From positions 1 through 64,000 of IMG/VR virus record IMGVR_UViG_3300010885_022465: a DNA stretch of 64,000 nt. The stretch is one strand, 5' to 3'. The notes under the pieces are model-generated. The model saw only the letters and a list, made by a program, of their open reading frames with translations, had not been told where the DNA came from and did no database searches. Below, piece after piece: positions 1-64,000 of this stretch. The position numbers and the translations under genes were made by a program. The stretch comes from a virus. The first letter of the stretch is position 1; each line of letters begins with the position of its first letter.

Positions 1-514
1 CACCTGAATCAGAGAAAACAGCTTGGATAGCACCAGCATCAGCAGAAGCAGCTAAGATGTCTAATGTAGAAGTTGTTCCGTTGATAGAAGCAGTAACACC
101 AGCTTCAGTATCAGCATTGATAACACCTACGAATCCAGCAACAACTTGCGCAGCAGTTGGAGCAGAACTTCCTGAAGCCCAAGAATAAGTACGTAACGCA
201 ACTAGTGGGTTAGTTTCTTTACCATACAAGAAGAAATCTTGGCGGTTAGGCAAAGTGATTTGTAGCGTATACTCTCTGCTAGCAGTTAAAGTAATAGACG
301 CTAAAGCAATAGATAACTTGTGAGCAGTACCTGCAGCATAAGTATATTTTTTTGCTTTTAAGATGTCAGCAAAACGTACTTGTAAAGCGTTCGTTCCTGC
401 TTCATCTTTTAATGTTAATAATCCACCTGCGATTGCAGCATCAGCTGTATCAGGCGTGTTTACAACAACTACCGTAGCGTAGTCAATTTGTGGCAATTTA
501 AAAGTTGCAGCCAT
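1..514 (-). CDS. Probable virion structural protein, C-terminus outside window
   Basis: Translating leftward from the ATG at 514 gives at least 171 open residues with no stop before the window edge, beginning MAATFKLPQIDYATVV. The composition is rich in Ala, Thr, Val and Ser with few Cys and Lys clusters, like abundant phage shell, decoration or tail-tube proteins, and the codon use resembles that of the capsid gene at 58751-59989. It lies downstream of the terminase operon, on the same strand as all late genes, and has its own -7 box (580-587). No named family is recognised; virion protein is inferred from composition and context. Confidence 0.75.
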   Translation of the reverse strand, partial: MAATFKLPQIDYATVVVVNTPDTADAAIAGGLLTLKDEAGTNALQVRFADILKAKKYTYAAGTAHKLSIALASITLTASREYTLQITLPNRQDFFLYGKETNPLVALRTYSWASGSSAPTAAQVVAGFVGVINADTEAGVTASINGTTSTLDILAASADAGAIQAVFSDSG

Positions 515-578
515 GTTTAATTTGTTTTGTGCACCGAGTTATAACTCTGTACTGGTTAGTAAAATGTACTGTGTACGT

Positions 579-605
579 GCAAATATATATTTTTTTTTCT
601 TGCAA
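579..605 (-). promoter_or_regulatory. Bacteroidetes-type promoter for the left-edge structural gene
   Basis: On the minus strand TATATTTGC occupies 587-579, matching the -7 element TAnnTTTG. A TTG lies at 605-603, only 15 nt upstream, so the -33 element is not ideally spaced. The predicted start falls about 60 nt before the ATG at 514. It lies back to back with the rightward promoter at 610-639. Confidence 0.5.
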
Positions 606-609
606 TCAC

Positions 610-639
610 TTGTCAGTTTAATTAAAGTAATTATATTTG
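610..639 (+). promoter_or_regulatory. Bacteroidetes-type promoter (TTG-N19-TATATTTG) for a small RNA
   Basis: TTG at 610-612 and TATATTTG at 632-639 are separated by 19 nt, the textbook spacing of the Bacteroidetes -33/-7 promoter. The predicted start at about 644 coincides with the base of the first hairpin of the RNA annotated at 643-740. No open reading frame follows before the terminator, so the product is a short RNA. Confidence 0.7.
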
Positions 640-642
640 TAA

Positions 643-740
643 CAGATAATAAGAGTATCTGACAACTTAGGACATTTGCCGAAAGGCTAATATATAACCA
701 AAAGAAAAACCCTGTACTCTTATTACAGGGTTTTTTGTTT
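643..740 (+). ncRNA. Small RNA with two hairpins whose 7-nt loops are complementary
   Basis: Hairpin 1 is a 6-bp stem (643-648 with 656-661) closing the loop ATAAGAG (649-655). Hairpin 2 is a 10-bp stem (707-716 with 724-733) closing CTCTTAT (717-723), followed by T-rich sequence. The two loops are exact reverse complements, so they could form a 7-bp kissing interaction within one molecule or between two copies. A well-formed promoter sits directly upstream and no coding frame lies inside. Function is unknown: it might be a regulatory or decoy RNA, or a terminator whose folding is gated by the upstream loop. It matches no RNA family I know. Confidence 0.55.
705..740 (+). terminator. Intrinsic terminator ending the small RNA
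   Basis: A perfect 10-bp stem (AAACCCTGTA with TACAGGGTTT, 707-716/724-733) is followed by a T-rich tract. The A-run on the left side could also let it act on leftward transcripts. Confidence 0.8.
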
Positions 741-1024
741 TATACCCTATTCCAAATAAAGCAGGTCTTAGCCTGTATGACAAGGCTCAACTAACTCAAA
801 AGGAAAGTCGAACATCTTAAATTATAGGTAGTACTTTCGTAAACTTGTGTGCCCTGTAAGCCGAACGACAAACTCAAAAACTCAACTGAAGCAGTTATGG
901 TGATGGTCAACAGTTATCTTTTATCTAAGGGGATAAGGGGTAACTTGTTTTTCATCACCTCACTTTAAATCTAAAAATCTAACAAAAGCAGTTATTAGTT
1001 AATAATGTTTTCTATATTTGTCTA
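741..1024. other. Non-coding spacer
   Basis: No convincing reading frame is seen. The stretch holds loosely repeated elements such as AACTCAA(A) and AAGCAGTTAT (twice), and ends in the promoter box before the gene at 1025. Nothing else is recognisable. Confidence 0.4.
1013..1020 (+). promoter_or_regulatory. -7 box TATATTTG immediately upstream of the 1025 gene
   Basis: TATATTTG at 1013-1020 ends only 4 nt before the GTG at 1025. No TTG sits at a suitable -33 distance. If used, the message would be essentially leaderless, or translation would begin at an internal ATG. Confidence 0.4.
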
Positions 1025-1378
1025 GTGAAAAATAACAGATTAGAAGACATAATCAATAAAGGCAAGGAACATTTTATTGCTAAATTTTTTGTCATGACTT
1101 CTATTTTGAATTCCGATGACCATGCAGTAGAGTATCAAGTGTTCTACAAGAGTAAAGGAAAAGGCAGATGGAATCCTCAATGTATTGAATACTCTAACTT
1201 GCAATATATTGTTTTAAAGCAGTTTGAGGTATTTTACTTGAGAGATATATTCGATAATAATTATGAAACAATAGTTTTTAATGAACACGGAAAAATCTAC
1301 ACGCATAAAGAAATAGGATTTAACAAAGAAGGAATCATTCCATTAAAAAACCAAGTAACACTTTTTGAAGATGAATAA
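1025..1378 (+). CDS. Hypothetical protein (117 aa)
   Basis: A GTG-started frame of 117 residues with mixed alpha/beta composition, no membrane segment and no recognised motif. It lies in a three-gene rightward insert that faces away from the surrounding leftward late genes, as accessory (moron-like) genes often do. The GTG follows a TATATTTG box by 4 nt; the next in-frame ATG is at residue 24, so the true start is uncertain. Its end overlaps the next small frame (1371-1535). Confidence 0.6.
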   Translation: MKNNRLEDIINKGKEHFIAKFFVMTSILNSDDHAVEYQVFYKSKGKGRWNPQCIEYSNLQYIVLKQFEVFYLRDIFDNNYETIVFNEHGKIYTHKEIGFNKEGIIPLKNQVTLFEDE

Positions 1379-1535
1379 AGGGGGTAAAGTTATCGTGAAT
1401 AAAGATTATGTTGTTGCATGGGAATTTGATAAACAAGAAATTCAAGTTACTTTGATAAAAAATGAAACAACTATCGGTTGGCTTTACGATGAAATAATTG
1501 AAGATAACGTTTTGCAACTAACCGATGAGCTGTAA
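1371..1535 (+). CDS. Hypothetical small protein (54 aa)
   Basis: The ATG at 1371 overlaps the end of the preceding gene and opens a 54-codon frame ending at TAA 1533-1535. The product (MNKGGKVIVNKDYVVAWEF...) is soluble, acidic near the C-terminus and of unknown function. The overlap suggests translational coupling. It is short, so the call rests on context. Confidence 0.45.
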   Translation: MNKGGKVIVNKDYVVAWEFDKQEIQVTLIKNETTIGWLYDEIIEDNVLQLTDEL

Positions 1536-1571
1536 CAAACACAGTACTTTTCAGCTTATTGGTTAATTGCT

Positions 1572-1880
1572 GTTAGCACCAGTTTTTAATTTTAAATTTA
1601 AGTATATGATAAAATGGATTGAAAGATATAGTTTCACGGATGAATCTGATGAAATGGGGAGATGGGCAAGAATGGGTGTAGTTAATGGAATAACAATTTG
1701 TTGGATTACAAGGGTAAAACATAAATATTGCACACATATGTATTTACCAACAAGACTAAGTGATTCACCTCATGAAGTTCAAGTGTTAGATACTTTTGAA
1801 GATGCTAAAGAATTTGCATACAATAAACTAAGAGAATTTGAAGTTAAATTCAACGGTTCTACTTGTTAATTGGTGCTAAC
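1572..1880. repeat. 10-bp inverted repeat flanking a small gene
   Basis: GTTAGCACCA at 1572-1581 is the exact reverse complement of TGGTGCTAAC at 1871-1880. Both copies are preceded by TTAATTG. The pair brackets only the gene at 1606-1869, which gives a cassette-like look. It could be an insertion scar, protein-binding sites or chance. Confidence 0.45.
1606..1869 (+). CDS. Hypothetical protein (87 aa)
   Basis: The ATG at 1606 (MIKWIERYSFTDE) is preferred over an upstream TTG at 1567 because the first 13 residues of the longer frame look like translated leader. The product is an 87-residue soluble protein with a Trp/Arg/Cys-containing middle; no family is recognised. It sits between the inverted repeats at 1572 and 1871 and converges on the terminase gene at a shared terminator. 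Confidence 0.55.
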   Translation: MIKWIERYSFTDESDEMGRWARMGVVNGITICWITRVKHKYCTHMYLPTRLSDSPHEVQVLDTFEDAKEFAYNKLREFEVKFNGSTC

Positions 1881-1927
1881 GTGGTATAGGCGCAATAACT
1901 TCCCGTATTGATAGAACGCAAAACAAG

Positions 1928-1958
1928 AAAGCCCTGACGTAATATCAGGGCTTTTTTT
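1928..1958 (+). terminator. Bidirectional terminator between convergent genes
   Basis: AAAGCCCTGA (1928-1937) pairs with TCAGGGCTTT (1945-1954) around a 7-nt loop and runs into T7, which overlaps the stop codon of the leftward terminase gene. Confidence 0.85.
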
Positions 1959-3993
1959 ATTTATCTAATATTCTAAGAACTTTTCCAGTAGAATCCACTA
2001 GAGCTAGTTTCATCCTGTAGTTGGTCTCTTTACATTGCACATACCTTTTGAATGTCTTCACCTCAGCCTTAGCCTGTTTAATGTTCTCGGGTTCATACCT
2101 TGAATAACATTGAGCATTTATGTATGAGAACACAATCGCGAATATGCAGTCATCATAATCGTACCTAGCATCCGCTGCCTGGTATCTTGTTTGTCTATGT
2201 GAGCTTGCAGCTTTCAAATCTTTCTCTACGAACGTCTTTAGTTGCTCCCAAAACCATGGAATATTTATTTGTTCGCCATACCCCTCTATTAACTCTTCTA
2301 GTTTTGCTAATATACGTGGCGCTGTATTCACTTTATTGGATATACCAAACCATTTACCACCATGTGTTTTTAAGTACTCAGGAAGCGATGAATTTGACGT
2401 AAATTTGTGCTTAAATCCTAACATTTCCTGGAAATCTATGTGCATATCACCGATGTTATTCTCCACTAATTCCTTGATTCCACCCCTATTTTCTTGGTCA
2501 TAATACAAAGATTGCAGTAAAACTTGCAGATATGTCTCTTTAAATTTCTTTTCTCTATGAAAAACTACCGATGCTACGGAGTTTGTTAGGGAATCCCATA
2601 CGGCACTACACATTTTTGAGTGTCCTGTCTCTGAATTGATGGGGTCAGTACCTTGATAGAACCTATGTACCCAGCATTCTTTAGCTGGTGGGTGAGTTAT
2701 TACTACTGTTGAGGTCATAACGTGGTCTCTATCTCCTGTGCTCATCCATTTAGCCCCTATAATTCTATATGGAACGTATGAATCAGGTGTAGGTTGCAGT
2801 ACATCGAATATAGGTTCGAAGTATCCGTAGTCAATAGGAACTTCCATACCATATATTTGATGCAACCTGTCATTACAATAGTTTACAGGAACAAGAGTTT
2901 TTGATTTACGCAAGAACATATCGTCAATGGTAATTGGGTATGCCTGGTGAAACTGAACTTTAGCAATCTCTCCCTGTCTTGTGCCTTCTTGTGCCTTGTA
3001 TGCTTTAATCTCGTTATTAATAAACTTATCTGTCACCCCTCTTCGTGCATATGCGTTAAAGAACAATGGTATAATTCCATACTTAAAGTTTCTTTTCTGC
3101 CATTCGGATAAACACTGCTTAAACTCGGACTCAAATACTGAACCCCCTTTGTCCATCTCTCCACCTGTACCCCAAGCCATGAATTGTTGTTGCATTATCA
3201 TCTCGTCTTGTTCAGGGTCGTACTTAAATAGTGCAGGTCTACCTTCACGCATCATCTCACCAAAGATTTCAAACAATCCAATCTCATCGACAAACACGCA
3301 TGACGGAGAACCCCCATTGATTGCTGTGACGCTAGGACTATCTACCTGAAACATTGAAGCACCCCCTTCATCTTTACCTTTCTTGTCCCCTTTTTTCTCC
3401 ATGTTCATTAATGAAGCTGTCCAGTTCTTTACTTCTTGAGACATAAAGGCTGGTAGTTTTGTGAACGCCCACTTTACTTTATCACGAAATATTTCTTCCC
3501 CCTTGTCTTTGGAGTGGGTAATGAATTTTATGAAGTATGATTTGTTTAGGTTTACGCGTTTCATACCTGCTAGGCACATGGTAGTTGTAAATCCAATCTG
3601 ACGAGCCTTACCAATCATTGTTGAGTATCCGCAGTCGTATAGGAATAACAGTATCTTTTGTGCATCCCATGCTTGGTATTTAAGTTTACCATCTAGCGCA
3701 GTCTGTTCTTTTATCCATCCGTATTTATTGCAGAAGTATAGTGTGTTGTCATTACATTTCTGTATCTCATCCTCTAGCCATTCTATCTGTTCGGACTCTG
3801 TGTTGAAGTCTTGAATTTCCGTTAGGTCATCAAGCAACTGTTCTGCATGTAGGCAATATGTTTCAAAAGGTTCGTATGTTGTTCTGTACTGATACCCTCT
3901 ATTCATGGAGTCTATCCATTTTATGAATTCTTCAGGATAGTCAAATTGTTTATGTGATGGATACCAGTCTGTTGTTTCTAGTTGTTTAGTCAT
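1957..3993 (-). CDS. terL: Terminase large subunit (ATPase/nuclease)
   Basis: This is the motor that packages DNA into the prohead through the portal and cuts the concatemer. The N-terminal ATPase shows an arginine-type Walker A (GKARQIGFTTT, about residues 128-138) and Walker B CVFVDE (232-237). The C-terminal half carries spaced acidic residues (STGDRDH; DARYDYDD near the end) consistent with the RNase H-fold nuclease. Its 678 residues are typical for TerL. Its start overlaps the stop of a 32-residue membrane peptide (3990-4088), so the genes are translationally coupled. It is the last gene of the leftward terminase operon before the terminator at 1928-1958. Confidence 0.93.
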   Translation of the reverse strand: MTKQLETTDWYPSHKQFDYPEEFIKWIDSMNRGYQYRTTYEPFETYCLHAEQLLDDLTEIQDFNTESEQIEWLEDEIQKCNDNTLYFCNKYGWIKEQTALDGKLKYQAWDAQKILLFLYDCGYSTMIGKARQIGFTTTMCLAGMKRVNLNKSYFIKFITHSKDKGEEIFRDKVKWAFTKLPAFMSQEVKNWTASLMNMEKKGDKKGKDEGGASMFQVDSPSVTAINGGSPSCVFVDEIGLFEIFGEMMREGRPALFKYDPEQDEMIMQQQFMAWGTGGEMDKGGSVFESEFKQCLSEWQKRNFKYGIIPLFFNAYARRGVTDKFINNEIKAYKAQEGTRQGEIAKVQFHQAYPITIDDMFLRKSKTLVPVNYCNDRLHQIYGMEVPIDYGYFEPIFDVLQPTPDSYVPYRIIGAKWMSTGDRDHVMTSTVVITHPPAKECWVHRFYQGTDPINSETGHSKMCSAVWDSLTNSVASVVFHREKKFKETYLQVLLQSLYYDQENRGGIKELVENNIGDMHIDFQEMLGFKHKFTSNSSLPEYLKTHGGKWFGISNKVNTAPRILAKLEELIEGYGEQINIPWFWEQLKTFVEKDLKAASSHRQTRYQAADARYDYDDCIFAIVFSYINAQCYSRYEPENIKQAKAEVKTFKRYVQCKETNYRMKLALVDSTGKVLRILDK

Positions 3994-4088
3994 TTTACGA
4001 TTGTAATGTAGTATTTAATTAAGGCAAATGAAAATATTCCTATTAAGACGAGTATCATCATCAATTCGTCCTCAGGGTCTTTATTCAT
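3990..4088 (-). CDS. Putative 32-aa membrane peptide
   Basis: This tiny frame exactly fills the gap between the wHTH gene and terL: its ATG (4088) overlaps the upstream stop region and its TGA overlaps the ATG of terL (ATGA). The product begins MNKDPEDELMMILVLIGIF, a charged N-terminus followed by one hydrophobic helix (about residues 9-30). Precise coupling on both sides argues that it is translated. No function is known; it may simply keep ribosomes moving into terL. Confidence 0.5.
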   Translation of the reverse strand: MNKDPEDELMMILVLIGIFSFALIKYYITIVK

Positions 4089-4629
4089 CATCTTCCATTG
4101 GATTGTATTCCGTGCTACCATCTAGTGCTTGTTGCTCCATAGCCTTATACGAAGTTACGCATAAAAACAATTTTTTCATTGTTCCTTTGTATAGGTGTAT
4201 AGGGTTTACCATGTATATCCTATGGTTTTTTACTTTCTCCATTCGTATAACATCTTCGACTAGTAGCTGTTTGATTGCTGCTTGAGCATACCTACTACTT
4301 ACCCCTGTGCATTTTATGATGTCTCTAATTCCGTATCCTTTGACTTGGTTTCCGTAGTTCATTACACGCGCAAAGAAACGCAATATTCGTAGCGACGATG
4401 GCGTTAGTTTTTCCTGAATATTTATCCCCTCCTGGAATGTTACATAGTACTTTAGTTTCTTTCGTTTGTTTATGGAGTTAATTATTTCTGTTGCTTGTGA
4501 CTCATACGCTTCGGCAATTTTTACAAATTCACCTTTTGCGTTTTTCATGTATAAGTCAAAGTCTTTCTGTCTTGTTGCTGCTATCCTATCGGCTTCTAGC
4601 AATAACATATCGAATACTATATCTGTCAT
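4081..4629 (-). CDS. Winged-helix DNA-binding protein, possible small terminase
   Basis: A 182-residue protein. A helical N-terminal half is followed by a winged-helix segment around residues 95-160 (GIRDIIKCTGVSSRYAQAAI then a basic wing VKNHRIYMVNPIHLYKG). The MVNP...KG ending resembles RepL-type replication proteins and related wHTH domains. Its place immediately before terL makes a small terminase (DNA-recognition) role attractive, but that is inferred from synteny. It overlaps its neighbours by a few bases. Confidence 0.55.
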   Translation of the reverse strand: MTDIVFDMLLLEADRIAATRQKDFDLYMKNAKGEFVKIAEAYESQATEIINSINKRKKLKYYVTFQEGINIQEKLTPSSLRILRFFARVMNYGNQVKGYGIRDIIKCTGVSSRYAQAAIKQLLVEDVIRMEKVKNHRIYMVNPIHLYKGTMKKLFLCVTSYKAMEQQALDGSTEYNPMEDDE

Positions 4630-5078
4630 TATTTTCCTGGTTTATGATTTGGGTTTCCTGACCAAAAGGCATCGCACGCTCTATCAAACTTCGGCATTAC
4701 ACAAGATGTCAATAGTGTCAATAGTGTCAATAGTGTCAACTTGGAAAGTATTTGTGTTACGTTGTATCTAATTTTCCTTAGTCTCCCTGTTCGTTGTTTA
4801 TGTTCTTCGTTTACCATGAACAATGCGCTATTTAGAAATCTCTCAAATTCCTTTATGCTCATGTTTCCTTTGAGTTTGTTACATTCTCCGCAGGCTACTA
4901 CTTTGTTATCGTTACTAAGTTTACCTCCCCTACTCTTTGGGTACAGGTGGTCGACAGTTCTTGAATGTACGTCTAACTCCCTTAGGCAATATGCACATAC
5001 GGAAAGGTTTACTCCTAGCTTACTAAATTCGTGTTCCATTTTGTTGTTCATGTACGTGGTCAATATATTTTCTTGCAT
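4629..5078 (-). CDS. HNH endonuclease with unusual hydrophobic C-terminus
   Basis: The core has the HNH signature: CAYC (C28, C31), the catalytic DH pair (D43-H44), Asn at 56-58 and a second CGEC (C63, C66) followed by NKLKG. Phage HNH enzymes next to terminase genes often nick or cleave DNA during packaging, which fits the location. The first ATG (5078) overlaps the upstream gene by 56 nt; ATGs at 5051 or 5039 are alternatives. Beyond about residue 110 the protein leaves the HNH fold and runs through a 9-bp-repeat-encoded LTL tract ending in LTSC (C126), which looks like a lipoprotein signal. Confidence 0.8.
   Translation of the reverse strand: MQENILTTYMNNKMEHEFSKLGVNLSVCAYCLRELDVHSRTVDHLYPKSRGGKLSNDNKVVACGECNKLKGNMSIKEFERFLNSALFMVNEEHKQRTGRLRKIRYNVTQILSKLTLLTLLTLLTSCVMPKFDRACDAFWSGNPNHKPGK
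4707..4740 (-). repeat. 9-bp tandem repeat inside the HNH gene
   Basis: TGTCAATAG is repeated three times (4707-4733) with a partial fourth copy. On the coding strand it gives repeated Leu-Thr-Leu units. Such in-frame repeats can change copy number by slippage. Confidence 0.8.
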
Positions 5079-5457
5079 CTGCTTTGCTCATTAGTACTGC
5101 TGTATGTTTATTTTTTTTCATCCAGTCATTTACTAGGTGGTATGTATCTGCGTGGTGGTTACTTTTCTTCTGTTCAGTGTATAGCACGGACAGGGTATCT
5201 TCGTTTGTGTGGTCGAACCATTGTTTATTTACGTACACATACTGTTGTGTTTTATATCCACCAAAATCATTCTCTACAACTCTAGTTCCGAATATTGTTT
5301 TCACGTATCCATAGTCTCTTATGTCATCATGTAGTTTTGCTTCATGATACATTTTCTCTCCTTTAAGATTTGTCACATCTAAATATTCAAATATTGTTTT
5401 GTTGTTAGCTCCAACATACAATACAAAATCATTCTCCTTAAAATCTACCTTTATCAT
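5023..5457 (-). CDS. Hypothetical protein (144 aa)
   Basis: A soluble protein rich in Tyr, Asp and Lys, with a charged, His-containing C-terminal helix (KSNHHADTYHLVNDWMKK). No domain is recognised. Its start abuts the stop of the 80-residue gene upstream and its end overlaps the HNH gene, so it belongs to the terminase operon. Confidence 0.6.
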   Translation of the reverse strand: MIKVDFKENDFVLYVGANNKTIFEYLDVTNLKGEKMYHEAKLHDDIRDYGYVKTIFGTRVVENDFGGYKTQQYVYVNKQWFDHTNEDTLSVLYTEQKKSNHHADTYHLVNDWMKKNKHTAVLMSKADARKYIDHVHEQQNGTRI

Positions 5458-5699
5458 TAATCTAATCTTTTAAATCCGTTATTAGTTAGTGTGAATCTAG
5501 CTTGTCCATTCACCCATGTATTCCCTTCTACGTTTACCATCCCTGTCTGTCTAGCTACGTCTAGGTACTTCTCCATATTGATACCCTCCCCCTTATGAAA
5601 ATGCTCTACTAATCTAATTAGTAATCTACACTTCTCATCGGGAAAACAATCCTTATTGATAATATCCATTATCTCTTTCTCTAATATTGCAGCACTCAT
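5457..5699 (-). CDS. Hypothetical protein (80 aa)
   Basis: A small soluble protein with a helical N-terminal half (residues 1-50) and a beta-like C-terminus (WVNGQARFTLTNNGF), which could be a minimal winged helix. Its ATG overlaps the TGA of the 58-residue gene (ATGA), showing operon membership. Function unknown. Confidence 0.6.
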   Translation of the reverse strand: MSAAILEKEIMDIINKDCFPDEKCRLLIRLVEHFHKGEGINMEKYLDVARQTGMVNVEGNTWVNGQARFTLTNNGFKRLD

Positions 5700-5872
5700 A
5701 TGTATTTTAGTTGTTTAGGTTTACTACTCAAAAGAACTGTTACACATAAGAAAGATAACTCTATCTCATATACTCTACCATCAAATCTTGGATACCTATT
5801 AAACAATACACTAGGAATAAGATACCATGCCTGTAGGTTATACCATGCATCTAACTTAACATTTCTTTTCAT
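5696..5872 (-). CDS. Hypothetical protein (58 aa), first gene of terminase operon
   Basis: The ATG at 5872 opens MKRNVKLDAWYNLQAWYLIP..., ending in a TGA that overlaps the next start codon. Lying 34 nt downstream of a -7 box (5906-5913), it is the first gene of the leftward operon. The aromatic-rich sequence has no clear membrane helix or family. A rightward frame over the same bases (5700-5891) is judged to be its shadow. Confidence 0.55.
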   Translation of the reverse strand: MKRNVKLDAWYNLQAWYLIPSVLFNRYPRFDGRVYEIELSFLCVTVLLSSKPKQLKYI

Positions 5873-5905
5873 ATTACTTGCTTTATATTAAAAAATTTAG
5901 TATTG

Positions 5906-5913
5906 CAAATATA
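5906..5913 (-). promoter_or_regulatory. -7 box TATATTTG for the terminase operon
   Basis: CAAATATA on the plus strand reads TATATTTG leftward, about 34 nt before the first ATG of the operon (5872). No well-spaced TTG is visible, so a phage activator might be needed. Confidence 0.45.
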
Positions 5914-6206
5914 ATACAATTTACATGTAAAAAACACATTTCCTCAAAAGTTTGTACGCATAAATACAAAGCAAATTGTCACCACAAAAAGCAACACTAA
6001 CTTATTGACAATCAACTACATAACTCCCCGTGCTATATATGTTCCTTTTGGATAGTCCTTAATGGCTAGTATGAGTAATCCCATTACGAATGCCCATATA
6101 GATGCAGTCCTAGAGCTCTAATCAGGTACCAATATGTAAAACATACCCCTCCCCTTTTTAAAAACATCCTTACGTAACTCACTGGTAATTAGGTAAATTT
6201 TTGAAA

Positions 6207-6251
6207 TACGTCTGTGGGTTTTTTGTGAAAAATATGCGGTACGTCTGTGGG
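6207..6251. repeat. Pair of 12-bp direct repeats, 33 bp apart
   Basis: TACGTCTGTGGG occurs at 6207-6218 and again at 6240-6251. The 33-bp step is about three helical turns, so two proteins bound here would lie on the same DNA face. Candidate operator or origin sites. Confidence 0.6.
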
Positions 6252-6671
6252 GGGCTTACTCGACCACATGTATCCCCCACCTCCTTCAACCGAAAACCGA
6301 ACATTCTGATTATCAACACTTTACGATCGTGTTTTTCTGCTTTTCACCCTTAATTATTTGATTCTCACACACTTACACACTACCTAAGTTGTTCACAGGT
6401 GTTAATTTATTGATACTCAGTTAGTTGAGGGTGTTTAGTGGTGTGTTACCCCCGCCGAAAATTCACCTTATTTCAGTACTTTTGTGGCTACTTTTTTACC
6501 TTATTTTGTCCCGTTTTTGCCTGTTTTTTGGGTACTTCTGAAATTATTTTCACTTTTTTTAAATTATTTTTTATCGTCATATATCCTTGATTTTCAGTTT
6601 GTTATCCTCATGTACGCGCGCGCGAATCCAACTTCAATTCAAATTAAATTTTCAAATTAGAATTTATATAG

Positions 6672-6679
6672 TATATTTG
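6672..6679 (+). promoter_or_regulatory. -7 box TATATTTG in the control region
   Basis: TATATTTG at 6672-6679, preceded by an AT-rich tract without a clear TTG. It would give a transcript with about 560 nt of leader before the first early gene at 7244, or a separate RNA from this region. Confidence 0.4.
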
Positions 6680-6910
6680 TCCTGTCCCTCAGTCAAAACA
6701 ACGACACACAACAGGGCACCACGCTTGCATCGGTAGGGTGGTTATAGATAAAGGTTTGTGTATGGTACGCTGTACATATAACGAATATAGGAAATTGCTA
6801 TGCACGAACTGACAGAAAAGGTTATGTTGCTTAGGGTGGATAAGTATGTTCGGACTTGAAATAAGGTTTACGAATTTGTTGGCAAAACGACAAAGCAACC
6901 GATATTATTA

Positions 6911-6960
6911 CGTGTACATGGGCGTTTAGGCGTGTACGTTCCCTAGGGAACACGTGTATA
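6911..6960. promoter_or_regulatory. Palindrome with flanking CGTGTAC repeats (putative operator)
   Basis: GTTCCCTAGGGAAC (6938-6951) is a perfect 14-bp palindrome. CGTGTAC occurs at 6911-6917 and 6931-6937, with CACGTGTAT following the palindrome. This symmetric site upstream of the early genes suggests a dimeric regulator, for instance the XRE protein encoded at 12696-12953. Confidence 0.5.
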
Positions 6961-7189
6961 TAGTGTAATATTAGGACTTTGTGGCAAGAGGGTGCAAAAC
7001 GTAAATTATGGGGTGCAATTATTAAGGTAGGGATACCACACTAATAACGTGTGAATTGTGCGAAGTAAAGGATATAAGGCAATATTGAGTAATTAACACA
7101 ATTACGTGAAATATAGTACGACTTTACTTGAAAAAATGTTTCTTGAATTTCTTATATAGTTGGTTTACTGAAGAGTACAAAAGTACGAA

Positions 7190-7220
7190 ACGAACGTGTG
7201 AATAATAGTAACACGTTCGT
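7190..7220. promoter_or_regulatory. 10-bp inverted repeat just upstream of first early gene
   Basis: ACGAACGTGT (7190-7199) and ACACGTTCGT (7211-7220) are perfect reverse complements around 11 nt, ending 23 bp before the ATG at 7244. It could be an operator or a hairpin in the leader RNA. There is no T-run, so it is not a terminator. Confidence 0.55.
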
Positions 7221-7243
7221 ATAAACCTATAAAATTATATATC

Positions 7244-7723
7244 ATGAAAGCAAGTATCAAAACATTACAAAGTGCAAACAATGCGTTGAAAGCTGAAAAT
7301 AAAAGTTTCAGTGGTGCACTTAATGACATTAAAAAGTTCTACACAAAAGAGGACAAAGTAATGGCAAAAGTTTTATTTCCCGAAAAATTCTCTAAAGAGT
7401 GGGAACAAAAAGCATGTAGTTATTTGAGTGAAAAACCACAATTACCTACAAAAAACAACCCAAACGGGTTAAGTAAAAAACAACTATACCTAAATTCTGA
7501 AAAATACAGATTAGAGTTATTGAGAGAAGAATTTGAGGCACACGCAATGTTTGAAACGCATAGAGACGAACAAGACGTGGAACAAGCTGAAAAATTAGCT
7601 CAAAAAATTACCAATGAAATATTAGAAAGTGCAGTGTACAAGGACTTCCTTAAAACGAAGAGATACAACTTCTCTCCGTATGCAGTGGGAATGCTAGCAC
7701 ACGCTATGCAAAACAAAAAATAA
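7244..7723 (+). CDS. Hypothetical early protein (159 aa)
   Basis: First gene of the rightward early block, behind the control region and an AATTATATATCATG leader. It is Lys/Glu-rich and helical with a likely coiled N-terminus (residues 1-35). The position suggests an early host-takeover or regulatory protein, but no domain is recognised. Its stop codon overlaps the start of the tRNA-like hairpin at 7722. Confidence 0.7.
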   Translation: MKASIKTLQSANNALKAENKSFSGALNDIKKFYTKEDKVMAKVLFPEKFSKEWEQKACSYLSEKPQLPTKNNPNGLSKKQLYLNSEKYRLELLREEFEAHAMFETHRDEQDVEQAEKLAQKITNEILESAVYKDFLKTKRYNFSPYAVGMLAHAMQNKK

Positions 7724-7765
7724 GTAAGACGGTCTAACGAGGGGGTTCGACTCCCCCTCTTACTT
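7722..7765 (+). ncRNA. tRNA-like acceptor/T-arm minihelix
   Basis: An 8-bp stem AAGTAAGA/TCTTACTT (7722-7729/7758-7765) stacks on a 5-bp stem GGGGG/CCCCC (7741-7745/7753-7757) closed by TTCGACT, a 7-nt loop that fits the tRNA T-loop consensus TTCRANY. Only 11 nt (CGGTCTAACGA) replace the D and anticodon arms, so it looks like a tRNA with its middle deleted. No CCA is encoded. It overlaps the stop of the 159-aa gene and may mark its mRNA 3' end through RNase P/Z or act as a tRNA mimic. A chance GC hairpin is possible but less likely given the loop. Confidence 0.5.
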
Positions 7766-7786
7766 CTAATCATTAAATTATACAAC

Positions 7787-8035
7787 ATGAAAAAGTATGC
7801 AGGAATGTTATTCTGCATGGCGTTATTGTCATGCAGTAAACAAAAAGTAATGTACAAATATGAGTACACTACACCAAAAAGTGTAGAAATAGGTGTAAAA
7901 AGTTCGCATCTAGGTGACTACGACCACATGACAAGTGGACAATTGGAGGCAGAAAGACTGCACCAAAGAAAATTAGTAAGTATAAACTTTCACGAAGTAG
8001 TGTTACATGACACTATGTACGTGTACAATTATTAA
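7787..8035 (+). CDS. Putative small lipoprotein (82 aa)
   Basis: The N-terminus MKKYAGMLFCMALLSCSK is a signal sequence ending in a lipobox (LLSC, Cys16). The mature part is polar. It would be anchored in the host envelope; phage lipoproteins made early can block superinfection, but that role is inferred only from location and type. Confidence 0.6.
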   Translation: MKKYAGMLFCMALLSCSKQKVMYKYEYTTPKSVEIGVKSSHLGDYDHMTSGQLEAERLHQRKLVSINFHEVVLHDTMYVYNY

Positions 8036-8039
8036 AATT

Positions 8040-8228
8040 ATGGGAATGGTAGTAGCAAAAGTATTACTAGGTACAATGGGAGTATTGTTCCTAATGGCAT
8101 TAATTGCGTATGTATGCAATGAAATAGATAAAGACCTAGCGACAAAACGTCGCTTGAAAAAGTGGAAGAAGTCACAAGAGCCACGTGTGATAATAGATAA
8201 TGAGTGGGTAAAATGGACACAAAAATAA
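8040..8228 (+). CDS. Putative single-pass membrane protein (62 aa)
   Basis: The ATG at 8040 follows an AAATT leader and begins MGMVVAKVLLGTMGVL; an upstream start at 8007 would only add residues overlapping the lipoprotein gene. One transmembrane helix (about residues 3-24) is followed by a strongly basic tail (KRRLKKWKK), suggesting a cytoplasmic C-terminus. It pairs with the lipoprotein upstream as possible envelope modifiers. Confidence 0.55.
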   Translation: MGMVVAKVLLGTMGVLFLMALIAYVCNEIDKDLATKRRLKKWKKSQEPRVIIDNEWVKWTQK

Positions 8229-8234
8229 ATAATC

Positions 8235-8447
8235 ATGAAACTATACAATGTAATAGCAAAAATAGATTCGACTGTCGCTATCTATGAAAAAGTAACAACT
8301 GCAGATTGGAGTAAGTACTCAGAAACAGAAAAACAAATTGCGTTGAAGTATATAAACATACCTATCAACACGATAGAACTATTGAAATACGTACGAAATG
8401 CGTATCATCAGAATATAAAGAAATGGAGTAAAATAACTATTAAATAG
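8235..8447 (+). CDS. Hypothetical protein (70 aa)
   Basis: Small Lys/Ile/Tyr-rich helical protein of the early block, separated by 6 nt from the preceding gene. No motif recognised. Confidence 0.5.
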   Translation: MKLYNVIAKIDSTVAIYEKVTTADWSKYSETEKQIALKYINIPINTIELLKYVRNAYHQNIKKWSKITIK

Positions 8448-8454
8448 TAAAGTC

Positions 8455-8943
8455 ATGGAAATTAAGAAAATGTCAGGGAGATACGTGCGTATTGCTCCCG
8501 AGTATATTACTCATGAAACACGTGAGTACGTTGAATTAGAGGATGGGAATACCTCATGTAGATTCGAAGATACAACTGACAAAGATTGGGAAGAGTTTTG
8601 CAAATATCACAGGAGCAAACCATATAAAGAAGAATGCGTATACGTAAATCGTAATGGAGCATGCTTTAGTGACCCATACGAAGTATTCAAAGTAGTTGAC
8701 GAGTTTTATGGTATAGATATGTTTAGGCATACAGGTAATAATCCGTTCACAATAAACGAAGAGACGTTACTCAATGATTGTAAACACCAACTAATCATAG
8801 GAAATTATGGTAGCACTTGGTCTGCTGACTATTTCGAGGTAGTTAAAAAAGTAGAAGAGACAAACATAGAGCATCTACCTATGGGTGTAGTTCAAGAAAT
8901 CAAAACAATCTCGTGGGTGCGAGATGAAGAGTTTTATCAATAA
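8455..8943 (+). CDS. Hypothetical protein (162 aa)
   Basis: Acidic, soluble protein with many aromatic residues, no signal or membrane helix and no recognised fold. It is part of the densely packed early block, 7 nt after the previous gene. Its size and composition fit a host-interacting early protein, but nothing in the sequence gives a function. Confidence 0.6.
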   Translation: MEIKKMSGRYVRIAPEYITHETREYVELEDGNTSCRFEDTTDKDWEEFCKYHRSKPYKEECVYVNRNGACFSDPYEVFKVVDEFYGIDMFRHTGNNPFTINEETLLNDCKHQLIIGNYGSTWSADYFEVVKKVEETNIEHLPMGVVQEIKTISWVRDEEFYQ

Positions 8944-8966
8944 CCAATCACTATGACAATAAAAAA

Positions 8967-9233
8967 ATGGAAAGGCAAAGGTGGACAATGGAAGAACTCA
9001 ATGCATGGGATGCAGAGGGGTTCACGGAACAACAAATAATGGCTATATGTAAAGAGATATATCCCGTCGGAGAATTTGCTGCGGGTACATACGGCGGGTA
9101 TGTAGCTCAATTAGAGCCACAAACATGGATAGGTGACCCTTTCAGACTGTTTGTAACAACAGGGCAAGGTCTATGTTACGACATAGAAAAAGAAGTAGGA
9201 TACAGGTTTCAAAGACCTTATTATATGTTGTAA
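8967..9233 (+). CDS. Hypothetical protein (88 aa)
   Basis: Starts MERQRWTMEELNAWDAEGF; the acidic N-terminal helix is followed by a Gly-rich beta-like half ending RPYYML. A competing ATG at 8953 in another frame has the TAATCACTATnATG-type leader but yields only 28 residues, so translation here may be complex. No family recognised. Confidence 0.55.
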   Translation: MERQRWTMEELNAWDAEGFTEQQIMAICKEIYPVGEFAAGTYGGYVAQLEPQTWIGDPFRLFVTTGQGLCYDIEKEVGYRFQRPYYML

Positions 9234-9243
9234 ATTATAAATC

Positions 9244-9411
9244 ATGAGTACATACAAAGCAAGGGTAGGCAGTATCACCCTGTATGTTGTCGCTGAAGGA
9301 ATAGCAGACGCGTATAAAAGAGTAGAGCCGTATTATAGAGGGCAAACAATCGTCATTACATCCACGAGAAAGAGATGTGTAAAACAAAAACCATTATTCA
9401 CATGGAACTAA
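9244..9411 (+). CDS. Hypothetical protein (55 aa)
   Basis: The ATG at 9244 follows the recurrent AAATTATAAATC leader. The 55-residue product (MSTYKARVGSITLYVV...) is basic at the C-terminus (STRKRCVKQK). The stop overlaps the next frame, as expected in a compact operon. Function unknown. Confidence 0.5.
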   Translation: MSTYKARVGSITLYVVAEGIADAYKRVEPYYRGQTIVITSTRKRCVKQKPLFTWN

Positions 9412-9488
9412 ATGTAAATGAATTAATGTACGAACATGGGTACATAGATTACCTTACGTACTTAAAGAATCAACAAAGTGGTAAGTAG
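9402..9488 (+). CDS. Putative micro-ORF (28 aa)
   Basis: MELNVNELMYEHGYIDYLTY..., overlapping the end of the previous gene and the start of the next. Plausible only because of tight chaining of the starts and stops; it may be non-functional. Confidence 0.3.
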   Translation: MELNVNELMYEHGYIDYLTYLKNQQSGK

Positions 9489-9561
9489 AATATTATTGGA
9501 CTTAGTCCTATTATTAATCATGGGTTTGTCAGCTACCCTTATAGGCTGTATCATTATTTAA
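9478..9561 (+). CDS. Putative membrane micropeptide (27 aa)
   Basis: A GTG-started frame giving one hydrophobic helix (RILLDLVLLLIMGLSATLIG) just before the amidoligase gene. One of several tiny membrane peptides in this phage; translation is uncertain. Confidence 0.3.
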   Translation: MVSRILLDLVLLLIMGLSATLIGCIII

Positions 9562-9574
9562 TAAATTATATATT

Positions 9575-11056
9575 ATGGAAAAAACTTGGTTAGGCAGCGA
9601 GATGCTGCTATGGATTGCAGACAAATCAATTCAAAAATCGTTTGTTGCTCAGTGTAGAAGCACTGCAATGGATAGAAGTTATCAGTCTTTTCATGACCTT
9701 ATTAACTCCAATCTTACATGGGCAACTACAGTAGAGGGTGGAGAGTTTTGGAGAGACATGTCACGAAGAAATGACACACCCGACTATGTAAATATTGACG
9801 GTGAACAAGTACATATATCTTTAGTGGTAGAGTTCTCAGAGCATTCAAGAAGAGCAGGCGAGAGAACGCATATAGGTGACCTTTCTTGCGCTGAATGTAT
9901 AGAGTTAGGCGAATGGTTTGAGTTAGACGAACTAGAGTCTGTAGTTGATAGATACGGAAATCATCAAAGCTATATATCTTCTCACTGGTTAGAGGACGGC
10001 GACGGAGATTACGTAATTACAATCGAAGGAGATTATATACACAGAAACGACGCTATATCAGCACAAGCTAATGATAAAGAGGCGTTTTACCCTTCAAGAA
10101 ACAGAGGCGAATGCGTTAAGTCCGACAGAGATGACAGATGGTTTACTAGTCCAAGAGTCGCTAATGATTTTGACTACTATTGGCGTGACCACGTTCAAGA
10201 TTACATCCACCTTGATGAAGATGATTTTAACGAGCCTGAAGAAGAAGATTCAGAAGATGCTAGAGAATACAACGCAGGATACCACAACCTTAATAGGACA
10301 TGGAAAACACCTACCGCAACAAAATTCACTGTAGGCTTTGAGATAGAGAAAGAGGATAACGAGCTAGCGTGTAGGTATCACTATCAGGACTTGTATAATC
10401 GCACACAATGGTGCAAGGAACGTGACGGCTCACTAGATGACAATTCAGGCTATGAGTTAGTATCACCTGTACTTGATTTATTCACTAATCAGCTAGAGGT
10501 AGAGCTTAAAGACGAGGCTATTCGTGAGCTAATCAATGCCGAGTACTGCACATCAACATGCGGTGGTCACATCAATCTAGGTTCAAGCGAGTATTCTCCC
10601 GAAGAATTGTTCGAGGGTATGTCTGCTTTCTATCCTTTATTGTATGCAATGTATCCTTACAGAATTAGTAAGAATTATAGCAAGGCAAAAAAGAAACATG
10701 AGTACTACCAAAAAGAAAAGTATTCTGCTATCTATATGCGTGACCAAGTATTAGAGTTCAGAATCTTTTCAGGTGTTAAGAATGTAGAGCAACTTGTTTG
10801 GAGACGTGACTTGATTCGCATATTCTGCGACAACATCAACAAGTCAGAGTCAGACGTACTACGTATGCTTATCGAGCATCGTAGCAAATTGTACAAACAC
10901 TTACGCAAAGTGTACAGCCAAGAGACTTTGATTGACAAGACTGAATTGTTTATCAATCACGTTCGTGAATGGAACAACAAAAAGTTGCCTGCAATTGACC
11001 GCGAGCAACTTAAGAGAGACAAAATCATCGACAACAATGCAGATAAAGCTGCTTAA
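9575..11056 (+). CDS. Amidoligase (COOH-NH2 ligase type 2, glutamine-synthetase fold)
   Basis: The second half shows the ordered motifs of the Amidoligase_2 family: GFEIEKE (254-260), ERDGS (282-286), YELVSP (293-298), CGGHINLG (329-336) and LEFRIFSG (393-400). The family uses ATP to join a carboxylate to an amine, giving amide or peptide bonds. The N-terminal 250 residues are a separate region with a TTVEGGEFW motif (51-59), two Cys (C105, C108) and an acidic linker, and may recognise the substrate. The next gene encodes a glutamine-hydrolysing amidotransferase that could feed ammonia to it. Substrate unknown: candidates are host envelope peptides, a protein side chain or a small metabolite. 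Confidence 0.8.
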   Translation: MEKTWLGSEMLLWIADKSIQKSFVAQCRSTAMDRSYQSFHDLINSNLTWATTVEGGEFWRDMSRRNDTPDYVNIDGEQVHISLVVEFSEHSRRAGERTHIGDLSCAECIELGEWFELDELESVVDRYGNHQSYISSHWLEDGDGDYVITIEGDYIHRNDAISAQANDKEAFYPSRNRGECVKSDRDDRWFTSPRVANDFDYYWRDHVQDYIHLDEDDFNEPEEEDSEDAREYNAGYHNLNRTWKTPTATKFTVGFEIEKEDNELACRYHYQDLYNRTQWCKERDGSLDDNSGYELVSPVLDLFTNQLEVELKDEAIRELINAEYCTSTCGGHINLGSSEYSPEELFEGMSAFYPLLYAMYPYRISKNYSKAKKKHEYYQKEKYSAIYMRDQVLEFRIFSGVKNVEQLVWRRDLIRIFCDNINKSESDVLRMLIEHRSKLYKHLRKVYSQETLIDKTELFINHVREWNNKKLPAIDREQLKRDKIIDNNADKAA

Positions 11057-11086
11057 TTAAATTATAAACTATTAAAATTAAATATC

Positions 11087-12052
11087 ATGTGTATAGCAAT
11101 AATGAATGGATTCAAAACGACACTCAAAAAGGATTGGGTTCGTAACTCTTGGGAAAACAATGGCGATGGCGCAGGTCTGCTATGGGTAAACGACGGCAAG
11201 TTAGAAATCTTTAAAGAGATGACTACGTTCGACACGTACTACAATAAGTATATAGAAGTACGCAAAGAGTTTCCAAAAAGTAATATATTACTACACTTCC
11301 GTATCTCAACACACGGCAAGATTAACTCGACCAACTGTCATCCTTTCTTGGTTGATAAGACTATGGGATTCATACATAATGGTATGATTCACCAAGTAGA
11401 ACGCAACACAGAATTCAGTGACACGTACATGTTCAACGAGCTTATCCTTAAGAAGTTACCAAAAGGATTCGAGAAGAATGTTGCAATGCAAGAGTTGTTA
11501 CATAGCTACATCGACAGCAGTAAGTTAGTGTTCTTAAGTAACAAGAACGAGCCTACGATTATCAACGAAGAAGCAGGTCACTGGGTAGGTGACACGTGGT
11601 TCAGTAACTCATCATACAAACAGGTTAACTCATGGGTTGACTACGGAGGGACAAAGAAATCAAAGTCAGCAGTTGGCTATGCCTCTCAAGGTTGGTACGG
11701 AGGCACAAGCTATGCTACGTCATGGGATAAAACAAGTACATATACATCTAATGCTTATGTTGATGCTAAGATTACAAGTCACACATGTACAGGTTGCAAA
11801 GATTATCTATATGAAGATGAGGTACTTGACGGTATGTGTTCGTACTGCATTGAGGAAGCGGCAATGCACGAATTGGAAGACGTTAAAGAGTACTCGATAG
11901 CTGATGACTTAACTACGTATGAATGTCAATGCGACGGCTGCGACTCATTAAAGATTACAAAATGGAACGTTGCTTACTCTGCATCATTATGCAAGACTTG
12001 CGACGACTCATTAATAGAGACGGAACAAGAACTTTACCCAAAGTACTACTAA
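11087..12052 (+). CDS. Class-II glutamine amidotransferase with C-terminal zinc ribbons
   Basis: The protein starts MC, so removal of Met exposes the catalytic N-terminal Cys. The usual N-terminal-nucleophile signature follows: HFRISTHG (70-77), a CHPF motif (84-87), HNG oxyanion segment (97-99) and SDTYM (111-115), closely matching GlmS/PurF-type glutaminase domains. These domains release ammonia from glutamine for a partner synthase, here presumably the amidoligase 30 nt upstream. The last ~90 residues add two zinc-ribbon-like cysteine clusters (CTGC...CSYC and CQCDGC...CKTC), unusual for this family, perhaps for partner or nucleic-acid binding. It has a long AT-rich leader. Confidence 0.85.
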   Translation: MCIAIMNGFKTTLKKDWVRNSWENNGDGAGLLWVNDGKLEIFKEMTTFDTYYNKYIEVRKEFPKSNILLHFRISTHGKINSTNCHPFLVDKTMGFIHNGMIHQVERNTEFSDTYMFNELILKKLPKGFEKNVAMQELLHSYIDSSKLVFLSNKNEPTIINEEAGHWVGDTWFSNSSYKQVNSWVDYGGTKKSKSAVGYASQGWYGGTSYATSWDKTSTYTSNAYVDAKITSHTCTGCKDYLYEDEVLDGMCSYCIEEAAMHELEDVKEYSIADDLTTYECQCDGCDSLKITKWNVAYSASLCKTCDDSLIETEQELYPKYY

Positions 12053-12066
12053 TCAATCACTATCAC

Positions 12067-12126
12067 ATGTTAAAATTAGAGTACTTCATCATAGCTGCAA
12101 TACTTTTATTATTGTGGTTTTTATAA
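12067..12126 (+). CDS. Putative 19-aa membrane peptide
   Basis: ATG at 12067 after an AATCACTATCAC leader gives MLKLEYFIIAAILLLLWFL, a single hydrophobic helix, directly before a UUCG hairpin. The leader resembles those of larger genes here, which supports translation, but the peptide is very short. Confidence 0.35.
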   Translation: MLKLEYFIIAAILLLLWFL

Positions 12127-12131
12127 AACAC

Positions 12132-12156
12132 GGCAGGGCTTCGGCTCTGCCTTATT
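12132..12156 (+). terminator. UUCG-capped hairpin, probable terminator or mRNA processing site
   Basis: GGCAGGGC/GCTCTGCC (12132-12139/12144-12151) pairs with one wobble around a TTCG tetraloop and is followed by TTATT. The U-run is weak, so termination may be partial. Confidence 0.65.
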
Positions 12157-12165
12157 AAACTAACT

Positions 12166-12453
12166 ATGAGTTTATATACAGACTACAGAGACGAAATATT
12201 ATCATTACTAAACAATCACGACTGGGGTATAGGATGCAATAAAATGCCCGATATGGATATAATTGGTCAGTTTGAATTGGAAATTGATATGCTAACAGAA
12301 GGCAAGCTACTTAACTACATTAAAACTCTTGGAGAGACTACGGAAAACTATACAGACAAAGTTTCTTTCTATGAGAATGTAATTACAAAATACTGCCAAC
12401 ATAAGATTAAAACTGAAGAAAGTTTAAAGTTTTATTTTCAATTTTATTTTTAA
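12166..12453 (+). CDS. Hypothetical protein (95 aa)
   Basis: Acidic, helical protein starting 10 nt after the UUCG hairpin. No domain recognised. It may be the last gene of the amidoligase segment or the first of a new unit. Confidence 0.55.
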   Translation: MSLYTDYRDEILSLLNNHDWGIGCNKMPDMDIIGQFELEIDMLTEGKLLNYIKTLGETTENYTDKVSFYENVITKYCQHKIKTEESLKFYFQFYF

Positions 12454-12483
12454 TATTAATATTAATTTCTTAACTTTACACCT

Positions 12484-12705
12484 ATGTTTACAGAGAAAGA
12501 GTTGACCACTTTAAGCGAGCAAGGGCTCGAAATGAGAGTACGAACAAGCTACTACATTGTGCCTGCTGGGTGCAGTGATTTAGATGAGTACGCAATGCAT
12601 GAATCAGTTAATTCCCCTAATGATTTAGAGGTAGCTGCCATGCGAGTAATTAACAAAATGAATATCCTATTAAATGAGGATGAATATAAACGACAATGCG
12701 AGTAA
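12484..12705 (+). CDS. Hypothetical protein (73 aa)
   Basis: Small acidic protein whose ATG lies 5 nt after TAACTTTA (12471-12478), one base off the -7 consensus, so a leaderless transcript is possible. It overlaps the start of the HTH gene at 12696. No family recognised. Confidence 0.55.
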   Translation: MFTEKELTTLSEQGLEMRVRTSYYIVPAGCSDLDEYAMHESVNSPNDLEVAAMRVINKMNILLNEDEYKRQCE

Positions 12706-12953
12706 GACAAAATGTAAAAGGAATCAAAGACCTAATGGGTCAGTTAACTCAGTCTGAGTTAGCTAAAGAATTAATAGACAGAGAAGCTAGTGGCAATTGG
12801 TATTCTCACATGAATGTAAGTAATCTTATTCATGGTGTTACCATACCTAGAAACCCGTCTGTACTATTAGTACTAGCAGACATCTTTGAGGTGTCTATTG
12901 AAGAAATGATTAATAGATATAGTTATGAGGAAAGTAATAGCAGTAAGGTTTGA
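12696..12953 (+). CDS. XRE/Cro-type helix-turn-helix regulator
   Basis: An 85-residue Cro/C1-like domain: GQLTQSELAKEL is the first HTH helix, followed by HMNVSNLIHG and a hydrophobic helix LVLADIFEVSIEEMI, the usual five-helix pattern. Such proteins bind palindromic operators; the palindromes at 6938 and 7190 are candidate targets. It overlaps the genes on both sides and so is made with them. Confidence 0.75.
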   Translation: MRVRQNVKGIKDLMGQLTQSELAKELIDREASGNWYSHMNVSNLIHGVTIPRNPSVLLVLADIFEVSIEEMINRYSYEESNSSKV

Positions 12954-13362
12954 CGGAGTACTAGGAAGAAGTGCTTCATCAATTACTCCAGGCAAGGTGT
13001 ATCCTTTGGTAGTTCCCGTTTACGAAAATGTTCCATACGGAAGGGCTATGCTTAATGGATGTGAGATAACCGTTACGTTTAATAGGGAATCAGCTCATCT
13101 TGGAGGTAAAAAATGGACATTGATATACGAAGATGTAGGAACAATCATAATCTCCAACGAGAACACAATGTTTCTGACGGACTTAACGCTTGGTAAAGAG
13201 TATAAGATAGAAGGGATGGACGATGAAATAGTAAAGATTAAAAATGACGCTCAGACTGAGGTGCATTTAAAAATTAATTCACGCGTAACATTTTACATAA
13301 TAATAAATAATCAAGTAATAAATAATAAAAAGTATGAACACACAAGAACTACAACAGCTTAA
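12925..13362 (+). CDS. Hypothetical protein (145 aa)
   Basis: Beta-rich soluble protein starting MRKVIAVRFDGV, overlapping both the XRE gene and the ERF gene. The N-terminal third (TPGKVYPLVVPVYENV) resembles small phage beta-barrel or SH3-like proteins, but no family can be named. Confidence 0.55.
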   Translation: MRKVIAVRFDGVLGRSASSITPGKVYPLVVPVYENVPYGRAMLNGCEITVTFNRESAHLGGKKWTLIYEDVGTIIISNENTMFLTDLTLGKEYKIEGMDDEIVKIKNDAQTEVHLKINSRVTFYIIINNQVINNKKYEHTRTTTA

Positions 13363-13945
13363 CATTTATCAAAAGCTACACCTAATCCAAGAAAAAATTA
13401 TTGGATTAAAGAAAGACAAGAAGTCTTTTAGTTATGAGTATGTAACAGGGACTAAAATCCTAGGGTTTATAAAGCCCCTAATGAATGAGCTAGGACTACT
13501 GCTCAAGCAAGAGGTAGTATCTATAGAGAATACTCGTATGGATTATCAAGCAAAGAACGGAGCTAAGACAGAGGTGCTATCAAAAGTAATGATGAAGTTC
13601 ACATGGATAGACGTTATGACGGGTGAAATGGATGAGAATTCATTTGGTGCTAATGGTCAGAATGACTTCGAGAAAGGTTTGGGTTCAGCCTTAACGTATG
13701 CCGAGCGATACTTCTTACTTAAGTATTTCCATATTGCTACAGACGAGGATGATATAGACAACCCTGAAAGACGTACATCTGCACCAGTTATACCTGCGTT
13801 CGCTGAAGAAAGAATAAGCAAGGCTATCACAGCTAATGCCGAGCAAAGTGTTCTCGACGGCAACGGAACTAAATGGAACTTAACTGCAGAACAAATTGTA
13901 ACATTGCAAAATTCAATTAAAGAAAAAGCAGATGAATCCAAATGA
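13334..13945 (+). CDS. erf: ERF-family single-strand annealing recombinase
   Basis: Matches the ERF superfamily: SYEYVTGTKILGFIKPLM (33-50), a W-x-D...TGE core (91-98), GSALTYAERY (117-126) and acidic DEDDID (137-142). ERF proteins anneal complementary single strands in phage recombination and concatemer repair. The PD-(D/E)XK nuclease at 15840-16595 is a plausible exonuclease partner and the SSB at 23798 another. At 203 residues it is of normal length. The next gene overlaps its end. Confidence 0.85.
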   Translation: MNTQELQQLNIYQKLHLIQEKIIGLKKDKKSFSYEYVTGTKILGFIKPLMNELGLLLKQEVVSIENTRMDYQAKNGAKTEVLSKVMMKFTWIDVMTGEMDENSFGANGQNDFEKGLGSALTYAERYFLLKYFHIATDEDDIDNPERRTSAPVIPAFAEERISKAITANAEQSVLDGNGTKWNLTAEQIVTLQNSIKEKADESK

Positions 13946-14474
13946 CATCAAGCACGATGATTCTATAGCGATAGTTAGAATGTGCATTAAGATGAGCGAT
14001 TGTCTTAATGAATACGACGACCTAGAGTATCTTAAAAGTATCAAGAAAAACAAAAGGTATAAACATGAGATACGTCGTGCGATAAACGATTGGGGTAAAG
14101 AGATTGATGTATTTTCATCAAGATTTTTAATTCCTTTTGCTCAATCAGACGAGAAAACCTGCGTAGAACTGACTACATACTTTCGAGACTTATCAGATAG
14201 CATTAAGTTTAGAACTGAAGAAGAGACGAGTATATTACTTATCTACGCAAAGTGCGCTTCAATACTAATAGACATATCTCCAATGGAATACACTGACGAA
14301 CTTATTCAGATGGTAGTTAAGAAAACGTATGCAGTCCTTCACACTATAGAAACAAAATGGATGCAGGGCATTCAGTTAGTTACTAACGATGGCTACGACA
14401 TGAAGCAAATAATCATTGGCTTCAATCAGCTTGGTAGAAAAATAATGTATAATAAACCTACGGAAGATGAGTGA
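13932..14474 (+). CDS. Hypothetical helical protein (180 aa)
   Basis: Almost wholly alpha-helical, charged protein overlapping the ends of its neighbours. No domain recognised. Its position behind the annealing protein suggests a DNA-metabolism accessory, by context only. Confidence 0.55.
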   Translation: MNPNDIKHDDSIAIVRMCIKMSDCLNEYDDLEYLKSIKKNKRYKHEIRRAINDWGKEIDVFSSRFLIPFAQSDEKTCVELTTYFRDLSDSIKFRTEEETSILLIYAKCASILIDISPMEYTDELIQMVVKKTYAVLHTIETKWMQGIQLVTNDGYDMKQIIIGFNQLGRKIMYNKPTEDE

Positions 14475-14853
14475 TTTTAATGTTGGAGATAGAGTTGTCT
14501 GTATTGACGACTCTAAACCAAAAGATTTTAAACCTCATCACTTCCCTAATTGGGTAGTACAAGACGAGATTTACCACGTAAGAGCAATCCTAAACAACGA
14601 TGACATAGTTCCTGGTGTATTGCTTAGGGAGATTAAAAATCCTATGTTATTCATTCCTTTAATCAACGAGCTTCAAGAAGGGGCATTTAGAGAAACAAGA
14701 TTCAGCCTATTGAAGTCTGCGCAAATGATTATGGAAACTGAAGAACATTCTGCTGAAGTGTTTAAGAGGTGGAAACAAAAACAAAAACAGAAATATGAAA
14801 ACAATTACATCAACAATGCTTTTGTGGGTAGCACTCACGAGCCTAACAGCTAA
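14467..14853 (+). CDS. Hypothetical protein (128 aa), SH3-like N-terminus
   Basis: Begins MSDFNVGDRVVCIDDSK...W.V.DEIYHVRAI, a pattern common in small phage proteins with an SH3-like barrel (beta-rich, 'VGDxVVCID'). The C-terminus is a basic Lys/Gln helix that overlaps the RlpA-like gene by 59 nt. Function unknown. Confidence 0.55.
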   Translation: MSDFNVGDRVVCIDDSKPKDFKPHHFPNWVVQDEIYHVRAILNNDDIVPGVLLREIKNPMLFIPLINELQEGAFRETRFSLLKSAQMIMETEEHSAEVFKRWKQKQKQKYENNYINNAFVGSTHEPNS

Positions 14854-15142
14854 AGACGTTCACTATCACATGATTTCTTGGTATGGAAAACCATTTCATG
14901 GCAGATACACTAAGTCAGGTGAAATATTTGATATGTACAAATTAACCTGTGCATCAAATACTTACAAGTTCGGAACTAAATTAAAAGTAACAAACCCTGA
15001 GACAGGTAAAAGTGTAGTGGTAAGAGTTAACGATTCAGGAGGTTTTTCTAAGATTAAATTAGATTTATCTATGGAAGCCTTCAAGCGTATTGCAGACCTA
15101 CAAAGAGGATGCATAAAAGTAACAATTAAAGTATTAAAATAA
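14795..15142 (+). CDS. RlpA-like double-psi beta-barrel protein, secreted
   Basis: A signal-peptide-like N-terminus (residues 1-19) is followed by the RlpA/DPBB pattern: SWYG (28-31), GRYTKSGE (36-43), FGTKLKVTNPETGKSVVVRV (59-78) with Asp80, and LDLS (89-92). Glu43 and Asp80 sit where RlpA lytic transglycosylases have their catalytic acids. It would act on periplasmic peptidoglycan. Lying in the early/middle block, far from the lysis cassette, it may remodel the wall during infection rather than lyse the cell. It is followed by three small genes, two of them membrane proteins. Confidence 0.78.
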   Translation: MKTITSTMLLWVALTSLTAKDVHYHMISWYGKPFHGRYTKSGEIFDMYKLTCASNTYKFGTKLKVTNPETGKSVVVRVNDSGGFSKIKLDLSMEAFKRIADLQRGCIKVTIKVLK

Positions 15143-15147
15143 TAATT

Positions 15148-15366
15148 ATGAGTAGAATATTAGTAGAATACAATCCTGTAATGTCGCTTCGAGCGTATGA
15201 CATTATTAGAGACGCTGTAAGCCCATCAATGATAGCTGACGATGGAAGCACATGTCAATACGAAATTGATATGGTTGCCGAATGCTTAGGAGATAATGAC
15301 CTTATTGCAGATTTAAACGCAATTGACGGGTTAAGATTAGAAGGAGTAAGTTACATAGAAATTTAA
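15148..15366 (+). CDS. Hypothetical acidic protein (72 aa)
   Basis: Small acidic soluble protein directly after the RlpA-like gene. No motif recognised. Confidence 0.5.
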   Translation: MSRILVEYNPVMSLRAYDIIRDAVSPSMIADDGSTCQYEIDMVAECLGDNDLIADLNAIDGLRLEGVSYIEI

Positions 15367-15368
15367 TC

Positions 15369-15560
15369 ATGAAACATATATTATTAATGGGAAAGGTATT
15401 ATACATAACATCATTAGTCTTTACAATGGTGTTCTTACTAATGTTTATCATACATAGAGATATGCAATCATTCAAAGAGTTTGCAGTTACATTTATTATA
15501 AGCGTTGTGTTGCTGTTAGCAGTTGTAACAATAGAAATTTTAGAAGAAATTAAAAAATGA
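15369..15560 (+). CDS. Putative two-helix membrane protein (63 aa)
   Basis: Two hydrophobic segments (about 8-28 and 37-56) separated by HRDMQSFKEF, holin-like in topology. Its place behind a secreted RlpA-like enzyme could imply an envelope function. No family identified. Confidence 0.55.
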   Translation: MKHILLMGKVLYITSLVFTMVFLLMFIIHRDMQSFKEFAVTFIISVVLLLAVVTIEILEEIKK

Positions 15561-15631
15561 TTGTAGCCAAACTAATCCTGGCAATCATTGTAGCTACATT
15601 GTTTTCACTTCTTTATACATACAATAAATAA
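15557..15631 (+). CDS. Putative 24-aa membrane peptide
   Basis: The ATG overlaps the stop of the upstream membrane gene (ATGA) and opens MIVAKLILAIIVATLFSLLY, one membrane helix. Exact coupling supports translation. Confidence 0.4.
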   Translation: MIVAKLILAIIVATLFSLLYTYNK

Positions 15632-15637
15632 TAAATT

Positions 15638-15829
15638 ATGAGGATACATTATTCAAAGCATACAAGCAAGAGCGCAATACTTGATGACTACGCACAAAAC
15701 GTACAAATAATCGAAGCGCTGACAGAACAAATGGATAAAATAAAAGTTAAACTTAAAACCTTAAAGTCTGACAATCAGAACATTAACAAGACATATCAAA
15801 GGAGATATGGAGAGAGTATAAACAATTAA
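15638..15829 (+). CDS. Hypothetical coiled-coil protein (63 aa)
   Basis: Basic helical protein with heptad-like spacing (EALTEQMDKIKVKLKTLKS) following an AATAAATT leader. No domain recognised. Confidence 0.5.
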   Translation: MRIHYSKHTSKSAILDDYAQNVQIIEALTEQMDKIKVKLKTLKSDNQNINKTYQRRYGESINN

Positions 15830-15839
15830 ACAATAAATT

Positions 15840-16595
15840 ATGGAGACAATTAAAATTAGATGCTCAAGCATCGGTAAGATTATGACTGGAGCTACACAAG
15901 TAGGACTTACAGCAAAACAAGAAGAAACTTTAGCAGGCTTGTTAGCAAAGATTAAGCTAACAGAAAGACAAGCAGAAGAACGCGACAGATTGATTGCAAA
16001 ACGTGACGCTAAGCCCGAACTATCAGTAGGTGCTAAAACTTACGTAGAATCATTGGTTAAGGCAAATTACTTGATGTATGAGGGTGCGCAGTTATTCTCA
16101 TCTAAGGAAACGCAGAAAGGATTGATGGTAGAAGACGCTGCAATCTCTTTCTTGTCTGACTTTTACTTCGATGAATACAAGAAGAATGATGAGTATTTCT
16201 CTAACGAATACATTCATGGAACGCCCGACATCGTGCACAATAAAATCATTAAAGATGTTAAGTGTCCTTGGTCAAAAGCTACGTTTCCTATTACATTGAA
16301 AGATGCAATAAACACGGACTACGAATGGCAAGTAAGAGGTTACATGTGGCTAACAAATTCTGACATGGCAACAATAGAGTACACATTGATGGATACTCCT
16401 GAAGAGCTATGCAAGTACGAAGACCCTTTGCTTCATCAAGTATATTACCTACCTGCTGAAAAAAGAGTATTCCAAGTAGTGTATCTACATGACCAGGAAA
16501 AACAAGACATGATTAAGACGCAGGTAGAAATGTGTCAGCAATACGCAAAAGACTTTTACGATTTAATTACAGACAATCAATTACAGCAATTATGA
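15840..16595 (+). CDS. PD-(D/E)XK nuclease, YqaJ/lambda-exonuclease-like
   Basis: The order of motifs fits YqaJ-type viral recombinases: Glu98 in KGLMVEDAA, GTPD (Asp130), Asp139-Val-Lys141 (DVK) and Gln164 in EWQVRGYMWL. These metal-dependent enzymes resect double-stranded DNA 5' to 3'. With the ERF annealing protein it would make a two-component recombination system. Residues 20-60 form an inserted charged helix. At 251 residues it is of normal size. Confidence 0.8.
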   Translation: METIKIRCSSIGKIMTGATQVGLTAKQEETLAGLLAKIKLTERQAEERDRLIAKRDAKPELSVGAKTYVESLVKANYLMYEGAQLFSSKETQKGLMVEDAAISFLSDFYFDEYKKNDEYFSNEYIHGTPDIVHNKIIKDVKCPWSKATFPITLKDAINTDYEWQVRGYMWLTNSDMATIEYTLMDTPEELCKYEDPLLHQVYYLPAEKRVFQVVYLHDQEKQDMIKTQVEMCQQYAKDFYDLITDNQLQQL

Positions 16596-16798
16596 AAATC
16601 AAACACTATTTAAACAGAAACAAATATATTCAGCAAAACGTCACACTAGGCAAAGGAAAGTATGCTAACAGTTCTATCGCAGAGTTGGATACGCAATACA
16701 TATCATACGCACTAGAAACGTTTAACCTTGATGACGGCATGCGATATGTTCTTGCGCAAGAATTAGACAAACGATGTAATTTAAAACAATTCATTTAA
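16592..16798 (+). CDS. Hypothetical protein (68 aa)
   Basis: ATG at 16592 overlaps the end of the nuclease gene; the longer frame from 16532 is just nuclease sequence in another frame. The product is soluble, partly helical, without a known motif. Confidence 0.5.
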   Translation: MKIKHYLNRNKYIQQNVTLGKGKYANSSIAELDTQYISYALETFNLDDGMRYVLAQELDKRCNLKQFI

Positions 16799-16806
16799 TC
16801 ACTATC

Positions 16807-17070
16807 ATGAGCAAAAAATCAAATGTAACTGACAGGTCAAAGTTAGACCCAAGCATTGCAGAAGAAGCAGAAGTAATAGAAAAACTAAAAACGCTACCAA
16901 AGATTAACTATGAAGCGTATATGGAACTATTCAAGTCAGGACAAATAGAAAGGTTTATAAAGTTCAAACACCCTAAAGTAATCTTCTTTGACGAAGAGAC
17001 GGGTATGTTCTGTTACTACAATCCTTACTACAGAAAAATATTAAAATGTGCTGAATGGAAATCTGAATAG
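16807..17070 (+). CDS. Hypothetical protein (87 aa)
   Basis: Starts after the recurring leader TTAATCACTATC. The C-terminal half (KHPKVIFFDEETGMFCYYNPYY) is beta-like. Function unknown. It is the last gene before the pseudoknot RNA. Confidence 0.5.
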   Translation: MSKKSNVTDRSKLDPSIAEEAEVIEKLKTLPKINYEAYMELFKSGQIERFIKFKHPKVIFFDEETGMFCYYNPYYRKILKCAEWKSE

Positions 17071-17080
17071 AATTTTTTAT

Positions 17081-17088
17081 TATATTTG
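17081..17088 (+). promoter_or_regulatory. -7 box TATATTTG before pseudoknot RNA
   Basis: TATATTTGC at 17081-17089, predicted start about 17094, a few bases before the first paired segment. No TTG at -33 was found. Confidence 0.5.
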
Positions 17089-17093
17089 CAATG

Positions 17094-17187
17094 TAGTTCG
17101 CTCTCACAATATAGAACAAAAAAATTAGTATATCCCTATTTAACGAGTAACGATGTGAGAGCCGTGAAAATTAAGTAGGGTTTTTTT
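17094..17187 (+). ncRNA. Structured RNA with H-type pseudoknot and 3' poly-U
   Basis: GCTCTCACA (17100-17108) pairs perfectly with TGTGAGAGC (17154-17162), and CCCTATTTAA (17134-17143) pairs with TTAAGTAGGG (17171-17180; one G-U). The two helices interleave (A-B-A'-B'), which is pseudoknot topology, and B' is followed by T7. A -7 box lies directly upstream and no frame is present. It may be a small RNA, or a leader that controls the replication genes downstream: A/A' and B/B' could compete so that terminator helix B forms only under some conditions. No family known to me matches. Confidence 0.5.
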
Positions 17188-17230
17188 ATCACTAAATTTT
17201 GCGTGTTTTTAAATAAAATACGAATAGACT

Positions 17231-17428
17231 ATGGATGACGTAAAGTTATTGTTCTTAGGAACAAAAGAAACAGACACCAATCAAGTATCGCTAGAATTAT
17301 TTGCAACAAACAGAAACACTGTTATGATTACAATGGAATCTGATGGTATCCAGTTAATGGAAGTAAGTAAGCAGACTGCAATAAGACTAAGCAAAGAGCT
17401 TAAAAAACAAATAGCTTTACTAGATTAG
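17231..17428 (+). CDS. Hypothetical protein (65 aa)
   Basis: Beta-rich N-terminus then a helix (SKQTAIRLSKELKKQIALL). First gene after the structured RNA and immediately before the replication initiator. No function recognised. Confidence 0.5.
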   Translation: MDDVKLLFLGTKETDTNQVSLELFATNRNTVMITMESDGIQLMEVSKQTAIRLSKELKKQIALLD

Positions 17429-17430
17429 CC

Positions 17431-18174
17431 ATGGAAAAGATGCAATGGTTTAAGTTCTCAATTTCCGAATGGAAGATGGGGAAGATTCAGAAGTGCACCA
17501 AAGAAGCTAAGTCAGCCTTTATGGAGTTGTGTTGTTTGTATTGGATAAATGAAACCAAACTTTCTATTGAAGATGCAATTATCGAATGCGATGAAGAGAA
17601 CTACAGAAATTTATTATCTAAAAAAGTAATCAAGGAAGTAGATGGATTTATTAATATTTATTTTTTAGATGAACAGTTTGAAAATATACTAGAAAAATCT
17701 GTAAAGGCAAGAGAATCAGTAGAAAAGAGATGGTCAAAACGTAATACGAACGTATTACAGTCGAATAACGAACGTAATACAAACGTAATACGACCGAATT
17801 ACGAACGTAATACAGAAGAGAAGAGAAGAGAAAAAGAATATACTTTCGATTTTAAAAAATCTCTTTTGTCTTTAGGTTTTGATTCTGCTCTAGTAGATGA
17901 ATGGCTGAAAGTTCGTAAGGCTAAAAAACTTACTAATACACAAACAGCATTCAATAAGTTTGTAAAGCAAGTTGAACTTACAGGTGTAGATAAGAATTTA
18001 GTCCTAGAGAAATGTGTTGAGAAAAGTTGGGGAGGATTTGAAAGCTCCTGGATTAATCAATCTACATTTTCTAATGCTAAAGTAGAGGTTAAGATATTAG
18101 GTGTTACTGCTGACGGAGAAGAAGTCACAGACCCTTTAGTGTTTCACGTGTATAAACAAATGGGTAAATTATGA
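17431..18174 (+). CDS. Replication initiator / helicase-loader-type protein with internal origin
   Basis: The N-terminal domain (residues 1-90; MQWFKFSISEWKMGKIQKC..) resembles DUF1376/DnaT-like phage initiators, and the C-terminal part (about 137-215, ending in WGGFESSWINQ) resembles helicase-loader domains. The basic linker is an 11-residue repeat beginning RNTNV (104-114, 115-125, partial from 126), encoded by the iteron array at 17737-17813. This mirrors lambda O, where the origin lies in the linker between DNA-binding and partner-binding domains. The next gene is a DnaB-like helicase that overlaps its stop. The exact family is uncertain; the replication role is well supported by context. 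Confidence 0.75.
   Translation: MEKMQWFKFSISEWKMGKIQKCTKEAKSAFMELCCLYWINETKLSIEDAIIECDEENYRNLLSKKVIKEVDGFINIYFLDEQFENILEKSVKARESVEKRWSKRNTNVLQSNNERNTNVIRPNYERNTEEKRREKEYTFDFKKSLLSLGFDSALVDEWLKVRKAKKLTNTQTAFNKFVKQVELTGVDKNLVLEKCVEKSWGGFESSWINQSTFSNAKVEVKILGVTADGEEVTDPLVFHVYKQMGKL
17737..17813. repeat. Iteron array: 7 tandem 11-bp repeats, candidate origin of replication
   Basis: Seven contiguous 11-bp units of consensus RAACGTAATAC start at 17737, 17748, 17759, 17770, 17781, 17792 and 17803. Four contain exact GTAATAC, one its inverse GTATTAC, and two are degenerate (GAATAAC, GAATTAC) at every third position, which also gives a 33-bp/11-codon superrepeat. The one-turn spacing puts all sites on one face of the helix. 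A purine-rich tract (17814-17835) and AT-rich sequence (about 17836-17865) follow, where unwinding could start. Confidence 0.75.
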
Positions 18175-19136
18175 TACTACCATCAGGACATAGTAACGAT
18201 TACTTGGTTGACTACAAAGATGGGAAGATACAAAAGGGATTAGGTTTAGGTATTTCTTTTGATGAATACCTGCTATTCAAAAGAAGACAGTTGAATATTA
18301 TATTAGGTCATGATAACGTAGGAAAGTCTTACTGGTTTGAATGGTACATGCTAGCGCTAAGCTCTCAACACGATTTAAAGTGGACCATATGGATGGGAGA
18401 AAATTCATCAGGTCAAGTAATGAGAGATTTAATTCAGATGTATTCAGGAAAACACTTCAAGGATTTATCTTACAATGAAATAAGAAAATATGCAATAAAG
18501 ATAGAACATTGGTTTACGTTTGTATCAAACGCTAGATTGTATAAGCCACATGAACTGCTAGATATTTTCAATAGTACAAATGCAGATGGTTGTTTCATTG
18601 ACCCTTTCACAGGATTGGATAGAGGAATGACACATGCAGATAACTACGAGTTTTTAAATACCACAAGGCAGTTTTGTAATCAAACAAACAAAACAGTTTA
18701 TGTATCTACACACCCAACGTCAGAGTCAGGAAGAACAAGTATGCTTTACCCTGATGGACACATGTGGAAGGGACACCTTAGAGCACCAATGAAAGCTCAC
18801 GTAGAAGGTGGTAAACCATTCCTTAATCGTTGTGATGATATGATTGTAATACATAGACTTGTTAAGCATCAAGACATGAAGTATAGCACCATGATTGATG
18901 TTGAGAAAATTAAAGATAGAGACACAGGTGGTCAGCAAACATCATTGAACGAGCCAATACTATTTGAGTTCAATAATGGTTTAGGATTTAAGTTAGGAGG
19001 TATAGATGCTATCAAAAGAGCAAGGCAAGAGCCTGAGCAAACGTCTTTGCAAGTTCCAAGTTATCCACCACCTGTGAACTTTTACGAAACAGGAAGACAG
19101 AGTAATGAATTTGAGGATGAAGATTGTCCTTTTTAA
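18171..19136 (+). CDS. DnaB-like replicative helicase (SF4/RecA-fold)
   Basis: Only the RecA-like motor is present: Walker A GHDNVGKS (46-53), catalytic Glu in GENS (77), Walker B CFID (141-144), the STHPT strand (179-183) and a basic C-terminal motif KIKDRDTGG (246-254) that corresponds to the DnaB arginine finger region. At 321 residues it lacks a full N-terminal DnaB domain, like short phage helicases. It would unwind the fork after loading by the adjacent initiator; the ATG overlaps the initiator's stop codon. With no polymerase in the window, host replication enzymes are presumably recruited. Confidence 0.85.
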   Translation: MILPSGHSNDYLVDYKDGKIQKGLGLGISFDEYLLFKRRQLNIILGHDNVGKSYWFEWYMLALSSQHDLKWTIWMGENSSGQVMRDLIQMYSGKHFKDLSYNEIRKYAIKIEHWFTFVSNARLYKPHELLDIFNSTNADGCFIDPFTGLDRGMTHADNYEFLNTTRQFCNQTNKTVYVSTHPTSESGRTSMLYPDGHMWKGHLRAPMKAHVEGGKPFLNRCDDMIVIHRLVKHQDMKYSTMIDVEKIKDRDTGGQQTSLNEPILFEFNNGLGFKLGGIDAIKRARQEPEQTSLQVPSYPPPVNFYETGRQSNEFEDEDCPF

Positions 19137-19147
19137 AATTAAAGATT

Positions 19148-19375
19148 ATGGGAAAGATAATATTAGAGTTTGACTCAGTAGAAGAATTTATTGAAGCTCA
19201 AGATGCAGTAAATGCTCACAGATGGAAAGGTATATGTTGGGATTTAAACCAATGGTTTAGGTCAGAACTTAAATACAATGAAGACAACTTAAGCGAATCA
19301 GCTTACGATGCAATAGAGAAAGCATCAGAGAAGTTTCATGAATTACTAAATGACGAAGGATTAAAATTATTATAG
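19148..19375 (+). CDS. Hypothetical protein (75 aa)
   Basis: ATG 19148 (MGKIILEFDSVEEFIEAQDA) is chosen over 19124, which lies inside the helicase gene. The pattern 'ILEFDSVEEFxEAxxAxxxxRWKxxxWDLxxWFR' occurs in small phage and bacterial proteins of unknown function. Acidic and helical. Confidence 0.6.
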   Translation: MGKIILEFDSVEEFIEAQDAVNAHRWKGICWDLNQWFRSELKYNEDNLSESAYDAIEKASEKFHELLNDEGLKLL

Positions 19376-19376
19376 T

Positions 19377-19670
19377 ATGAACGAGTTAGAAATATTGCTT
19401 GCTCACAACTCGCTATCTGTATCTATTCAATGGCTAACAACAAAGATTGGTGTCGCTGAAAGAAGACCCGAACAAAACAAAGAGCTAATAGAATCTATGC
19501 AGTATCAAGTTGCGCTTTTACAGCAAGCAGCAAGCACATTTAGAGGGCTGGAGAAAGAATTCCGAGTCAGTAGACAGAGAAACTGTGACCTTGAGTTTGT
19601 ATCATTACAATACAAGATTAAGAATGACAAGTTAGAACAAGACAAACAAGATTTATTAAATTTAATATGA
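19377..19670 (+). CDS. Hypothetical coiled-coil protein (97 aa)
   Basis: Helical throughout with heptad-like segments and a charged C-terminal helix (KIKNDKLEQDKQDLLNLI). The stop overlaps the next ATG. No function recognised. Confidence 0.5.
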   Translation: MNELEILLAHNSLSVSIQWLTTKIGVAERRPEQNKELIESMQYQVALLQQAASTFRGLEKEFRVSRQRNCDLEFVSLQYKIKNDKLEQDKQDLLNLI

Positions 19671-19942
19671 CGTTACCATACAGGCAAAAACCATCAGTAG
19701 TTTCTATTCACATATTTAATCATTACGGGTTTAACGGAAGAGCGTCAACACTTGAGCATTTCGACATAACAGACAAAGAATTAAATGCTGTGTTAATTAA
19801 AAACATTGAGCCAAGACAACCTAATGAACGCGAATCAAAGTATCAGTATTCTCAAACAGAGGAAGAAATGCTAACAGAGTTTACGTGTACATACGATGAA
19901 CTTAGCGAAAAAGAAAAAGTAATTTATAATTTAAAACCATAA
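19667..19942 (+). CDS. Hypothetical protein (91 aa)
   Basis: Starts by ATGA overlap with the previous gene. Soluble, with an acidic C-terminus (TCTYDELSEKEKVIYNL). No known domain. Confidence 0.5.
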   Translation: MTLPYRQKPSVVSIHIFNHYGFNGRASTLEHFDITDKELNAVLIKNIEPRQPNERESKYQYSQTEEEMLTEFTCTYDELSEKEKVIYNLKP

Positions 19943-19945
19943 ACC

Positions 19946-20404
19946 ATGAGAGTAAGAAAAGAATACACAGCGCAAATAATGAATTGTTTAAATTCATTCA
20001 AAGAAGTACACAAATTAAATGGAGGTAAAGCAGTATTAAGTTTTACAAAGTTTGCACAGAACAAAGGTCTAGGTCCTTTTGAAGTACAAGCAATATTTAA
20101 GATGAAGTTAATTCAGTACGAAAAAAGAGGTTACTATACCTTGAGTTATGAGCAAGTAACAAAACAGCAGGCTAAAAAAGTTGATGCTGAAGCTAACAGG
20201 ATGCAAAAGAAATATGTTGCCAATTACAACAAAAGAATGGCAGATAAGCAAACGCAAGCTGAGCCTTTACCTACAGCAAGTCTACCTGTGGTAGAAGGTA
20301 ATATCGCTACAGTAGATTATATACCAAAAGTAAAACAGCCAGTAAAAGAACAAAGAAAAAAATCGTTCTCTATGTTGTGGGGAATGATTAAATTTGAATA
20401 TTAA
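19946..20404 (+). CDS. Hypothetical basic protein (152 aa)
   Basis: Very Lys/Gln-rich; residues 1-70 could form a small winged-helix (EVQAIFKMKLIQYEKRGYYTLSYEQV). The remainder is a flexible basic tail. A nucleic-acid-binding role is plausible from charge alone. Its 3' end contains a TAAATTTG box (20389-20396) leading into the structured RNA. Confidence 0.5.
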   Translation: MRVRKEYTAQIMNCLNSFKEVHKLNGGKAVLSFTKFAQNKGLGPFEVQAIFKMKLIQYEKRGYYTLSYEQVTKQQAKKVDAEANRMQKKYVANYNKRMADKQTQAEPLPTASLPVVEGNIATVDYIPKVKQPVKEQRKKSFSMLWGMIKFEY

Positions 20405-20530
20405 TTAATCTAAAAGGTGAGTATCTACGAGCTAGATTGAGTGAATAAATTACGCGAGAACGGAATAAAAAACCTTATTCGGGGCTAAACTTTACACCAG
20501 GTCCTATTTACGCTGGGCTCACCTTTTTTA
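20402..20530 (+). ncRNA. Multi-branched structured RNA with terminator
   Basis: A 10-bp closing helix AAAAGGTGAG/CTCACCTTTT (20412-20421/20518-20527) encloses three local hairpins: ATCTA/TAGAT (20423-20427/20433-20437), GAATAA/TTATTC (20463-20468/20475-20480) and CCAG/CTGG (20497-20500/20513-20516). The closing helix runs into U6, so it doubles as a terminator. The CCTATTTA segment in the last loop also occurs in the pseudoknot RNA at 17135. This shape suits a riboswitch-like leader for the genes downstream or a processed small RNA. No known class was recognised. Confidence 0.45.
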
Positions 20531-20542
20531 AAACTAAAAATC

Positions 20543-20782
20543 ATGAAAGAAGAATACGATTACATAAACCCTGAACATTACAAAAATGGAGGGAAAGAAA
20601 CAATACAAATGATGGAAGACATTTGGGGAGCTCAAGCATTAATCGCTCACTGCGAAATGACAGCTTTCAAGTACCGAATGAGAGTAGGGAAAAAACCTGA
20701 CCAACCTGTTGAAAGAGACCTAGAGAAAGCTAAATGGTATGAAGACAAAGCTAAAGAACTTAAAATGAATAACCCTTTTTAA
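20543..20782 (+). CDS. DUF3310-family protein (79 aa)
   Basis: Contains the DUF3310 pattern PEHYKNGGKETI...ALIAHCEMTAFKYRMRVGKK...ERDLEKAKWYEDKA, found in many phages and sometimes mislabelled nucleotide kinase. Its biochemical role is unknown. It lies directly behind the structured RNA and could be its regulated target. Confidence 0.75.
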   Translation: MKEEYDYINPEHYKNGGKETIQMMEDIWGAQALIAHCEMTAFKYRMRVGKKPDQPVERDLEKAKWYEDKAKELKMNNPF

Positions 20783-20790
20783 TCACTATC

Positions 20791-20970
20791 ATGAAAATAG
20801 AACCACAACCAAAAAACTACACAATCAACAAAGAAATGATGTTCTTTAGTGAATGGGAAAAAGTTTCTTTGTCTGACCTTGAGCAATACTTTACGATAGA
20901 GGCGTTAGCATTGCTTATTAAAAACAATTATATAATTCGAGATTCAACATCTATTAAACCTAACAAATAA
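20791..20970 (+). CDS. Hypothetical protein (59 aa)
   Basis: ATG preceded by the recurring TTAATCACTATC leader. Product MKIEPQPKNYTINKEMMFF..., acidic and helical. No known family. Confidence 0.5.
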   Translation: MKIEPQPKNYTINKEMMFFSEWEKVSLSDLEQYFTIEALALLIKNNYIIRDSTSIKPNK

Positions 20971-20971
20971 C

Positions 20972-21079
20972 ATGGAAGAGATTTACAATGAATTCGGAGA
21001 AGTAGGAGCTCCTAGTATTTACGAGATTACAAAAATTTATTATGAAAATAACGACAGCAAAAATAATCCGAGAACTTGA
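20972..21079 (+). CDS. Hypothetical small protein (35 aa)
   Basis: MEEIYNEFGEVGAPSIYEIT..., starting one base after the previous stop and overlapping the next gene. Its short length lowers certainty. Confidence 0.35.
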   Translation: MEEIYNEFGEVGAPSIYEITKIYYENNDSKNNPRT

Positions 21080-21200
21080 AAAGAAAGGGTACGGAAGTAA
21101 TTTCCTAAATGGAGATTTAGTACACGCACTTATAGCGAATACTAGAAACGTAATCGATGAGATTCTAAAAGAACAAAAAGGCTTAACAATTAAAAAGTAA
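21042..21200 (+). CDS. Hypothetical protein (52 aa)
   Basis: MKITTAKIIRELEKKGYGSN..., a basic helical protein in another frame overlapping the previous small ORF. Good initiation context (TTATTATG). Unknown function. Confidence 0.45.
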   Translation: MKITTAKIIRELEKKGYGSNFLNGDLVHALIANTRNVIDEILKEQKGLTIKK

Positions 21201-21204
21201 AGTT

Positions 21205-21384
21205 ATGACAGCAGTAGAATGGTTAGAAAAAAGATTTATAGAAACAGAAGGTAATCTATATGAAGAAGATTTTATAAAAGCCAAAGAAATGGAATTAGAA
21301 AAATTACAACAAGCGTATGAAAGAGGATTAAATGCCGCGAAACAATCTAATAATGAATTTGGCAGTATATTTAAAGAGTATTAA
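21205..21384 (+). CDS. Hypothetical protein (59 aa), MTAVEWLE-type
   Basis: Begins MTAVEWLEKRF and continues as an acidic helix (EEDFIKAKEMELEKLQQAYE). Short proteins starting T-A-V-E-W-L are common in phages of Bacteroidota, from memory, with no assigned function. Confidence 0.6.
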   Translation: MTAVEWLEKRFIETEGNLYEEDFIKAKEMELEKLQQAYERGLNAAKQSNNEFGSIFKEY

Positions 21385-21388
21385 GACT

Positions 21389-21616
21389 ATGAAAAAATAT
21401 TGTTTCACGTGTGGTAAACGATTACCACTTATAATGTACCATAGAGATGATTCTAAATATCAATTAAAATCAAATAAGGGTAAGACTATCGAATGCAGAT
21501 TTTGTACGCTTAAACGAAACTTAAACGATAAAGGGCTTATGAATAGAATAGATGGAAAATTTCAATTCGTGCCAATGACTAGGTTTGAAATAATTAAATA
21601 CTTTTTTAAAAGATGA
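21389..21616 (+). CDS. Putative zinc-ribbon protein (75 aa)
   Basis: ATG 21389 (MKKYCFTCGKRLPL) gives a CxxC...CxxC pair (CFTC, CRFC) typical of small zinc-binding proteins. The longer frame from 21332 overlaps the previous gene and is rejected as start. A nucleic-acid- or protein-binding adaptor is plausible. Confidence 0.6.
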   Translation: MKKYCFTCGKRLPLIMYHRDDSKYQLKSNKGKTIECRFCTLKRNLNDKGLMNRIDGKFQFVPMTRFEIIKYFFKR

Positions 21617-21783
21617 AATGTCCTAATTGCAAGAAAGAAACAAGTTGTGGATGCAATTCCTGTAAGGATAGACCTCACAGTTATGAGCGTAACGTTATGA
21701 AAGGAGACTTTATAACCTGTCCTTACTGCGAAAAAACAGAGCATTGCGACACCTGGTTAAACAATGAATATAAAGTATTATGA
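21613..21783 (+). CDS. Cysteine-rich zinc-finger-like protein (56 aa)
   Basis: MKCPNCKKETSCGCNSC... followed by CPYC and a further HC give four to five possible zinc-binding pairs in 56 residues. It is chained to both neighbours by ATGA overlaps. It and the zinc-ribbon gene upstream look like a co-transcribed pair. Confidence 0.6.
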   Translation: MKCPNCKKETSCGCNSCKDRPHSYERNVMKGDFITCPYCEKTEHCDTWLNNEYKVL

Positions 21784-22061
21784 AACCTCAGATATACATA
21801 GCCAACATAACGGTTACAGCAACCACAAAGGTTAGAGGTAACAGAACTGATAGCTACGACTACAACATTGAATCGTATCCAATACTTCTTCTTCAAGGCA
21901 AAATAGCATCAAGCAAATCAGCAGAAAGAATTTACACGAAAGTGTATAAAACATTTATTAATAAGAAGACATACGCTGACTATACGTTTCGTATTAAGAA
22001 GATTGATAAGGCAAAATATAGTTCAGAAATAAGTTATATTTTTGATAAAACTATACATTAG
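21780..22061 (+). CDS. Hypothetical protein (93 aa)
   Basis: Beta-rich N-terminal half (IYIANITVTATTKVRG) and basic C-terminal half. No family recognised. Confidence 0.5.
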   Translation: MKPQIYIANITVTATTKVRGNRTDSYDYNIESYPILLLQGKIASSKSAERIYTKVYKTFINKKTYADYTFRIKKIDKAKYSSEISYIFDKTIH

Positions 22062-22105
22062 TGACAACAAAAATTTGTACATTTACTAATCTTAATTTAT
22101 AAATT

Positions 22106-22807
22106 ATGGAAAAACAAATCATGCAAACACTTGAGTTTCAAAAAGGAGTTTTAGCTCCATTGCCTCAAGTACCAACTCTTCTTCCAAAAGCTAGAGCAAA
22201 GCTAAGACAAAACTTGTTACAGGAAGAAGTAACAGAAATATCTACAGCAGTAGAAGACTGGTATCATCCAATAATGGATATTCAAAAACCAACGGAAGAA
22301 GAAACCTTAACAGAAGTTCTCGATGGTATCATTGACTCCATATACATTCTTCTAGGTACTGCACATGAGTATGGATTGGCAGACAGATTAATCCTAGCAT
22401 TTGATGAGGTACACAACTCAAACATGAGTAAGTTTGATGAGAATGGTAAAGCTATCTTTAGAGAAGATGGTAAGGTAATCAAAGGTGAAAGATACCGAGC
22501 TCCAAACTTAACTCAAATAATCAAGAAAGACTTAACTGTTTTCAAAAGTGAAGCAGTTCAAGCATTAAACGAAGTAATTCAAAATGAACAAAAAGAGTTT
22601 ATCAAAAAGGTTGACAACAAAATATTAGAGTTATTACCTAATGATAAAAAATTAAGCTGGGCATCGTTCGTTTCGTTATCTGAAGAGTTCTCAGAAATTA
22701 TAGAAGTAAGTTATGACTTTTCTGACTTGTTGAATGGTAGAAAGGCTACCGTGACAATAGACGGAGAAACTAACGTAATCAAAGAGAACAACAACTTAGT
22801 AGACTAA
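22106..22807 (+). CDS. MazG/HisE-like NTP pyrophosphohydrolase with C-terminal extension
   Basis: Residues 30-135 match the all-alpha NTP pyrophosphohydrolase fold: EExxE (40-44), ExxD (70-73) and Asp77, followed by the phage-type EVHNSNMSKFDENG and YRAPNL. Such enzymes hydrolyse nucleoside triphosphates and in phages may clear modified dNTPs or lower (p)ppGpp. The extra ~95 C-terminal residues are acidic and unrecognised. It overlaps the next gene by one base. Confidence 0.75.
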   Translation: MEKQIMQTLEFQKGVLAPLPQVPTLLPKARAKLRQNLLQEEVTEISTAVEDWYHPIMDIQKPTEEETLTEVLDGIIDSIYILLGTAHEYGLADRLILAFDEVHNSNMSKFDENGKAIFREDGKVIKGERYRAPNLTQIIKKDLTVFKSEAVQALNEVIQNEQKEFIKKVDNKILELLPNDKKLSWASFVSLSEEFSEIIEVSYDFSDLLNGRKATVTIDGETNVIKENNNLVD

Positions 22808-23202
22808 TGATTATCAAGAGAGCAAAGTACGGGAATACCAAAGTAATTGTTGATGGAGTTAAATTCGACAGCAAACTTGAATTATACCTGTACAATGCTC
22901 TCAAAAATAATGAACTTGATTTTGACTTTCAAGTAAACATTGAGTTAGTGCCAAAGTTTAGGTTTCAACAAGAAAATATTAGAGCAATAGGAATGAGAGT
23001 AGATTTCCTGCTACGACATAATCATAAAGAAATTTTCATTGATACCAAAGGCTTTGCTACTTCAGATGCAAAAATGAAATACAAGATGTTAAAGTTTAAA
23101 TTCAAAGACCAGCCAAGTACATACATCATTTGGCTCAAAACACAGAAAGATGTAAATGCTTTTATATTTAATTTAAAAAATAAAGATTATGAACCCAAAT
23201 GA
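22807..23202 (+). CDS. DUF1064-family PD-(D/E)XK nuclease
   Basis: The pattern FDSKLELYLYNAL (Glu25), FQVNIELVPKFRFQ, VDFLL (Asp66) and IDTKG (Asp79-x-Lys81) fits DUF1064, a phage nuclease related to Holliday-junction resolvases. It would trim branched DNA before packaging. Length (131 aa) is typical. Confidence 0.75.
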   Translation: MIIKRAKYGNTKVIVDGVKFDSKLELYLYNALKNNELDFDFQVNIELVPKFRFQQENIRAIGMRVDFLLRHNHKEIFIDTKGFATSDAKMKYKMLKFKFKDQPSTYIIWLKTQKDVNAFIFNLKNKDYEPK

Positions 23203-23593
23203 ATTATTAGAATTATTGAAAGGATTAGAACATGTTAACTCTGCGGAAGACATGGCAAAATTCTTAAAAGATTATAACAAAAAACAAAAAAAGAAAGAAC
23301 AAGAAAAGTCAAAAGCAGAAGAGAAAGAAGAAAAGTATGTTGAATATTCAAGAAAAATATCAAAAGCTATAATTGAAATTCTAACAGATGAAAACAATCC
23401 TAACCATATTGATATAAATGAATTGTCACAATATGATAATGGAGACCAATTTGTACACGCACTAGCAAACATAGCTCCTGCATATGTATTAGATGCAATC
23501 ACAAATGACGATAGAGATGATGAAGATTCTATCGACAGAAACACTAATTATTTACGATTAATTATTAAATATGCTAAACCAAGTAAAAAATAA
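23189..23593 (+). CDS. Hypothetical charged coiled-coil protein (134 aa)
   Basis: A long Lys/Glu helix (about residues 25-55) precedes an acidic domain (DDRDDEDSIDRN). It overlaps neighbours on both sides. No function recognised. Confidence 0.5.
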   Translation: MNPNELLELLKGLEHVNSAEDMAKFLKDYNKKQKKKEQEKSKAEEKEEKYVEYSRKISKAIIEILTDENNPNHIDINELSQYDNGDQFVHALANIAPAYVLDAITNDDRDDEDSIDRNTNYLRLIIKYAKPSKK

Positions 23594-23801
23594 TAGCTTT
23601 GAAACCAAAGTTAATAAAGTAAAGGCACACCTTTCAAGCGCAGGAAGTATAACTTCTTGGCAAGCAATCTCTCTTTACAGAGCAACACGATTAAGTGCAA
23701 TCATATTCAACTTACGAAAAAATGGTTGGAATATAACATCGGTTCGCATGGAAGATGGAGAATCTAAATTTGTAAAATACATATACACAAAACAAATATG
23801 A
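23571..23801 (+). CDS. Helix-turn-helix protein (HTH_39-like)
   Basis: KVKAHLSSAGSITSWQAISLYRATRLSAIIFNLRKNGWNIT follows the HTH_39 domain pattern, a small winged helix common in phages. Probably a DNA-binding regulator or replication accessory. The stop overlaps the SSB start (ATGA). Confidence 0.75.
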   Translation: MLNQVKNNSFETKVNKVKAHLSSAGSITSWQAISLYRATRLSAIIFNLRKNGWNITSVRMEDGESKFVKYIYTKQI

Positions 23802-24220
23802 AAACAATCAACAGAGTAGAGCTAATTGCTCACGTAGGAAGTATCGAATTTAGACAATTTGAAACAGGAAAAGAAATTTGCAACTTATCTGTAGCTACAA
23901 AAAATTCTTACAAAAAAGCTGACGGAGAATGGGCAGAGGATACAGAATGGCACAGATGTGTATTCGCAATTCCAAACCTCATCGAAAGAATGAGAAACGT
24001 AGCTAAAGGAGATTACGTAAGAATTGAAGGAGCTATCAGAACCAAAACCTGGAAGAACAAAGAAGGAGTTGAACAAGTGAGCAGAGAAATTACTTGCTTC
24101 CAATTTGATACTTTATCTAAGGCTGGGAATAAAGAAGAGGTATCTACTCCTGCTCCTGTAAAAGCAACAAGACCTAGCGCAGCAACAGTGTTAGATGAGC
24201 AAGATGATTTACCATTCTGA
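23798..24220 (+). CDS. ssb: Single-stranded DNA-binding protein
   Basis: OB-fold typical of bacterial SSB: NRVELIAHVG..., residues for the core strands (ICNLSVATKNSY, WHRCVFAIPN, GDYVRIEGAIRT) and an acidic tip ending DDLPF, the peptide that docks partner proteins. It protects single strands in replication and cooperates with ERF-type annealing. 140 residues, normal length. Confidence 0.93.
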   Translation: MKTINRVELIAHVGSIEFRQFETGKEICNLSVATKNSYKKADGEWAEDTEWHRCVFAIPNLIERMRNVAKGDYVRIEGAIRTKTWKNKEGVEQVSREITCFQFDTLSKAGNKEEVSTPAPVKATRPSAATVLDEQDDLPF

Positions 24221-24234
24221 TTAAATTATGAACC

Positions 24235-24474
24235 ATGGAAACCTATAAGTTAGACTTAAATTCTAAAGACATTGGTGAGATAGTAACAATCATCAGAGTT
24301 CATCGATTTAAACTAAGCCTTGAAGCCTTTGCTAAGCACTTTAAGATAACTGAAAGGTCGCTAGAATTAATTGAAGATGGTAGAGGGAATTCAGGTGTCG
24401 CTCTTTTGAAAAAGATAAAAGAAAAATATCCGAAATTCATTGACTTCAAATTGGAGGTAAAACTCAAGAAATAA
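24235..24474 (+). CDS. XRE-like helix-turn-helix protein (79 aa)
   Basis: IIRVHRFKLSLEAFAKHFKITERSLELIEDGRG follows the XRE HTH pattern (LSxEAFAKxFxITxRxLExIExGRG). Last gene of the early/middle block, directly before a terminator. Probably a transcription regulator, perhaps of the adhesin unit downstream. Confidence 0.65.
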   Translation: METYKLDLNSKDIGEIVTIIRVHRFKLSLEAFAKHFKITERSLELIEDGRGNSGVALLKKIKEKYPKFIDFKLEVKLKK

Positions 24475-24478
24475 CAAT

Positions 24479-24508
24479 AAGCCTGCGCAATATGCGTGGG
24501 TTTTTTTG
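24479..24508 (+). terminator. Terminator ending the early/middle block
   Basis: CCTGCGCA/TGCGTGGG (24482-24489/24493-24500, two wobbles) with a 3-nt loop, followed by T7. Confidence 0.8.
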
Positions 24509-24509
24509 T

Positions 24510-24543
24510 TTGTGTGACACTAAAGTTTTTGTTTGTATATTTG
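24510..24543 (+). promoter_or_regulatory. Promoter of the rightward adhesin operon
   Basis: TATATTTG at 24536-24543 with TTG at 24510-24512 (23-nt spacer, upper end of the usual range). Predicted start about 24549, with the first ATG at 24565. Confidence 0.6.
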
Positions 24544-24564
24544 CTTAAACTAAAAACTAAAACA

Positions 24565-25104
24565 ATGTACGGAACAGTTATAATTAGTCGTTCGTATCGC
24601 GATAGAAATAACATAAGATTTTCTACTGATAACGGAACTACATATACTGAATTACCTAAAGCAGGATTAATTTATGATGCTATTGCTAATGGTGTTAATA
24701 ATACAATCCCTAATTCAGTAAATAAAAATCTACCTGAAAAAAACTTAATGATTTTCACTTGGTCAGGAAGAGAAAATTTTAGATTAAAGTTTGATTGGAA
24801 AAAATCAAGTATCAATGGATATTCATCCATAAGTATAGCTCAAGCATTGTATAACATGCAAAATTTATTGGCAGAAAATATATCTTCAGTTCAATATCAT
24901 TTCACAGCTGGAACGCATAGTATTGGAATGGATTTCTTGGTTGCAGTTGGAATTATAGTTAACACAGGGACTATTATTATTGATGGTGCTAACCCATTAC
25001 CTGCTGGAACTTATTTATTCAATGCTCCTACAGGTAGTTATTTAAATTACAAAACAATAACACTAACAGGTAATGCAGATATTATTTACGAATTTATTTC
25101 TTAA
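24565..25104 (+). CDS. Hypothetical adhesin-operon protein (179 aa)
   Basis: ATG 24565 is chosen because the upstream part of the frame lies in the promoter. The product (MYGTVIISRSYRDRNNIRFS) is beta-rich with Gly/Asn/Thr content like fibre-associated proteins; residues 35-100 are more helical. Probably a virion surface component, inferred from the operon. Confidence 0.6.
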   Translation: MYGTVIISRSYRDRNNIRFSTDNGTTYTELPKAGLIYDAIANGVNNTIPNSVNKNLPEKNLMIFTWSGRENFRLKFDWKKSSINGYSSISIAQALYNMQNLLAENISSVQYHFTAGTHSIGMDFLVAVGIIVNTGTIIIDGANPLPAGTYLFNAPTGSYLNYKTITLTGNADIIYEFIS

Positions 25105-25106
25105 TC

Positions 25107-25997
25107 ATGAATATCATATATCCAGGAGGAATTCCAACATCCGATAAAGGCGTGGCAAATGGAGTAGCTACATTAGATGCAAACGCTTTAATTCCTATTT
25201 CTCAAATTCCTCCTTCTGCACTTGAAAGATTGGTTGTTGTAGCGAATCAAACGAGTAGATATGCTTTAAATAACTCTCAAGCTCAAAACGGGGATACAAT
25301 TAAGCAAACAGATACAGGTGCTTTTTATTATGTTATTGACGACACAAATCTTGCAAATTCAAGTGGTTATTCTATTTATACCGCTGGAACTGCTTCATCT
25401 GTTGCGTGGTCAGGAATCACAGGTGTTCCTACCCCTGTAAGTACTTTAACAGGAACAAACACTGGAGACCAAGATTTAAGTTTATTAGCTCCAAAATCTT
25501 CACCTACATTTACTGGTACAGTTACAAGTCCTGCAGTAATTTTAAGTTCAGAAACAGCTTCAACAATTGCTAGTTTTGACGCTTCAAAAAATGTAAAATC
25601 ATTAAGTACGGCAACTTATCCAAATTTAACTGAATTAAGTTATGGTAAAGGTGTTACAAGCGCTATTCAAACGCAAATTGATAATAAATCTGATAAAAAC
25701 TTAACCATTAATAGACAAGCAGCATCTTACATATTAGTTGCTGCTGATAACGGGAAGTTGATTGAAATGAACGTAGCAACAGCAAATAGTATCACTATCA
25801 ACAACTCTTTGTTTAGTGCAGGTAATCAAATTGTAATTTCTCAATATGGAGTTGGTCAAGTTAGTTTTGTTGCAGGAAGCGGAGTTACTATTCGTTCTGC
25901 AAGTGGAAAATTAAAATTAACAGGGCAATACTCAATGGCTACAATTATTGCTATTTCAGCAACAGAGTTTTACTTATCAGGAGATTTAACGGCTTAA
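25107..25997 (+). CDS. Tail fibre / receptor-binding protein
   Basis: Begins MNIIYPGGIPTSDKGVANGV and contains 'LDANALIPISQIPPSALER' and 'LTGTNTGDQDLS', motifs frequent in phage fibre shafts. Low Cys, rich in Thr/Ser/Ala/Asn, as in trimeric fibres. Its first six residues recur in the beta-helix spike at 27721, suggesting a shared virion-attachment tip. Confidence 0.7.
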   Translation: MNIIYPGGIPTSDKGVANGVATLDANALIPISQIPPSALERLVVVANQTSRYALNNSQAQNGDTIKQTDTGAFYYVIDDTNLANSSGYSIYTAGTASSVAWSGITGVPTPVSTLTGTNTGDQDLSLLAPKSSPTFTGTVTSPAVILSSETASTIASFDASKNVKSLSTATYPNLTELSYGKGVTSAIQTQIDNKSDKNLTINRQAASYILVAADNGKLIEMNVATANSITINNSLFSAGNQIVISQYGVGQVSFVAGSGVTIRSASGKLKLTGQYSMATIIAISATEFYLSGDLTA

Positions 25998-25999
25998 TT

Positions 26000-27484
26000 A
26001 TGATAATTTCTATAATAGGAGTAATTTGCGCAAAAGCAAGCGCGGCTGTTAGTTCGTTACTAACTGGTTTATACGCTGTGTATAAAGCTGAATCAAACGC
26101 CTTAGCTAGTTTAACAACTAATTTGTACGCTGTTTACAAAGGTGAATCAAATGCAAATGATTCATTAGGTGCATATAATGGAACGGCACAAGGTGGATTA
26201 ACATATACAGCTGGTAAGAGTGGAAATGCTTTTACATTTAATGGCATAAATAGTCGCATTGATTTACCAACTGCTTCTTTTAATTCACTAACAACAGATT
26301 TTTCAGTTAGTGCTTGGACGTTATTTCCAACAGGTTATATTGGCACTGATGCTATTCCTATTTTTAATAATATGAGTGCTACATCTTGGTTTGCTGGTGC
26401 TGGTGGTTTTTGGGTTACATTTTTTGGGGATGTTATACAATTTAGAATTGGGGATAAAAGTACAGCGCCTATTCTAACGTACGCTACTGCTGTTTCAATG
26501 GGTTATAACACGTTTTTTCACATTGCTGTAACACGTTCAAGTGGCAGAAGTAGAATCTATCTAAACGGAACACTAGTAGCTAGTAATACTGATGCCGTCA
26601 ATCCAGTGTATTACACAAGTGGTGTGAATACAACTACACCAACAATAGGAGCAATTAAAATGCCTAATGGTGTACAAGATAGTTATTATGCACCATCAAA
26701 TACAAAAATAGATGAGTTAAATATTTGGAACAAAGAACTAACAGCAACAGAAGTAACAGATTTATATAACGCAGGAACAGGCAAGTTCTACCAAGCAAAT
26801 GCTTTTTATTCTACAATAGTAAACGATTCACTAGGCACATATAACGGAACTGCACAAGGTGGATTGACTTATAGTGCTGGTAAGAGTGGAAATGCTTTTA
26901 CTTTTAATGGCACAAATGCTTATGTAAGTTTGCCTACTAATCAATTTAATTTCACTGGGGACTTTACTATTTCGGCATGGGTTAATATAAGTGGGCTTTA
27001 TATTAGCTCAAATGCCATACATCTTATGGTAAATTTAAATTGCGATGGTGCATGGTTTCAAAATCTAAAAGGAATATGGTTTCAGATAGCTAATCAAACA
27101 TTAGCATTAAGTTTATTTAATAGCGGAACTGCGAATGATGTTACTTGGAACGACACTACTGGAAGTATAATTAAAAGTGGTTCTGGATGGTTTCATGTTG
27201 TTACCACAAGAAAAGGTGGTACTGGAAGTAAGATATATTTGAATGGTGTATTAAAAAATTCAAACACTAACACACTAGATGCTAACTTTCATACAAACTA
27301 TCAAACGCCAGCAATAGGCAATAACAGAATTTTAAATCGGTCTGGCGCTGTAGCTACGTCTGATGTTTATGCACCAGACGGAGTTTTAATAGATGAGTAC
27401 AACGTATGGAATAAAGAATTGACATCAACAGAAGTAACAAATTTATATAACGCAGGAACAGGTAAGTTCTACCCAACATTTTAA
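26000..27484 (+). CDS. Tandem LamG-like adhesin
   Basis: Two copies of a ~200-residue concanavalin/LamG-type domain (about 50-255 and 273-494). Each opens DSLG(A/T)YNGTAQGGLTY and closes WNKELT(A/S)TEVTNLYNAGTGKFY, a hallmark of laminin-G-like carbohydrate-binding modules. The N-terminus (1-45) carries two short repeats of LYAVYKxES. It probably binds host surface polysaccharide. The near-identical repeats suggest recent duplication. Confidence 0.75.
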   Translation: MIISIIGVICAKASAAVSSLLTGLYAVYKAESNALASLTTNLYAVYKGESNANDSLGAYNGTAQGGLTYTAGKSGNAFTFNGINSRIDLPTASFNSLTTDFSVSAWTLFPTGYIGTDAIPIFNNMSATSWFAGAGGFWVTFFGDVIQFRIGDKSTAPILTYATAVSMGYNTFFHIAVTRSSGRSRIYLNGTLVASNTDAVNPVYYTSGVNTTTPTIGAIKMPNGVQDSYYAPSNTKIDELNIWNKELTATEVTDLYNAGTGKFYQANAFYSTIVNDSLGTYNGTAQGGLTYSAGKSGNAFTFNGTNAYVSLPTNQFNFTGDFTISAWVNISGLYISSNAIHLMVNLNCDGAWFQNLKGIWFQIANQTLALSLFNSGTANDVTWNDTTGSIIKSGSGWFHVVTTRKGGTGSKIYLNGVLKNSNTNTLDANFHTNYQTPAIGNNRILNRSGAVATSDVYAPDGVLIDEYNVWNKELTSTEVTNLYNAGTGKFYPTF

Positions 27485-27487
27485 ACT

Positions 27488-27721
27488 ATGAAAGTAAGAC
27501 AATTAACACTAGAACAAGCTCAAATTTTGACAGGAAAGGTATGGGGTTACCAAGGTCAATTATTCAACCCTCAAACAGATGCAAATGGTAAAAAATTTAT
27601 TTCAAATGAAGAAGTAAACGGATGTACTTTACAACAAGCGGAATCGATTCCATGTGATGCGTGGTTGTTGACATTACCCGAAATTGACTATAATCCTGTA
27701 GTAAGTGAAATGCCATTATAA
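27488..27721 (+). CDS. Small fibre-associated protein (77 aa)
   Basis: MKVRQLTLEQAQILTGKVWG...; small acidic protein between two adhesin genes. It might be a fibre chaperone or minor tail protein. Its stop overlaps the next start. Confidence 0.5.
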   Translation: MKVRQLTLEQAQILTGKVWGYQGQLFNPQTDANGKKFISNEEVNGCTLQQAESIPCDAWLLTLPEIDYNPVVSEMPL

Positions 27722-29085
27722 TGAATATTATATATCCAACAACAGCAGACCCGAACGCAATCTCTTCGATTAATTATGGAAATATCATTTATGTAGACCC
27801 TACAAATGGTAATAACGCAACAGGATTAAAGAATAGATTAGACAAACCATTCTTGGATTATAGTTCAGCAAAAAATACTGCTGTATCAGGCGATGTAATC
27901 TATATGAGAAAAGGAACTTATCCTGATACAGTATATGAATTAAAACATTTGGTAGATGTTTACTGCGAGCCAGGGGTATTTCTTCTTGGTGGATTCTCTA
28001 ATTTATCTAATACCGTTACAGTAAAAGTATTTGGTTACGCTAATTTCGGAAATTCAGCTCAACCAGCTTTGCGTGTAGATGGCAATGCTGACATCAGTTT
28101 TGAATTTGATAGAATAGATGGAATTAGAACTTATGGAATCCAAGAGGAGTCTAATGATACTGTAACTTTAAAAGCAAAAGGTAATTACATTAACTGTAGT
28201 ACTCCTATTAGAGTAAGGGGAGGGTATAAAACTGCAGTAATAGAAATATCTCAAATGATTTCAGCTTATGGTTTGTATGCAGTGCGTCTTGGTGCTTCAA
28301 GTTTAAATCCTCTTGTAGGTGTAATAAGTGTTTCTTGCCCTATTATTGAGGCTACAGGTTCGGGATTCGGAAGAGCTGCTATTCTTTTAGCAGAAAACTT
28401 ATCTACTATTGCTGGACAGAACCACAAGATATTTATCAAGGCTGATGTCATAAGAATGACTAACCTAACAATGACAGAAACAAGACCTGATATTATTTCG
28501 GCTGCTGTATGGCATAGAGGAGGACATAACATTGAGATAACTGCAAACTTAGAAGGTAATGCATGCTTAGGAGTAGACGCTAATATAATGGCAGGTTCTT
28601 ACGTAACAGGTACTATGGTGATAAAAGGCGATGTATCTTCTAACATTGAATGTGTAAGTGCAAACTGTAAATTTACAAATGGTAATGCGTGGGGAACTGT
28701 TGTTTTCAAAAATGGATTGATAAAATCATTAGGACAAGGAGCATCAGGAGCTGTAGTAGAAACAGGAAATACTTGGAATTATGTTTCAGGTGGTACAAAT
28801 GGAAATTTACAATTTGTAAATTGTACTTTATACAATGCAGGAACTGACGGAAAAATTGTTCAGCATGATATTCCTAATGCAGCTACAGATAAAAATATTT
28901 ATTTTTACAATTGTATCGCATTCACAGAGGGCACAGGAGGTTTCTTTGCGAGTTCAGTACAGGCTACTAAAAAAATTGGATTACATAATGTTAGAAGTAA
29001 CAAACCACTTGATAGTATGGTAACTGACCCTTTCTCACCTACAGGACTTACAGTAGATACAAATTTAGTAATACCTAAAACATAA
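27721..29085 (+). CDS. Right-handed beta-helix tail spike
   Basis: After MNIIYP the sequence YVDPTNGNNATGLKNR..KPFLDYSSAKN..SGDVIYMRKGTY matches the start of pectate-lyase-like parallel beta-helix proteins, followed by short repetitive strands to the end (454 aa). Such spikes bind or depolymerise surface polysaccharide. No catalytic residues can be assigned by eye. Confidence 0.75.
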   Translation: MNIIYPTTADPNAISSINYGNIIYVDPTNGNNATGLKNRLDKPFLDYSSAKNTAVSGDVIYMRKGTYPDTVYELKHLVDVYCEPGVFLLGGFSNLSNTVTVKVFGYANFGNSAQPALRVDGNADISFEFDRIDGIRTYGIQEESNDTVTLKAKGNYINCSTPIRVRGGYKTAVIEISQMISAYGLYAVRLGASSLNPLVGVISVSCPIIEATGSGFGRAAILLAENLSTIAGQNHKIFIKADVIRMTNLTMTETRPDIISAAVWHRGGHNIEITANLEGNACLGVDANIMAGSYVTGTMVIKGDVSSNIECVSANCKFTNGNAWGTVVFKNGLIKSLGQGASGAVVETGNTWNYVSGGTNGNLQFVNCTLYNAGTDGKIVQHDIPNAATDKNIYFYNCIAFTEGTGGFFASSVQATKKIGLHNVRSNKPLDSMVTDPFSPTGLTVDTNLVIPKT

Positions 29086-29089
29086 AAAA

Positions 29090-29419
29090 ATGGCAGAACT
29101 TAGATTAGAATTATTATTATCTCCTGTTGAAGAGATAAGTATTTTCAACAGCGACACAGAAATAAAAGTTAGTGATTTTTCAGAAACTCAATCAGAAGTG
29201 TTTAACGAATTCGTAGCCTTTACTGGTGAAGACTTTGCAATTATAAATAATATTCTTGATGAAGATATTGTTGTATATTGGCATAAGCCTTTCAATTGTG
29301 ATGAAGATTACTCTATAGATGCATTTTACAACAGAGTATCTTTTGATTATGATTCCTTAACTGAAAGTGAAAAAACTATAGTAGATTCTTTCATAGACCT
29401 TATCAAGTCAATAAGATAA
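29090..29419 (+). CDS. Hypothetical acidic protein (109 aa)
   Basis: Strongly acidic soluble protein ending the rightward adhesin operon. No motif recognised. It converges on the leftward late block at a shared terminator. Confidence 0.55.
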   Translation: MAELRLELLLSPVEEISIFNSDTEIKVSDFSETQSEVFNEFVAFTGEDFAIINNILDEDIVVYWHKPFNCDEDYSIDAFYNRVSFDYDSLTESEKTIVDSFIDLIKSIR

Positions 29420-29435
29420 TAATTGAAGGTAAATT

Positions 29436-29471
29436 AAAAACCCCTAGTAGTTAGTTCTGCTAGGGGTTTTT
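29436..29471. terminator. Bidirectional terminator between convergent late operons
   Basis: AAAAACCCCTAG (29436-29447) pairs with CTAGGGGTTTTT (29460-29471); A/T runs flank both sides, so it can stop both the adhesin and the late leftward transcripts. Confidence 0.85.
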
Positions 29472-29472
29472 C

Positions 29473-29754
29473 TTATTTAAAGAACTTGTGTTTTTTATCA
29501 GCTCTATTTTTACTTTGAGCTTGAACGATTACTTTTTCTTTGCTTTGATGTGCGAGGTCTTTACCATCATGGTTACCATAAGTACCCATCTTTCTGTTTA
29601 AGGCTCCTAGAACGCTTCTGTATTTACGTCTAGCAGATGTAGAATGATACTTAGTATCGTATTCTTCTTTCTTGTCTCTAGCTTCAGGGTGTTCATGGTA
29701 ATACTTTGCAGTCTTACTTTTACCCTTGAAGATACCTGCTAATTTATTTCTCAT
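29473..29754 (-). CDS. Small basic phage protein with YHST/DGKD motifs
   Basis: 93 residues, strongly basic. The pattern EYDTKYHSTSARRKYRS...GNHDGKDLAHQSKEKV...NRADKKH is recognisable in many tailed phages (YHST...RxxR...DGKDxxH...NR), usually near structural or lysis genes, with unknown function. The conserved Asp/His could bind metal. Last gene of the leftward late block. Confidence 0.65.
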   Translation of the reverse strand: MRNKLAGIFKGKSKTAKYYHEHPEARDKKEEYDTKYHSTSARRKYRSVLGALNRKMGTYGNHDGKDLAHQSKEKVIVQAQSKNRADKKHKFFK

Positions 29755-29755
29755 A

Positions 29756-30352
29756 TCACCACTCTTTTAGTAAAACGTATGTTGTTCGTGCTTGGTTTTT
29801 AAAGTAAGTGTTTATCATTTGCAAATGTTTCTGCTTATCATTAACAACCTGACAACCTGCTGACCAATCCCCAATGTTCTCTTGCAACCCTTTAAAGTTA
29901 TTGTCATAAGTAGCCGCGTGGAAATTGATTCCATATCCAGCACCTTTAATAGGAGTTCCTATCTCTTCAGATTTTCCGTCCATATCTCCATCACGATACA
30001 CTAAAAAGTTTCCTACCTGTCTCAATGCAGGCATTTTGCCCATGTGAAGACCATAAGTCCAAACATCGTAATACCATTCGTTAGATTTAACAATAGCTGC
30101 GCCTGCTCTATTGTATTTCAAAAACCCTCCATTCAAAACAGGAGCCCCAGGATTCGTAGTTCCAGTAGTCATGGTTAAAAACCTATCTCCTTGAAAAATA
30201 TAAAACTTGTCGTCAAACTTATTCGTTTCGTCTTCCAAACTTCTAATCCCTACAATATAATAACCATTAGGAATTACCTTGAATGAAGGCAATGATTTTA
30301 TTTTCTCTAGTATCTCAACGTCCGTCAAGTTTCTTACATTACTTTTGCTCAT
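29756..30352 (-). CDS. Putative cysteine-dependent murein enzyme (L,D-transpeptidase-like fold)
   Basis: The region INFHAATYD...IGDWSAGCQVVND places His145 and Cys167 as in YkuD-like enzymes (H...S-x-G-C). It directly follows a holin-like gene and so is the best endolysin candidate in the window. ATG 30352 is preferred; a start at 30385 overlaps the holin gene by 47 nt. The YkuD relation is by motif only, and the phage protein could hydrolyse rather than make cross-links. Confidence 0.6.
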   Translation of the reverse strand: MSKSNVRNLTDVEILEKIKSLPSFKVIPNGYYIVGIRSLEDETNKFDDKFYIFQGDRFLTMTTGTTNPGAPVLNGGFLKYNRAGAAIVKSNEWYYDVWTYGLHMGKMPALRQVGNFLVYRDGDMDGKSEEIGTPIKGAGYGINFHAATYDNNFKGLQENIGDWSAGCQVVNDKQKHLQMINTYFKNQARTTYVLLKEW

Positions 30353-30557
30353 TTTCTTCTTCGTTAGATTCGTAACCATCTTCAACTGTCAATTGACTCA
30401 ATGCTGTAATCACAGTTCCTGCAGTGATTAAAACACCACCTACTGGTGGGAATGGCGCAACTAATGCTCCACCGATAGCACCTAGCACTACACCAATTCT
30501 TTGTACTTTCTTCCAAAACTTTGGAGTAGGAGCACTAATTCTTTCTAATAATTTCAT
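30339..30557 (-). CDS. Holin-like membrane protein (72 aa)
   Basis: Two Gly/Ala/Val-rich hydrophobic segments (about 20-36 and 39-56, broken by PFPPVGG) with a short basic N-terminus and an acidic tail, typical of small class-II holins. Position between an N-anchored membrane protein and the putative endolysin supports lysis timing as its job. Confidence 0.65.
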   Translation of the reverse strand: MKLLERISAPTPKFWKKVQRIGVVLGAIGGALVAPFPPVGGVLITAGTVITALSQLTVEDGYESNEEENEQK

Positions 30558-30558
30558 G

Positions 30559-31323
30559 TTAAATGTATTTTATGTTTTTAAGTTTTCCATTCATCTGTTC
30601 AAATGAACGTATTCCGTCTTTCGGAATTAAGCTGACTGAGACGCTTATCAATTCATAGACAGCTAATGTTCTAGCGAAGTTAGTTTGATGAAAGCTAGAA
30701 GCAAATATAGCGTTAATCCTATCGTTTATACTTCTTCTAGTTTCACTTCTCCATTCTTCAAATAAAGTAACAACGTACTCAGCATCCCTCTTAGGTAATC
30801 CTTTATTTATAAAATGAGCTTCAGCTTCTTTGCAGTAATTATCTACAACAATAGATAAATGTCTCATGATTACTTGCTTCAACTCATCTCTCTTAGGGTC
30901 GTGCGTAGCGTCTAACACATCTATCTGATTAATCAAAACATTCATGCTGTCTTTAATCTCATCAAGCATAATATTAATAAAGTCATGAAACACCTGCGTC
31001 TTAACCTCATCTCCATCAAACCTATGGAACTTAATAGCACTCCTAACATCTTCAATGACATTAAACAAATCATGGGAGTTTAAATCCTGAAATGTAAGTT
31101 TCTCAACTTCTAAGTGAATTGTCGTAGTTTTTTTTGGGAAAACTTCCTTTTTATTCCTTTTAAAAAGAGGAATTGTAACTACAGAAAGTTTGATTGTTTT
31201 GATTTGTTCTACGATTGTGTCCTTAAAAATATAAAGAATCACTATCATAAACATCAGTAAGAAAGTAAGATGCGGAGACAGCTCACCAAATTTGCTTGTA
31301 AAAGCCTCTAATATATCGCTCAT
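30559..31323 (-). CDS. Membrane-anchored helical protein of the lysis region
   Basis: An N-terminal membrane helix (about residues 18-34, LTFLLMFMIVILYIFK) is followed by ~220 helical, charged residues. The topology could suit a spanin-like or lysis-regulatory protein, but no family is recognised. It starts just downstream of the terminator at 31353-31382, so lysis-gene expression may depend on read-through. Confidence 0.55.
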   Translation of the reverse strand: MSDILEAFTSKFGELSPHLTFLLMFMIVILYIFKDTIVEQIKTIKLSVVTIPLFKRNKKEVFPKKTTTIHLEVEKLTFQDLNSHDLFNVIEDVRSAIKFHRFDGDEVKTQVFHDFINIMLDEIKDSMNVLINQIDVLDATHDPKRDELKQVIMRHLSIVVDNYCKEAEAHFINKGLPKRDAEYVVTLFEEWRSETRRSINDRINAIFASSFHQTNFARTLAVYELISVSVSLIPKDGIRSFEQMNGKLKNIKYI

Positions 31324-31352
31324 TGTTAAGTTAGTTGTGATGCTAAAATAAC

Positions 31353-31382
31353 AAAAAAAAAGCCTGTATTACTCTACAGGCT
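31353..31382 (-). terminator. Leftward terminator upstream of lysis genes
   Basis: AGCCTGTA/TACAGGCT (31361-31368/31375-31382) with a 6-nt loop; reading leftward it runs into T9 (31360-31352). It overlaps the stop codon of the 54-residue gene. Confidence 0.85.
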
Positions 31383-31533
31383 CAGTTTCTTCTTGTTTTT
31401 CGGGAGCAGTTACGAATTGTGACGCTACGTTGTTAAATGACGTTAAGATTGTCATTACTTCGTTTGCATTGTAAACTCCCTTTTGAACTCCTCTATCTAT
31501 TGCTTCATAGATAATTCTCAATGATTCTTCCAT
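31369..31533 (-). CDS. Hypothetical small protein (54 aa)
   Basis: ATG at 31533 opens MEESLRIIYEAIDRGVQKGV..., stop TAA at 31371-31369 inside the terminator hairpin. Acidic, helical, with EVMTILTSFNNVASQF. Small helical proteins of this kind occur between fibre and lysis genes. An AT-rich leader with TATATTTA (31556-31549) lies just upstream. Confidence 0.55.
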   Translation of the reverse strand: MEESLRIIYEAIDRGVQKGVYNANEVMTILTSFNNVASQFVTAPEKQEETEPVE

Positions 31534-31604
31534 AAAATGTTTTTTTTGTAAATATACAAATATGTTGCGTTCAAATTACAAACACACAATAATTGTTATT
31601 TAAT

Positions 31605-31847
31605 TTATAATTCAAATTGATTTCTAACTTCTAATGGAACATTCTCCATTTCTTGAAATTTATCAAAAAGTAAAGGAGTCATCTCCGCAATAAAAGATTC
31701 CATCTCAGCAATAGCTTCAGCTTCACTGTCAAAAATTTTATATGTTGCTATATAGTTTTCAATTAACTGACTTGAAGGTTTTAAGCAAACATTTGCTTGT
31801 AAATCTTCTTCAATGATTGTTGTTGGTATTAGTATAAACTGTTCCAT
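31605..31847 (-). CDS. Hypothetical acidic protein (80 aa)
   Basis: Acidic, helical protein directly after the giant fibre gene (6-nt gap). Possible fibre assembly factor by position; no motif recognised. Confidence 0.55.
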   Translation of the reverse strand: MEQFILIPTTIIEEDLQANVCLKPSSQLIENYIATYKIFDSEAEAIAEMESFIAEMTPLLFDKFQEMENVPLEVRNQFEL

Positions 31848-31852
31848 AATTA

Positions 31853-34800
31853 TTATATTGAATAAACACCTAATTTAATTAAATCAAATTGTCCTGTATT
31901 GGTAACAGAAGTAATTGACATACATCTAGTAGCAAAGAAGTTTAGTCCTTGAGAAGTTAAAGGTAAATTTGTTGAAACTGTTCCAGTTGCAATTGCTCCA
32001 GTTTCTTTATTTATTACTTCATAATTTACATCTGTAGACATAGGTGCATTATACAATTGAATACTATATACAGTTGTTGAAATAGCTCCAGCTGTTCTGT
32101 TGGCAGGAAAGTTAACACCTAAATCTACTTTCGTTGCAGTACCACTTCCGTCATTATGGAATATTTGCAAGTTAGCATCTCCAACTTCAGAGCCTACACC
32201 AATAATATTTAACAATGTACTTACCAAAATGTTAGATGCACTTCCGTAGTTCAAGTCAGTAGTAACACCACTCATCCCGTAAAATTGCTGACAACCTGCA
32301 GAAAATGCCGTGTCTGAAATATTAAAATCACACACAAATCTAAAACCTCCATGAAGGAACCATAATAACGCAGAACCTCTTGTTCCAGTATATCTACCAC
32401 CTGAAACAACTGAAGCAAAATATCTCAATCTTACTTGTTTTGTAGCAAAGTTAGTTGATGCAACAGATTGAGCGGAAGTCGACGCAGATGAAGACATGAC
32501 AACACCGCCATCAGAAATAACAGTTGTAGAGTTGTTGTTGATGTTAATTCCTCTATATGTTTCGTCGGCTTTAAAAGATGGTATAAACGAAGATGGTATA
32601 TTTAAAGTATTTCCAACTAATGTAGCTTCTCCTGAACCTGTAGTGGTAACTGCTAATCCTGTATCCGCAACAGACATTGTAGCCCAGTTTGCATATCCAT
32701 TAGAACCATCTACGCATTTTAAAAATTTTCCTAAACCTTCTGTTCCATCTATTAATTGTAAGGCATAATTATTTGTTGCATCGACAGCAACAAATCTTCC
32801 TCCAATATTAGTTACTGCACCATAAGACATTATTCCAGCTAGACCATAAACACCTACATTAGTTGCATTATCATACGCGTAAAATTCACCTCCTATTGAT
32901 GTTGCTAATGCTCCATTCCCATTTGCTGTTCCTCTTACACCATTTGTGCCAAGAAAATCACCTCCAAATCCATTTACTTTCACAGACCTTCCGAAGATAC
33001 CATGTAGCACACTCGCGCTGCCAGTTACTGAAAGCATATAGTTAGCTGAAGGAGCTGTACCAATTGCTACTGTAGTTCCATTATCTTGAATTAAACTATT
33101 TCCAATAGTACCGCTAGCAGTGAATTTACTAATATAATCAGTAGTTCCTGAACCACCTATCTTGCTATTAAATGTAGTCCAGTTTGCAGAACTTAATGCT
33201 CCCCTATTAGTAGCAGATGCAGTAGGTAAGTTAAATGTATGTGTTGTTCCAACTGAACTAATTGCAAAATCTGTACCTGTAGTACCTACAGCTAAGTTTT
33301 GAACTTGAGCTGTTAAGCCATTTAAAGCTGTTAATCCAGTTGAAAATGTAGTTATTACCTTACAAAGATGACTGTCCTCTGTATGTAATGTTATAGTTCT
33401 ACCACTATGTGTTACATAAATACGAACAGCTAATCTATCTGTAACTAATAATGTTGTTTGTGGAACAGCTAAAGCAGTAACATATAAATCTATTGCAGTA
33501 CCATTTGTTATTCCTTCAGGAGTTGCTGAATTGCTTGCAATTAAAGATAGTGTAGTTCCATTCCATTTATATAATTCAATATAAAAAGAAGGTGTACCAC
33601 CACCACTTGAAGCGCTAAAATAAGTTTCAAAATTCCAATTTCCTGCAGGTATTTCTAATAAACCTGGTACACCAGCATCTGTAATAAATGATTGAATATA
33701 ACCGTCTGCATTTATTGTAAAATCTGTTCCAGCACCCAATATTGGTGTTCTATCCATTTCTCTAAAGGCAACACCACCAAACGTTCCTTGTGAAACTGAG
33801 CCGTTTAAATAAAATGTTAATGATGAACCACCACCAGTTGATAACGGAAAATTAGCAAGTGTACCGTCACCTCTAACATATTGAGCTGTTGTTCCTGAAC
33901 CTGTAACTGCAATAGTTCCTGAAGATGTAATTGGAGAATTGGAAACCGTAAACGCTGAAGGCATTGATAAACCTACACTAGTAACAGTTCCGCCACCATA
34001 TTGAGGTATGTTTAATGTATTTCCAACTAGAGTGGCTACTCCAGATGTTCCAGTAGTAGTAAGAGTTATTGAACCTTGTGCACCAATATCAGATAGCATC
34101 TCGGCACCTGTTCTATATTTTATAACCCCCGAATCACTGACTAAAAATCTATCAGTGTCAGTTGTTGCGTTTGCTATAGTAGATATTTTTATATTTCCGT
34201 TTACTTCTAATTTAGTACCTGGTGTTATAGTTCCTATACCAACATTACCACTAGCTGCAATAGTCATTACACTTGTGCCCCAATTTCTGAAATCAAATAA
34301 AGGTCTTGTTGTAGCTGGCGCAAAAGCTGTTGTAGCAGACCTAAACGTCATAATAGGATTAGAACCAGTGTCGTCAGATGCCGCAATATATCCTGTTAAG
34401 TTTAATGCCTGTTGATTAGAACCTGTTATTTGATTACCTACCAATGCAGGAATAAATACGCCATCTGTATTTGAATAATTTTGAATAACAAATGTAGATG
34501 AAGAATCACTAACTTGAAATGAAGCAATGTTTTCTCCTGCAGATGGAGTAGCTGTTGATTTAACAGTAAATGCAGCACTTGCAGAAGATGGGACAAAATT
34601 AATACCAACTTGCCCTGTGCTATTAATGCGCATTCTTTCAGTTCTTGATGAACCTGCGCCTGTTGCAAAAGTAATTGCTTGTGGAAGAACATTTGTTGAT
34701 ACAGCACCATCTACAAGAAAAGTAATACCTGCTGTTGTTAAATTAGTTGTACCGTCATGTCCTGCTCCAACTAATGAAAATGTATTATCTCCACTTATTA

Positions 34801-35821
34801 CTGCTGTAGGGGTATCCAACGTACCACGAGAACGTGTAGCTTTAAATACACCTCTATTTCCTACGGAGCTTCCTGAAGATATAATGTTAAATCCAGGTGC
34901 CGTTTCTTCAGCAGAAAGAGTTATATAGTCTGAAGTATATAAAGTATTACTTATAGTTTTATTAACGGAAGATATATGTAACGGAGATATTGGAGTTGTT
35001 ACACCTATACCTGTATTTGTTCCTGAGCTGTATATATTACTATTTCCTAAAGTGCCTGAAGCTGTAAATTTAGGTACATAATTTGTTGTCCCTGAACCAC
35101 CTACTTTACCGCTAAACATATTCCAATCTGCAGAAGAAAGTGCACCTCTATTTGTTGCTGATGCTGTAGGAATGTTTAATGTAATTACAGGAGTTGTAGT
35201 TCCTGTTGCTACACTTGAGTTTACATCTGTACCTGTAGTTCCTAATGTCAATGCAGATACTGAAGTAACCGTTCCTGTAGCGGCGGTAGTTTGAATACTT
35301 CCATTTGGAAATCTTAAACCTGTCGCATTCACCTCCATTGAAGATGGGAGTGTATTGTCTGTTATGGTTAATTTATTGTATTCTAATAAACCAAATATTG
35401 TTGACGCTGTATTTTGAACCCCAAAGTATGAAGAAGACATTTCGGTATTATAAATACCATTGTCTGCTATAATGCTATTTATTCCGATATTTACATTTGC
35501 AGTAGCTCCTGTATAAGGTACGTAAACTCCTGGAGTTGTACCGCTTGCGTCTATATTCACGGTTACATCATTTCCTATCACGGAAGCAGTTACTCCTGCG
35601 CCAGTAAAATTTAATGAAGAAAGATTAGAAGTTAACGAAGAACCTTCATCTTTAACTGCTATAGGATTAGAACCGCTAATTAAACCATTTATTTGAGAAT
35701 TAAAATATTCTAAAACATAATTTAATGTCTTTCCGTTAGGAACAACAAGGTTAGTAAACGTAGCGTCAACTACATTTACTTCGCTTGTTTTTAATTTTTT
35801 AGAACAATTTATCTCTCCCAT
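31853..35821 (-). CDS. Giant tail fibre protein (1322 aa)
   Basis: Long Thr/Ser/Gly/Asn-rich protein with repeated shaft units such as LPTASATNRGALSSA(D/N)W and GGSGTTxYxxKFTASGT(L/I)GNS, which recur along the chain as in trimeric fibres. The N-terminal ~50 residues (VDATFTNLVVPNGKTLNYVLE) resemble the N-terminus of the collar protein at 35821-36996, so both probably plug into the same tail site. The C-terminal third is less repetitive and probably contains the receptor-binding tip. The ATG overlaps the upstream stop. Confidence 0.8.
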   Translation of the reverse strand: MGEINCSKKLKTSEVNVVDATFTNLVVPNGKTLNYVLEYFNSQINGLISGSNPIAVKDEGSSLTSNLSSLNFTGAGVTASVIGNDVTVNIDASGTTPGVYVPYTGATANVNIGINSIIADNGIYNTEMSSSYFGVQNTASTIFGLLEYNKLTITDNTLPSSMEVNATGLRFPNGSIQTTAATGTVTSVSALTLGTTGTDVNSSVATGTTTPVITLNIPTASATNRGALSSADWNMFSGKVGGSGTTNYVPKFTASGTLGNSNIYSSGTNTGIGVTTPISPLHISSVNKTISNTLYTSDYITLSAEETAPGFNIISSGSSVGNRGVFKATRSRGTLDTPTAVISGDNTFSLVGAGHDGTTNLTTAGITFLVDGAVSTNVLPQAITFATGAGSSRTERMRINSTGQVGINFVPSSASAAFTVKSTATPSAGENIASFQVSDSSSTFVIQNYSNTDGVFIPALVGNQITGSNQQALNLTGYIAASDDTGSNPIMTFRSATTAFAPATTRPLFDFRNWGTSVMTIAASGNVGIGTITPGTKLEVNGNIKISTIANATTDTDRFLVSDSGVIKYRTGAEMLSDIGAQGSITLTTTGTSGVATLVGNTLNIPQYGGGTVTSVGLSMPSAFTVSNSPITSSGTIAVTGSGTTAQYVRGDGTLANFPLSTGGGSSLTFYLNGSVSQGTFGGVAFREMDRTPILGAGTDFTINADGYIQSFITDAGVPGLLEIPAGNWNFETYFSASSGGGTPSFYIELYKWNGTTLSLIASNSATPEGITNGTAIDLYVTALAVPQTTLLVTDRLAVRIYVTHSGRTITLHTEDSHLCKVITTFSTGLTALNGLTAQVQNLAVGTTGTDFAISSVGTTHTFNLPTASATNRGALSSANWTTFNSKIGGSGTTDYISKFTASGTIGNSLIQDNGTTVAIGTAPSANYMLSVTGSASVLHGIFGRSVKVNGFGGDFLGTNGVRGTANGNGALATSIGGEFYAYDNATNVGVYGLAGIMSYGAVTNIGGRFVAVDATNNYALQLIDGTEGLGKFLKCVDGSNGYANWATMSVADTGLAVTTTGSGEATLVGNTLNIPSSFIPSFKADETYRGININNNSTTVISDGGVVMSSSASTSAQSVASTNFATKQVRLRYFASVVSGGRYTGTRGSALLWFLHGGFRFVCDFNISDTAFSAGCQQFYGMSGVTTDLNYGSASNILVSTLLNIIGVGSEVGDANLQIFHNDGSGTATKVDLGVNFPANRTAGAISTTVYSIQLYNAPMSTDVNYEVINKETGAIATGTVSTNLPLTSQGLNFFATRCMSITSVTNTGQFDLIKLGVYSI

Positions 35822-36996
35822 TAGTATTTAATAATAAAGTTAATCCCAAGGTAAGGCTGCATAAGTGAAATAGCTGTGTTTGCCGAATTATTATTATCTA
35901 CAGTGATTCCAGTAGTAGCATTTAAAATTGCAGTTGTATGTGGTTCCGTGGTTGCGGGAAGAAGTGGCGATAGAGAGGAAACAGGAAATGATGAGGAAGA
36001 AACTACAAGAGCACCTAGAGTACTTATACCAGTATTACTTACGGCTATATTATGTTCATGTCCATTATCTGTAATAGGGTGCATATGTTGAGGTAGCTCC
36101 TGCTCTTGAATTGTTTTTAAAGAATCACCTGCAGCGTCAGCTAAATTAATATACGTTGATGAACCAGGAACTGAACCTGTCCCAATAGGAACCCTACCAT
36201 TAAAATTAGGTAACTGGAAATCACCTACACCTACACTTCCGTAATTAAAAGTACTTCCTATTACAGCATATAAATCAGGGTAATTTGCAATAGGAAGAAC
36301 ATCGCCATTACAAGGTAGCCACCCTCCTAAAGGAGCTTCCGTTGATGCATACATTTGAATGCTTCCAACAGGAATAACGTCAAAAGGAGCATCAAGACCT
36401 TTCTTAACAAAAGAAACTGTATATTGCTTGTTAGTATCAAATGTAGAATTTGCAGCTAAAAGAGTAACAGCAAATGAGTACATTGGGTCGGAATAATTAA
36501 ATTGATTAACAGTGTAAATACCAAATTTTGTATTATCGTCTACCTGATGAACCTGTATAATGTCTCCTATAGTAATGGCTCCTAACCAAGCACTAGCATT
36601 TCCTGTAGCACCATTTACACCTGCATATCCTGTTTTTGAAGTTTTGTTAAAATTCCAGGCAGTAACAGACTGAAAACTTGTATTAGGAGATTCAGAGTCA
36701 AATCCACCAGCAGTAAGGGGACCATTTGAACTATCCCAAATAAGAGAATTTGAACCAGCATTACCTCTATCTCCAGCAGTTCCAGCAGTTCCAGCAGTTC
36801 CTTGAATACCTTGAGGACCTTGAGCACCTTGAGCACCTTGAGGACCAGTAAGGCTAACCATGCCTTCATCTATAGCCTCAAGAACATCATTTAATGTAGC
36901 ATCAGCAGATACTAATATATTTGTGAAATTAGCATCTACACAGGTAATTTCTGATGTGCAAAAATTTTCGCAATCGTTACAATCGTTACAACTCAT
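35821..36996 (-). CDS. Tail-collar fibre with collagen-like repeats
   Basis: Order of parts: Cys-rich N-terminus (CNDCNDCENFC), adaptor segment VDANFTNILVSADATLNDVLEA, Gly-X-Y collagen-like stretch (about 52-81) and a C-terminal phage tail collar domain (PVGSIQMYAS..LGGWLPCNGDVLPIANYPDLYAVIG...GDFQLPNFNGRVPIGTG). Collar domains end short fibres that contact the host. The adaptor is shared with the 1322-aa fibre. Confidence 0.85.
   Translation of the reverse strand: MSCNDCNDCENFCTSEITCVDANFTNILVSADATLNDVLEAIDEGMVSLTGPQGAQGAQGPQGIQGTAGTAGTAGDRGNAGSNSLIWDSSNGPLTAGGFDSESPNTSFQSVTAWNFNKTSKTGYAGVNGATGNASAWLGAITIGDIIQVHQVDDNTKFGIYTVNQFNYSDPMYSFAVTLLAANSTFDTNKQYTVSFVKKGLDAPFDVIPVGSIQMYASTEAPLGGWLPCNGDVLPIANYPDLYAVIGSTFNYGSVGVGDFQLPNFNGRVPIGTGSVPGSSTYINLADAAGDSLKTIQEQELPQHMHPITDNGHEHNIAVSNTGISTLGALVVSSSSFPVSSLSPLLPATTEPHTTAILNATTGITVDNNNSANTAISLMQPYLGINFIIKY
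36771..36845 (-). repeat. 9-bp repeats encoding Gly-X-Y collagen tract
   Basis: CCAGCAGTT and CTTGAGGAC/CTTGAGCAC type 9-mers follow each other; on the coding strand each encodes one Gly-X-Y triplet. Length variation by slippage is possible. Confidence 0.75.
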
Positions 36997-37217
36997 TATT
37001 TTGTAATTTTATTTGTTAAACATGATACCTCATCCATACCATAATCTTCATCATTCAGATTATTTAAAAATGTAAGTATAATAAAGTCCTTATAAAGACA
37101 TGCCCATCCAGTACCCGTAGGCTTCGTTCCGAACATCTCTTCATTATATTTCGCTACAACGTTTTTGTAATAACGTGTACGAGATTTTAAGTATTCCTGT
37201 CTATTAACACGCTGCAT
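36996..37217 (-). CDS. Hypothetical protein (73 aa)
   Basis: Basic, aromatic N-terminus (RQEYLKSRTRYYKNVVAKYNEEMFG) and an acidic C-terminus. It overlaps the neighbour upstream and abuts the collar fibre. Probable minor tail or assembly protein, by position. Confidence 0.5.
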   Translation of the reverse strand: MQRVNRQEYLKSRTRYYKNVVAKYNEEMFGTKPTGTGWACLYKDFIILTFLNNLNDEDYGMDEVSCLTNKITK

Positions 37218-37962
37218 CGCAATCGCAATTTTTCTTTAACATATCTACCATTTTTTTTACAGCTTCCCAGTCATTATCACAAGAAGCAATATCTAACGCT
37301 TCCATAATAACCTGTAGTTTCATTGCCGTGTTGAAATCTTTGTTTTTAATCTTATCCTCGCAAGGATTAGATACAGTACCACAAAAAGCATTGTAAATAA
37401 AATCTCTGTAGCATCCCATTATCTTACGGCATAACACGACTAACTTTGCTGTAACAGAATATCTAGTTAAGTCTGTTGATGTAGTGATTGTGTATTCTTC
37501 CCAATATCCAGGGTCTAATAAATCTCCAGGCACATGATTACCTCCATCTAAGATGCTTTTCCATAATTTACCATTGCTAAAAACAATAGCTTTATTTTTC
37601 TTAATGTATGTAACATCTGATTGCCAAGCAGGGAAATTATACAATTGAATAGTATAAATTCCATCTTCATCTGCAGAATCAAATTGATAATCAAAGTTAA
37701 TGATTCCAGTAGGAGACAAAGTTGTAATTACCTCATCTCTAGCTTCTGTGGATAAAGAACTATACACGTATTGCTCTCCGTCAGGTCTTGTAACTATGAT
37801 TTTTCTGTATCCAAAAGCATTATCATATCCTGATGGAGCAGGAACTATAGCTGTTAGCTTATGACCAACGGTTGTGTTGTCCCAAATTGAATCATCTGAA
37901 AATGAAATCTTTTGGCAATCACAATCTGTTCCTGTTATTGTAAGTATAGTATTGTATTGCAT
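37204..37962 (-). CDS. Tail-associated protein with Cys-rich ends (252 aa)
   Basis: Beta-rich N-terminal half; residues ~130-165 contain a W-rich motif (NGKLWKSILDGGN...PGYWEEY) reminiscent of small carbohydrate-binding modules. The C-terminus is helical and ends CDCDAAC. Position among tail fibres suggests a baseplate or fibre-network protein. Confidence 0.55.
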   Translation of the reverse strand: MQYNTILTITGTDCDCQKISFSDDSIWDNTTVGHKLTAIVPAPSGYDNAFGYRKIIVTRPDGEQYVYSSLSTEARDEVITTLSPTGIINFDYQFDSADEDGIYTIQLYNFPAWQSDVTYIKKNKAIVFSNGKLWKSILDGGNHVPGDLLDPGYWEEYTITTSTDLTRYSVTAKLVVLCRKIMGCYRDFIYNAFCGTVSNPCEDKIKNKDFNTAMKLQVIMEALDIASCDNDWEAVKKMVDMLKKNCDCDAAC

Positions 37963-37976
37963 TTTTAACGTTTTTA

Positions 37977-37984
37977 CAAATATA
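37977..37984 (-). promoter_or_regulatory. -7 box TATATTTG before the fibre gene set
   Basis: CAAATATA read leftward is TATATTTG, 14 nt before the ATG at 37962. It sits in the 45-bp gap between the giant internal protein gene and the fibre genes. No TTG at -33 is seen. Confidence 0.45.
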
Positions 37985-38006
37985 AGTTATTAATCATTAT
38001 TATCAT

Positions 38007-41000
38007 TTAGAAGTCGCTTTTGAAATCATTTCCAAAATCACTTTTAAAATCATTTCCAAACTCACTTGAAGACCTTGCCTTTCTTCTTACTGTAGTATTT
38101 ATTCCCATTTTACGGAGAGCTTTGTTTCTTTCTAAATTGTATGCTTTATCCTCTTGTTTTTGTTCAGCTGTTTTTGGTTCAGCTTTCCCTTTAAGGATTT
38201 CATTTTGTTTTTGACTAGAAATTGCCGTAGGATTACCTTGTCTTAATTGCTCAAGTAAATATTCTCTTTTATCTTTCTGAGTTAAACTATTGTCTTTTTT
38301 ATCAGGTTCTTGAACACTGAAACCGTAAAAAGACATCAAATTTAAAGCAGTACCTAGAATCTTCTGTTGAGTAGAACCTTCTTCATAAATAGGATTATCC
38401 ATATTGGTCATAAAACTTTCAATAAACAACGGCATAGTTAAATCAATAGCTAATTGTTTTTTATCTAATTTTTCTCCTGTATTTTTTCTTTGTAAGAAAT
38501 CAATGGTTTGATGGGTAATTGGAGCAGTTTTATTTACAAAGTAATCTATAAAAGGAGTTGCCCATATTTCATTGTCTCCAGGTGTATTGTAGTTTATAGC
38601 TCTTCCTGATTGAGTTACTTTTTCTTCAGTTACAAGCCTAGCAATAGCTCTTGGCAACATAAATATACCTCCTGACAAATCGATAAAAGTATCTCCTATT
38701 TTTAATTGACCAAAAACAGATGATGTAGGATTAAAAGATATTCCTAAATTTTTATTTCCTATGTATTGTTTATCAAAAGTTCCTTTTCTTGCAGCTTTTT
38801 TAGCATCAGTCTCGTCTTCAGAGCTTCCACCAACACCGATTGCAATTGCTCCAGTAACTAATCCAATTATAGAAGCCTGACCAGCCATGTAATAAAGTAT
38901 TTCTTTTTGAGCGTATCTTCTAGCTGCACCTTTAGGAACATCTAATCCAAAACTAATCATTCTTCTTCTTGAAGCCATAAGTTTAGTAGAGAAAAATACT
39001 CTCGACATTATTCCAGCTAATTCTTTGTTTGCAAAAACATTGGACTTACCTCTACCTGTCATTGTATTTATAGCTTGAGAAACGCCTTTTAACGTTGTAA
39101 TTCCTTCTTTAGTTCTAATGTCAAAAGTAGGGTCTAAAGAAAGCATGTTATAAGCGTCTGTAAAGGCATTAATTCTTTGCAAGTTCAGATACCCTGAATA
39201 TGCAGCTTCGGAACGTTTAAGTAAGTTTAACCCTCTATTTTTAGATGATGTAACACCTTTGACATATCTTCCAAAATTTAATTTTTCTCCAAATAAAGGA
39301 ACTGAATTTAACATTTGAGTACCAAAATATTCTTCTTCTTGCTTGGTAGAGTCTGTTATTTCTAATTTAGATTCCATCATTAATCCCCATAAAGGATTGT
39401 TAGCTTTTTGTTCAGCGATATATAAATCTAATAATTCAGGTTTCCATGCGAATTTATGCATCAATCCAAAAGATTGAATTTCTCTTTTTACAGCTCCTTC
39501 ATTTTTACCTAATAGCTCTCTTGGAATAGCAGATACTATTCTTACCCATCCTTGACGATACGGAGCAGATAAATCGACCATTGCTTTTAATCCCTTAGGA
39601 ATTGAAAATGCATTTAAAATTGCTTCCGTGAATTTTTTTGTATCTGAATATTGAGCTTTTTTTATTTTTTCAAGCCTGTACTGAGAATCATCTTTTATTT
39701 GTTCTAATTCAATTTTCTTTTGTGTTATTTCATCATCAAGATATAGTCTTTTTTTAACAGGTTCAGGCATCTTAAATGTCTTACGCGCCATATCTACTTC
39801 AGCTTTATGTAAAGCGCGTATATTTGTAGTTGGAGTTATATTGTAAGATTTTAAAATTTTCATTACATCAGACGCAGAAATAGCCTTTGCTTTAATTGCA
39901 TCTACATAATTACCATTTTGAACAGCAAGAGATACTTCTCCAAAATTATTACCATTAGACTGCTCGTTTGTTAAAAAATGTTCAGGCTTGTCATTACCTA
40001 ACAAATCTTTATCTTTATTAATAACGCTTGGTATGTCTAAATCATAAATTTGTTTGTTTGTTGCTTTGTATTTTCTAATTCTTTCTCCAAGTGTTTTTTT
40101 AACTTGGTCAAGTTTTTTAGCGTCAATTCCTGCTTGTTCTTCAGGAGTTAGTTCCATTCTATCCAATAAACCTTTCAATTCATCCTTGAGTTCTTTTTCT
40201 CTTGGAGTTATTTCTCTTTGTTCTCCCGACTGAGGGAAAGGTCTTTTTTTGTTTTCAGCATCTTCAATTTTTGATTTTGAACGAAGAATTGCTTTAGCTC
40301 TTAAAAATGCTTTATCTAATTCATCAAGAGAAGTAAATGTTTTTTCTCCATATCCACTAATTAAATCTGCAATTTCTCTATCTGTACGAACTATACCATG
40401 TTCAGACTCAAGATTTGACTTTATAGCTGTTACTAAATCTTCAGGTTCAGTTATGCCTTTCTCAATGAATTGCATAATATAATCTTTAGTAAGATTTAAT
40501 TTATCGTTCTTATCTACTGTTGGTTTAGTTTTTCCGTTGCCATCTCCTGACATTCCAGTAGAACCATCCCCAACAATTCCAGTTGTTCCGCTACCTACTT
40601 GTCCAGTTGTGCCACTACCTTCCTGTCCTGTACCTTGATTTTTTTTAGATTCCTCAAGTTCTTTTTTAAGTTTTTCAATAGCGCTTGATACGCCTTCATT
40701 TGTTTCAGCTTCAGATAATTTTTTTTCTAATTCTGCTTTTTCTTTTTGAAGTTGATTATATTTTGCTTGAATATTTACAAGTTCTTTTCTTTCATCAACA
40801 GTTAATGTTCTGTTTAATAATTTTTCTTCTAGTCTTACTTGTCTACCAAAATCAAAGTCATCACTTACTAAATAATCAAATAAACGAAAAGATGAACTGG
40901 TAGCTCTCCTTGTTGCTGCTGATATTAAAGCAATATTTTTATCTTCTCTCTCCCATTCTTTATTTTTTTCTTCGTAATCTTTCCAAAGTTCATGAGCTTC

Positions 41001-42551
41001 TTCATTTGTCATTTGTTTTTTAGCTTCATGATATTTGTCGGCACTTTCTTTGATTTTGTCTGAAATATATTTTTTATATACAGCAACTCTAGCAACTTCA
41101 TTAGGTTGTAATAATACATACTTTCCAGCTTCAGCATCTACAGCTCTAGCAGTAATAAAATCACTTACAGCTTTTCTATTGCCTTCATCTTGAAGGTGTT
41201 CTATTGCGTCTTGAAACAGTTGTTTATCTGAATATGTATTTCCATTGTCAGATTCTTGTTCTGCTTCTTTTTCAAAACCTTCATAAAAATTAAAAGCATT
41301 TCTACTTCCTAAACCTGCGCCCTGACCATAAGTTTTTTCACCTTCAATTTTTTCCTGTTGAGCAATAACTTTTTCTAAGTCTAATTCTAGTTCAGCTAAT
41401 TGAGCGTCAGTTAATTCTCCTAATTTAGTGTAGTTGTCAATAGTATCTTTACGAGCTTCTCTAATAGCATCACGTATTTTATATTTTGCATTAACTACTA
41501 AATTATTTACCCTTCTTTCAAATGCCTCTCTAATGTTCTCAGGTATAAGGTAATACGCAGCAAGTATTGAAGACTTAAGAGTGTTTTCTTTTTTGATAGC
41601 TTTCTCTGCAGCTTTATTGTTTTCAGTTAATTGTTTTTCTTTTACAGCTAAAAATTCTTGAATATCTTTAGCTTCTTGCATCGTCATTTTACCTTCACCA
41701 ATTAAATGGGTCATGTAATCTCCTAATGTCTTGAAAGTGTATGGTTCTTCTTTTGTGTCTATTTCTGAATTTATTACTTCCGTTGAAGTTATTTCTCCTT
41801 CTGCATTTGTAGATGTAATAGTCTTACTTGTTTTTACAGTTTCTCCTTTACTTGGGAATATGGTAATAGGCTCGTACCCTGAAAGTCTAGCATTAGTCCA
41901 CTTACCAAGTAAGTCTTTTGGTTTCCAAGACATTTTATCAGCAATAGCTTGAGACGCTTCAGATACTTTTGAATCAGAAAATTTAACTTTTCTATCATGT
42001 TCGTTTACTTGTCTTTCAGGAACATAGTCAGGAATTTTTAATTCAGTAGGTCCTGATACTTGAGCAGCATAAAACTCACCTGTTTTTTTGTTTTCTCTAA
42101 TTGCAAAGTCTACTTCTTTTTTAGTTCCAGGATGTTTAGCTTTAAATGTTTTATTCATAGGGTCTACCTGACTAACCGTAAACTCCATCCCTTTAGAATC
42201 TTTTAATTTTTCACCTAATTGAATTGGGTTAGGCTGTTTTGTCTCTGCAGTAGGCTCAGGAGTAGTCTGTTCTTGTTTAACTTCAGCTTTTGGTTTAGCT
42301 GTTTTTTTAACTGGCTTTTTTTCAGCAACAGGTTGTTCAGTTTTAACTTCAGGTTCAGGAGCTTTAAACAAACTTTTTATTTGTTCAGATTGTTGTTTTT
42401 CCTCTTCAGTTAATTGAATAGGTTTTACATTAGCAGTAGGTTTTACCATTCCGTCAGTTACGTAATCCTGCAATAATCCATCTTTCAATTTCATTTTCAG
42501 CGTGTCCTCGGTCATCCAAGTACCACCTACTAAGTAATGTTTACAATCCAT
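38007..42551 (-). CDS. Giant internal virion protein (1514 aa)
   Basis: A multidomain, highly charged protein. The N-terminus is rich in Pro/Lys/Glu (residues 60-120). Long coiled coils and a Gly/Thr/Ser spacer (GTTGQVGSGTTGIVGDGSTG) follow, and the C-terminal third has a TGRG...FFSTKLMASRRR segment (about 1164-1195) and a hydrophobic helix (ASIIGLVTGAIAIGVGG). The TGRG/FS...SR pattern is, from memory, common near the ends of phage ejection or 'polyvalent' proteins. It probably enters the host with the DNA. It ends in an FGNDFKSD tandem repeat. Confidence 0.65.
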   Translation of the reverse strand: MDCKHYLVGGTWMTEDTLKMKLKDGLLQDYVTDGMVKPTANVKPIQLTEEEKQQSEQIKSLFKAPEPEVKTEQPVAEKKPVKKTAKPKAEVKQEQTTPEPTAETKQPNPIQLGEKLKDSKGMEFTVSQVDPMNKTFKAKHPGTKKEVDFAIRENKKTGEFYAAQVSGPTELKIPDYVPERQVNEHDRKVKFSDSKVSEASQAIADKMSWKPKDLLGKWTNARLSGYEPITIFPSKGETVKTSKTITSTNAEGEITSTEVINSEIDTKEEPYTFKTLGDYMTHLIGEGKMTMQEAKDIQEFLAVKEKQLTENNKAAEKAIKKENTLKSSILAAYYLIPENIREAFERRVNNLVVNAKYKIRDAIREARKDTIDNYTKLGELTDAQLAELELDLEKVIAQQEKIEGEKTYGQGAGLGSRNAFNFYEGFEKEAEQESDNGNTYSDKQLFQDAIEHLQDEGNRKAVSDFITARAVDAEAGKYVLLQPNEVARVAVYKKYISDKIKESADKYHEAKKQMTNEEAHELWKDYEEKNKEWEREDKNIALISAATRRATSSSFRLFDYLVSDDFDFGRQVRLEEKLLNRTLTVDERKELVNIQAKYNQLQKEKAELEKKLSEAETNEGVSSAIEKLKKELEESKKNQGTGQEGSGTTGQVGSGTTGIVGDGSTGMSGDGNGKTKPTVDKNDKLNLTKDYIMQFIEKGITEPEDLVTAIKSNLESEHGIVRTDREIADLISGYGEKTFTSLDELDKAFLRAKAILRSKSKIEDAENKKRPFPQSGEQREITPREKELKDELKGLLDRMELTPEEQAGIDAKKLDQVKKTLGERIRKYKATNKQIYDLDIPSVINKDKDLLGNDKPEHFLTNEQSNGNNFGEVSLAVQNGNYVDAIKAKAISASDVMKILKSYNITPTTNIRALHKAEVDMARKTFKMPEPVKKRLYLDDEITQKKIELEQIKDDSQYRLEKIKKAQYSDTKKFTEAILNAFSIPKGLKAMVDLSAPYRQGWVRIVSAIPRELLGKNEGAVKREIQSFGLMHKFAWKPELLDLYIAEQKANNPLWGLMMESKLEITDSTKQEEEYFGTQMLNSVPLFGEKLNFGRYVKGVTSSKNRGLNLLKRSEAAYSGYLNLQRINAFTDAYNMLSLDPTFDIRTKEGITTLKGVSQAINTMTGRGKSNVFANKELAGIMSRVFFSTKLMASRRRMISFGLDVPKGAARRYAQKEILYYMAGQASIIGLVTGAIAIGVGGSSEDETDAKKAARKGTFDKQYIGNKNLGISFNPTSSVFGQLKIGDTFIDLSGGIFMLPRAIARLVTEEKVTQSGRAINYNTPGDNEIWATPFIDYFVNKTAPITHQTIDFLQRKNTGEKLDKKQLAIDLTMPLFIESFMTNMDNPIYEEGSTQQKILGTALNLMSFYGFSVQEPDKKDNSLTQKDKREYLLEQLRQGNPTAISSQKQNEILKGKAEPKTAEQKQEDKAYNLERNKALRKMGINTTVRRKARSSSEFGNDFKSDFGNDFKSDF
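38011..38060 (-). repeat. 24-bp tandem repeat at the 3' end of the 1514-aa gene
   Basis: Two 24-bp units encode EFGNDFKSDFGNDFKSDF at the extreme C-terminus. Confidence 0.7.
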
Positions 42552-43017
42552 TTCCTATCTCTTGGTCAAATACTATAACGTTATCTCCTGTAATTGCTAA
42601 TCTTGCAAGTAAATCTCCATATTCTCCTACAGCTTTAACTTGAATTTTAATCATCTCTAATATGATGTTTTCACATCTAGAAGGTACTTCTTCTTCAACA
42701 CTTTCGTAATATTCTAAAAGATTTAATTCCATTTCGTATGCTTTTTCAAACATTTCGTCGATAGTTTCAATGTCTTCGTCTTGTTCTTCTAATGCTGGCA
42801 TACAAATACGAACTCCCATATCATTTAGGAATTTTGCTAACTTTTCAAAATGTTCGTTTTCATCTTTAGCTTCTGCTAAGAAAAATTTCTCACATCCAAA
42901 CAATCCTTTCATTCTAGCTATGTTAGCCAAATGTTCATATGTTTGTGAAGCAAGTTTCTCAAAATGACCTGCTTGGTTGAATAACTCTATTTCTTCAGGT
43001 TTTAGTAATTCTTTCAT
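42541..43017 (-). CDS. Ferritin-like protein (158 aa)
   Basis: Four-helix pattern of the ferritin superfamily. Glu in FEKLASQTY sits seven residues before Tyr as in bacterial ferritins; DENEH supplies the ExxH pair; AYEMELNL gives a further Glu and KIQVKA a Gln, so most ferroxidase ligands seem kept, though the last Glu is absent. The spacing and the linker MGVRICMPALE match ferritin. ATG 43017 is used because the longer frame begins with TTG. It lies between two giant internal-protein genes, overlapping the downstream one. It could store iron, protect DNA, or be a structural four-helix bundle. Confidence 0.7.
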   Translation of the reverse strand: MKELLKPEEIELFNQAGHFEKLASQTYEHLANIARMKGLFGCEKFFLAEAKDENEHFEKLAKFLNDMGVRICMPALEEQDEDIETIDEMFEKAYEMELNLLEYYESVEEEVPSRCENIILEMIKIQVKAVGEYGDLLARLAITGDNVIVFDQEIGNGL

Positions 43018-43019
43018 TA

Positions 43020-46000
43020 TTAGCAATCTTTAGTTTTTAATTTTAGTTGTTCAACTATGGACTCAAAGTTATCATTAATTTCGTTAATATCATTCATTTC
43101 ACTTTGGTATTGTGCTTCAAACTTTTTGTTTTTAACAGGGTTTTTACCTATTTGTCTTTTCTCGTGGAATGGGTTATTTTCCGTTACATCAAGCAAAGGT
43201 AAAGCCTCTAATTTTTTATTTTCTATTTCTTGTTTTCTTTCTTGAACTTTTGTGTCATCAGAAAGAACAGTTTTTGTTTCTTTAACTACAGTTGGAGTAT
43301 CGTCTACTTGAGCATTTGTTTTACTTGTTGCAGGCTCAGTGGTGGATTGTACTCCTTCACCTTGTCCTGTTTGCGTACTTGACTCAGCTGTAGATTGAAC
43401 GTTTCCATCAGTAGGAGTATTTGTTGACGTTGTGCTTTCATTAGTTTTTAATGATTCAATTTTTGCATCATACTCTGCATTTATTTTGTCAAGTTCTTTA
43501 GCATACTCAGGTTGTCTTTTTTCTCTTTCTAAACTTGCTTGTTCCTCATTGTCTGTATCAACTTTTTGAAATTTAGTAGAAAGTTCATTTATTGCTAAAT
43601 CTCTTTCGTTTTCAATATCTTCAATTGTTTTTCCGCTTACCTCTTTGGATGGCTCTTGAACCACTCCACTTGTTTCAGTCGCTTGACTGCCTGTTTCTTG
43701 GACAGGTTGTTCTTGGATAGATTCTTCAGGTGTTCCGACTTCACTTGGTATCCCTGCTTGGTTTTGATTATCATTAGTTTCAGTATTAACTTGTTCTTCT
43801 TTTTCCCTTGAAGTTAATTCAGGCTCTGTAGTTGTAGGTTCTGTAGTAATTTCTTTTGATTCAAACTCTTGGTTGACCACTTCAACCGTACCGCCTTGAA
43901 TTTGCTCCTCAGTAACTTTTTCTCCAGTCATCTTCTCTACGTTAGCCTGAATGTTTTTAATGTCATTGTGAGCGTTAGGATTGACCTTCATGTAGATTTG
44001 AGCTAGCGCAGTTTTCTGTGGTAATGTAAGTTTTGCTTTTTCTGCAAAATCTAAGAAAGCATTAGAGTTAAAATACTCTTTACCTACTTGCTTATTAAAT
44101 AGATTCCATGCGTCTGTTGATATTGCAGTTGAAGATTTTTCTCCGTCCTCCATATCAAAATAAACATGAGTAGCTGTAGGATTAGATTTAACTACGATTT
44201 TCTTAGTAACACCTATACCACCTTTAATACTTCCAAATAATGCAGAAGTAAACAAAACTGTTGCAGCTTGTTGTCCATCTCCATATCCTTTAGCCCAATC
44301 ATTTCCTTCAACAATATTTGTACCTGTAACCTCAACATAAGTTTCAAGCATCTCATGGTGCATTTCACCAATCTTACCAGCTTCTTTTATTTTGTTTACG
44401 TAGTTAGTTAATTCATCTGCAGATGTAAAACCTTTTTTACGCATAAAAGCTCCGACTACATTTCTTTTGAAAAATTGATTACTAGACATATAATCTATAA
44501 CCTTTTTTCCTATAACATTGTCTAGCTGCTTCATTATTAATCCACCTGTTAATTCAGCTCCAGTAGAAATTAAACTACCTCCAAATGATTTCGCTACAGC
44601 TTCAAGTTCTCCTTCATGACCTTTTTCCATTTGTGCAATAGCATCATCCATAACTCCTGCGTGAAGCGCAACCATTGTTTCATTTACATTCTGTTGTTTT
44701 CTTTCTTTAAGAGAAGCAACAGTTCCTGGTTGAGCCGCTGTAGTTAAAAAAATTCTAGCCAATCCATTAGAACCTCTAGAAGCCATATTCATTACTTGTT
44801 GCGTAAACTTTACGGTTTCAGGATTAAGCAATGCAGCACCTGCATTAGTTACAGCTTTAGATGAATCAACAATCGCATTAACAGCCATTCTTTCTCCTGC
44901 AGATTTTACAGAAGACTTTGCAAGAATTTCAGACGCTCCTGTAAAAGTTAAATTTAAACCTCCTTCAATAAATGCTAACTCTGACATTATAGATAAAGTT
45001 TGACCTACACCTGTACCTAATCCGTGAACAAAAGAAGTAGGAGTAAAATTATCAAGAGTTCCTTTTATTGTTTTTGTTAAAAGTAATCCTGCATCAGCTC
45101 TACTTGCTGTTCCATTGCTATAGTTTTTAGCTGCTTTAGAAAGTCTATCAGCGTCATAACTTCTAATTATACCTCCAATAAACGGAATGTCCGCTTCTGC
45201 AAAACCTTTAACAAAAGAGCTAAAAGTATTTTGTTCGTTTTCAGGTCTATCAATACCATCTTGAACTACTTCTAATTGATGTTTCCATTTAGCATATCTC
45301 TCATTATGGTAAGCATCTTTACCTAAAGTTGTCTCTAGGTATTTCATGTTAGCTACAATCTCTGCTTTAGAATCTTCAAGTATTGCTTTGTATTGAAATA
45401 CATTTCCTTTTTCATCAGAAATTGCATCGTAGTTTGAGTAAACTCTAAATTTATCGTGTGCAGCTTTACTAATTAAATGAGAATAAACAGCCATGTCTTC
45501 AGATGTTTTAGCCCTCAATGGACCTGTCCATTCTGTAAAATGTTTGTTTAATCTTTCTTCTTCATTCTTTGGAGTAGGAACGCCTGTGCCTGCAAAAAAC
45601 TCTGTAGAATCAGCAACGTGCTTATTCCAAAGGTTTTCAGTCATTACCTTTTTTGTTTGGTAATCAGCTTTTTTATACGCAGTAGATTCCTGTAAAGCAT
45701 CAGTAGAATTATAAACATTGTATTGAGCTAAATATCCTGATTGTCTTTCAAGTTTTTTTAATCCTGTGGTATAGTTTTTTTGTAAATCTCTGACACACTC
45801 ATCTCTCAAGCTAGCAGCCATAGAAATTTGCGCTAATTGAGTTTGTTTGTTTAAGTTATCAGTTTCTGTTTTTAAATGGTCTGTGTACGCTTTATTTAAT
45901 TCTTTGTATTCAGGAATTGCACTTAACTTTCCTTTTAGTTCTGTTGACAATGATTGTCTTTGTTCAGCACTTGCGCTCATCATTTTTTCATTATACTCTT

Positions 46001-48050
46001 GATATAATGATTTAATTTGAGGATTTGATTCACTCAATGATTTAATTGATGTATTGTAAGATTCTTTTGCTGAAGATTGTATGTTTGCTAATTCGGATTC
46101 ATACGTTTCCTTCATCTTTTTTTCTTGCTCAACTTTTTTACCTGTGTAAAAAGGCAAAGTATTTCCAGTTACATCTGAAAGTAAATCAGTTTTCTTTTCT
46201 TCTAAGTTTTTATTATCAATAGCAATAATCTCTTGGGCTTTTACAAGACCATATTGATTTTTTGATTTTGCAACTTTTGATAATTGAATTTCAATTGCAT
46301 CTTGATGTAACTCAAGAATATCTTTTCTTGTATTTTCATCAACAATATAGTTTGCTTTTGGATTACCACCACGAAGCATTAAATCTAATTTTTTGTCATT
46401 GACTACTCTATCTCCAGTAGTAAGTTCTGCTTTTATAAAATCATTATACTTAGGAGACATAATGTAATCAACAACTCCTTTAACTTTTGCAGAGTATTTT
46501 GCATCATAGGTTACGCTACCCATTTCACCTGTATATCGGTTGTATTGAGCTTCACTTCCTTTAATTACATTTTTTGCTTTATTTGTTAAATTAGCTTCTA
46601 CTTGTTCACCTACGGTTTTTGGTTGAATAGGCGCAGGTTTTTCTAGTTCAGCAAGCATTTGTTTTCCTTGCTTATTAATTCCGTAAACAGTTTTTAAAAG
46701 TGTTTTTGTATTTGTTCCAAGGAAATTAGAATAATCACCAGCTAAAGGATGTGCATTTCCAAGTAACATTTTTGCACCAAAATTACCTTTTGCTTCGTTT
46801 TCTTTTGCTTGCTTTTGAAGTTTAGAATTATCAAAACCTTTTAATACTTCCTGTAATTTTAATTTTTCTTCGTTAGTAAGAATACCTCCGTTTTTAATTC
46901 TTTGCTGAACCTCAGGAGTAACTACTTCGTTAATACCACGAACAACAGCTTTTAAATTTACTTTTTCAATTTCTTTCTTTTCATCAATAAATTCAACAGT
47001 TCCTTTAACAGCATTGTAGATTTCTTTATCTGTAATAGCTTGCATAGCTTGGAATGTTCTATTCCCATTATCAATTGCTATTGTTGGTATATTATCTTCC
47101 TTTGGTTTATTTTCAGTAGCATATACAGTAGAGTAATCTTTTGGTTTAAATGCAGCTTTTATTTCAACTGGTTCTGAGCCTTTTGACTTTGAAGTAGCTA
47201 TTTCATTTTGTACAACGCCATCTTTAATAGTAACTGTTTTTTCAACTCCATTCTTATCAGTTATAACTCCAATACCATTTCCTTTTCCGTCTTTAACGTT
47301 TCCTACATAATGCGTTCCATCAGGAACTTTAACAGAACCTACTCCAGTTAATTGTCCTTTATCATCATATCTTCCTGATGTTTCAGTTCCGTCAACTAAT
47401 GTATATGTTCCTTCTGTAGGTTTTCCATCTTCTGTAACACCATTGAATTCAGAATCACCAATAGTTTGAGTTCCTACTTGCTGTGTTTTAATTTCAGGTT
47501 GTATTTCAGTTATTTCAACTGGATTAACTTCAGGCGTGATAACAGGTTGATTTATACCTACAGGTGGAGCTATAGCTTCTATAGTTGTCGCTTCAGAGCC
47601 ACCTTCTTTTTTGTCTTTGCTGTTATCAATATCTAAACCATTAAAGAAAAACAAAGGGTCAGTTTCATCTGTTACTTCTTCCTTTTTAGTATCATCATAA
47701 TAAGTAAGCTCTTGTTCAGTTTCACCATTCTCATTATTAATATGACCATAGTCAATAGAATCAAAAGAATATATATCAATAGGGTCAGGTATTTCAGCAA
47801 CCTCAGGCGCAGGAATTTCATTAGTTGCTTCAGAAGTAATAACTGGAGCAGCTGGAGTCTGCATATTTACAACAGGAGGCTCAGTTACTGTAGGTTGTAC
47901 AGGTACAACAGGTACAACAGGTACAACTGGTTCAACAGGTGCTTGTGCAGTTTCTTCCTGTTTAACAGGTGTTATATTTGCTTTAAAATCTTCAGGTTTT
48001 GCAGTTGCTTCAACTCCTCCTGTTTGTGTGCTTGTAACGTCTACATTCAT
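43020..48050 (-). CDS. Giant internal virion protein with MORN-like repeats (1676 aa)
   Basis: The N-terminus is a Pro/Val-rich low-complexity region (VEPVVPVVPVVPVQP) followed by an acidic segment. Residues ~203-277 hold MORN-like motifs (DGTETSGRYDDKGQLTGVGSV, DGTHYVGNVKDGKGNGIGVI). The middle (about 450-900) is long coiled coil, then Gly/Ala-rich helices (about 1000-1250), and the C-terminus is a flexible Glu/Thr/Gln tail. Size, composition and neighbours suggest an ejected protein or cell-entry factor. MORN repeats often bind lipid, which might help penetration; that is speculative. Confidence 0.6.
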   Translation of the reverse strand: MNVDVTSTQTGGVEATAKPEDFKANITPVKQEETAQAPVEPVVPVVPVVPVQPTVTEPPVVNMQTPAAPVITSEATNEIPAPEVAEIPDPIDIYSFDSIDYGHINNENGETEQELTYYDDTKKEEVTDETDPLFFFNGLDIDNSKDKKEGGSEATTIEAIAPPVGINQPVITPEVNPVEITEIQPEIKTQQVGTQTIGDSEFNGVTEDGKPTEGTYTLVDGTETSGRYDDKGQLTGVGSVKVPDGTHYVGNVKDGKGNGIGVITDKNGVEKTVTIKDGVVQNEIATSKSKGSEPVEIKAAFKPKDYSTVYATENKPKEDNIPTIAIDNGNRTFQAMQAITDKEIYNAVKGTVEFIDEKKEIEKVNLKAVVRGINEVVTPEVQQRIKNGGILTNEEKLKLQEVLKGFDNSKLQKQAKENEAKGNFGAKMLLGNAHPLAGDYSNFLGTNTKTLLKTVYGINKQGKQMLAELEKPAPIQPKTVGEQVEANLTNKAKNVIKGSEAQYNRYTGEMGSVTYDAKYSAKVKGVVDYIMSPKYNDFIKAELTTGDRVVNDKKLDLMLRGGNPKANYIVDENTRKDILELHQDAIEIQLSKVAKSKNQYGLVKAQEIIAIDNKNLEEKKTDLLSDVTGNTLPFYTGKKVEQEKKMKETYESELANIQSSAKESYNTSIKSLSESNPQIKSLYQEYNEKMMSASAEQRQSLSTELKGKLSAIPEYKELNKAYTDHLKTETDNLNKQTQLAQISMAASLRDECVRDLQKNYTTGLKKLERQSGYLAQYNVYNSTDALQESTAYKKADYQTKKVMTENLWNKHVADSTEFFAGTGVPTPKNEEERLNKHFTEWTGPLRAKTSEDMAVYSHLISKAAHDKFRVYSNYDAISDEKGNVFQYKAILEDSKAEIVANMKYLETTLGKDAYHNERYAKWKHQLEVVQDGIDRPENEQNTFSSFVKGFAEADIPFIGGIIRSYDADRLSKAAKNYSNGTASRADAGLLLTKTIKGTLDNFTPTSFVHGLGTGVGQTLSIMSELAFIEGGLNLTFTGASEILAKSSVKSAGERMAVNAIVDSSKAVTNAGAALLNPETVKFTQQVMNMASRGSNGLARIFLTTAAQPGTVASLKERKQQNVNETMVALHAGVMDDAIAQMEKGHEGELEAVAKSFGGSLISTGAELTGGLIMKQLDNVIGKKVIDYMSSNQFFKRNVVGAFMRKKGFTSADELTNYVNKIKEAGKIGEMHHEMLETYVEVTGTNIVEGNDWAKGYGDGQQAATVLFTSALFGSIKGGIGVTKKIVVKSNPTATHVYFDMEDGEKSSTAISTDAWNLFNKQVGKEYFNSNAFLDFAEKAKLTLPQKTALAQIYMKVNPNAHNDIKNIQANVEKMTGEKVTEEQIQGGTVEVVNQEFESKEITTEPTTTEPELTSREKEEQVNTETNDNQNQAGIPSEVGTPEESIQEQPVQETGSQATETSGVVQEPSKEVSGKTIEDIENERDLAINELSTKFQKVDTDNEEQASLEREKRQPEYAKELDKINAEYDAKIESLKTNESTTSTNTPTDGNVQSTAESSTQTGQGEGVQSTTEPATSKTNAQVDDTPTVVKETKTVLSDDTKVQERKQEIENKKLEALPLLDVTENNPFHEKRQIGKNPVKNKKFEAQYQSEMNDINEINDNFESIVEQLKLKTKDC
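47897..47935 (-). repeat. 9-bp tandem repeat encoding Val-Pro-Val
   Basis: AGGTACAAC-type 9-mers occur in tandem (about four copies), encoding the PVVPVVPVVPV stretch of the 1676-aa protein. Confidence 0.75.
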
Positions 48051-48051
48051 A

Positions 48052-49899
48052 TTAATATACTTTTGCTGCTCCCATTTGAGAAGATGTAGCTTTATGGTTT
48101 AATAAATTTGCTTTTTCGTATTCTTCACCGATAGGTTTAGTAATTGTAAATGTACTATTTGAAACAATAGGCTCTTGAGTATATACACCTGGACTGTTAG
48201 GGTCTTCTACTTTTTTATACCCAGTGACAATTTTTGCTTTTTGAATAATCATAGTTGTCACATCGCCATGTTTTCCTTCTCCAGCTAATTCTAAAGGTAT
48301 CCATTTTCCCGAAGAAGAACGAACAAAGTGACCTACTTCTTCAGAAACAACAACAGATTTTCCAGCTTTGTTTTTTAATGCTAATTTAGCATCTTCATAA
48401 ACAGATTTATTATCTTTTATGAATTTTGGTCCATTTACTTTATCTTGTCCTTTTGCATAAATTTGTTCAGTACTTAAAGTGTAAAATTTACCATCTCCAC
48501 CTTTCATTGTTATTCCAGCTTGATTAGTAGACCAAGTACCTTTATTGTTTGTAGGCTCTCCAAGCTGAATAGTTGTGTATCCGTTATTTTTATTTGTAGG
48601 AAATTGTTTCATATAGCTAGTGTAATCAGCTTTACGTTTTGTTGCATCTTCAGTTTGAGCAAAAGACACTACTCTATTTTTATCTGTAACTCGTTGTTCA
48701 ACTTCTCCGTAATAATTATATTTATCATCTTGATGTTTCATCCAGGCAAGGTTATCACTAAATCTCGCAGACTCACCTGACTCAACTAATGATTTTTCTT
48801 TTTGTAATTTATCTCCATTTGCCTTATCAGCTTCCCATTGATTACTCTTGAATTTAACCCATTTATCATGCTCAGGAGTTCCGACAGGAGCGTCAGGATT
48901 ACCTGCGTTGTATAGTTTATGGTCGCGAACATATTGAGCAAGACCTTGTTCATGAGCATCTCTGTCCATAAATTTATCTGTAACGCTCAGTTTCTCTAAT
49001 TTACTATAAGTTCCTTTTGGTGCTTTTCTGAATTCTTCGTTTTTTACTTCTCTAACAAATCTATTAAGATTTTCAGCAGTAGACCAACCTTTAAGATTAT
49101 CGTAAGTTTGTATCCTATCAGCAAAATCAGTAGCCTTAAATGTTCCGTTTATAATTCCATTCGCAACGTGCTCTGCATTAAGATTACCTGTAGCTGTCAT
49201 GTATTCTTGAGCAAACTTAGCGTCTTCAGGAGATATAATTAAATCACCTTTTTCAGCGTCTTTTTGCATTTTTAGAATACGTTCATGAGTAGTCAATGTG
49301 CTTCTACCTTGTTCATCAAATCTACGCATTGTATTTATGTACTCAGGGTCTTTAAGTAGAGCTTCGTAATTATTTCCGTACTTTTTAGCCATTTGTTGAG
49401 AATACAACATTGCTCTGTCGTTAATTTCACTTACAAATTGAGGAGCAGCAGTAACTTTAAAACTTTGAACTTTTTGTCTAGCAATTTCTGCATTTTTTGC
49501 TTTTGTATAAGCCTGTTGAGCTAATTCTTTTTTTCTAGCTTCAATAACAGCCATAGGAGCTACATTTGTAGAACCTACTAATGCAGAATTAAAAAACTTT
49601 CCTTGGTGATAACCTTGAATAACATTTTGTTCTAATCCAGGGTAAAAATCAGCATTAGTTAATTTATCTCCTGTTGGAGCTGTAGGAGTTATGTAACTTG
49701 CAGGGTCAAAAAAATCATTGTTTTTTTGTATTTGTTCAGCAACTTTAGCAACTCTTTTTTGTTCATCTACAGCGTCTTGAGCATCTGCAACCGCGGAAGT
49801 TTCATTAGCTACTTCTTCAGTAGTTTTATTTGATTGACCTGTAATTACCTTTAAAACAGTGTTTGTATTTACTTGGTTTTGAATATCTTCTGTTGCCAT
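48052..49899 (-). CDS. Internal virion protein (615 aa)
   Basis: Mostly helical, charged protein, with coiled-coil segments (about 40-65, 130-190) and a beta-rich C-terminus with TLSTEQIYAKG and VPLELAG-like strands. Part of the three-gene internal protein set downstream of the large tail gene; probably ejected into the host. No family recognised. Confidence 0.6.
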   Translation of the reverse strand: MATEDIQNQVNTNTVLKVITGQSNKTTEEVANETSAVADAQDAVDEQKRVAKVAEQIQKNNDFFDPASYITPTAPTGDKLTNADFYPGLEQNVIQGYHQGKFFNSALVGSTNVAPMAVIEARKKELAQQAYTKAKNAEIARQKVQSFKVTAAPQFVSEINDRAMLYSQQMAKKYGNNYEALLKDPEYINTMRRFDEQGRSTLTTHERILKMQKDAEKGDLIISPEDAKFAQEYMTATGNLNAEHVANGIINGTFKATDFADRIQTYDNLKGWSTAENLNRFVREVKNEEFRKAPKGTYSKLEKLSVTDKFMDRDAHEQGLAQYVRDHKLYNAGNPDAPVGTPEHDKWVKFKSNQWEADKANGDKLQKEKSLVESGESARFSDNLAWMKHQDDKYNYYGEVEQRVTDKNRVVSFAQTEDATKRKADYTSYMKQFPTNKNNGYTTIQLGEPTNNKGTWSTNQAGITMKGGDGKFYTLSTEQIYAKGQDKVNGPKFIKDNKSVYEDAKLALKNKAGKSVVVSEEVGHFVRSSSGKWIPLELAGEGKHGDVTTMIIQKAKIVTGYKKVEDPNSPGVYTQEPIVSNSTFTITKPIGEEYEKANLLNHKATSSQMGAAKVY

Positions 49900-49903
49900 T
49901 TTG

Positions 49904-50713
49904 TTATATTAAACTTGAATTAGATAAAGCATTACCTGTTGAGTATGGGTTTCCGAAAAGATTCATTGAACTTTGTTGTAAGCCAAACCGATTTCTAAGA
50001 GCAGGTTTCTTGAATTGAACTAAATTAGAATTACTTAGTACATTGCCTGTTGAGTATGGATTTGGAAGGTATTTACTTCCAGTCCCATCAATATTATCTG
50101 TATCTGAGCTATATACTTCATTAGGGCTATTTGTTGTTATTGAATTTTTTCCAAGCTCAGGAATTTGAGTCAATAATGCATTTGTATTTGCTGATAAATT
50201 TTTAGAATCATTTTCTGCAGTAACTTTTGCTTGGTCATACATAACCCCTTGAATATCTAATTTTCTTTGAGCTATATCATTGATTGACTGACTTTGTTTA
50301 TCAGCATACATTCCTTCCATTTGTTGACTTTGTTGATTTAACCCAAGAACTCCTTTTAGGTAAATGCTTTTTATGCCTGCAACATCTGTACTTGCTCCAC
50401 CAAACTTAAAGGCATTTCTCAACGCTTCTTGTGTAGTAGATTGCAAATCAGCTCTTTGATATGCTTGTGCAGTCCCTGTTTGATACGCTGTACGCATACG
50501 CGCATAGTATCTTTCCATTGCTTGTTGCTCTGGGTCAACTAATGGAGGTAATAAAGATTTAGCTTTATCTTTTTTATTTGCGCCATATATACCTACTCCT
50601 GCTCCTACTACAGCTCCTATTAAAGCTCCGTAAGGACCTGCAGCTGCGCCTGTAGAAGCTCCTGATATAGTAGAAGATAGTATTGCACCTCCGTTATCAT
50701 CTAAATAACTCAT
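49904..50713 (-). CDS. Glycine-zipper internal/tail protein (269 aa)
   Basis: Residues 8-46 (AILSSTISGASTGAAAGPYG, then ALIGAVVGAGVGIYGA) form a glycine-zipper, a membrane-inserting motif typical of phage ejection proteins. The middle is helical and Gln-rich. Two C-terminal copies of NPYSTGN(V/A)LSNS(N/S)L are separated by about 30 residues. It may line a channel for DNA entry. Confidence 0.65.
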   Translation of the reverse strand: MSYLDDNGGAILSSTISGASTGAAAGPYGALIGAVVGAGVGIYGANKKDKAKSLLPPLVDPEQQAMERYYARMRTAYQTGTAQAYQRADLQSTTQEALRNAFKFGGASTDVAGIKSIYLKGVLGLNQQSQQMEGMYADKQSQSINDIAQRKLDIQGVMYDQAKVTAENDSKNLSANTNALLTQIPELGKNSITTNSPNEVYSSDTDNIDGTGSKYLPNPYSTGNVLSNSNLVQFKKPALRNRFGLQQSSMNLFGNPYSTGNALSNSSLI

Positions 50714-50739
50714 AATATTTCTTTTTTCAAATTTAACAA

Positions 50740-53700
50740 TTATTTCAACACTTTAAACTGAACCATGGTAGCATTTATGGTAAAGTCTTCATTAGTGTCA
50801 TTTTCTATTCTAAACAATACAACTCTTCCCTGTTGTCTTAAATGCGGAGCTAATGCTTTTCGAGGTATGTAACATTCATATCCTCCGTAATCTTTTATGG
50901 AATAAGATATTGCATCTGAATCAACTGTTGAAGAAACTATTCCATTTATGTAATTTTCATAGTCATCAAAGAAAAGAATTCTGTTTGGCTTATGATTTGA
51001 GTTTACGCGTATTCTAATGAACTCTTTTGAGTGATATAATACATCGGGTTCATATCTTCCTTGCTTACCAGTAGAAACGCCTGTAACGGAAGTTACCATT
51101 AATTTACCATCAACTATGTTTCCTTCACCTAATCTAAATGTAGCTCCACCTCTCATTCCGTAAAGTTTATTTGCTATAGATAAATATTTATCATAATTGT
51201 AAGATGCTCTACATTGAAGCGCTTGTTGAGTTACGCCATAAATTAATGAGCTAGGCAATAAGTCAGAGCTTCCTTGAGCAAAAACACTTTCATCAAATGT
51301 CATGATGTATTCTTTTGTTAAAACATTAAATACTCCTGACATTTTAGTTTCAACGTTTTTTCCAATGTAAGGAATAACTCTATTTTTATATATCTCTTGA
51401 AATCCTCCTTTCTCGCTCAAAAACTCTATTTGATTAGACGCAAGAGCATATACCCCTGTATCATTAAAAAAGAAAAGAGCATTGTTGTATTCAGCCCAAC
51501 TTCTCCAATACTCATCAGTCATCCCAATTGTTTGAGTAAGCCATAAATAATCTATAGCCCCTTTATTAATGGTACTACCTGAGAAAAGCTCTTCAGCATT
51601 AATATCATTAATTATACGCTTATCTGCAATTACTAATGCTATTCCATTTGAAGTTATTGCATATAAGTTTTGACCTTTTTTGTCTGACATAGCGCTCCAG
51701 GCAAATTTAATCTCTCCGTTATTGTCAGATAAATCTAAAATATTGGATACTAAAAATGTCTTTGTGCTTGGACTGTTTTGTTCATTTACATTTTTTTCTT
51801 CTGACCATGCAATACGTGTAGGGTAATGTGTCTGTTCTTCAAAACCTATCTTTGGAACACTCGTAAATAATCGTAAGTTATTTTTATTTACGTAATCTTG
51901 ATTGATTGTTTGTATGTATTTAAACCCTCCACGTTTCCAATAATCTTGCTCACTACCATAAGTTACAAAATATTGAGGGTCTACATTTCCGTTATTTGGA
52001 TTATCATTGTCCCATGCGTATGGTCTAGGAACGTAATTTTTTAGAGGATAGAATTTGCTTAGACTGTTACGTATAGAAGGCTCTGCTTCAAAAGCAAAAC
52101 ATAAAGGAACTCTAGTTTCAGCTGTAAACATACAGATTAATTGACGTATATATTCAACAAAGAATATACTCGCTGTCATAAGGTCTGGGTCACCTGCGTC
52201 GCTTACGTCGAAATACTGAATCATACCTGGTGATTTCCCATATTTTTGATATGGAAATTGTTGTGATGGAATCCTAAATCCATCAGTGTAAGGAAAAGTA
52301 TTATTTATTCCTTCAGCATCAATATGAGCCCAAATACATTCATTAACATAAGTATCACCTCCAAATACTCTGCTAGGTATTCTATTGTCGTACATTACGT
52401 AAATAGATTCGCTTGGCTTAGGTATGAATAAATTTATATTATAATTTGAGTCAAATTGTTCAAATATTAATTCGTAATTTCTCTGTAGCGATTCAGTATT
52501 AGTAGGTGAATTGTCTTTGTACACTCCGTAAACTTTTTTATCTAAAGGACTTGATTGATAAAAACCATTAGTAGTTATATCGGTAAGAATTACATTTATT
52601 TCAGCTGTAGTTTTGTATGTTATATTTAACCAAGGTTTAGAATCTCCTGAAAGGTTCTCAACGTGTACGTATCTATCAATTGAATAGTATGAATTAAAAT
52701 TATTGTCTGCATTTTGAAACGGTTTATTTATGCAGTCTTCCCATCTTTCAGAAATCAAAGGAAATGAAGATGTTGTTTGTGTTGTTATAGTTCCAATTAA
52801 AGATTTATTTTTTTGAAAATGACCTGTGCTTGTATATTCGGTGATTGTTTCATCTGAAACGTCAGCAGTATTTTGAATCAAATTAACAACATAAACAGGA
52901 CTAACACCTGCAAGCTCATGATTGTAAATTCTATCACTTAAAGTAAGTCTTGAGTAACTCAATAACCCAGGTCCAACCAAAAAACTCGTCGCTGCCTCTA
53001 TGTCGAAAATCTGTTTAGTTGTAACGTCAACATCAGATGTTGAGCCGAACCATGAATTGTACTTAACGTGTCCAGTGTATTCTGTAGGGTTTATGGTTCC
53101 GTCTTCTTTTAAAACCCTAAAAAAAGAAATCATATCAATATTTCTATCCAAATAACCTGAAATCTGTCCTCCTGCATTTACGCTAGTCCGTCCTGAGTAA
53201 CATTCAGAGAAAAACCCCATGGCAGATACTATCTCTAGTTGAAATGAAGAAGGAGTATCATATAATTGATTTAAACTTATTGTATCTAATTTTTCTAAAT
53301 CAGGGAAATAAACATGGCAAGCATCATCATTTGAAAAATTATACATTGCTAAACCTTGAGCGACAACTCTTTTTGCAGGTTTTGTTTTAACAATAGAAAA
53401 ACCTGAGAATCCTGCAGGAATTTCAATGTCTTTTACCGCAATTCCTAATGAATAATAATCAAGACCAAATGCTTTAGGAGCATAAGCAAAAGGTAGGGTA
53501 TTATCGTAATCATTAATATAATATGCCGCAAGGTTTGGTTTTCCAAATTCAAATGAACTATCATTTTGATTGGTAGGATGAACAAGTGCTGTATCGCCAT
53601 TATCGCAAATATTATAACTTAAAAAACCAGGTCTAGAAACAGCATTCTCGTGGTCAAATACCTCGTGAGTTAATACTGCTGTTCCATTTTTATCGTTTTC

Positions 53701-55146
53701 AGGCATAGCTGTTACAGCTCCTTCATAAGAAGTTCCTTTACTATCCGTTAAAGATAATGGAGACCTTCTATTTGGGTGTTGGTATGAATACTTGTTATTT
53801 GGATTTCCTGTAGGAAGTGGAGTTACATAAGTTGGAGAGCCATTATTATCATAAAGCAATATTCCATAACCTTGTCGCTCACCTCGCATAAACGATTTGT
53901 ACATCGCTGCATTATAAGCATTACTATGCCCTTCTTTGTATAGCTTTTGAATTGTAGGAAATATATAGCTTTTTGTAGTATCTAAATTTAATTCATCAAT
54001 AATATCTTTTGATTTATACTTTAAATTCATTAAGTATAATCTTTTATTGTAGAATCGAATAGATTTAGCGGCAACAATACTTGTTACATCTAAATTAGCC
54101 TCTGTATAAGTAATAGAAGTCATTGCGCTTATTTCAGATTGTCTATCTATAAACGAAAATATTCCAACACCAAAAATACTACTTATGTCGTAAGTATGTA
54201 TAATATAAGAAATTGGAGGAGTATCTATCGTTGCTCCTGACTGCCAACAATGACGGATAATTTCAATACTCGCAAAAGCATTGTTATTTACAAAGCGTAA
54301 TTTAATATATGGAGCAAAAGTTGAATTTACTGAAATATCAGGATTTGCAGAAATTAAATTCTGACTAAACAATGGGGAGTGACTATTCTTGTTGATTATA
54401 ACAGGAATTAAATCAGTTAATGGAGAAAATGAAGAGAAATCTCCTGAAGCACTTACATATCTGTACGAATAAGAATATTGACCAACAGGAAGTCCTGCAG
54501 AACCAATGACCGTAGCTCCATTTGGATTTGAATTTACTAAATCAATAAACTGAGGCTTATACAGACTTGCTTGAATAGCTATTGTATATTCACTTAAATT
54601 AAAAAATTCAAAATACTTTTTTGTATTATAGGAGTCAATTAAATCTTGTAAATTAAAAGTCATAGGTTGAGAATAGAAATCTGTAATGTAAAATTCACCG
54701 CCTAAAATACTTTGATTTTTATCGTATTGCAAAGGTTTATCATGATACACAGGGAAATTAACAGACATCAAACATATGTCTCCATCAATACGAATAAAAG
54801 AAGGTTCTGACGGGTTTTTAGAAAATGTAAAATTATCTTTACTACACCATATTTCTACAATATGTCCGTTAATAGATTGTGTCATCACACAACTATAATT
54901 GATAAAATTTATTGTTGATGGATTAGATTGATTTGTATAATCCCTTGTATCTATTGCAGGGTAAAATCCACTTTCACCACCTATATGAGTTTTCCCTAAG
55001 TTATCTCCATCTTGAGCTAAAGACCTCATATTCAATGAGTCAGCATGAAATCCTTCAGGTAATTCGCTTATTAATTCTTTACTTACGTCAGAGTTTACAC
55101 CTTTGCTGTAATTTTTAACGTCATATTTTCCGTGTTGTTGTTTCAT
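50740..55146 (-). CDS. Large tail protein, crAss-type stabilization/muzzle-like (1468 aa)
   Basis: The N-terminus KGVNSDVSKELISELPEGFHADSLNMRSLAQDGDNLGKTHIGGESG follows the pattern seen at the start of the ~1500-residue tail protein of crAss-like and related Bacteroidota podoviruses (G.N.D......LP.G...A.N.R...G). The rest is beta-rich with many Tyr, Asn and Ser, as in a propeller-like tail nozzle. It follows the connector genes and precedes the internal proteins, matching the expected order. Muzzle versus stabilization naming is uncertain. Confidence 0.7.
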   Translation of the reverse strand: MKQQHGKYDVKNYSKGVNSDVSKELISELPEGFHADSLNMRSLAQDGDNLGKTHIGGESGFYPAIDTRDYTNQSNPSTINFINYSCVMTQSINGHIVEIWCSKDNFTFSKNPSEPSFIRIDGDICLMSVNFPVYHDKPLQYDKNQSILGGEFYITDFYSQPMTFNLQDLIDSYNTKKYFEFFNLSEYTIAIQASLYKPQFIDLVNSNPNGATVIGSAGLPVGQYSYSYRYVSASGDFSSFSPLTDLIPVIINKNSHSPLFSQNLISANPDISVNSTFAPYIKLRFVNNNAFASIEIIRHCWQSGATIDTPPISYIIHTYDISSIFGVGIFSFIDRQSEISAMTSITYTEANLDVTSIVAAKSIRFYNKRLYLMNLKYKSKDIIDELNLDTTKSYIFPTIQKLYKEGHSNAYNAAMYKSFMRGERQGYGILLYDNNGSPTYVTPLPTGNPNNKYSYQHPNRRSPLSLTDSKGTSYEGAVTAMPENDKNGTAVLTHEVFDHENAVSRPGFLSYNICDNGDTALVHPTNQNDSSFEFGKPNLAAYYINDYDNTLPFAYAPKAFGLDYYSLGIAVKDIEIPAGFSGFSIVKTKPAKRVVAQGLAMYNFSNDDACHVYFPDLEKLDTISLNQLYDTPSSFQLEIVSAMGFFSECYSGRTSVNAGGQISGYLDRNIDMISFFRVLKEDGTINPTEYTGHVKYNSWFGSTSDVDVTTKQIFDIEAATSFLVGPGLLSYSRLTLSDRIYNHELAGVSPVYVVNLIQNTADVSDETITEYTSTGHFQKNKSLIGTITTQTTSSFPLISERWEDCINKPFQNADNNFNSYYSIDRYVHVENLSGDSKPWLNITYKTTAEINVILTDITTNGFYQSSPLDKKVYGVYKDNSPTNTESLQRNYELIFEQFDSNYNINLFIPKPSESIYVMYDNRIPSRVFGGDTYVNECIWAHIDAEGINNTFPYTDGFRIPSQQFPYQKYGKSPGMIQYFDVSDAGDPDLMTASIFFVEYIRQLICMFTAETRVPLCFAFEAEPSIRNSLSKFYPLKNYVPRPYAWDNDNPNNGNVDPQYFVTYGSEQDYWKRGGFKYIQTINQDYVNKNNLRLFTSVPKIGFEEQTHYPTRIAWSEEKNVNEQNSPSTKTFLVSNILDLSDNNGEIKFAWSAMSDKKGQNLYAITSNGIALVIADKRIINDINAEELFSGSTINKGAIDYLWLTQTIGMTDEYWRSWAEYNNALFFFNDTGVYALASNQIEFLSEKGGFQEIYKNRVIPYIGKNVETKMSGVFNVLTKEYIMTFDESVFAQGSSDLLPSSLIYGVTQQALQCRASYNYDKYLSIANKLYGMRGGATFRLGEGNIVDGKLMVTSVTGVSTGKQGRYEPDVLYHSKEFIRIRVNSNHKPNRILFFDDYENYINGIVSSTVDSDAISYSIKDYGGYECYIPRKALAPHLRQQGRVVLFRIENDTNEDFTINATMVQFKVLK

Positions 55147-55149
55147 TTT

Positions 55150-55392
55150 TTATTTGCTTTTAAATAAAGATGGAATTTTATTTAACTTTTTTTTTCTTTT
55201 TTCGCAACCACAATCTTCCTTACCAAGAACGTTTGCTAAGGATTTTGCTGCCTTATCTAATCTTATAGATTTTGCGACAAAAGCTACATCGTCTCCAAGA
55301 CCTCTTCTTATTGCTGAATATCCCATTTTTATTGTTTTAACAATTCCATTTTCGCAAAGAAAGAGCTTTTCTTGTTGGTCTTCCTTTTTCAT
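55150..55392 (-). CDS. Small basic virion-associated protein (80 aa)
   Basis: Lys-rich with a CGCEKRKKKLN motif near the C-terminus; similar short Cys-x-Cys basic proteins occur next to tail genes in crAss-like phages. The ATG at 55392 overlaps the DUF6321 gene by 56 nt; an internal start at MGYSAIRRGLG (55326) is possible. Confidence 0.55.
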   Translation of the reverse strand: MKKEDQQEKLFLCENGIVKTIKMGYSAIRRGLGDDVAFVAKSIRLDKAAKSLANVLGKEDCGCEKRKKKLNKIPSLFKSK

Positions 55393-55618
55393 CTTTCATT
55401 GGTCCAGGCATTCCTGACATCCTTGCGCAAAAACTTTTTCTTCTTTTTGCTGCAGCGCTATCAGGCTTTAATTTTGATGGTGGTGTTGTAACAGCCATTT
55501 TTAAATGACTACCAGGATTTTGTCTTCTATAAGAAGCAACTCCTTTTGCGTTTAATCCACCTGAAGGATTCTTACCTTCTTTTCTCTGCCAAGCAGCTGT
55601 TTTATGTTTTCCTTCCAT
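55337..55618 (-). CDS. DUF6321-family small protein (93 aa)
   Basis: AAWQRKEGKNPSGGLNAKGVASYRRQNPGSHLK...AAKRRKSFCARMSGMPGPMKDEKGRPTRKALSLRKWNC matches, from memory, a short family widespread in marine and Bacteroidota phages (DUF6321). Function unknown; strongly basic, possibly DNA-associated in the virion. Confidence 0.75.
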   Translation of the reverse strand: MEGKHKTAAWQRKEGKNPSGGLNAKGVASYRRQNPGSHLKMAVTTPPSKLKPDSAAAKRRKSFCARMSGMPGPMKDEKGRPTRKALSLRKWNC

Positions 55619-55619
55619 A

Positions 55620-56393
55620 TTACTTATGAATCATGTTAGAAATGTACTCTTCCATAGATGTTTTTTCAGATGTATCCATTGATTTAACACGCTTACGTGC
55701 TTTATTCCATGAACCACCAACTAAATCATTTAATCTGCTGTATGCGTCGTTCCAAAGTATTCTGAATTTACGTGGGTCACGAGATTTCATAGCATTGTAA
55801 AATCTTTCTTCAACGTAATCGTTTACTGCTCTTTCAAAAAATCTAGGAACTACAGGTAAGTCACCAATCTCACCACCCATACTATTATAGACAATTCTAA
55901 TATTTTCGTAGTTCAAACAATCTCTACTTAACATGATTATTCCGTTAATGGTATTGTAATAAAATTTCTGACCTGCAAAACCAATGTAATTAGCATTTCC
56001 CATAATTCGTTGGTTCGGCTGAAAAATATCAGAACTTTGACTACCATCATCTTTAACTCGAGACGTATATCCTTCACCACTAGATTGATTGTTAAAGTTT
56101 CTTTTCCAATAAACTACTTGACTTTTTTGAGGAGAACATAATCCACCGTGATACAAATATATTTCACGAATATTAAACGTTCCCTTTGGCATTGGCAATT
56201 GCAATGTTTTAGGAACTTCAATGTCTTGTTGTAGCTTTCCCCAAAAAGTATCAAAAGATAATTCTTGTAATGCATCTTGTATTCTTGATATGTACCACCC
56301 TTTATTAAAACCACTTCTAAACTCTGTATCATTCAAAGTAGAAGTTATCTCCGCTAAAAGATGGTCAACTGATACGTAATCGTTTGAATTCAT
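55620..56393 (-). CDS. Ring/connector protein (257 aa)
   Basis: Helical N-terminus (LLAEITSTLNDTEFRSGFNKGWYISRIQDALQELS) followed by beta sheet and a helical C-terminus, the arrangement of head-to-tail adaptor proteins. It is one of three ~250-residue proteins between capsid and tail genes, as in crAss-like ring proteins. A specific ring number cannot be assigned. Confidence 0.65.
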   Translation of the reverse strand: MNSNDYVSVDHLLAEITSTLNDTEFRSGFNKGWYISRIQDALQELSFDTFWGKLQQDIEVPKTLQLPMPKGTFNIREIYLYHGGLCSPQKSQVVYWKRNFNNQSSGEGYTSRVKDDGSQSSDIFQPNQRIMGNANYIGFAGQKFYYNTINGIIMLSRDCLNYENIRIVYNSMGGEIGDLPVVPRFFERAVNDYVEERFYNAMKSRDPRKFRILWNDAYSRLNDLVGGSWNKARKRVKSMDTSEKTSMEEYISNMIHK

Positions 56394-56402
56394 AGCTTAT
56401 TA

Positions 56403-57134
56403 TTATTCAGTTTCTTGTTGTTGTTGCTGTTGTGCTTGTTGACGAGTTCCTGGAACTTGAGGGATTGAGCCTTTAGCTTCATCAGAACCATCATTCTGTC
56501 TTTCATCAGGAATCATTAAAATCATTCTTCCTAACTGAAGTACTTGAGTAATTACATCCAATACTAATTCATCAGGTAATGGAATTTCATCATCTAAACT
56601 TGGAAGTCGATTAGGATTTAATGTAGATAAAATAGATATTTCTAAATCTGTAATTGGCAATTTATCAACTCCAAGCAAATATAATCTATCAACACTTACA
56701 TCATCTACTGTTTGACCTACTCTATAAAAATAAGGGTTTTCAGGTTTAGGTTTTGTGTATTCATCTAAATACAAATGTTGTACTTGTTTAGAAAATGTAG
56801 GTTGAAAAAATACTTGAGCAAATGAATATCCATTACAATCATCATTATCTTCAAGATTATAACAAATGTAATTAACTCCTTTTTGAAAAGGCAAATCAAT
56901 TATTTGTGTTGGAAGGTCAATAAATTTTCTACCTTTTATATCTTTTTGTATAGGAACAGAAGAATATGTAGAAGTAAATAAATCTGTATTTGTTACAGGA
57001 TAATGTTGAGCTCTAAGTTTGTTTGCAACAACCATAACCCAATATACAATTTGAGCAAACGTAATGTCAGCATCATCAAATGTTTTTTTCAGGGATTTTT
57101 CAAGGTCGTATGCGACGTAACGATATGTTGCCAT
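56403..57134 (-). CDS. Ring/connector protein with Gln-rich tail (243 aa)
   Basis: Starts TYRYVAYDLEKSLKKTFDDADITFAQIVYWVMVVANKLRA, again a helical adaptor-like N-terminus, then beta strands, and ends in a poly-Gln tail. Same size class and context as its neighbours; likely part of the portal-tail interface. Confidence 0.65.
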   Translation of the reverse strand: MATYRYVAYDLEKSLKKTFDDADITFAQIVYWVMVVANKLRAQHYPVTNTDLFTSTYSSVPIQKDIKGRKFIDLPTQIIDLPFQKGVNYICYNLEDNDDCNGYSFAQVFFQPTFSKQVQHLYLDEYTKPKPENPYFYRVGQTVDDVSVDRLYLLGVDKLPITDLEISILSTLNPNRLPSLDDEIPLPDELVLDVITQVLQLGRMILMIPDERQNDGSDEAKGSIPQVPGTRQQAQQQQQQETE

Positions 57135-57156
57135 AAGTATATTTATTAATCAATAA

Positions 57157-57164
57157 CAAATATA
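57157..57164 (-). promoter_or_regulatory. -7 box TATATTTG within the late operon
   Basis: CAAATATA read leftward is TATATTTG, 23 nt before the ATG at 57134, in the 43-bp gap between two connector genes. It may boost tail-gene expression independently of the capsid unit. Confidence 0.45.
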
Positions 57165-57177
57165 CAAAACAAAACCT

Positions 57178-57930
57178 TTATATTACATTAAGTAATAACT
57201 GCATATCAGCTTGAGTAGCTGTGGTAATTGTAGTGCCATCTCCTTGTTTGTAAGCAATATATTGCAATGCCTTATTAAATAGCAATTGAAACGTAGAACT
57301 AGGGAATTCTATATTGTCATTAATTGTAGTAATTGGAACAGGTTTCTTAACCCAAAATACTGCTACAAACTGATTAGGTATAGCTGGTCGTATTTCTATT
57401 TCTTGAGAAACATTGCCTGCATTATTATCTGTATGATTGTATGGAGATAAATAACAATATCTTTTTAAAACAGTAGCTATTGAATTTCCACCGTATCCAG
57501 CTTCAAATGGATTGTCTTTATTTCTTGACCATTCTTCAATTGTAAGACGTTTACAATCTTCAGTTGAGTTGATATACTTCTTGTCAGGTCGATAAGCGCT
57601 GTTAGTTAATAAAACCGTAGGAGCAGGTACACCTGTAGTTCCGACAGTTGGTAATGGAAACACTGAAAGTATTGTCCAAGGTTCTGTTGGAAATGTTGTT
57701 AAACTAACGCGAGAATAATTGTTTGTTTGAAATATTCCTGAATAAGCAATATCTCTGAAAAATTCTTCACCTAATTTATCACCACCTAGAGTTAAGTTGA
57801 CAACCGACGTTAACCAGTTAATAGCCGCATTAATTGCAGGTATATAATCTAAGTCATCTCTGTAGTAGTCAGAGCCTTCTGCGTCTAACGCAAACGCTAA
57901 TTGTTTTCTTAACTCTAGTGCTGAAATCAT
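57178..57930 (-). CDS. Ring/connector protein (250 aa)
   Basis: MISALELRKQLAFALDAEGSDYYRDDLDYIPAINAAINWL is a helical adaptor-like N-terminus; the central part is beta-rich and the end helical (LLFNKALQYIAYKQGD). Third member of the connector group. Function by synteny. Confidence 0.65.
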   Translation of the reverse strand: MISALELRKQLAFALDAEGSDYYRDDLDYIPAINAAINWLTSVVNLTLGGDKLGEEFFRDIAYSGIFQTNNYSRVSLTTFPTEPWTILSVFPLPTVGTTGVPAPTVLLTNSAYRPDKKYINSTEDCKRLTIEEWSRNKDNPFEAGYGGNSIATVLKRYCYLSPYNHTDNNAGNVSQEIEIRPAIPNQFVAVFWVKKPVPITTINDNIEFPSSTFQLLFNKALQYIAYKQGDGTTITTATQADMQLLLNVI

Positions 57931-57936
57931 CTTTTA

Positions 57937-58692
57937 TTAAATTGCAGAAGGAACAATAATTCTATTGTCTTCTATTTTTGAATTTCTTAACTTTTTATTC
58001 AATAACTCTTGATGTTGCTCTTCGTTTTTCTTAGCAATAACAGTAGTTAATGTTTTTCTTAACTCAGTAACATCAGTTGAAATTGGAATACCTTCTAATT
58101 TACAACGAGAAATAACTGCGTGGTCAGAAAAATTATTTACTATATTGCTTGATTGAACCAATCTTTGAGCCCAAGCAGCATCAATATTCTGAACCGTATT
58201 CATATCTTCAAAAATCTCATATCCAAAAGCAGAACATTTTCTTAACCACTCAGCAGTTGATTTAGAGTTAGTTACATGTGATGCTACAGAAATAATTTTT
58301 TCACCATTACTTGTACGAGTTCTTGAACGCAATACATTTGAAAATTTAATTTTTCCATGAGGAGGAACAGTCTCTACTCCACGAATTTTATCTCCAAAAA
58401 TTGAATATTGAGATGCAAACACAAAAAATGTTGCAGGTTCATCCATATAATCATCAAACAATTCTTTTTCAGATAATGGTTCACCTGAAGTTCTACTAAC
58501 TGGAGCAGTCGTAGTAACTTGCTTCAATCTTTCTTCCCATCGTGCATTTTGCTCTTCTAATAATTTGTACACTTCTTCCATTGAAATTGAAGGAGATGAA
58601 ATGTCTTTTTTTGCTGTAGGTGTTTTTACCTCTGTGCGTTCAACAACCTTTGTTGGTTCTTCTTGAGCGTCTTGTACTTTTTCTATTGCCAT
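57937..58692 (-). CDS. Head-associated protein (251 aa)
   Basis: A charged N-terminal coiled region (about 10-60; MEEVYKLLEEQNARWEERLKQ) precedes a compact domain with FFVFASQYSIFGDKIRGVETVPPHGKIKF and KCSAFGYEIFEDM. First gene after the capsid gene and its terminator-like hairpin; probably a head completion or auxiliary protein, by position. Confidence 0.6.
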   Translation of the reverse strand: MAIEKVQDAQEEPTKVVERTEVKTPTAKKDISSPSISMEEVYKLLEEQNARWEERLKQVTTTAPVSRTSGEPLSEKELFDDYMDEPATFFVFASQYSIFGDKIRGVETVPPHGKIKFSNVLRSRTRTSNGEKIISVASHVTNSKSTAEWLRKCSAFGYEIFEDMNTVQNIDAAWAQRLVQSSNIVNNFSDHAVISRCKLEGIPISTDVTELRKTLTTVIAKKNEEQHQELLNKKLRNSKIEDNRIIVPSAI

Positions 58693-58703
58693 TGTTATTT
58701 TTT

Positions 58704-58739
58704 AAAATAAAAAGGGTAGGAAGAATTAACTCCCTACCC
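58704..58739 (-). terminator. Partial terminator after the capsid gene
   Basis: Leftward, GGGTAGG pairs with CCTACCC (58733-58739/58714-58720) around a 12-nt loop and is followed by TTTTTATTTT. Attenuation here would raise capsid mRNA over the tail genes. Confidence 0.75.
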
Positions 58740-58750
58740 GATTCGAGTTA

Positions 58751-59989
58751 TTATAGTTTTACATCAATTGATGCACAAGCTAATGGATTGTTAAATTTAA
58801 CCCCCATGTTTGAGTCAACGTAAACTTCACCAAAACGTTTTGGAATACCATCAGCTAAAGCTAAAGTATCACCTGAACGCTCACCCCACATTTGAACACG
58901 TTTCATGTTCTTCATGTCTAAGATTGCGATACGGTTTTGGAATTCAGCTGGGAAAGATGCAGTATCTTCAAATCGTTTGTAAGGACACAATACGATACGA
59001 GAAGAACCAATGTTGATTTCTTTCAAGTTCAACAATGCCATGTCATTTTGAGGCTCGTAACGAGTGTGCTCGTTTTTGTAAGCTAATGACAATTGACGGT
59101 GTAATGTAGGAGTCATGAACGCCATACGAACTGCACCATATTGACCATATTCAGAAGCTAATACCGCTTCCTCGAATGCATCAACCAAAGTTGTAGATGT
59201 AGCTTGAATTTTTGGAGAACCAGCTTCTAACATAGAAGTGTAAACACCACCTGTAGTTTTTGCTGGAGTTCCGTTAGCAGTTTTTACTTCACCTTTTGAA
59301 CCATTCCAAAATGCATTGGACATGTCAATTCTGTGTTGTTCAAACAACTTGTCACGCTCCATAGAAAGGAAGTTAGAAGTTGTTCCTGCATTACGCATTT
59401 TGTGTAATTCTACTTCACCGTAACGGATAGCACGGTTGAATAATTGAATGTAGTTAGAACGCTCAATTGTAGACATACGGAAGTATTGTGCGAAACCTTC
59501 AGAACCATCGTGGTCAACTGTAGAAAGGTTAGCCAATAAATCGTTTGCAGCTACTGCAGGCAAAGATTTGTTTACATAAGGAGTAACAGTGATTGTCAAC
59601 AAAGTTGAATCAAAATCAGTAATTACACCTTTGTAGTTTCCTGGGTAAACAACAATCATGTTTGTTGATACGAAATCCAAAGAAGCAACAGAGATAACTT
59701 GAGTTGCAGGGTAAGATACTGCAGCAGCAGAAGCAGTCGCAACAATCGCCTCACGTTGATAAGTAGATTCTTGGAAGAAGAACTCATCAGAAGGATTGCT
59801 TTCAACCTCTTGTTGGTTAAGGAAAGATAAATCTAAGAACTGCTGTGGTGCAGCGTCAAAGATTAATTTGTTAGTCATTTTCTGAACTAACGTTGACACT
59901 CCGTGTCCGTAGTTAGCTGCGTACTGAGAACCTACCGAGTTTAAGTTCGCGTTGCTAAATCTACCTGAGTTGATGTTTTGTGTAGGCAT
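58751..59989 (-). CDS. Major capsid protein (HK97-fold type)
   Basis: 412 residues with balanced codons and few Cys. It begins MPTQNINSGRFSNANLNSVG and has an N-terminal helix, an extended-loop region with Thr/Val strands (about 80-145), an FWNGSKGEVKTANGTPAKTT stretch, and a C-terminal part (AFMTPTLHRQLSLAYKNEHTR, LDMKNMKRVQMW) of the kind seen in Bacteroidota phage capsids. It directly follows the scaffold gene and is followed by an attenuator, as expected for the most abundant protein. Confidence 0.85.
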   Translation of the reverse strand: MPTQNINSGRFSNANLNSVGSQYAANYGHGVSTLVQKMTNKLIFDAAPQQFLDLSFLNQQEVESNPSDEFFFQESTYQREAIVATASAAAVSYPATQVISVASLDFVSTNMIVVYPGNYKGVITDFDSTLLTITVTPYVNKSLPAVAANDLLANLSTVDHDGSEGFAQYFRMSTIERSNYIQLFNRAIRYGEVELHKMRNAGTTSNFLSMERDKLFEQHRIDMSNAFWNGSKGEVKTANGTPAKTTGGVYTSMLEAGSPKIQATSTTLVDAFEEAVLASEYGQYGAVRMAFMTPTLHRQLSLAYKNEHTRYEPQNDMALLNLKEINIGSSRIVLCPYKRFEDTASFPAEFQNRIAILDMKNMKRVQMWGERSGDTLALADGIPKRFGEVYVDSNMGVKFNNPLACASIDVKL

Positions 59990-60019
59990 CGTGTTTATTT
60001 GTTTTTAGTTAAACCTTAT

Positions 60020-61198
60020 TTATACGTAAGGGTCATTTTTGAATGCGCTCATTCCTGATAAATGCGCCACAGCCGATAAATCAGGTTTGTCGTTCCCTTG
60101 GGTTGACTTCTGTTTTCTTATCGTCTTTGGGCTGGAATCAACAATTCTCATATTCGCCTCACTTTCTCCTTGTCTTTTCGCCTTACCTGTCGCAGATTCA
60201 ACTATTTTATTACCATATAATGCGTATGCAAGTCTTTCGGCTGCATCTTCATTATAAGTACCATCCTCATTTATAAATAAGTTATCGATTCTTCCCTCAA
60301 CCAAGACCGAACGAATTTTTCCTAATTCGCCCTTACTGAAGTTGGGGTACTTCTTTGTAAGAGATTCCACGGAAAGCGTAGCACTTTGTTTCACGGCTTG
60401 AAATCTGCCCTTCTCCTTAGTTTCAATACGCTCACGTTCCTTCTCAATCGCAACTTTTTCTTCATTGAAGAATCGTTTAGTTGTCTTCGCTAACATACGT
60501 AATTGTCTGTCATACTCTGCAGATGTGATTTCTCCTGAATCCAAGTCATCTTGTAATTCTTCGAACTCATCTTTCAAGTAGTGCTGAACAAGTCGATTTG
60601 AGTCTTGCTTCTCAAAGGAGTCGTCATAATTCAGTCTTTTTGATTCCTGGAAAAATTCTTTCCAATCCTCATTCTCAGCCCAAGCAGAAACAACGTCTTT
60701 AATTTCTTTTGGCATTGAACCCAAGTCTTCCAAAATTGCATTGTAGTTTTTTTCTACTTCTGCTTTTTCTTGCGCTTGTGTTCTCCATGCATCCACACTT
60801 CCAAAGAACTTCTCTACGTCGTCAATTCCATATTTTGATTTAACTAACTTGTTTAACTCTTTCGGTACTTCAAAGTCAATTTTAACTTCTTTTCCTTTTT
60901 TAGTTTTTTTTGTTAATCCAAAAACATCTGAATCATCTTCTTCTTCCTCCTCTTCAGAATCATTTTCAAATTCTTCTTCTTCCTCTTCTTCATCGTCTGA
61001 TGATTGTGCTTGACCACTTATAGAAGCTATCAAGTCTTTATACTCATCTGATTCTTTAAACTTAGGGTCGATACTTGTAAAGTAATCAATTTGTCTTTGC
61101 AACCCTTCATCTGTGAATTCAGCCTGAGTATTTTGAGCTGAATTATTGTTCTCAAGTTCTTGAGCAATTTTTTCAGCTTCTTTCTCTAGGTTATCCAT
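60020..61198 (-). CDS. Scaffolding protein
   Basis: 392-residue, mostly helical protein with a long acidic tract (poly-Glu/Asp, about residues 70-95), coiled coils (about 195-270) and a basic C-terminus (TIRKQKSTQGNDK). This composition between portal and capsid genes is characteristic of internal scaffolds that guide prohead assembly. No protease motif is apparent. Confidence 0.8.
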   Translation of the reverse strand: MDNLEKEAEKIAQELENNNSAQNTQAEFTDEGLQRQIDYFTSIDPKFKESDEYKDLIASISGQAQSSDDEEEEEEEFENDSEEEEEEDDSDVFGLTKKTKKGKEVKIDFEVPKELNKLVKSKYGIDDVEKFFGSVDAWRTQAQEKAEVEKNYNAILEDLGSMPKEIKDVVSAWAENEDWKEFFQESKRLNYDDSFEKQDSNRLVQHYLKDEFEELQDDLDSGEITSAEYDRQLRMLAKTTKRFFNEEKVAIEKERERIETKEKGRFQAVKQSATLSVESLTKKYPNFSKGELGKIRSVLVEGRIDNLFINEDGTYNEDAAERLAYALYGNKIVESATGKAKRQGESEANMRIVDSSPKTIRKQKSTQGNDKPDLSAVAHLSGMSAFKNDPYV

Positions 61199-61253
61199 AT
61201 ATATATTTATTTGTTGCTAAAATAAACATTTTTTTAATATAATCAACCACTTA

Positions 61254-63452
61254 CTATTCTGTAGGTGGCTGACTACCTTGTTTCATGCTTTCTTTTAAAG
61301 CTATTTTTTCTAATTCTCTTTGATGAGACATTTCATCGCTCACTCCCTGCTGTTCTTTTTGATATTGGTCAACAGCTGCTATTCCTTGTAATTGTTGCTG
61401 CGCTTGCGCTTGTTGTTGCTGTCGCATCTGACCTTGCATGTCATCCATTTTGTTTTGTGCCATTACTTTGTTTTTAGTATGTACACGTAATGCGGCTGCA
61501 ATGTTTTCAGGGTTAGCTCTACCAAATAAGTTTGCAAAAACAGTTTGGTCAATTAAGCCACCTTGAAGTAAAGTAAACAATAATTGATTTCCTTGTTGGA
61601 TTCCTTGCTCTTTAGTTTCAGAACGTTTAATGAATATTCTAAAATCTTGAAGCATGTGGTTTTTAGAAAGATTAATATTCATCAATCCTTTATCACCAAC
61701 AATAGAAGTTAATTTTCTAGGGTTATCTATGTATATTGCTTTACCTACCGTAGCCATGTGTTCGTATGCTTGTTGTAGTATTGAAGTAATACCCCAATAG
61801 AATGGTTCTTGAACAAGAGAACCTCTTTGTATCTGAGCTTCGATTACACCCACTAAAACATCTCCTCCACCCTGAGTTCCAGTCATGGCTTCGTTAACTC
61901 CTGTAACGTCTTGTATGGACTTCTGAACCTGGTCAATAACTTGGAACATCTGTAATGTACCTTGACCTAAATTTGTTCCGTATGTTCCAATAGCATTTTG
62001 CACTGAACCTACTCTATCTGTATCTACGAAGATTGGTTTAGATGCATTAATATTTCTCATTAAGTCAGCTTCACCATCTCTCTCGTCAATTGCAGATTTT
62101 GAGATTACAGTACCTGTACCACGCATATTACTCATGTGGGATTCAATTACAGATAATGTTCTGTTCAAGAATCTTTGTGGGTCAATAACGTCATCTAATG
62201 GAGTTAATACTTCACCTCTATCGTAAACCCATGTATATACTTTGTATGGGAATTTTACGTTTGATGGGTCGTATAAGTTTCTTTCTTGATATGGAGTTAC
62301 ACCAAACTCAAGAACAATGTCGTGACCTACACCTACTCCAACTTCTTCTTTTGGAATAAAAATACAATAACGTTCAACATCTCTAAATACAACGTGTTTC
62401 TTTTTATCTCCCATGTCCTCCTTGTGTTTCTCAGTAGGTGGGTCAATCAAATCTTTATCTGTGTATTCGGAGAAATTCTCATTATTAATAACTGAGTAGT
62501 ATGGAGCTTGATTCTCATCAAGTACCCATCCATATTCACATTTTTCAACATCTTTCCAGTGCATTTCATAAACAGGAATTTTACCACCTTTAAGTGTAAA
62601 GATTCCGTTCATGATTCTATGGATACCTTTATTGTCATTTTTTCCGTACTGCTCGATTGCAGCTTTTTCTTCAGGAGAAAGTTTTTGGTATCTTTCAAAA
62701 ATTGTAGGAGCATCTAAGTAATACCATTCACCCATAAACTCAGCATCAGAGAAATCAGGCTTTAACGCTGACATATCCCAAATAAAAAATAATGGATTTA
62801 AGGCTTCTGCTTTGTATAGCTCATTATGTTCGTATCCTTTGTAGATACCCATACCTGATAACGCAAGAGAGCGAGTTAACTGAACTTTTAATTCGTCAAT
62901 CCTTACATCATTAGCTATGAATTCAATAAGGTTATTAATATCACCCTCATATCTTTCTTCCCAAATGTTTTGGAAAATTTCTTCAGTTTCTTGTGGCGTG
63001 TCTCCAATTGGAAGATTACGTTTGATTGTATCTTTCATGAATGGAAAGGCTTCAGCAACCTTCTCAAATCCTTTAAGCTCTGCTAATTCTTTTTCTCTTT
63101 CATTGATTACGAAATCAGAAATACAAGTTGCTTTTGCATCGTATGCTAATCGAATGGCATTCCCAACAAATTGTTGTACCATTGGTTTAATGATGTTCTT
63201 TGTCCATTTAAGACGATTACGAATATCTCCTGATTCATCTAAGAAAAAAGATTCAACATCTTCATCAAATATCCATTGACCTTCTCCACCTTTGTAGAAA
63301 GACCAATTCAATAAACATTTGTTTATGTAATTTCTATACATATAGTTGCTCATCGTAGACAAGCAATACTTCGCAAATCTTGCGTGATAATCAGAGTCCT
63401 TTTTCTCGGTTAATCTGTTTGGTCTTGTTACAACTGAATTGTATAAAAACAT
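61254..63452 (-). CDS. Portal protein
   Basis: 732 residues. The N-terminal domain (RNYINKCLLNWSFYKGG..., helical wing), central stem region (GVTPYQERNLYDPS..., RFLNRTLSVIESHMSN) and a Gln-rich helical C-terminus (QMRQQQQAQAQQQLQG) fit a dodecameric portal of crAss-like type. It forms the head vertex through which terminase pumps DNA. It lies two genes upstream of the capsid gene on the same transcript. Confidence 0.85.
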   Translation of the reverse strand: MFLYNSVVTRPNRLTEKKDSDYHARFAKYCLSTMSNYMYRNYINKCLLNWSFYKGGEGQWIFDEDVESFFLDESGDIRNRLKWTKNIIKPMVQQFVGNAIRLAYDAKATCISDFVINEREKELAELKGFEKVAEAFPFMKDTIKRNLPIGDTPQETEEIFQNIWEERYEGDINNLIEFIANDVRIDELKVQLTRSLALSGMGIYKGYEHNELYKAEALNPLFFIWDMSALKPDFSDAEFMGEWYYLDAPTIFERYQKLSPEEKAAIEQYGKNDNKGIHRIMNGIFTLKGGKIPVYEMHWKDVEKCEYGWVLDENQAPYYSVINNENFSEYTDKDLIDPPTEKHKEDMGDKKKHVVFRDVERYCIFIPKEEVGVGVGHDIVLEFGVTPYQERNLYDPSNVKFPYKVYTWVYDRGEVLTPLDDVIDPQRFLNRTLSVIESHMSNMRGTGTVISKSAIDERDGEADLMRNINASKPIFVDTDRVGSVQNAIGTYGTNLGQGTLQMFQVIDQVQKSIQDVTGVNEAMTGTQGGGDVLVGVIEAQIQRGSLVQEPFYWGITSILQQAYEHMATVGKAIYIDNPRKLTSIVGDKGLMNINLSKNHMLQDFRIFIKRSETKEQGIQQGNQLLFTLLQGGLIDQTVFANLFGRANPENIAAALRVHTKNKVMAQNKMDDMQGQMRQQQQAQAQQQLQGIAAVDQYQKEQQGVSDEMSHQRELEKIALKESMKQGSQPPTE

Positions 63453-63453
63453 A

Positions 63454-64000
63454 TTATTTCATTACGTCATTAATATTAACCAACACCTCTGTCTTGGTTT
63501 TTCTATTCACTACTTTTGCTCCAAATGAGGTTTCTAATGTTGCAACCATTTTAGGTAAAGAATCATGTGCTTTAATCAAAAGGTCAATGTACTTTTTTCT
63601 TTCCTCAATGTCCAATTCATCAATTGGAGTTTGCAATATTATTATCTCATTCAATGTATCAAACATATATTGAGAAAGTAGCTTTGCTTTTAACCTGTAC
63701 TCAGGATTAAATGCCGCCATTCTGTTTATGCCTAATTCAACTTCTGTAGGTATCTTTCCCTCACCGATTGCTCTTAGGTCTTCTTTTCTTTCCCAAGCCT
63801 TTCCATATACAATGGTTAGTGCTCTTTTGATTTTTGCTGTTCTTGGTAGCATTGTATATATTGGAGAGGTTCTATTACCTATTAACCAACATAATCTTAC
63901 TAGCTTTGGGTTCTTTAAATCTTTGAACTCTTTTATCTCTGCTAGTTCAGGATACTCTAGTAGTAAATCCCTATCTGTGCTTAATCCAAAAATTACTAAA
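63454..64000 (-). CDS. Conserved pre-portal protein, N-terminus outside window
   Basis: The frame is open from the right edge to the TAA at 63454-63456, at least 181 residues. An internal Met at 63852 is not the start, since the coding pattern continues upstream without a stop (for example ELAEIKEFKDLKNPKLVRLC). Helical and charged, no membrane part. A gene of this type directly before the portal is usual in crAss-like late operons; its function is unknown. Confidence 0.7.
   Translation of the reverse strand, partial: LVIFGLSTDRDLLLEYPELAEIKEFKDLKNPKLVRLCWLIGNRTSPIYTMLPRTAKIKRALTIVYGKAWERKEDLRAIGEGKIPTEVELGINRMAAFNPEYRLKAKLLSQYMFDTLNEIIILQTPIDELDIEERKKYIDLLIKAHDSLPKMVATLETSFGAKVVNRKTKTEVLVNINDVMK

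Follow-up and report, generated by a model that had tools for sequence, protein, structure and literature searches.

Known phage cassettes and the source record

Cassettes with amidoligases have reportedly been listed in phages since 2009, when Iyer et al. are said to have described the one of phiEco32/LUZ24, with altering the host cell wall as the proposed role. The full cassette, found in phiEco32, LUZ24 and the Crassvirales phage phi14:2, comprises a COOH-NH2 ligase, an amidoligase, a class-II glutamine amidotransferase (GATase), a RimK-like ATP-grasp enzyme and GGCT. The combination of an amidoligase with a GATase is itself a published phage cassette (PMC3890496, PMC5498523, PMC10580990). 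It has been called a "peptidoglycan modification cassette" and is thought to block superinfection (PMC5498523), and both genes have been found in two isolates and in more than 30 metagenomic OM43-phage genomes (PMC10580990). Neither an enzyme assay nor a target is reported for phage amidoligase cassettes in the literature that we found.

The pair of genes described here, P0001 and P0002, lies in a window of 64,000 nucleotides (the whole stretch of DNA that was analysed), taken from a virus record 64,531 bases long. The record is that of a crAss-like bacteriophage. Its proteins include one of 1468 aa that belongs with the Crassvirus muzzle family by its match (4e-21) and another that matches crAss tail ring 2 (8e-4), and its helicase is nearest to those of Cellulophaga phages phi40:1/phi38:1 (31%); taken together, these matches point to a probable Bacteroidota host. 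The major capsid protein of the window matches the SU10_MCP family. Lengths of 63.9-65.7 kb are common among the contigs with the pair (the record of the window, L001, L006, L009, L012, L085, L114, L117), so that there may be a lineage of crAss-like phages with small genomes (~65 kb), under the size usual for Crassvirales.

Several other features of the window can be mentioned here. A small RlpA-like double-psi beta-barrel protein (DPBB_1, 8e-17; 14795-15142, plus strand), possibly acting on the cell wall, is encoded in the early gene block. A 161-aa ORF inside the structural block (42541-43026, minus strand), assigned by eye, resembles the ferritin/rubrerythrin-like protein of the Pfam scan. 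Finally, about 1.5 kb without a long ORF (5700-7243), where the leftward gene block switches to the rightward one, is a candidate control or origin region.

The amidoligase gene

The first gene of the pair and its two parts are as follows.

9575..11056, plus strand: P0001, Amidoligase_2-type ligase of 493 aa (open intact frame, PF12224 matches of the family, fold, invariant residues)
9575..10318, plus strand: N-terminal extension, residues 1-248 (DSSP and pLDDT of the model; homologous in relatives)
10319..10978, plus strand: catalytic core, residues 249-468 (motif alignment; pLDDT mostly above 93)

Searched alone, P0001 has no Pfam match, PF12224 included, even at E 10, no convincing family in Pfam, PHROGs, NCBIfam, PADLOC and PDB-sequence searches, and no tblastn match in 50,697 phage records. 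A role in anti-phage defence was rejected, there being no PADLOC match. The family of P0001 is more informative, as Amidoligase_2 (PF12224) is matched by 11 of its 62 aligned members (best 3.2e-7). Moreover, the profile of P0001 aligns motif for motif with the amidoligase of phiEco32 and gp06 of MEP402 (hhalign E 5e-6), and more weakly with the amidoligase of LUZ24 (hhalign 9.5e-4), the motifs GFEIE, DGSL, ELVSP, CGGHI and EFRIF being lined up with those of all three.

The core motifs of P0001 are GFEIEKED, ERDGSL, GYELVSP, CGGHIN, KYSAIY and EFRIF, and the elements GxExE, DGS, GYEL, GGHI and ExR are present in order and are invariant or nearly so in the 62 sequences. Fourteen residues are invariant there, 13 of them within the core (G254, E256, E258, K259, G292, E294, G330, G331, H332, R363, E394, R396, R410). 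The earlier note had named the loss of catalytic motifs upon alignment as an observation that would speak against its reading; the motifs are instead invariant across about 60 diverse relatives.

In the AlphaFold model of P0001 the pLDDT averages 84 and is mostly above 93 in the core. Its structural matches include the carboxylate-amine ligase YbdK (E 3.9e-4, prob 1.00), followed by gamma-glutamylmethylamide synthetase GmaS and glutamine synthetase (GS). Thus, judging by its relatives, motifs and predicted fold, P0001 is an Amidoligase_2-type enzyme with a glutamine-synthetase fold, and the Amidoligase_2 assignment originally made for 9575-11056 agrees with the motifs, the PF12224 matches of the family and the YbdK/GmaS/GS fold alike.

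The N-terminal region of the model contains repeating strand-turn-strand-short-helix units at residues ~71 to 215, residues 1-65 being of low confidence, and the extension is therefore predicted to be a series of short beta-hairpin units. The hairpin motif was found 211 times, with 68 expected, but the enrichment is only suggestive, since the pattern was picked post hoc and the sequences are related. A zinc-ribbon ancestry was rejected: no link to the Cys-rich parts of ctgrD200/Marvin was seen (hhalign E 0.84), and thus the region was kept as a hairpin-repeat one.

The extension is homologous in other sub-clades (hhalign E 4e-7 to 2e-11), in some of them with CxxC pairs, yet core-only amidoligases without it also exist, with a total length of ~300-360 aa in several members. 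As the region recurs across sub-clades and is missing from several members, it is an optional, plastic family module, common to most relatives, and no novelty of the crAss-like phage. Consistent with this, many viral structure matches to P0001 are named amidoligase (one is named "LIM domain containing protein"). Hence, of the "novel 250-residue N-terminal region" proposed earlier, the extension of about 250 residues holds, but not its novelty, being family-wide and alignable, in the model, with many viral amidoligases.

The region may bind a substrate or a partner. Its large size and variability, resembling a binding module, would also fit an explanation in which the ligase acts on side chains of host or phage proteins by amidation or conjugation, in the way of PafA/Dop with Pup, the hairpin region binding the target. 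PafA/Dop share the GS fold and give weak structural matches to P0001, but these matches (E 0.01-0.08) are weaker than those of small-molecule ligases; moreover, core-only members manage without the extension, and no Pup-like protein was identified, so that we regard protein modification as improbable.

The glutaminase gene

The second gene encodes a GATase with two cysteine clusters.

11087..12052, plus strand: P0002, stand-alone class-II glutamine amidotransferase (glutaminase) of 321 aa (PF13230, GlmS fold, catalytic residues)
11786..11848, plus strand: first Cys cluster, C234-x2-C237-x13-C251-x2-C254, zinc-ribbon-like (sequence; conserved in the nearest relatives)
11930..12001, plus strand: second Cys cluster, C282-x2-C285-x16-C302-x2-C305, zinc-ribbon-like (sequence; conserved in the nearest relatives)

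P0002 exceeds the cut-off of the Pfam family GATase_4 (PF13230; 26.2 vs 23 bits, E 4.7e-6). Residues C2, H70, R72, N98, G99 and D112 are invariant in 63 sequences, the catalytic residues align in register with those of GlmS and YafJ from E. coli, and the motif for glutamine recognition, H-F-R-x-S-T-H-G, lines up exactly with that of GlmS. The top structural match of the P0002 model is the GlmS glutaminase domain (1xff, E 8.9e-7), which has an Ntn-type fold. Full-length GlmS is excluded, as there are no SIS domains in the 321 aa and the glutaminase part alone aligns; in particular, TIGR01135 yields 29 bits against a cut-off of 418 bits. With complete catalytic residues, PF13230 and the GlmS glutaminase fold, the stand-alone GlmS-type glutaminase of the earlier note is confirmed. 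Repeated sub-threshold matches of P0002 to PPR proteins in the PDB search were dropped.

The profile scores are equal for a GlmS-like and a YafJ/EgtC-like origin of the GATase, and EgtC is matched by the P0002 model (1e-5) nearly as well as GlmS, with an additional NCBIfam match at E 0.004. These matches bear on the main rival of an amidation reading, a gamma-glutamyl cycle in which the amidoligase couples an acid, glutamate or another, to the amine of a metabolite, a peptide or a protein, while gamma-glutamyl groups are removed or trimmed by the enzyme with the GATase fold, in the style of EgtA/EgtC. GATase-like folds also serve as gamma-glutamyl hydrolases, and YbdK and the gamma-glutamyl ligase GmaS, matched by the P0001 model, would suit such a cycle, while the exact GlmS register of the recognition motif and the first rank of the GlmS glutaminase among the structural matches argue against it.

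All eight cluster cysteines of P0002 are invariant in the alignment with its two closest homologues, so that both CxxC...CxxC clusters noticed earlier are real, and some other relatives keep the second cluster alone. Among complete, non-redundant relatives in which no fusion was detected (the simple-pattern flag for fusions undercounts them), four CxxC motifs are present in 15 GATases, two in 28, one in 5 and none in 43. Thus, the clusters are confined to a part of the GATase family; in P0002 they may bind a substrate or a partner.

Linkage of the two genes and their neighbourhood

P0001 is followed by P0002 on the same strand, with ~30 bp between them. Scans of viral contigs gave 157 loci, reduced to 109 systems upon removal of duplicates. 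Both genes are present in 99 of the 109 non-redundant loci, and the other ten (seven with the amidoligase only and three with the GATase only) are all at contig ends, at most ~1 kb away. Hence, homologues in which the two genes are never associated, also named beforehand as counter-evidence, did not appear: the pair is together wherever a locus has space for the two genes. The genes are co-stranded in 99/99 loci, with the amidoligase first in 96/99 and a median gap of 31 bp. In some phages two amidoligase genes flank, or are near, one GATase (L016:25-3737, L096:6766-10647).

Distance matrices of the amidoligase core and the GATase domain are correlated (r 0.87; maximum of 0.16 in 999 shuffles), and, as this mirror-tree signal comes without a control gene, shared phage descent may account for part of it. 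The next most common gene family near the pair occurs in 34 of 105 loci, and there is no conserved third gene, so two genes appear sufficient. The pair is closely followed by genes of recombination and replication (ERF, exonuclease, primase/helicase), a location that suggests early expression. Directly after the pair there is a possible transcript end.

12132..12151, plus strand: 8-bp RNA hairpin GGCAGGGC-UUCG-GCUCUGCC (fold of 12100-12170, z -4.5)

Owing to its poor T run, this hairpin is missing from the output of the terminator scan.

Strict two-gene linkage, as well as the N-terminal region, is left unexplained by auxiliary nitrogen metabolism, in which the pair would help to channel nitrogen into the amino acids of an infected cell; hosts, moreover, possess GlnA and glutaminases already, and we consider this explanation very unlikely. 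It follows a proposal for Phage-ZRK32, which carries the same gene types (amidoligase/GATase/GGCT) and is reported to raise host growth with ammonium or nitrate; the proposal appears to be based there on gene content and growth, not enzyme assays (PMC10945688).

Distant relatives

A set of distant relatives has GATases with a fused GGCT domain (PF06094 E 7e-26; 24 GATase proteins), often with a C-terminal CxxC pair; the fusion loci are L048, L051-L053, L055, L058, L062, L074 and others. The fusion accompanies 13 of 17 core-only amidoligases vs 8 of 64 extended ones, a comparison that is phylogenetically confounded. It points to a tie between the pair and gamma-glutamyl chemistry, as does GGCT in the full cassettes of LUZ24 and phi14:2. 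However, GGCT is absent from the window and from most near relatives, and on balance we hold a gamma-glutamyl cycle to be unlikely here, though less so than the other rivals.

The pair is also found on a bacterial chromosome, that of Chitinophaga eiseniae (L167:4784-6753), where the ORFs overlap, suggesting that the two genes may be translationally coupled in this bacterium. This copy is flanked on one side by a Prok-E2/ThiF gene pair and on the other by tra genes of the CTnDOT type (TraM, TraJ, DUF4138), and therefore lies on a CTnDOT-type conjugative element. Of the scans of cellular genomes, the first, with the amidoligase as the query, yielded no homologue, and the one with the GATase yielded a single homologue, in Chitinophaga. 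Since no further copy was found in draws of 395 genomes from the phylum of Chitinophaga and 398 from its order, it looks like a rare acquisition. The GATase-GGCT fusions and the Chitinophaga conjugative-transposon copy are the most distinctive extras of this family of pairs.

Proposed reaction and target

The identities of the two genes, their catalytic residues, their linkage and the correlation of their divergence are observed, and the reading that we prefer, with a probability of roughly 55%, is that the pair is a minimal glutamine-dependent amidation module, in which ammonia from the glutaminase is passed to an ATP-dependent amidoligase, yielding an amide of a carboxylate. P0002 would hydrolyse glutamine via Cys2, N-terminal once Met is removed; P0001, as a GS-fold ligase, would activate a carboxylate with ATP and join it to the ammonia released by P0002. 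The two proteins probably act as a complex, and the acceptor is presumed to be ammonia rather than another amine. No biochemical data for the P0001/P0002 subfamily were found in the literature searched. Thus, the coupled amidation with glutamine-derived ammonia put forward in the earlier note remains the best-supported reading, while the implied novelty of the pairing does not stand, given the published phage cassettes.

The most likely target, weakly indicated by analogy with MurT-GatD and with what has been proposed for phiEco32, would be a molecule of the host envelope, for instance a peptidoglycan peptide carboxylate. One could go further and suppose a self-sufficient module, with a hairpin-repeat substrate-binding region unlike phiEco32, that is exchanged between crAss-like phages with a lytic life style and conjugative transposons of Bacteroidota. 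Such a module would exclude competitors by amidating a conserved target in Bacteroidota hosts, either an envelope component or a protein; all this is a speculation that we consider doubtful.

Of the forms of the cassette, the two-gene version, whose pairing is kept in about 100 phage loci, lends itself most simply to testing, and the Chitinophaga conjugative-transposon copy offers a culturable bacterial host for the pair.

Comparison with known systems

The two folds of P0001/P0002 are also paired in EgtA/EgtC of ergothioneine synthesis, EgtC being structurally matched; EgtA has the GS fold, but EgtC strips the gamma-glutamyl group and does not supply ammonia. MurT-GatD has a Mur-ligase fold and a glutaminase of a different class. 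Its two-gene logic of a ligase with a glutaminase, used in the amidation of peptidoglycan Glu (PMC3267633), is likened to the present pair by analogy alone.

Among phages, phiEco32/LUZ24 resemble the window in that their early/replication region has an Amidoligase_2 enzyme beside a class-II GATase, but differ from it in the extra COOH-NH2 ligase, RimK-like ATP-grasp enzyme and GGCT. The other cassette enzymes were not found in the window by phmmer with proteins of LUZ24, phiEco32 and StenR_269, and none of the 59 window proteins matches Pfam ATP-grasp or GGACT. The Cellulophaga phage phi14:2 (Crassvirales) is likewise crAss-like and has adjoining GATase and amidoligase genes, but it carries the full five-gene set, and its amidoligase is marginally alignable (hhalign E 0.04). 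In Marvin (gp105-106), MEP402 (gp06-07) and ctgrD200 an extended amidoligase is directly followed by the GATase, the other cassette genes not being adjacent; however, the N-terminal parts in Marvin and ctgrD200 have no detectable homology to that of P0001, and the hosts of these phages (Marvin is a mycobacteriophage) differ from that of the crAss-like phage.

Thus, the finding of a well-conserved pair holds, but the kind of system has already been described: in the crAss-like phage it is a two-gene form reduced from the full cassette, with a pairing already known from many phages.
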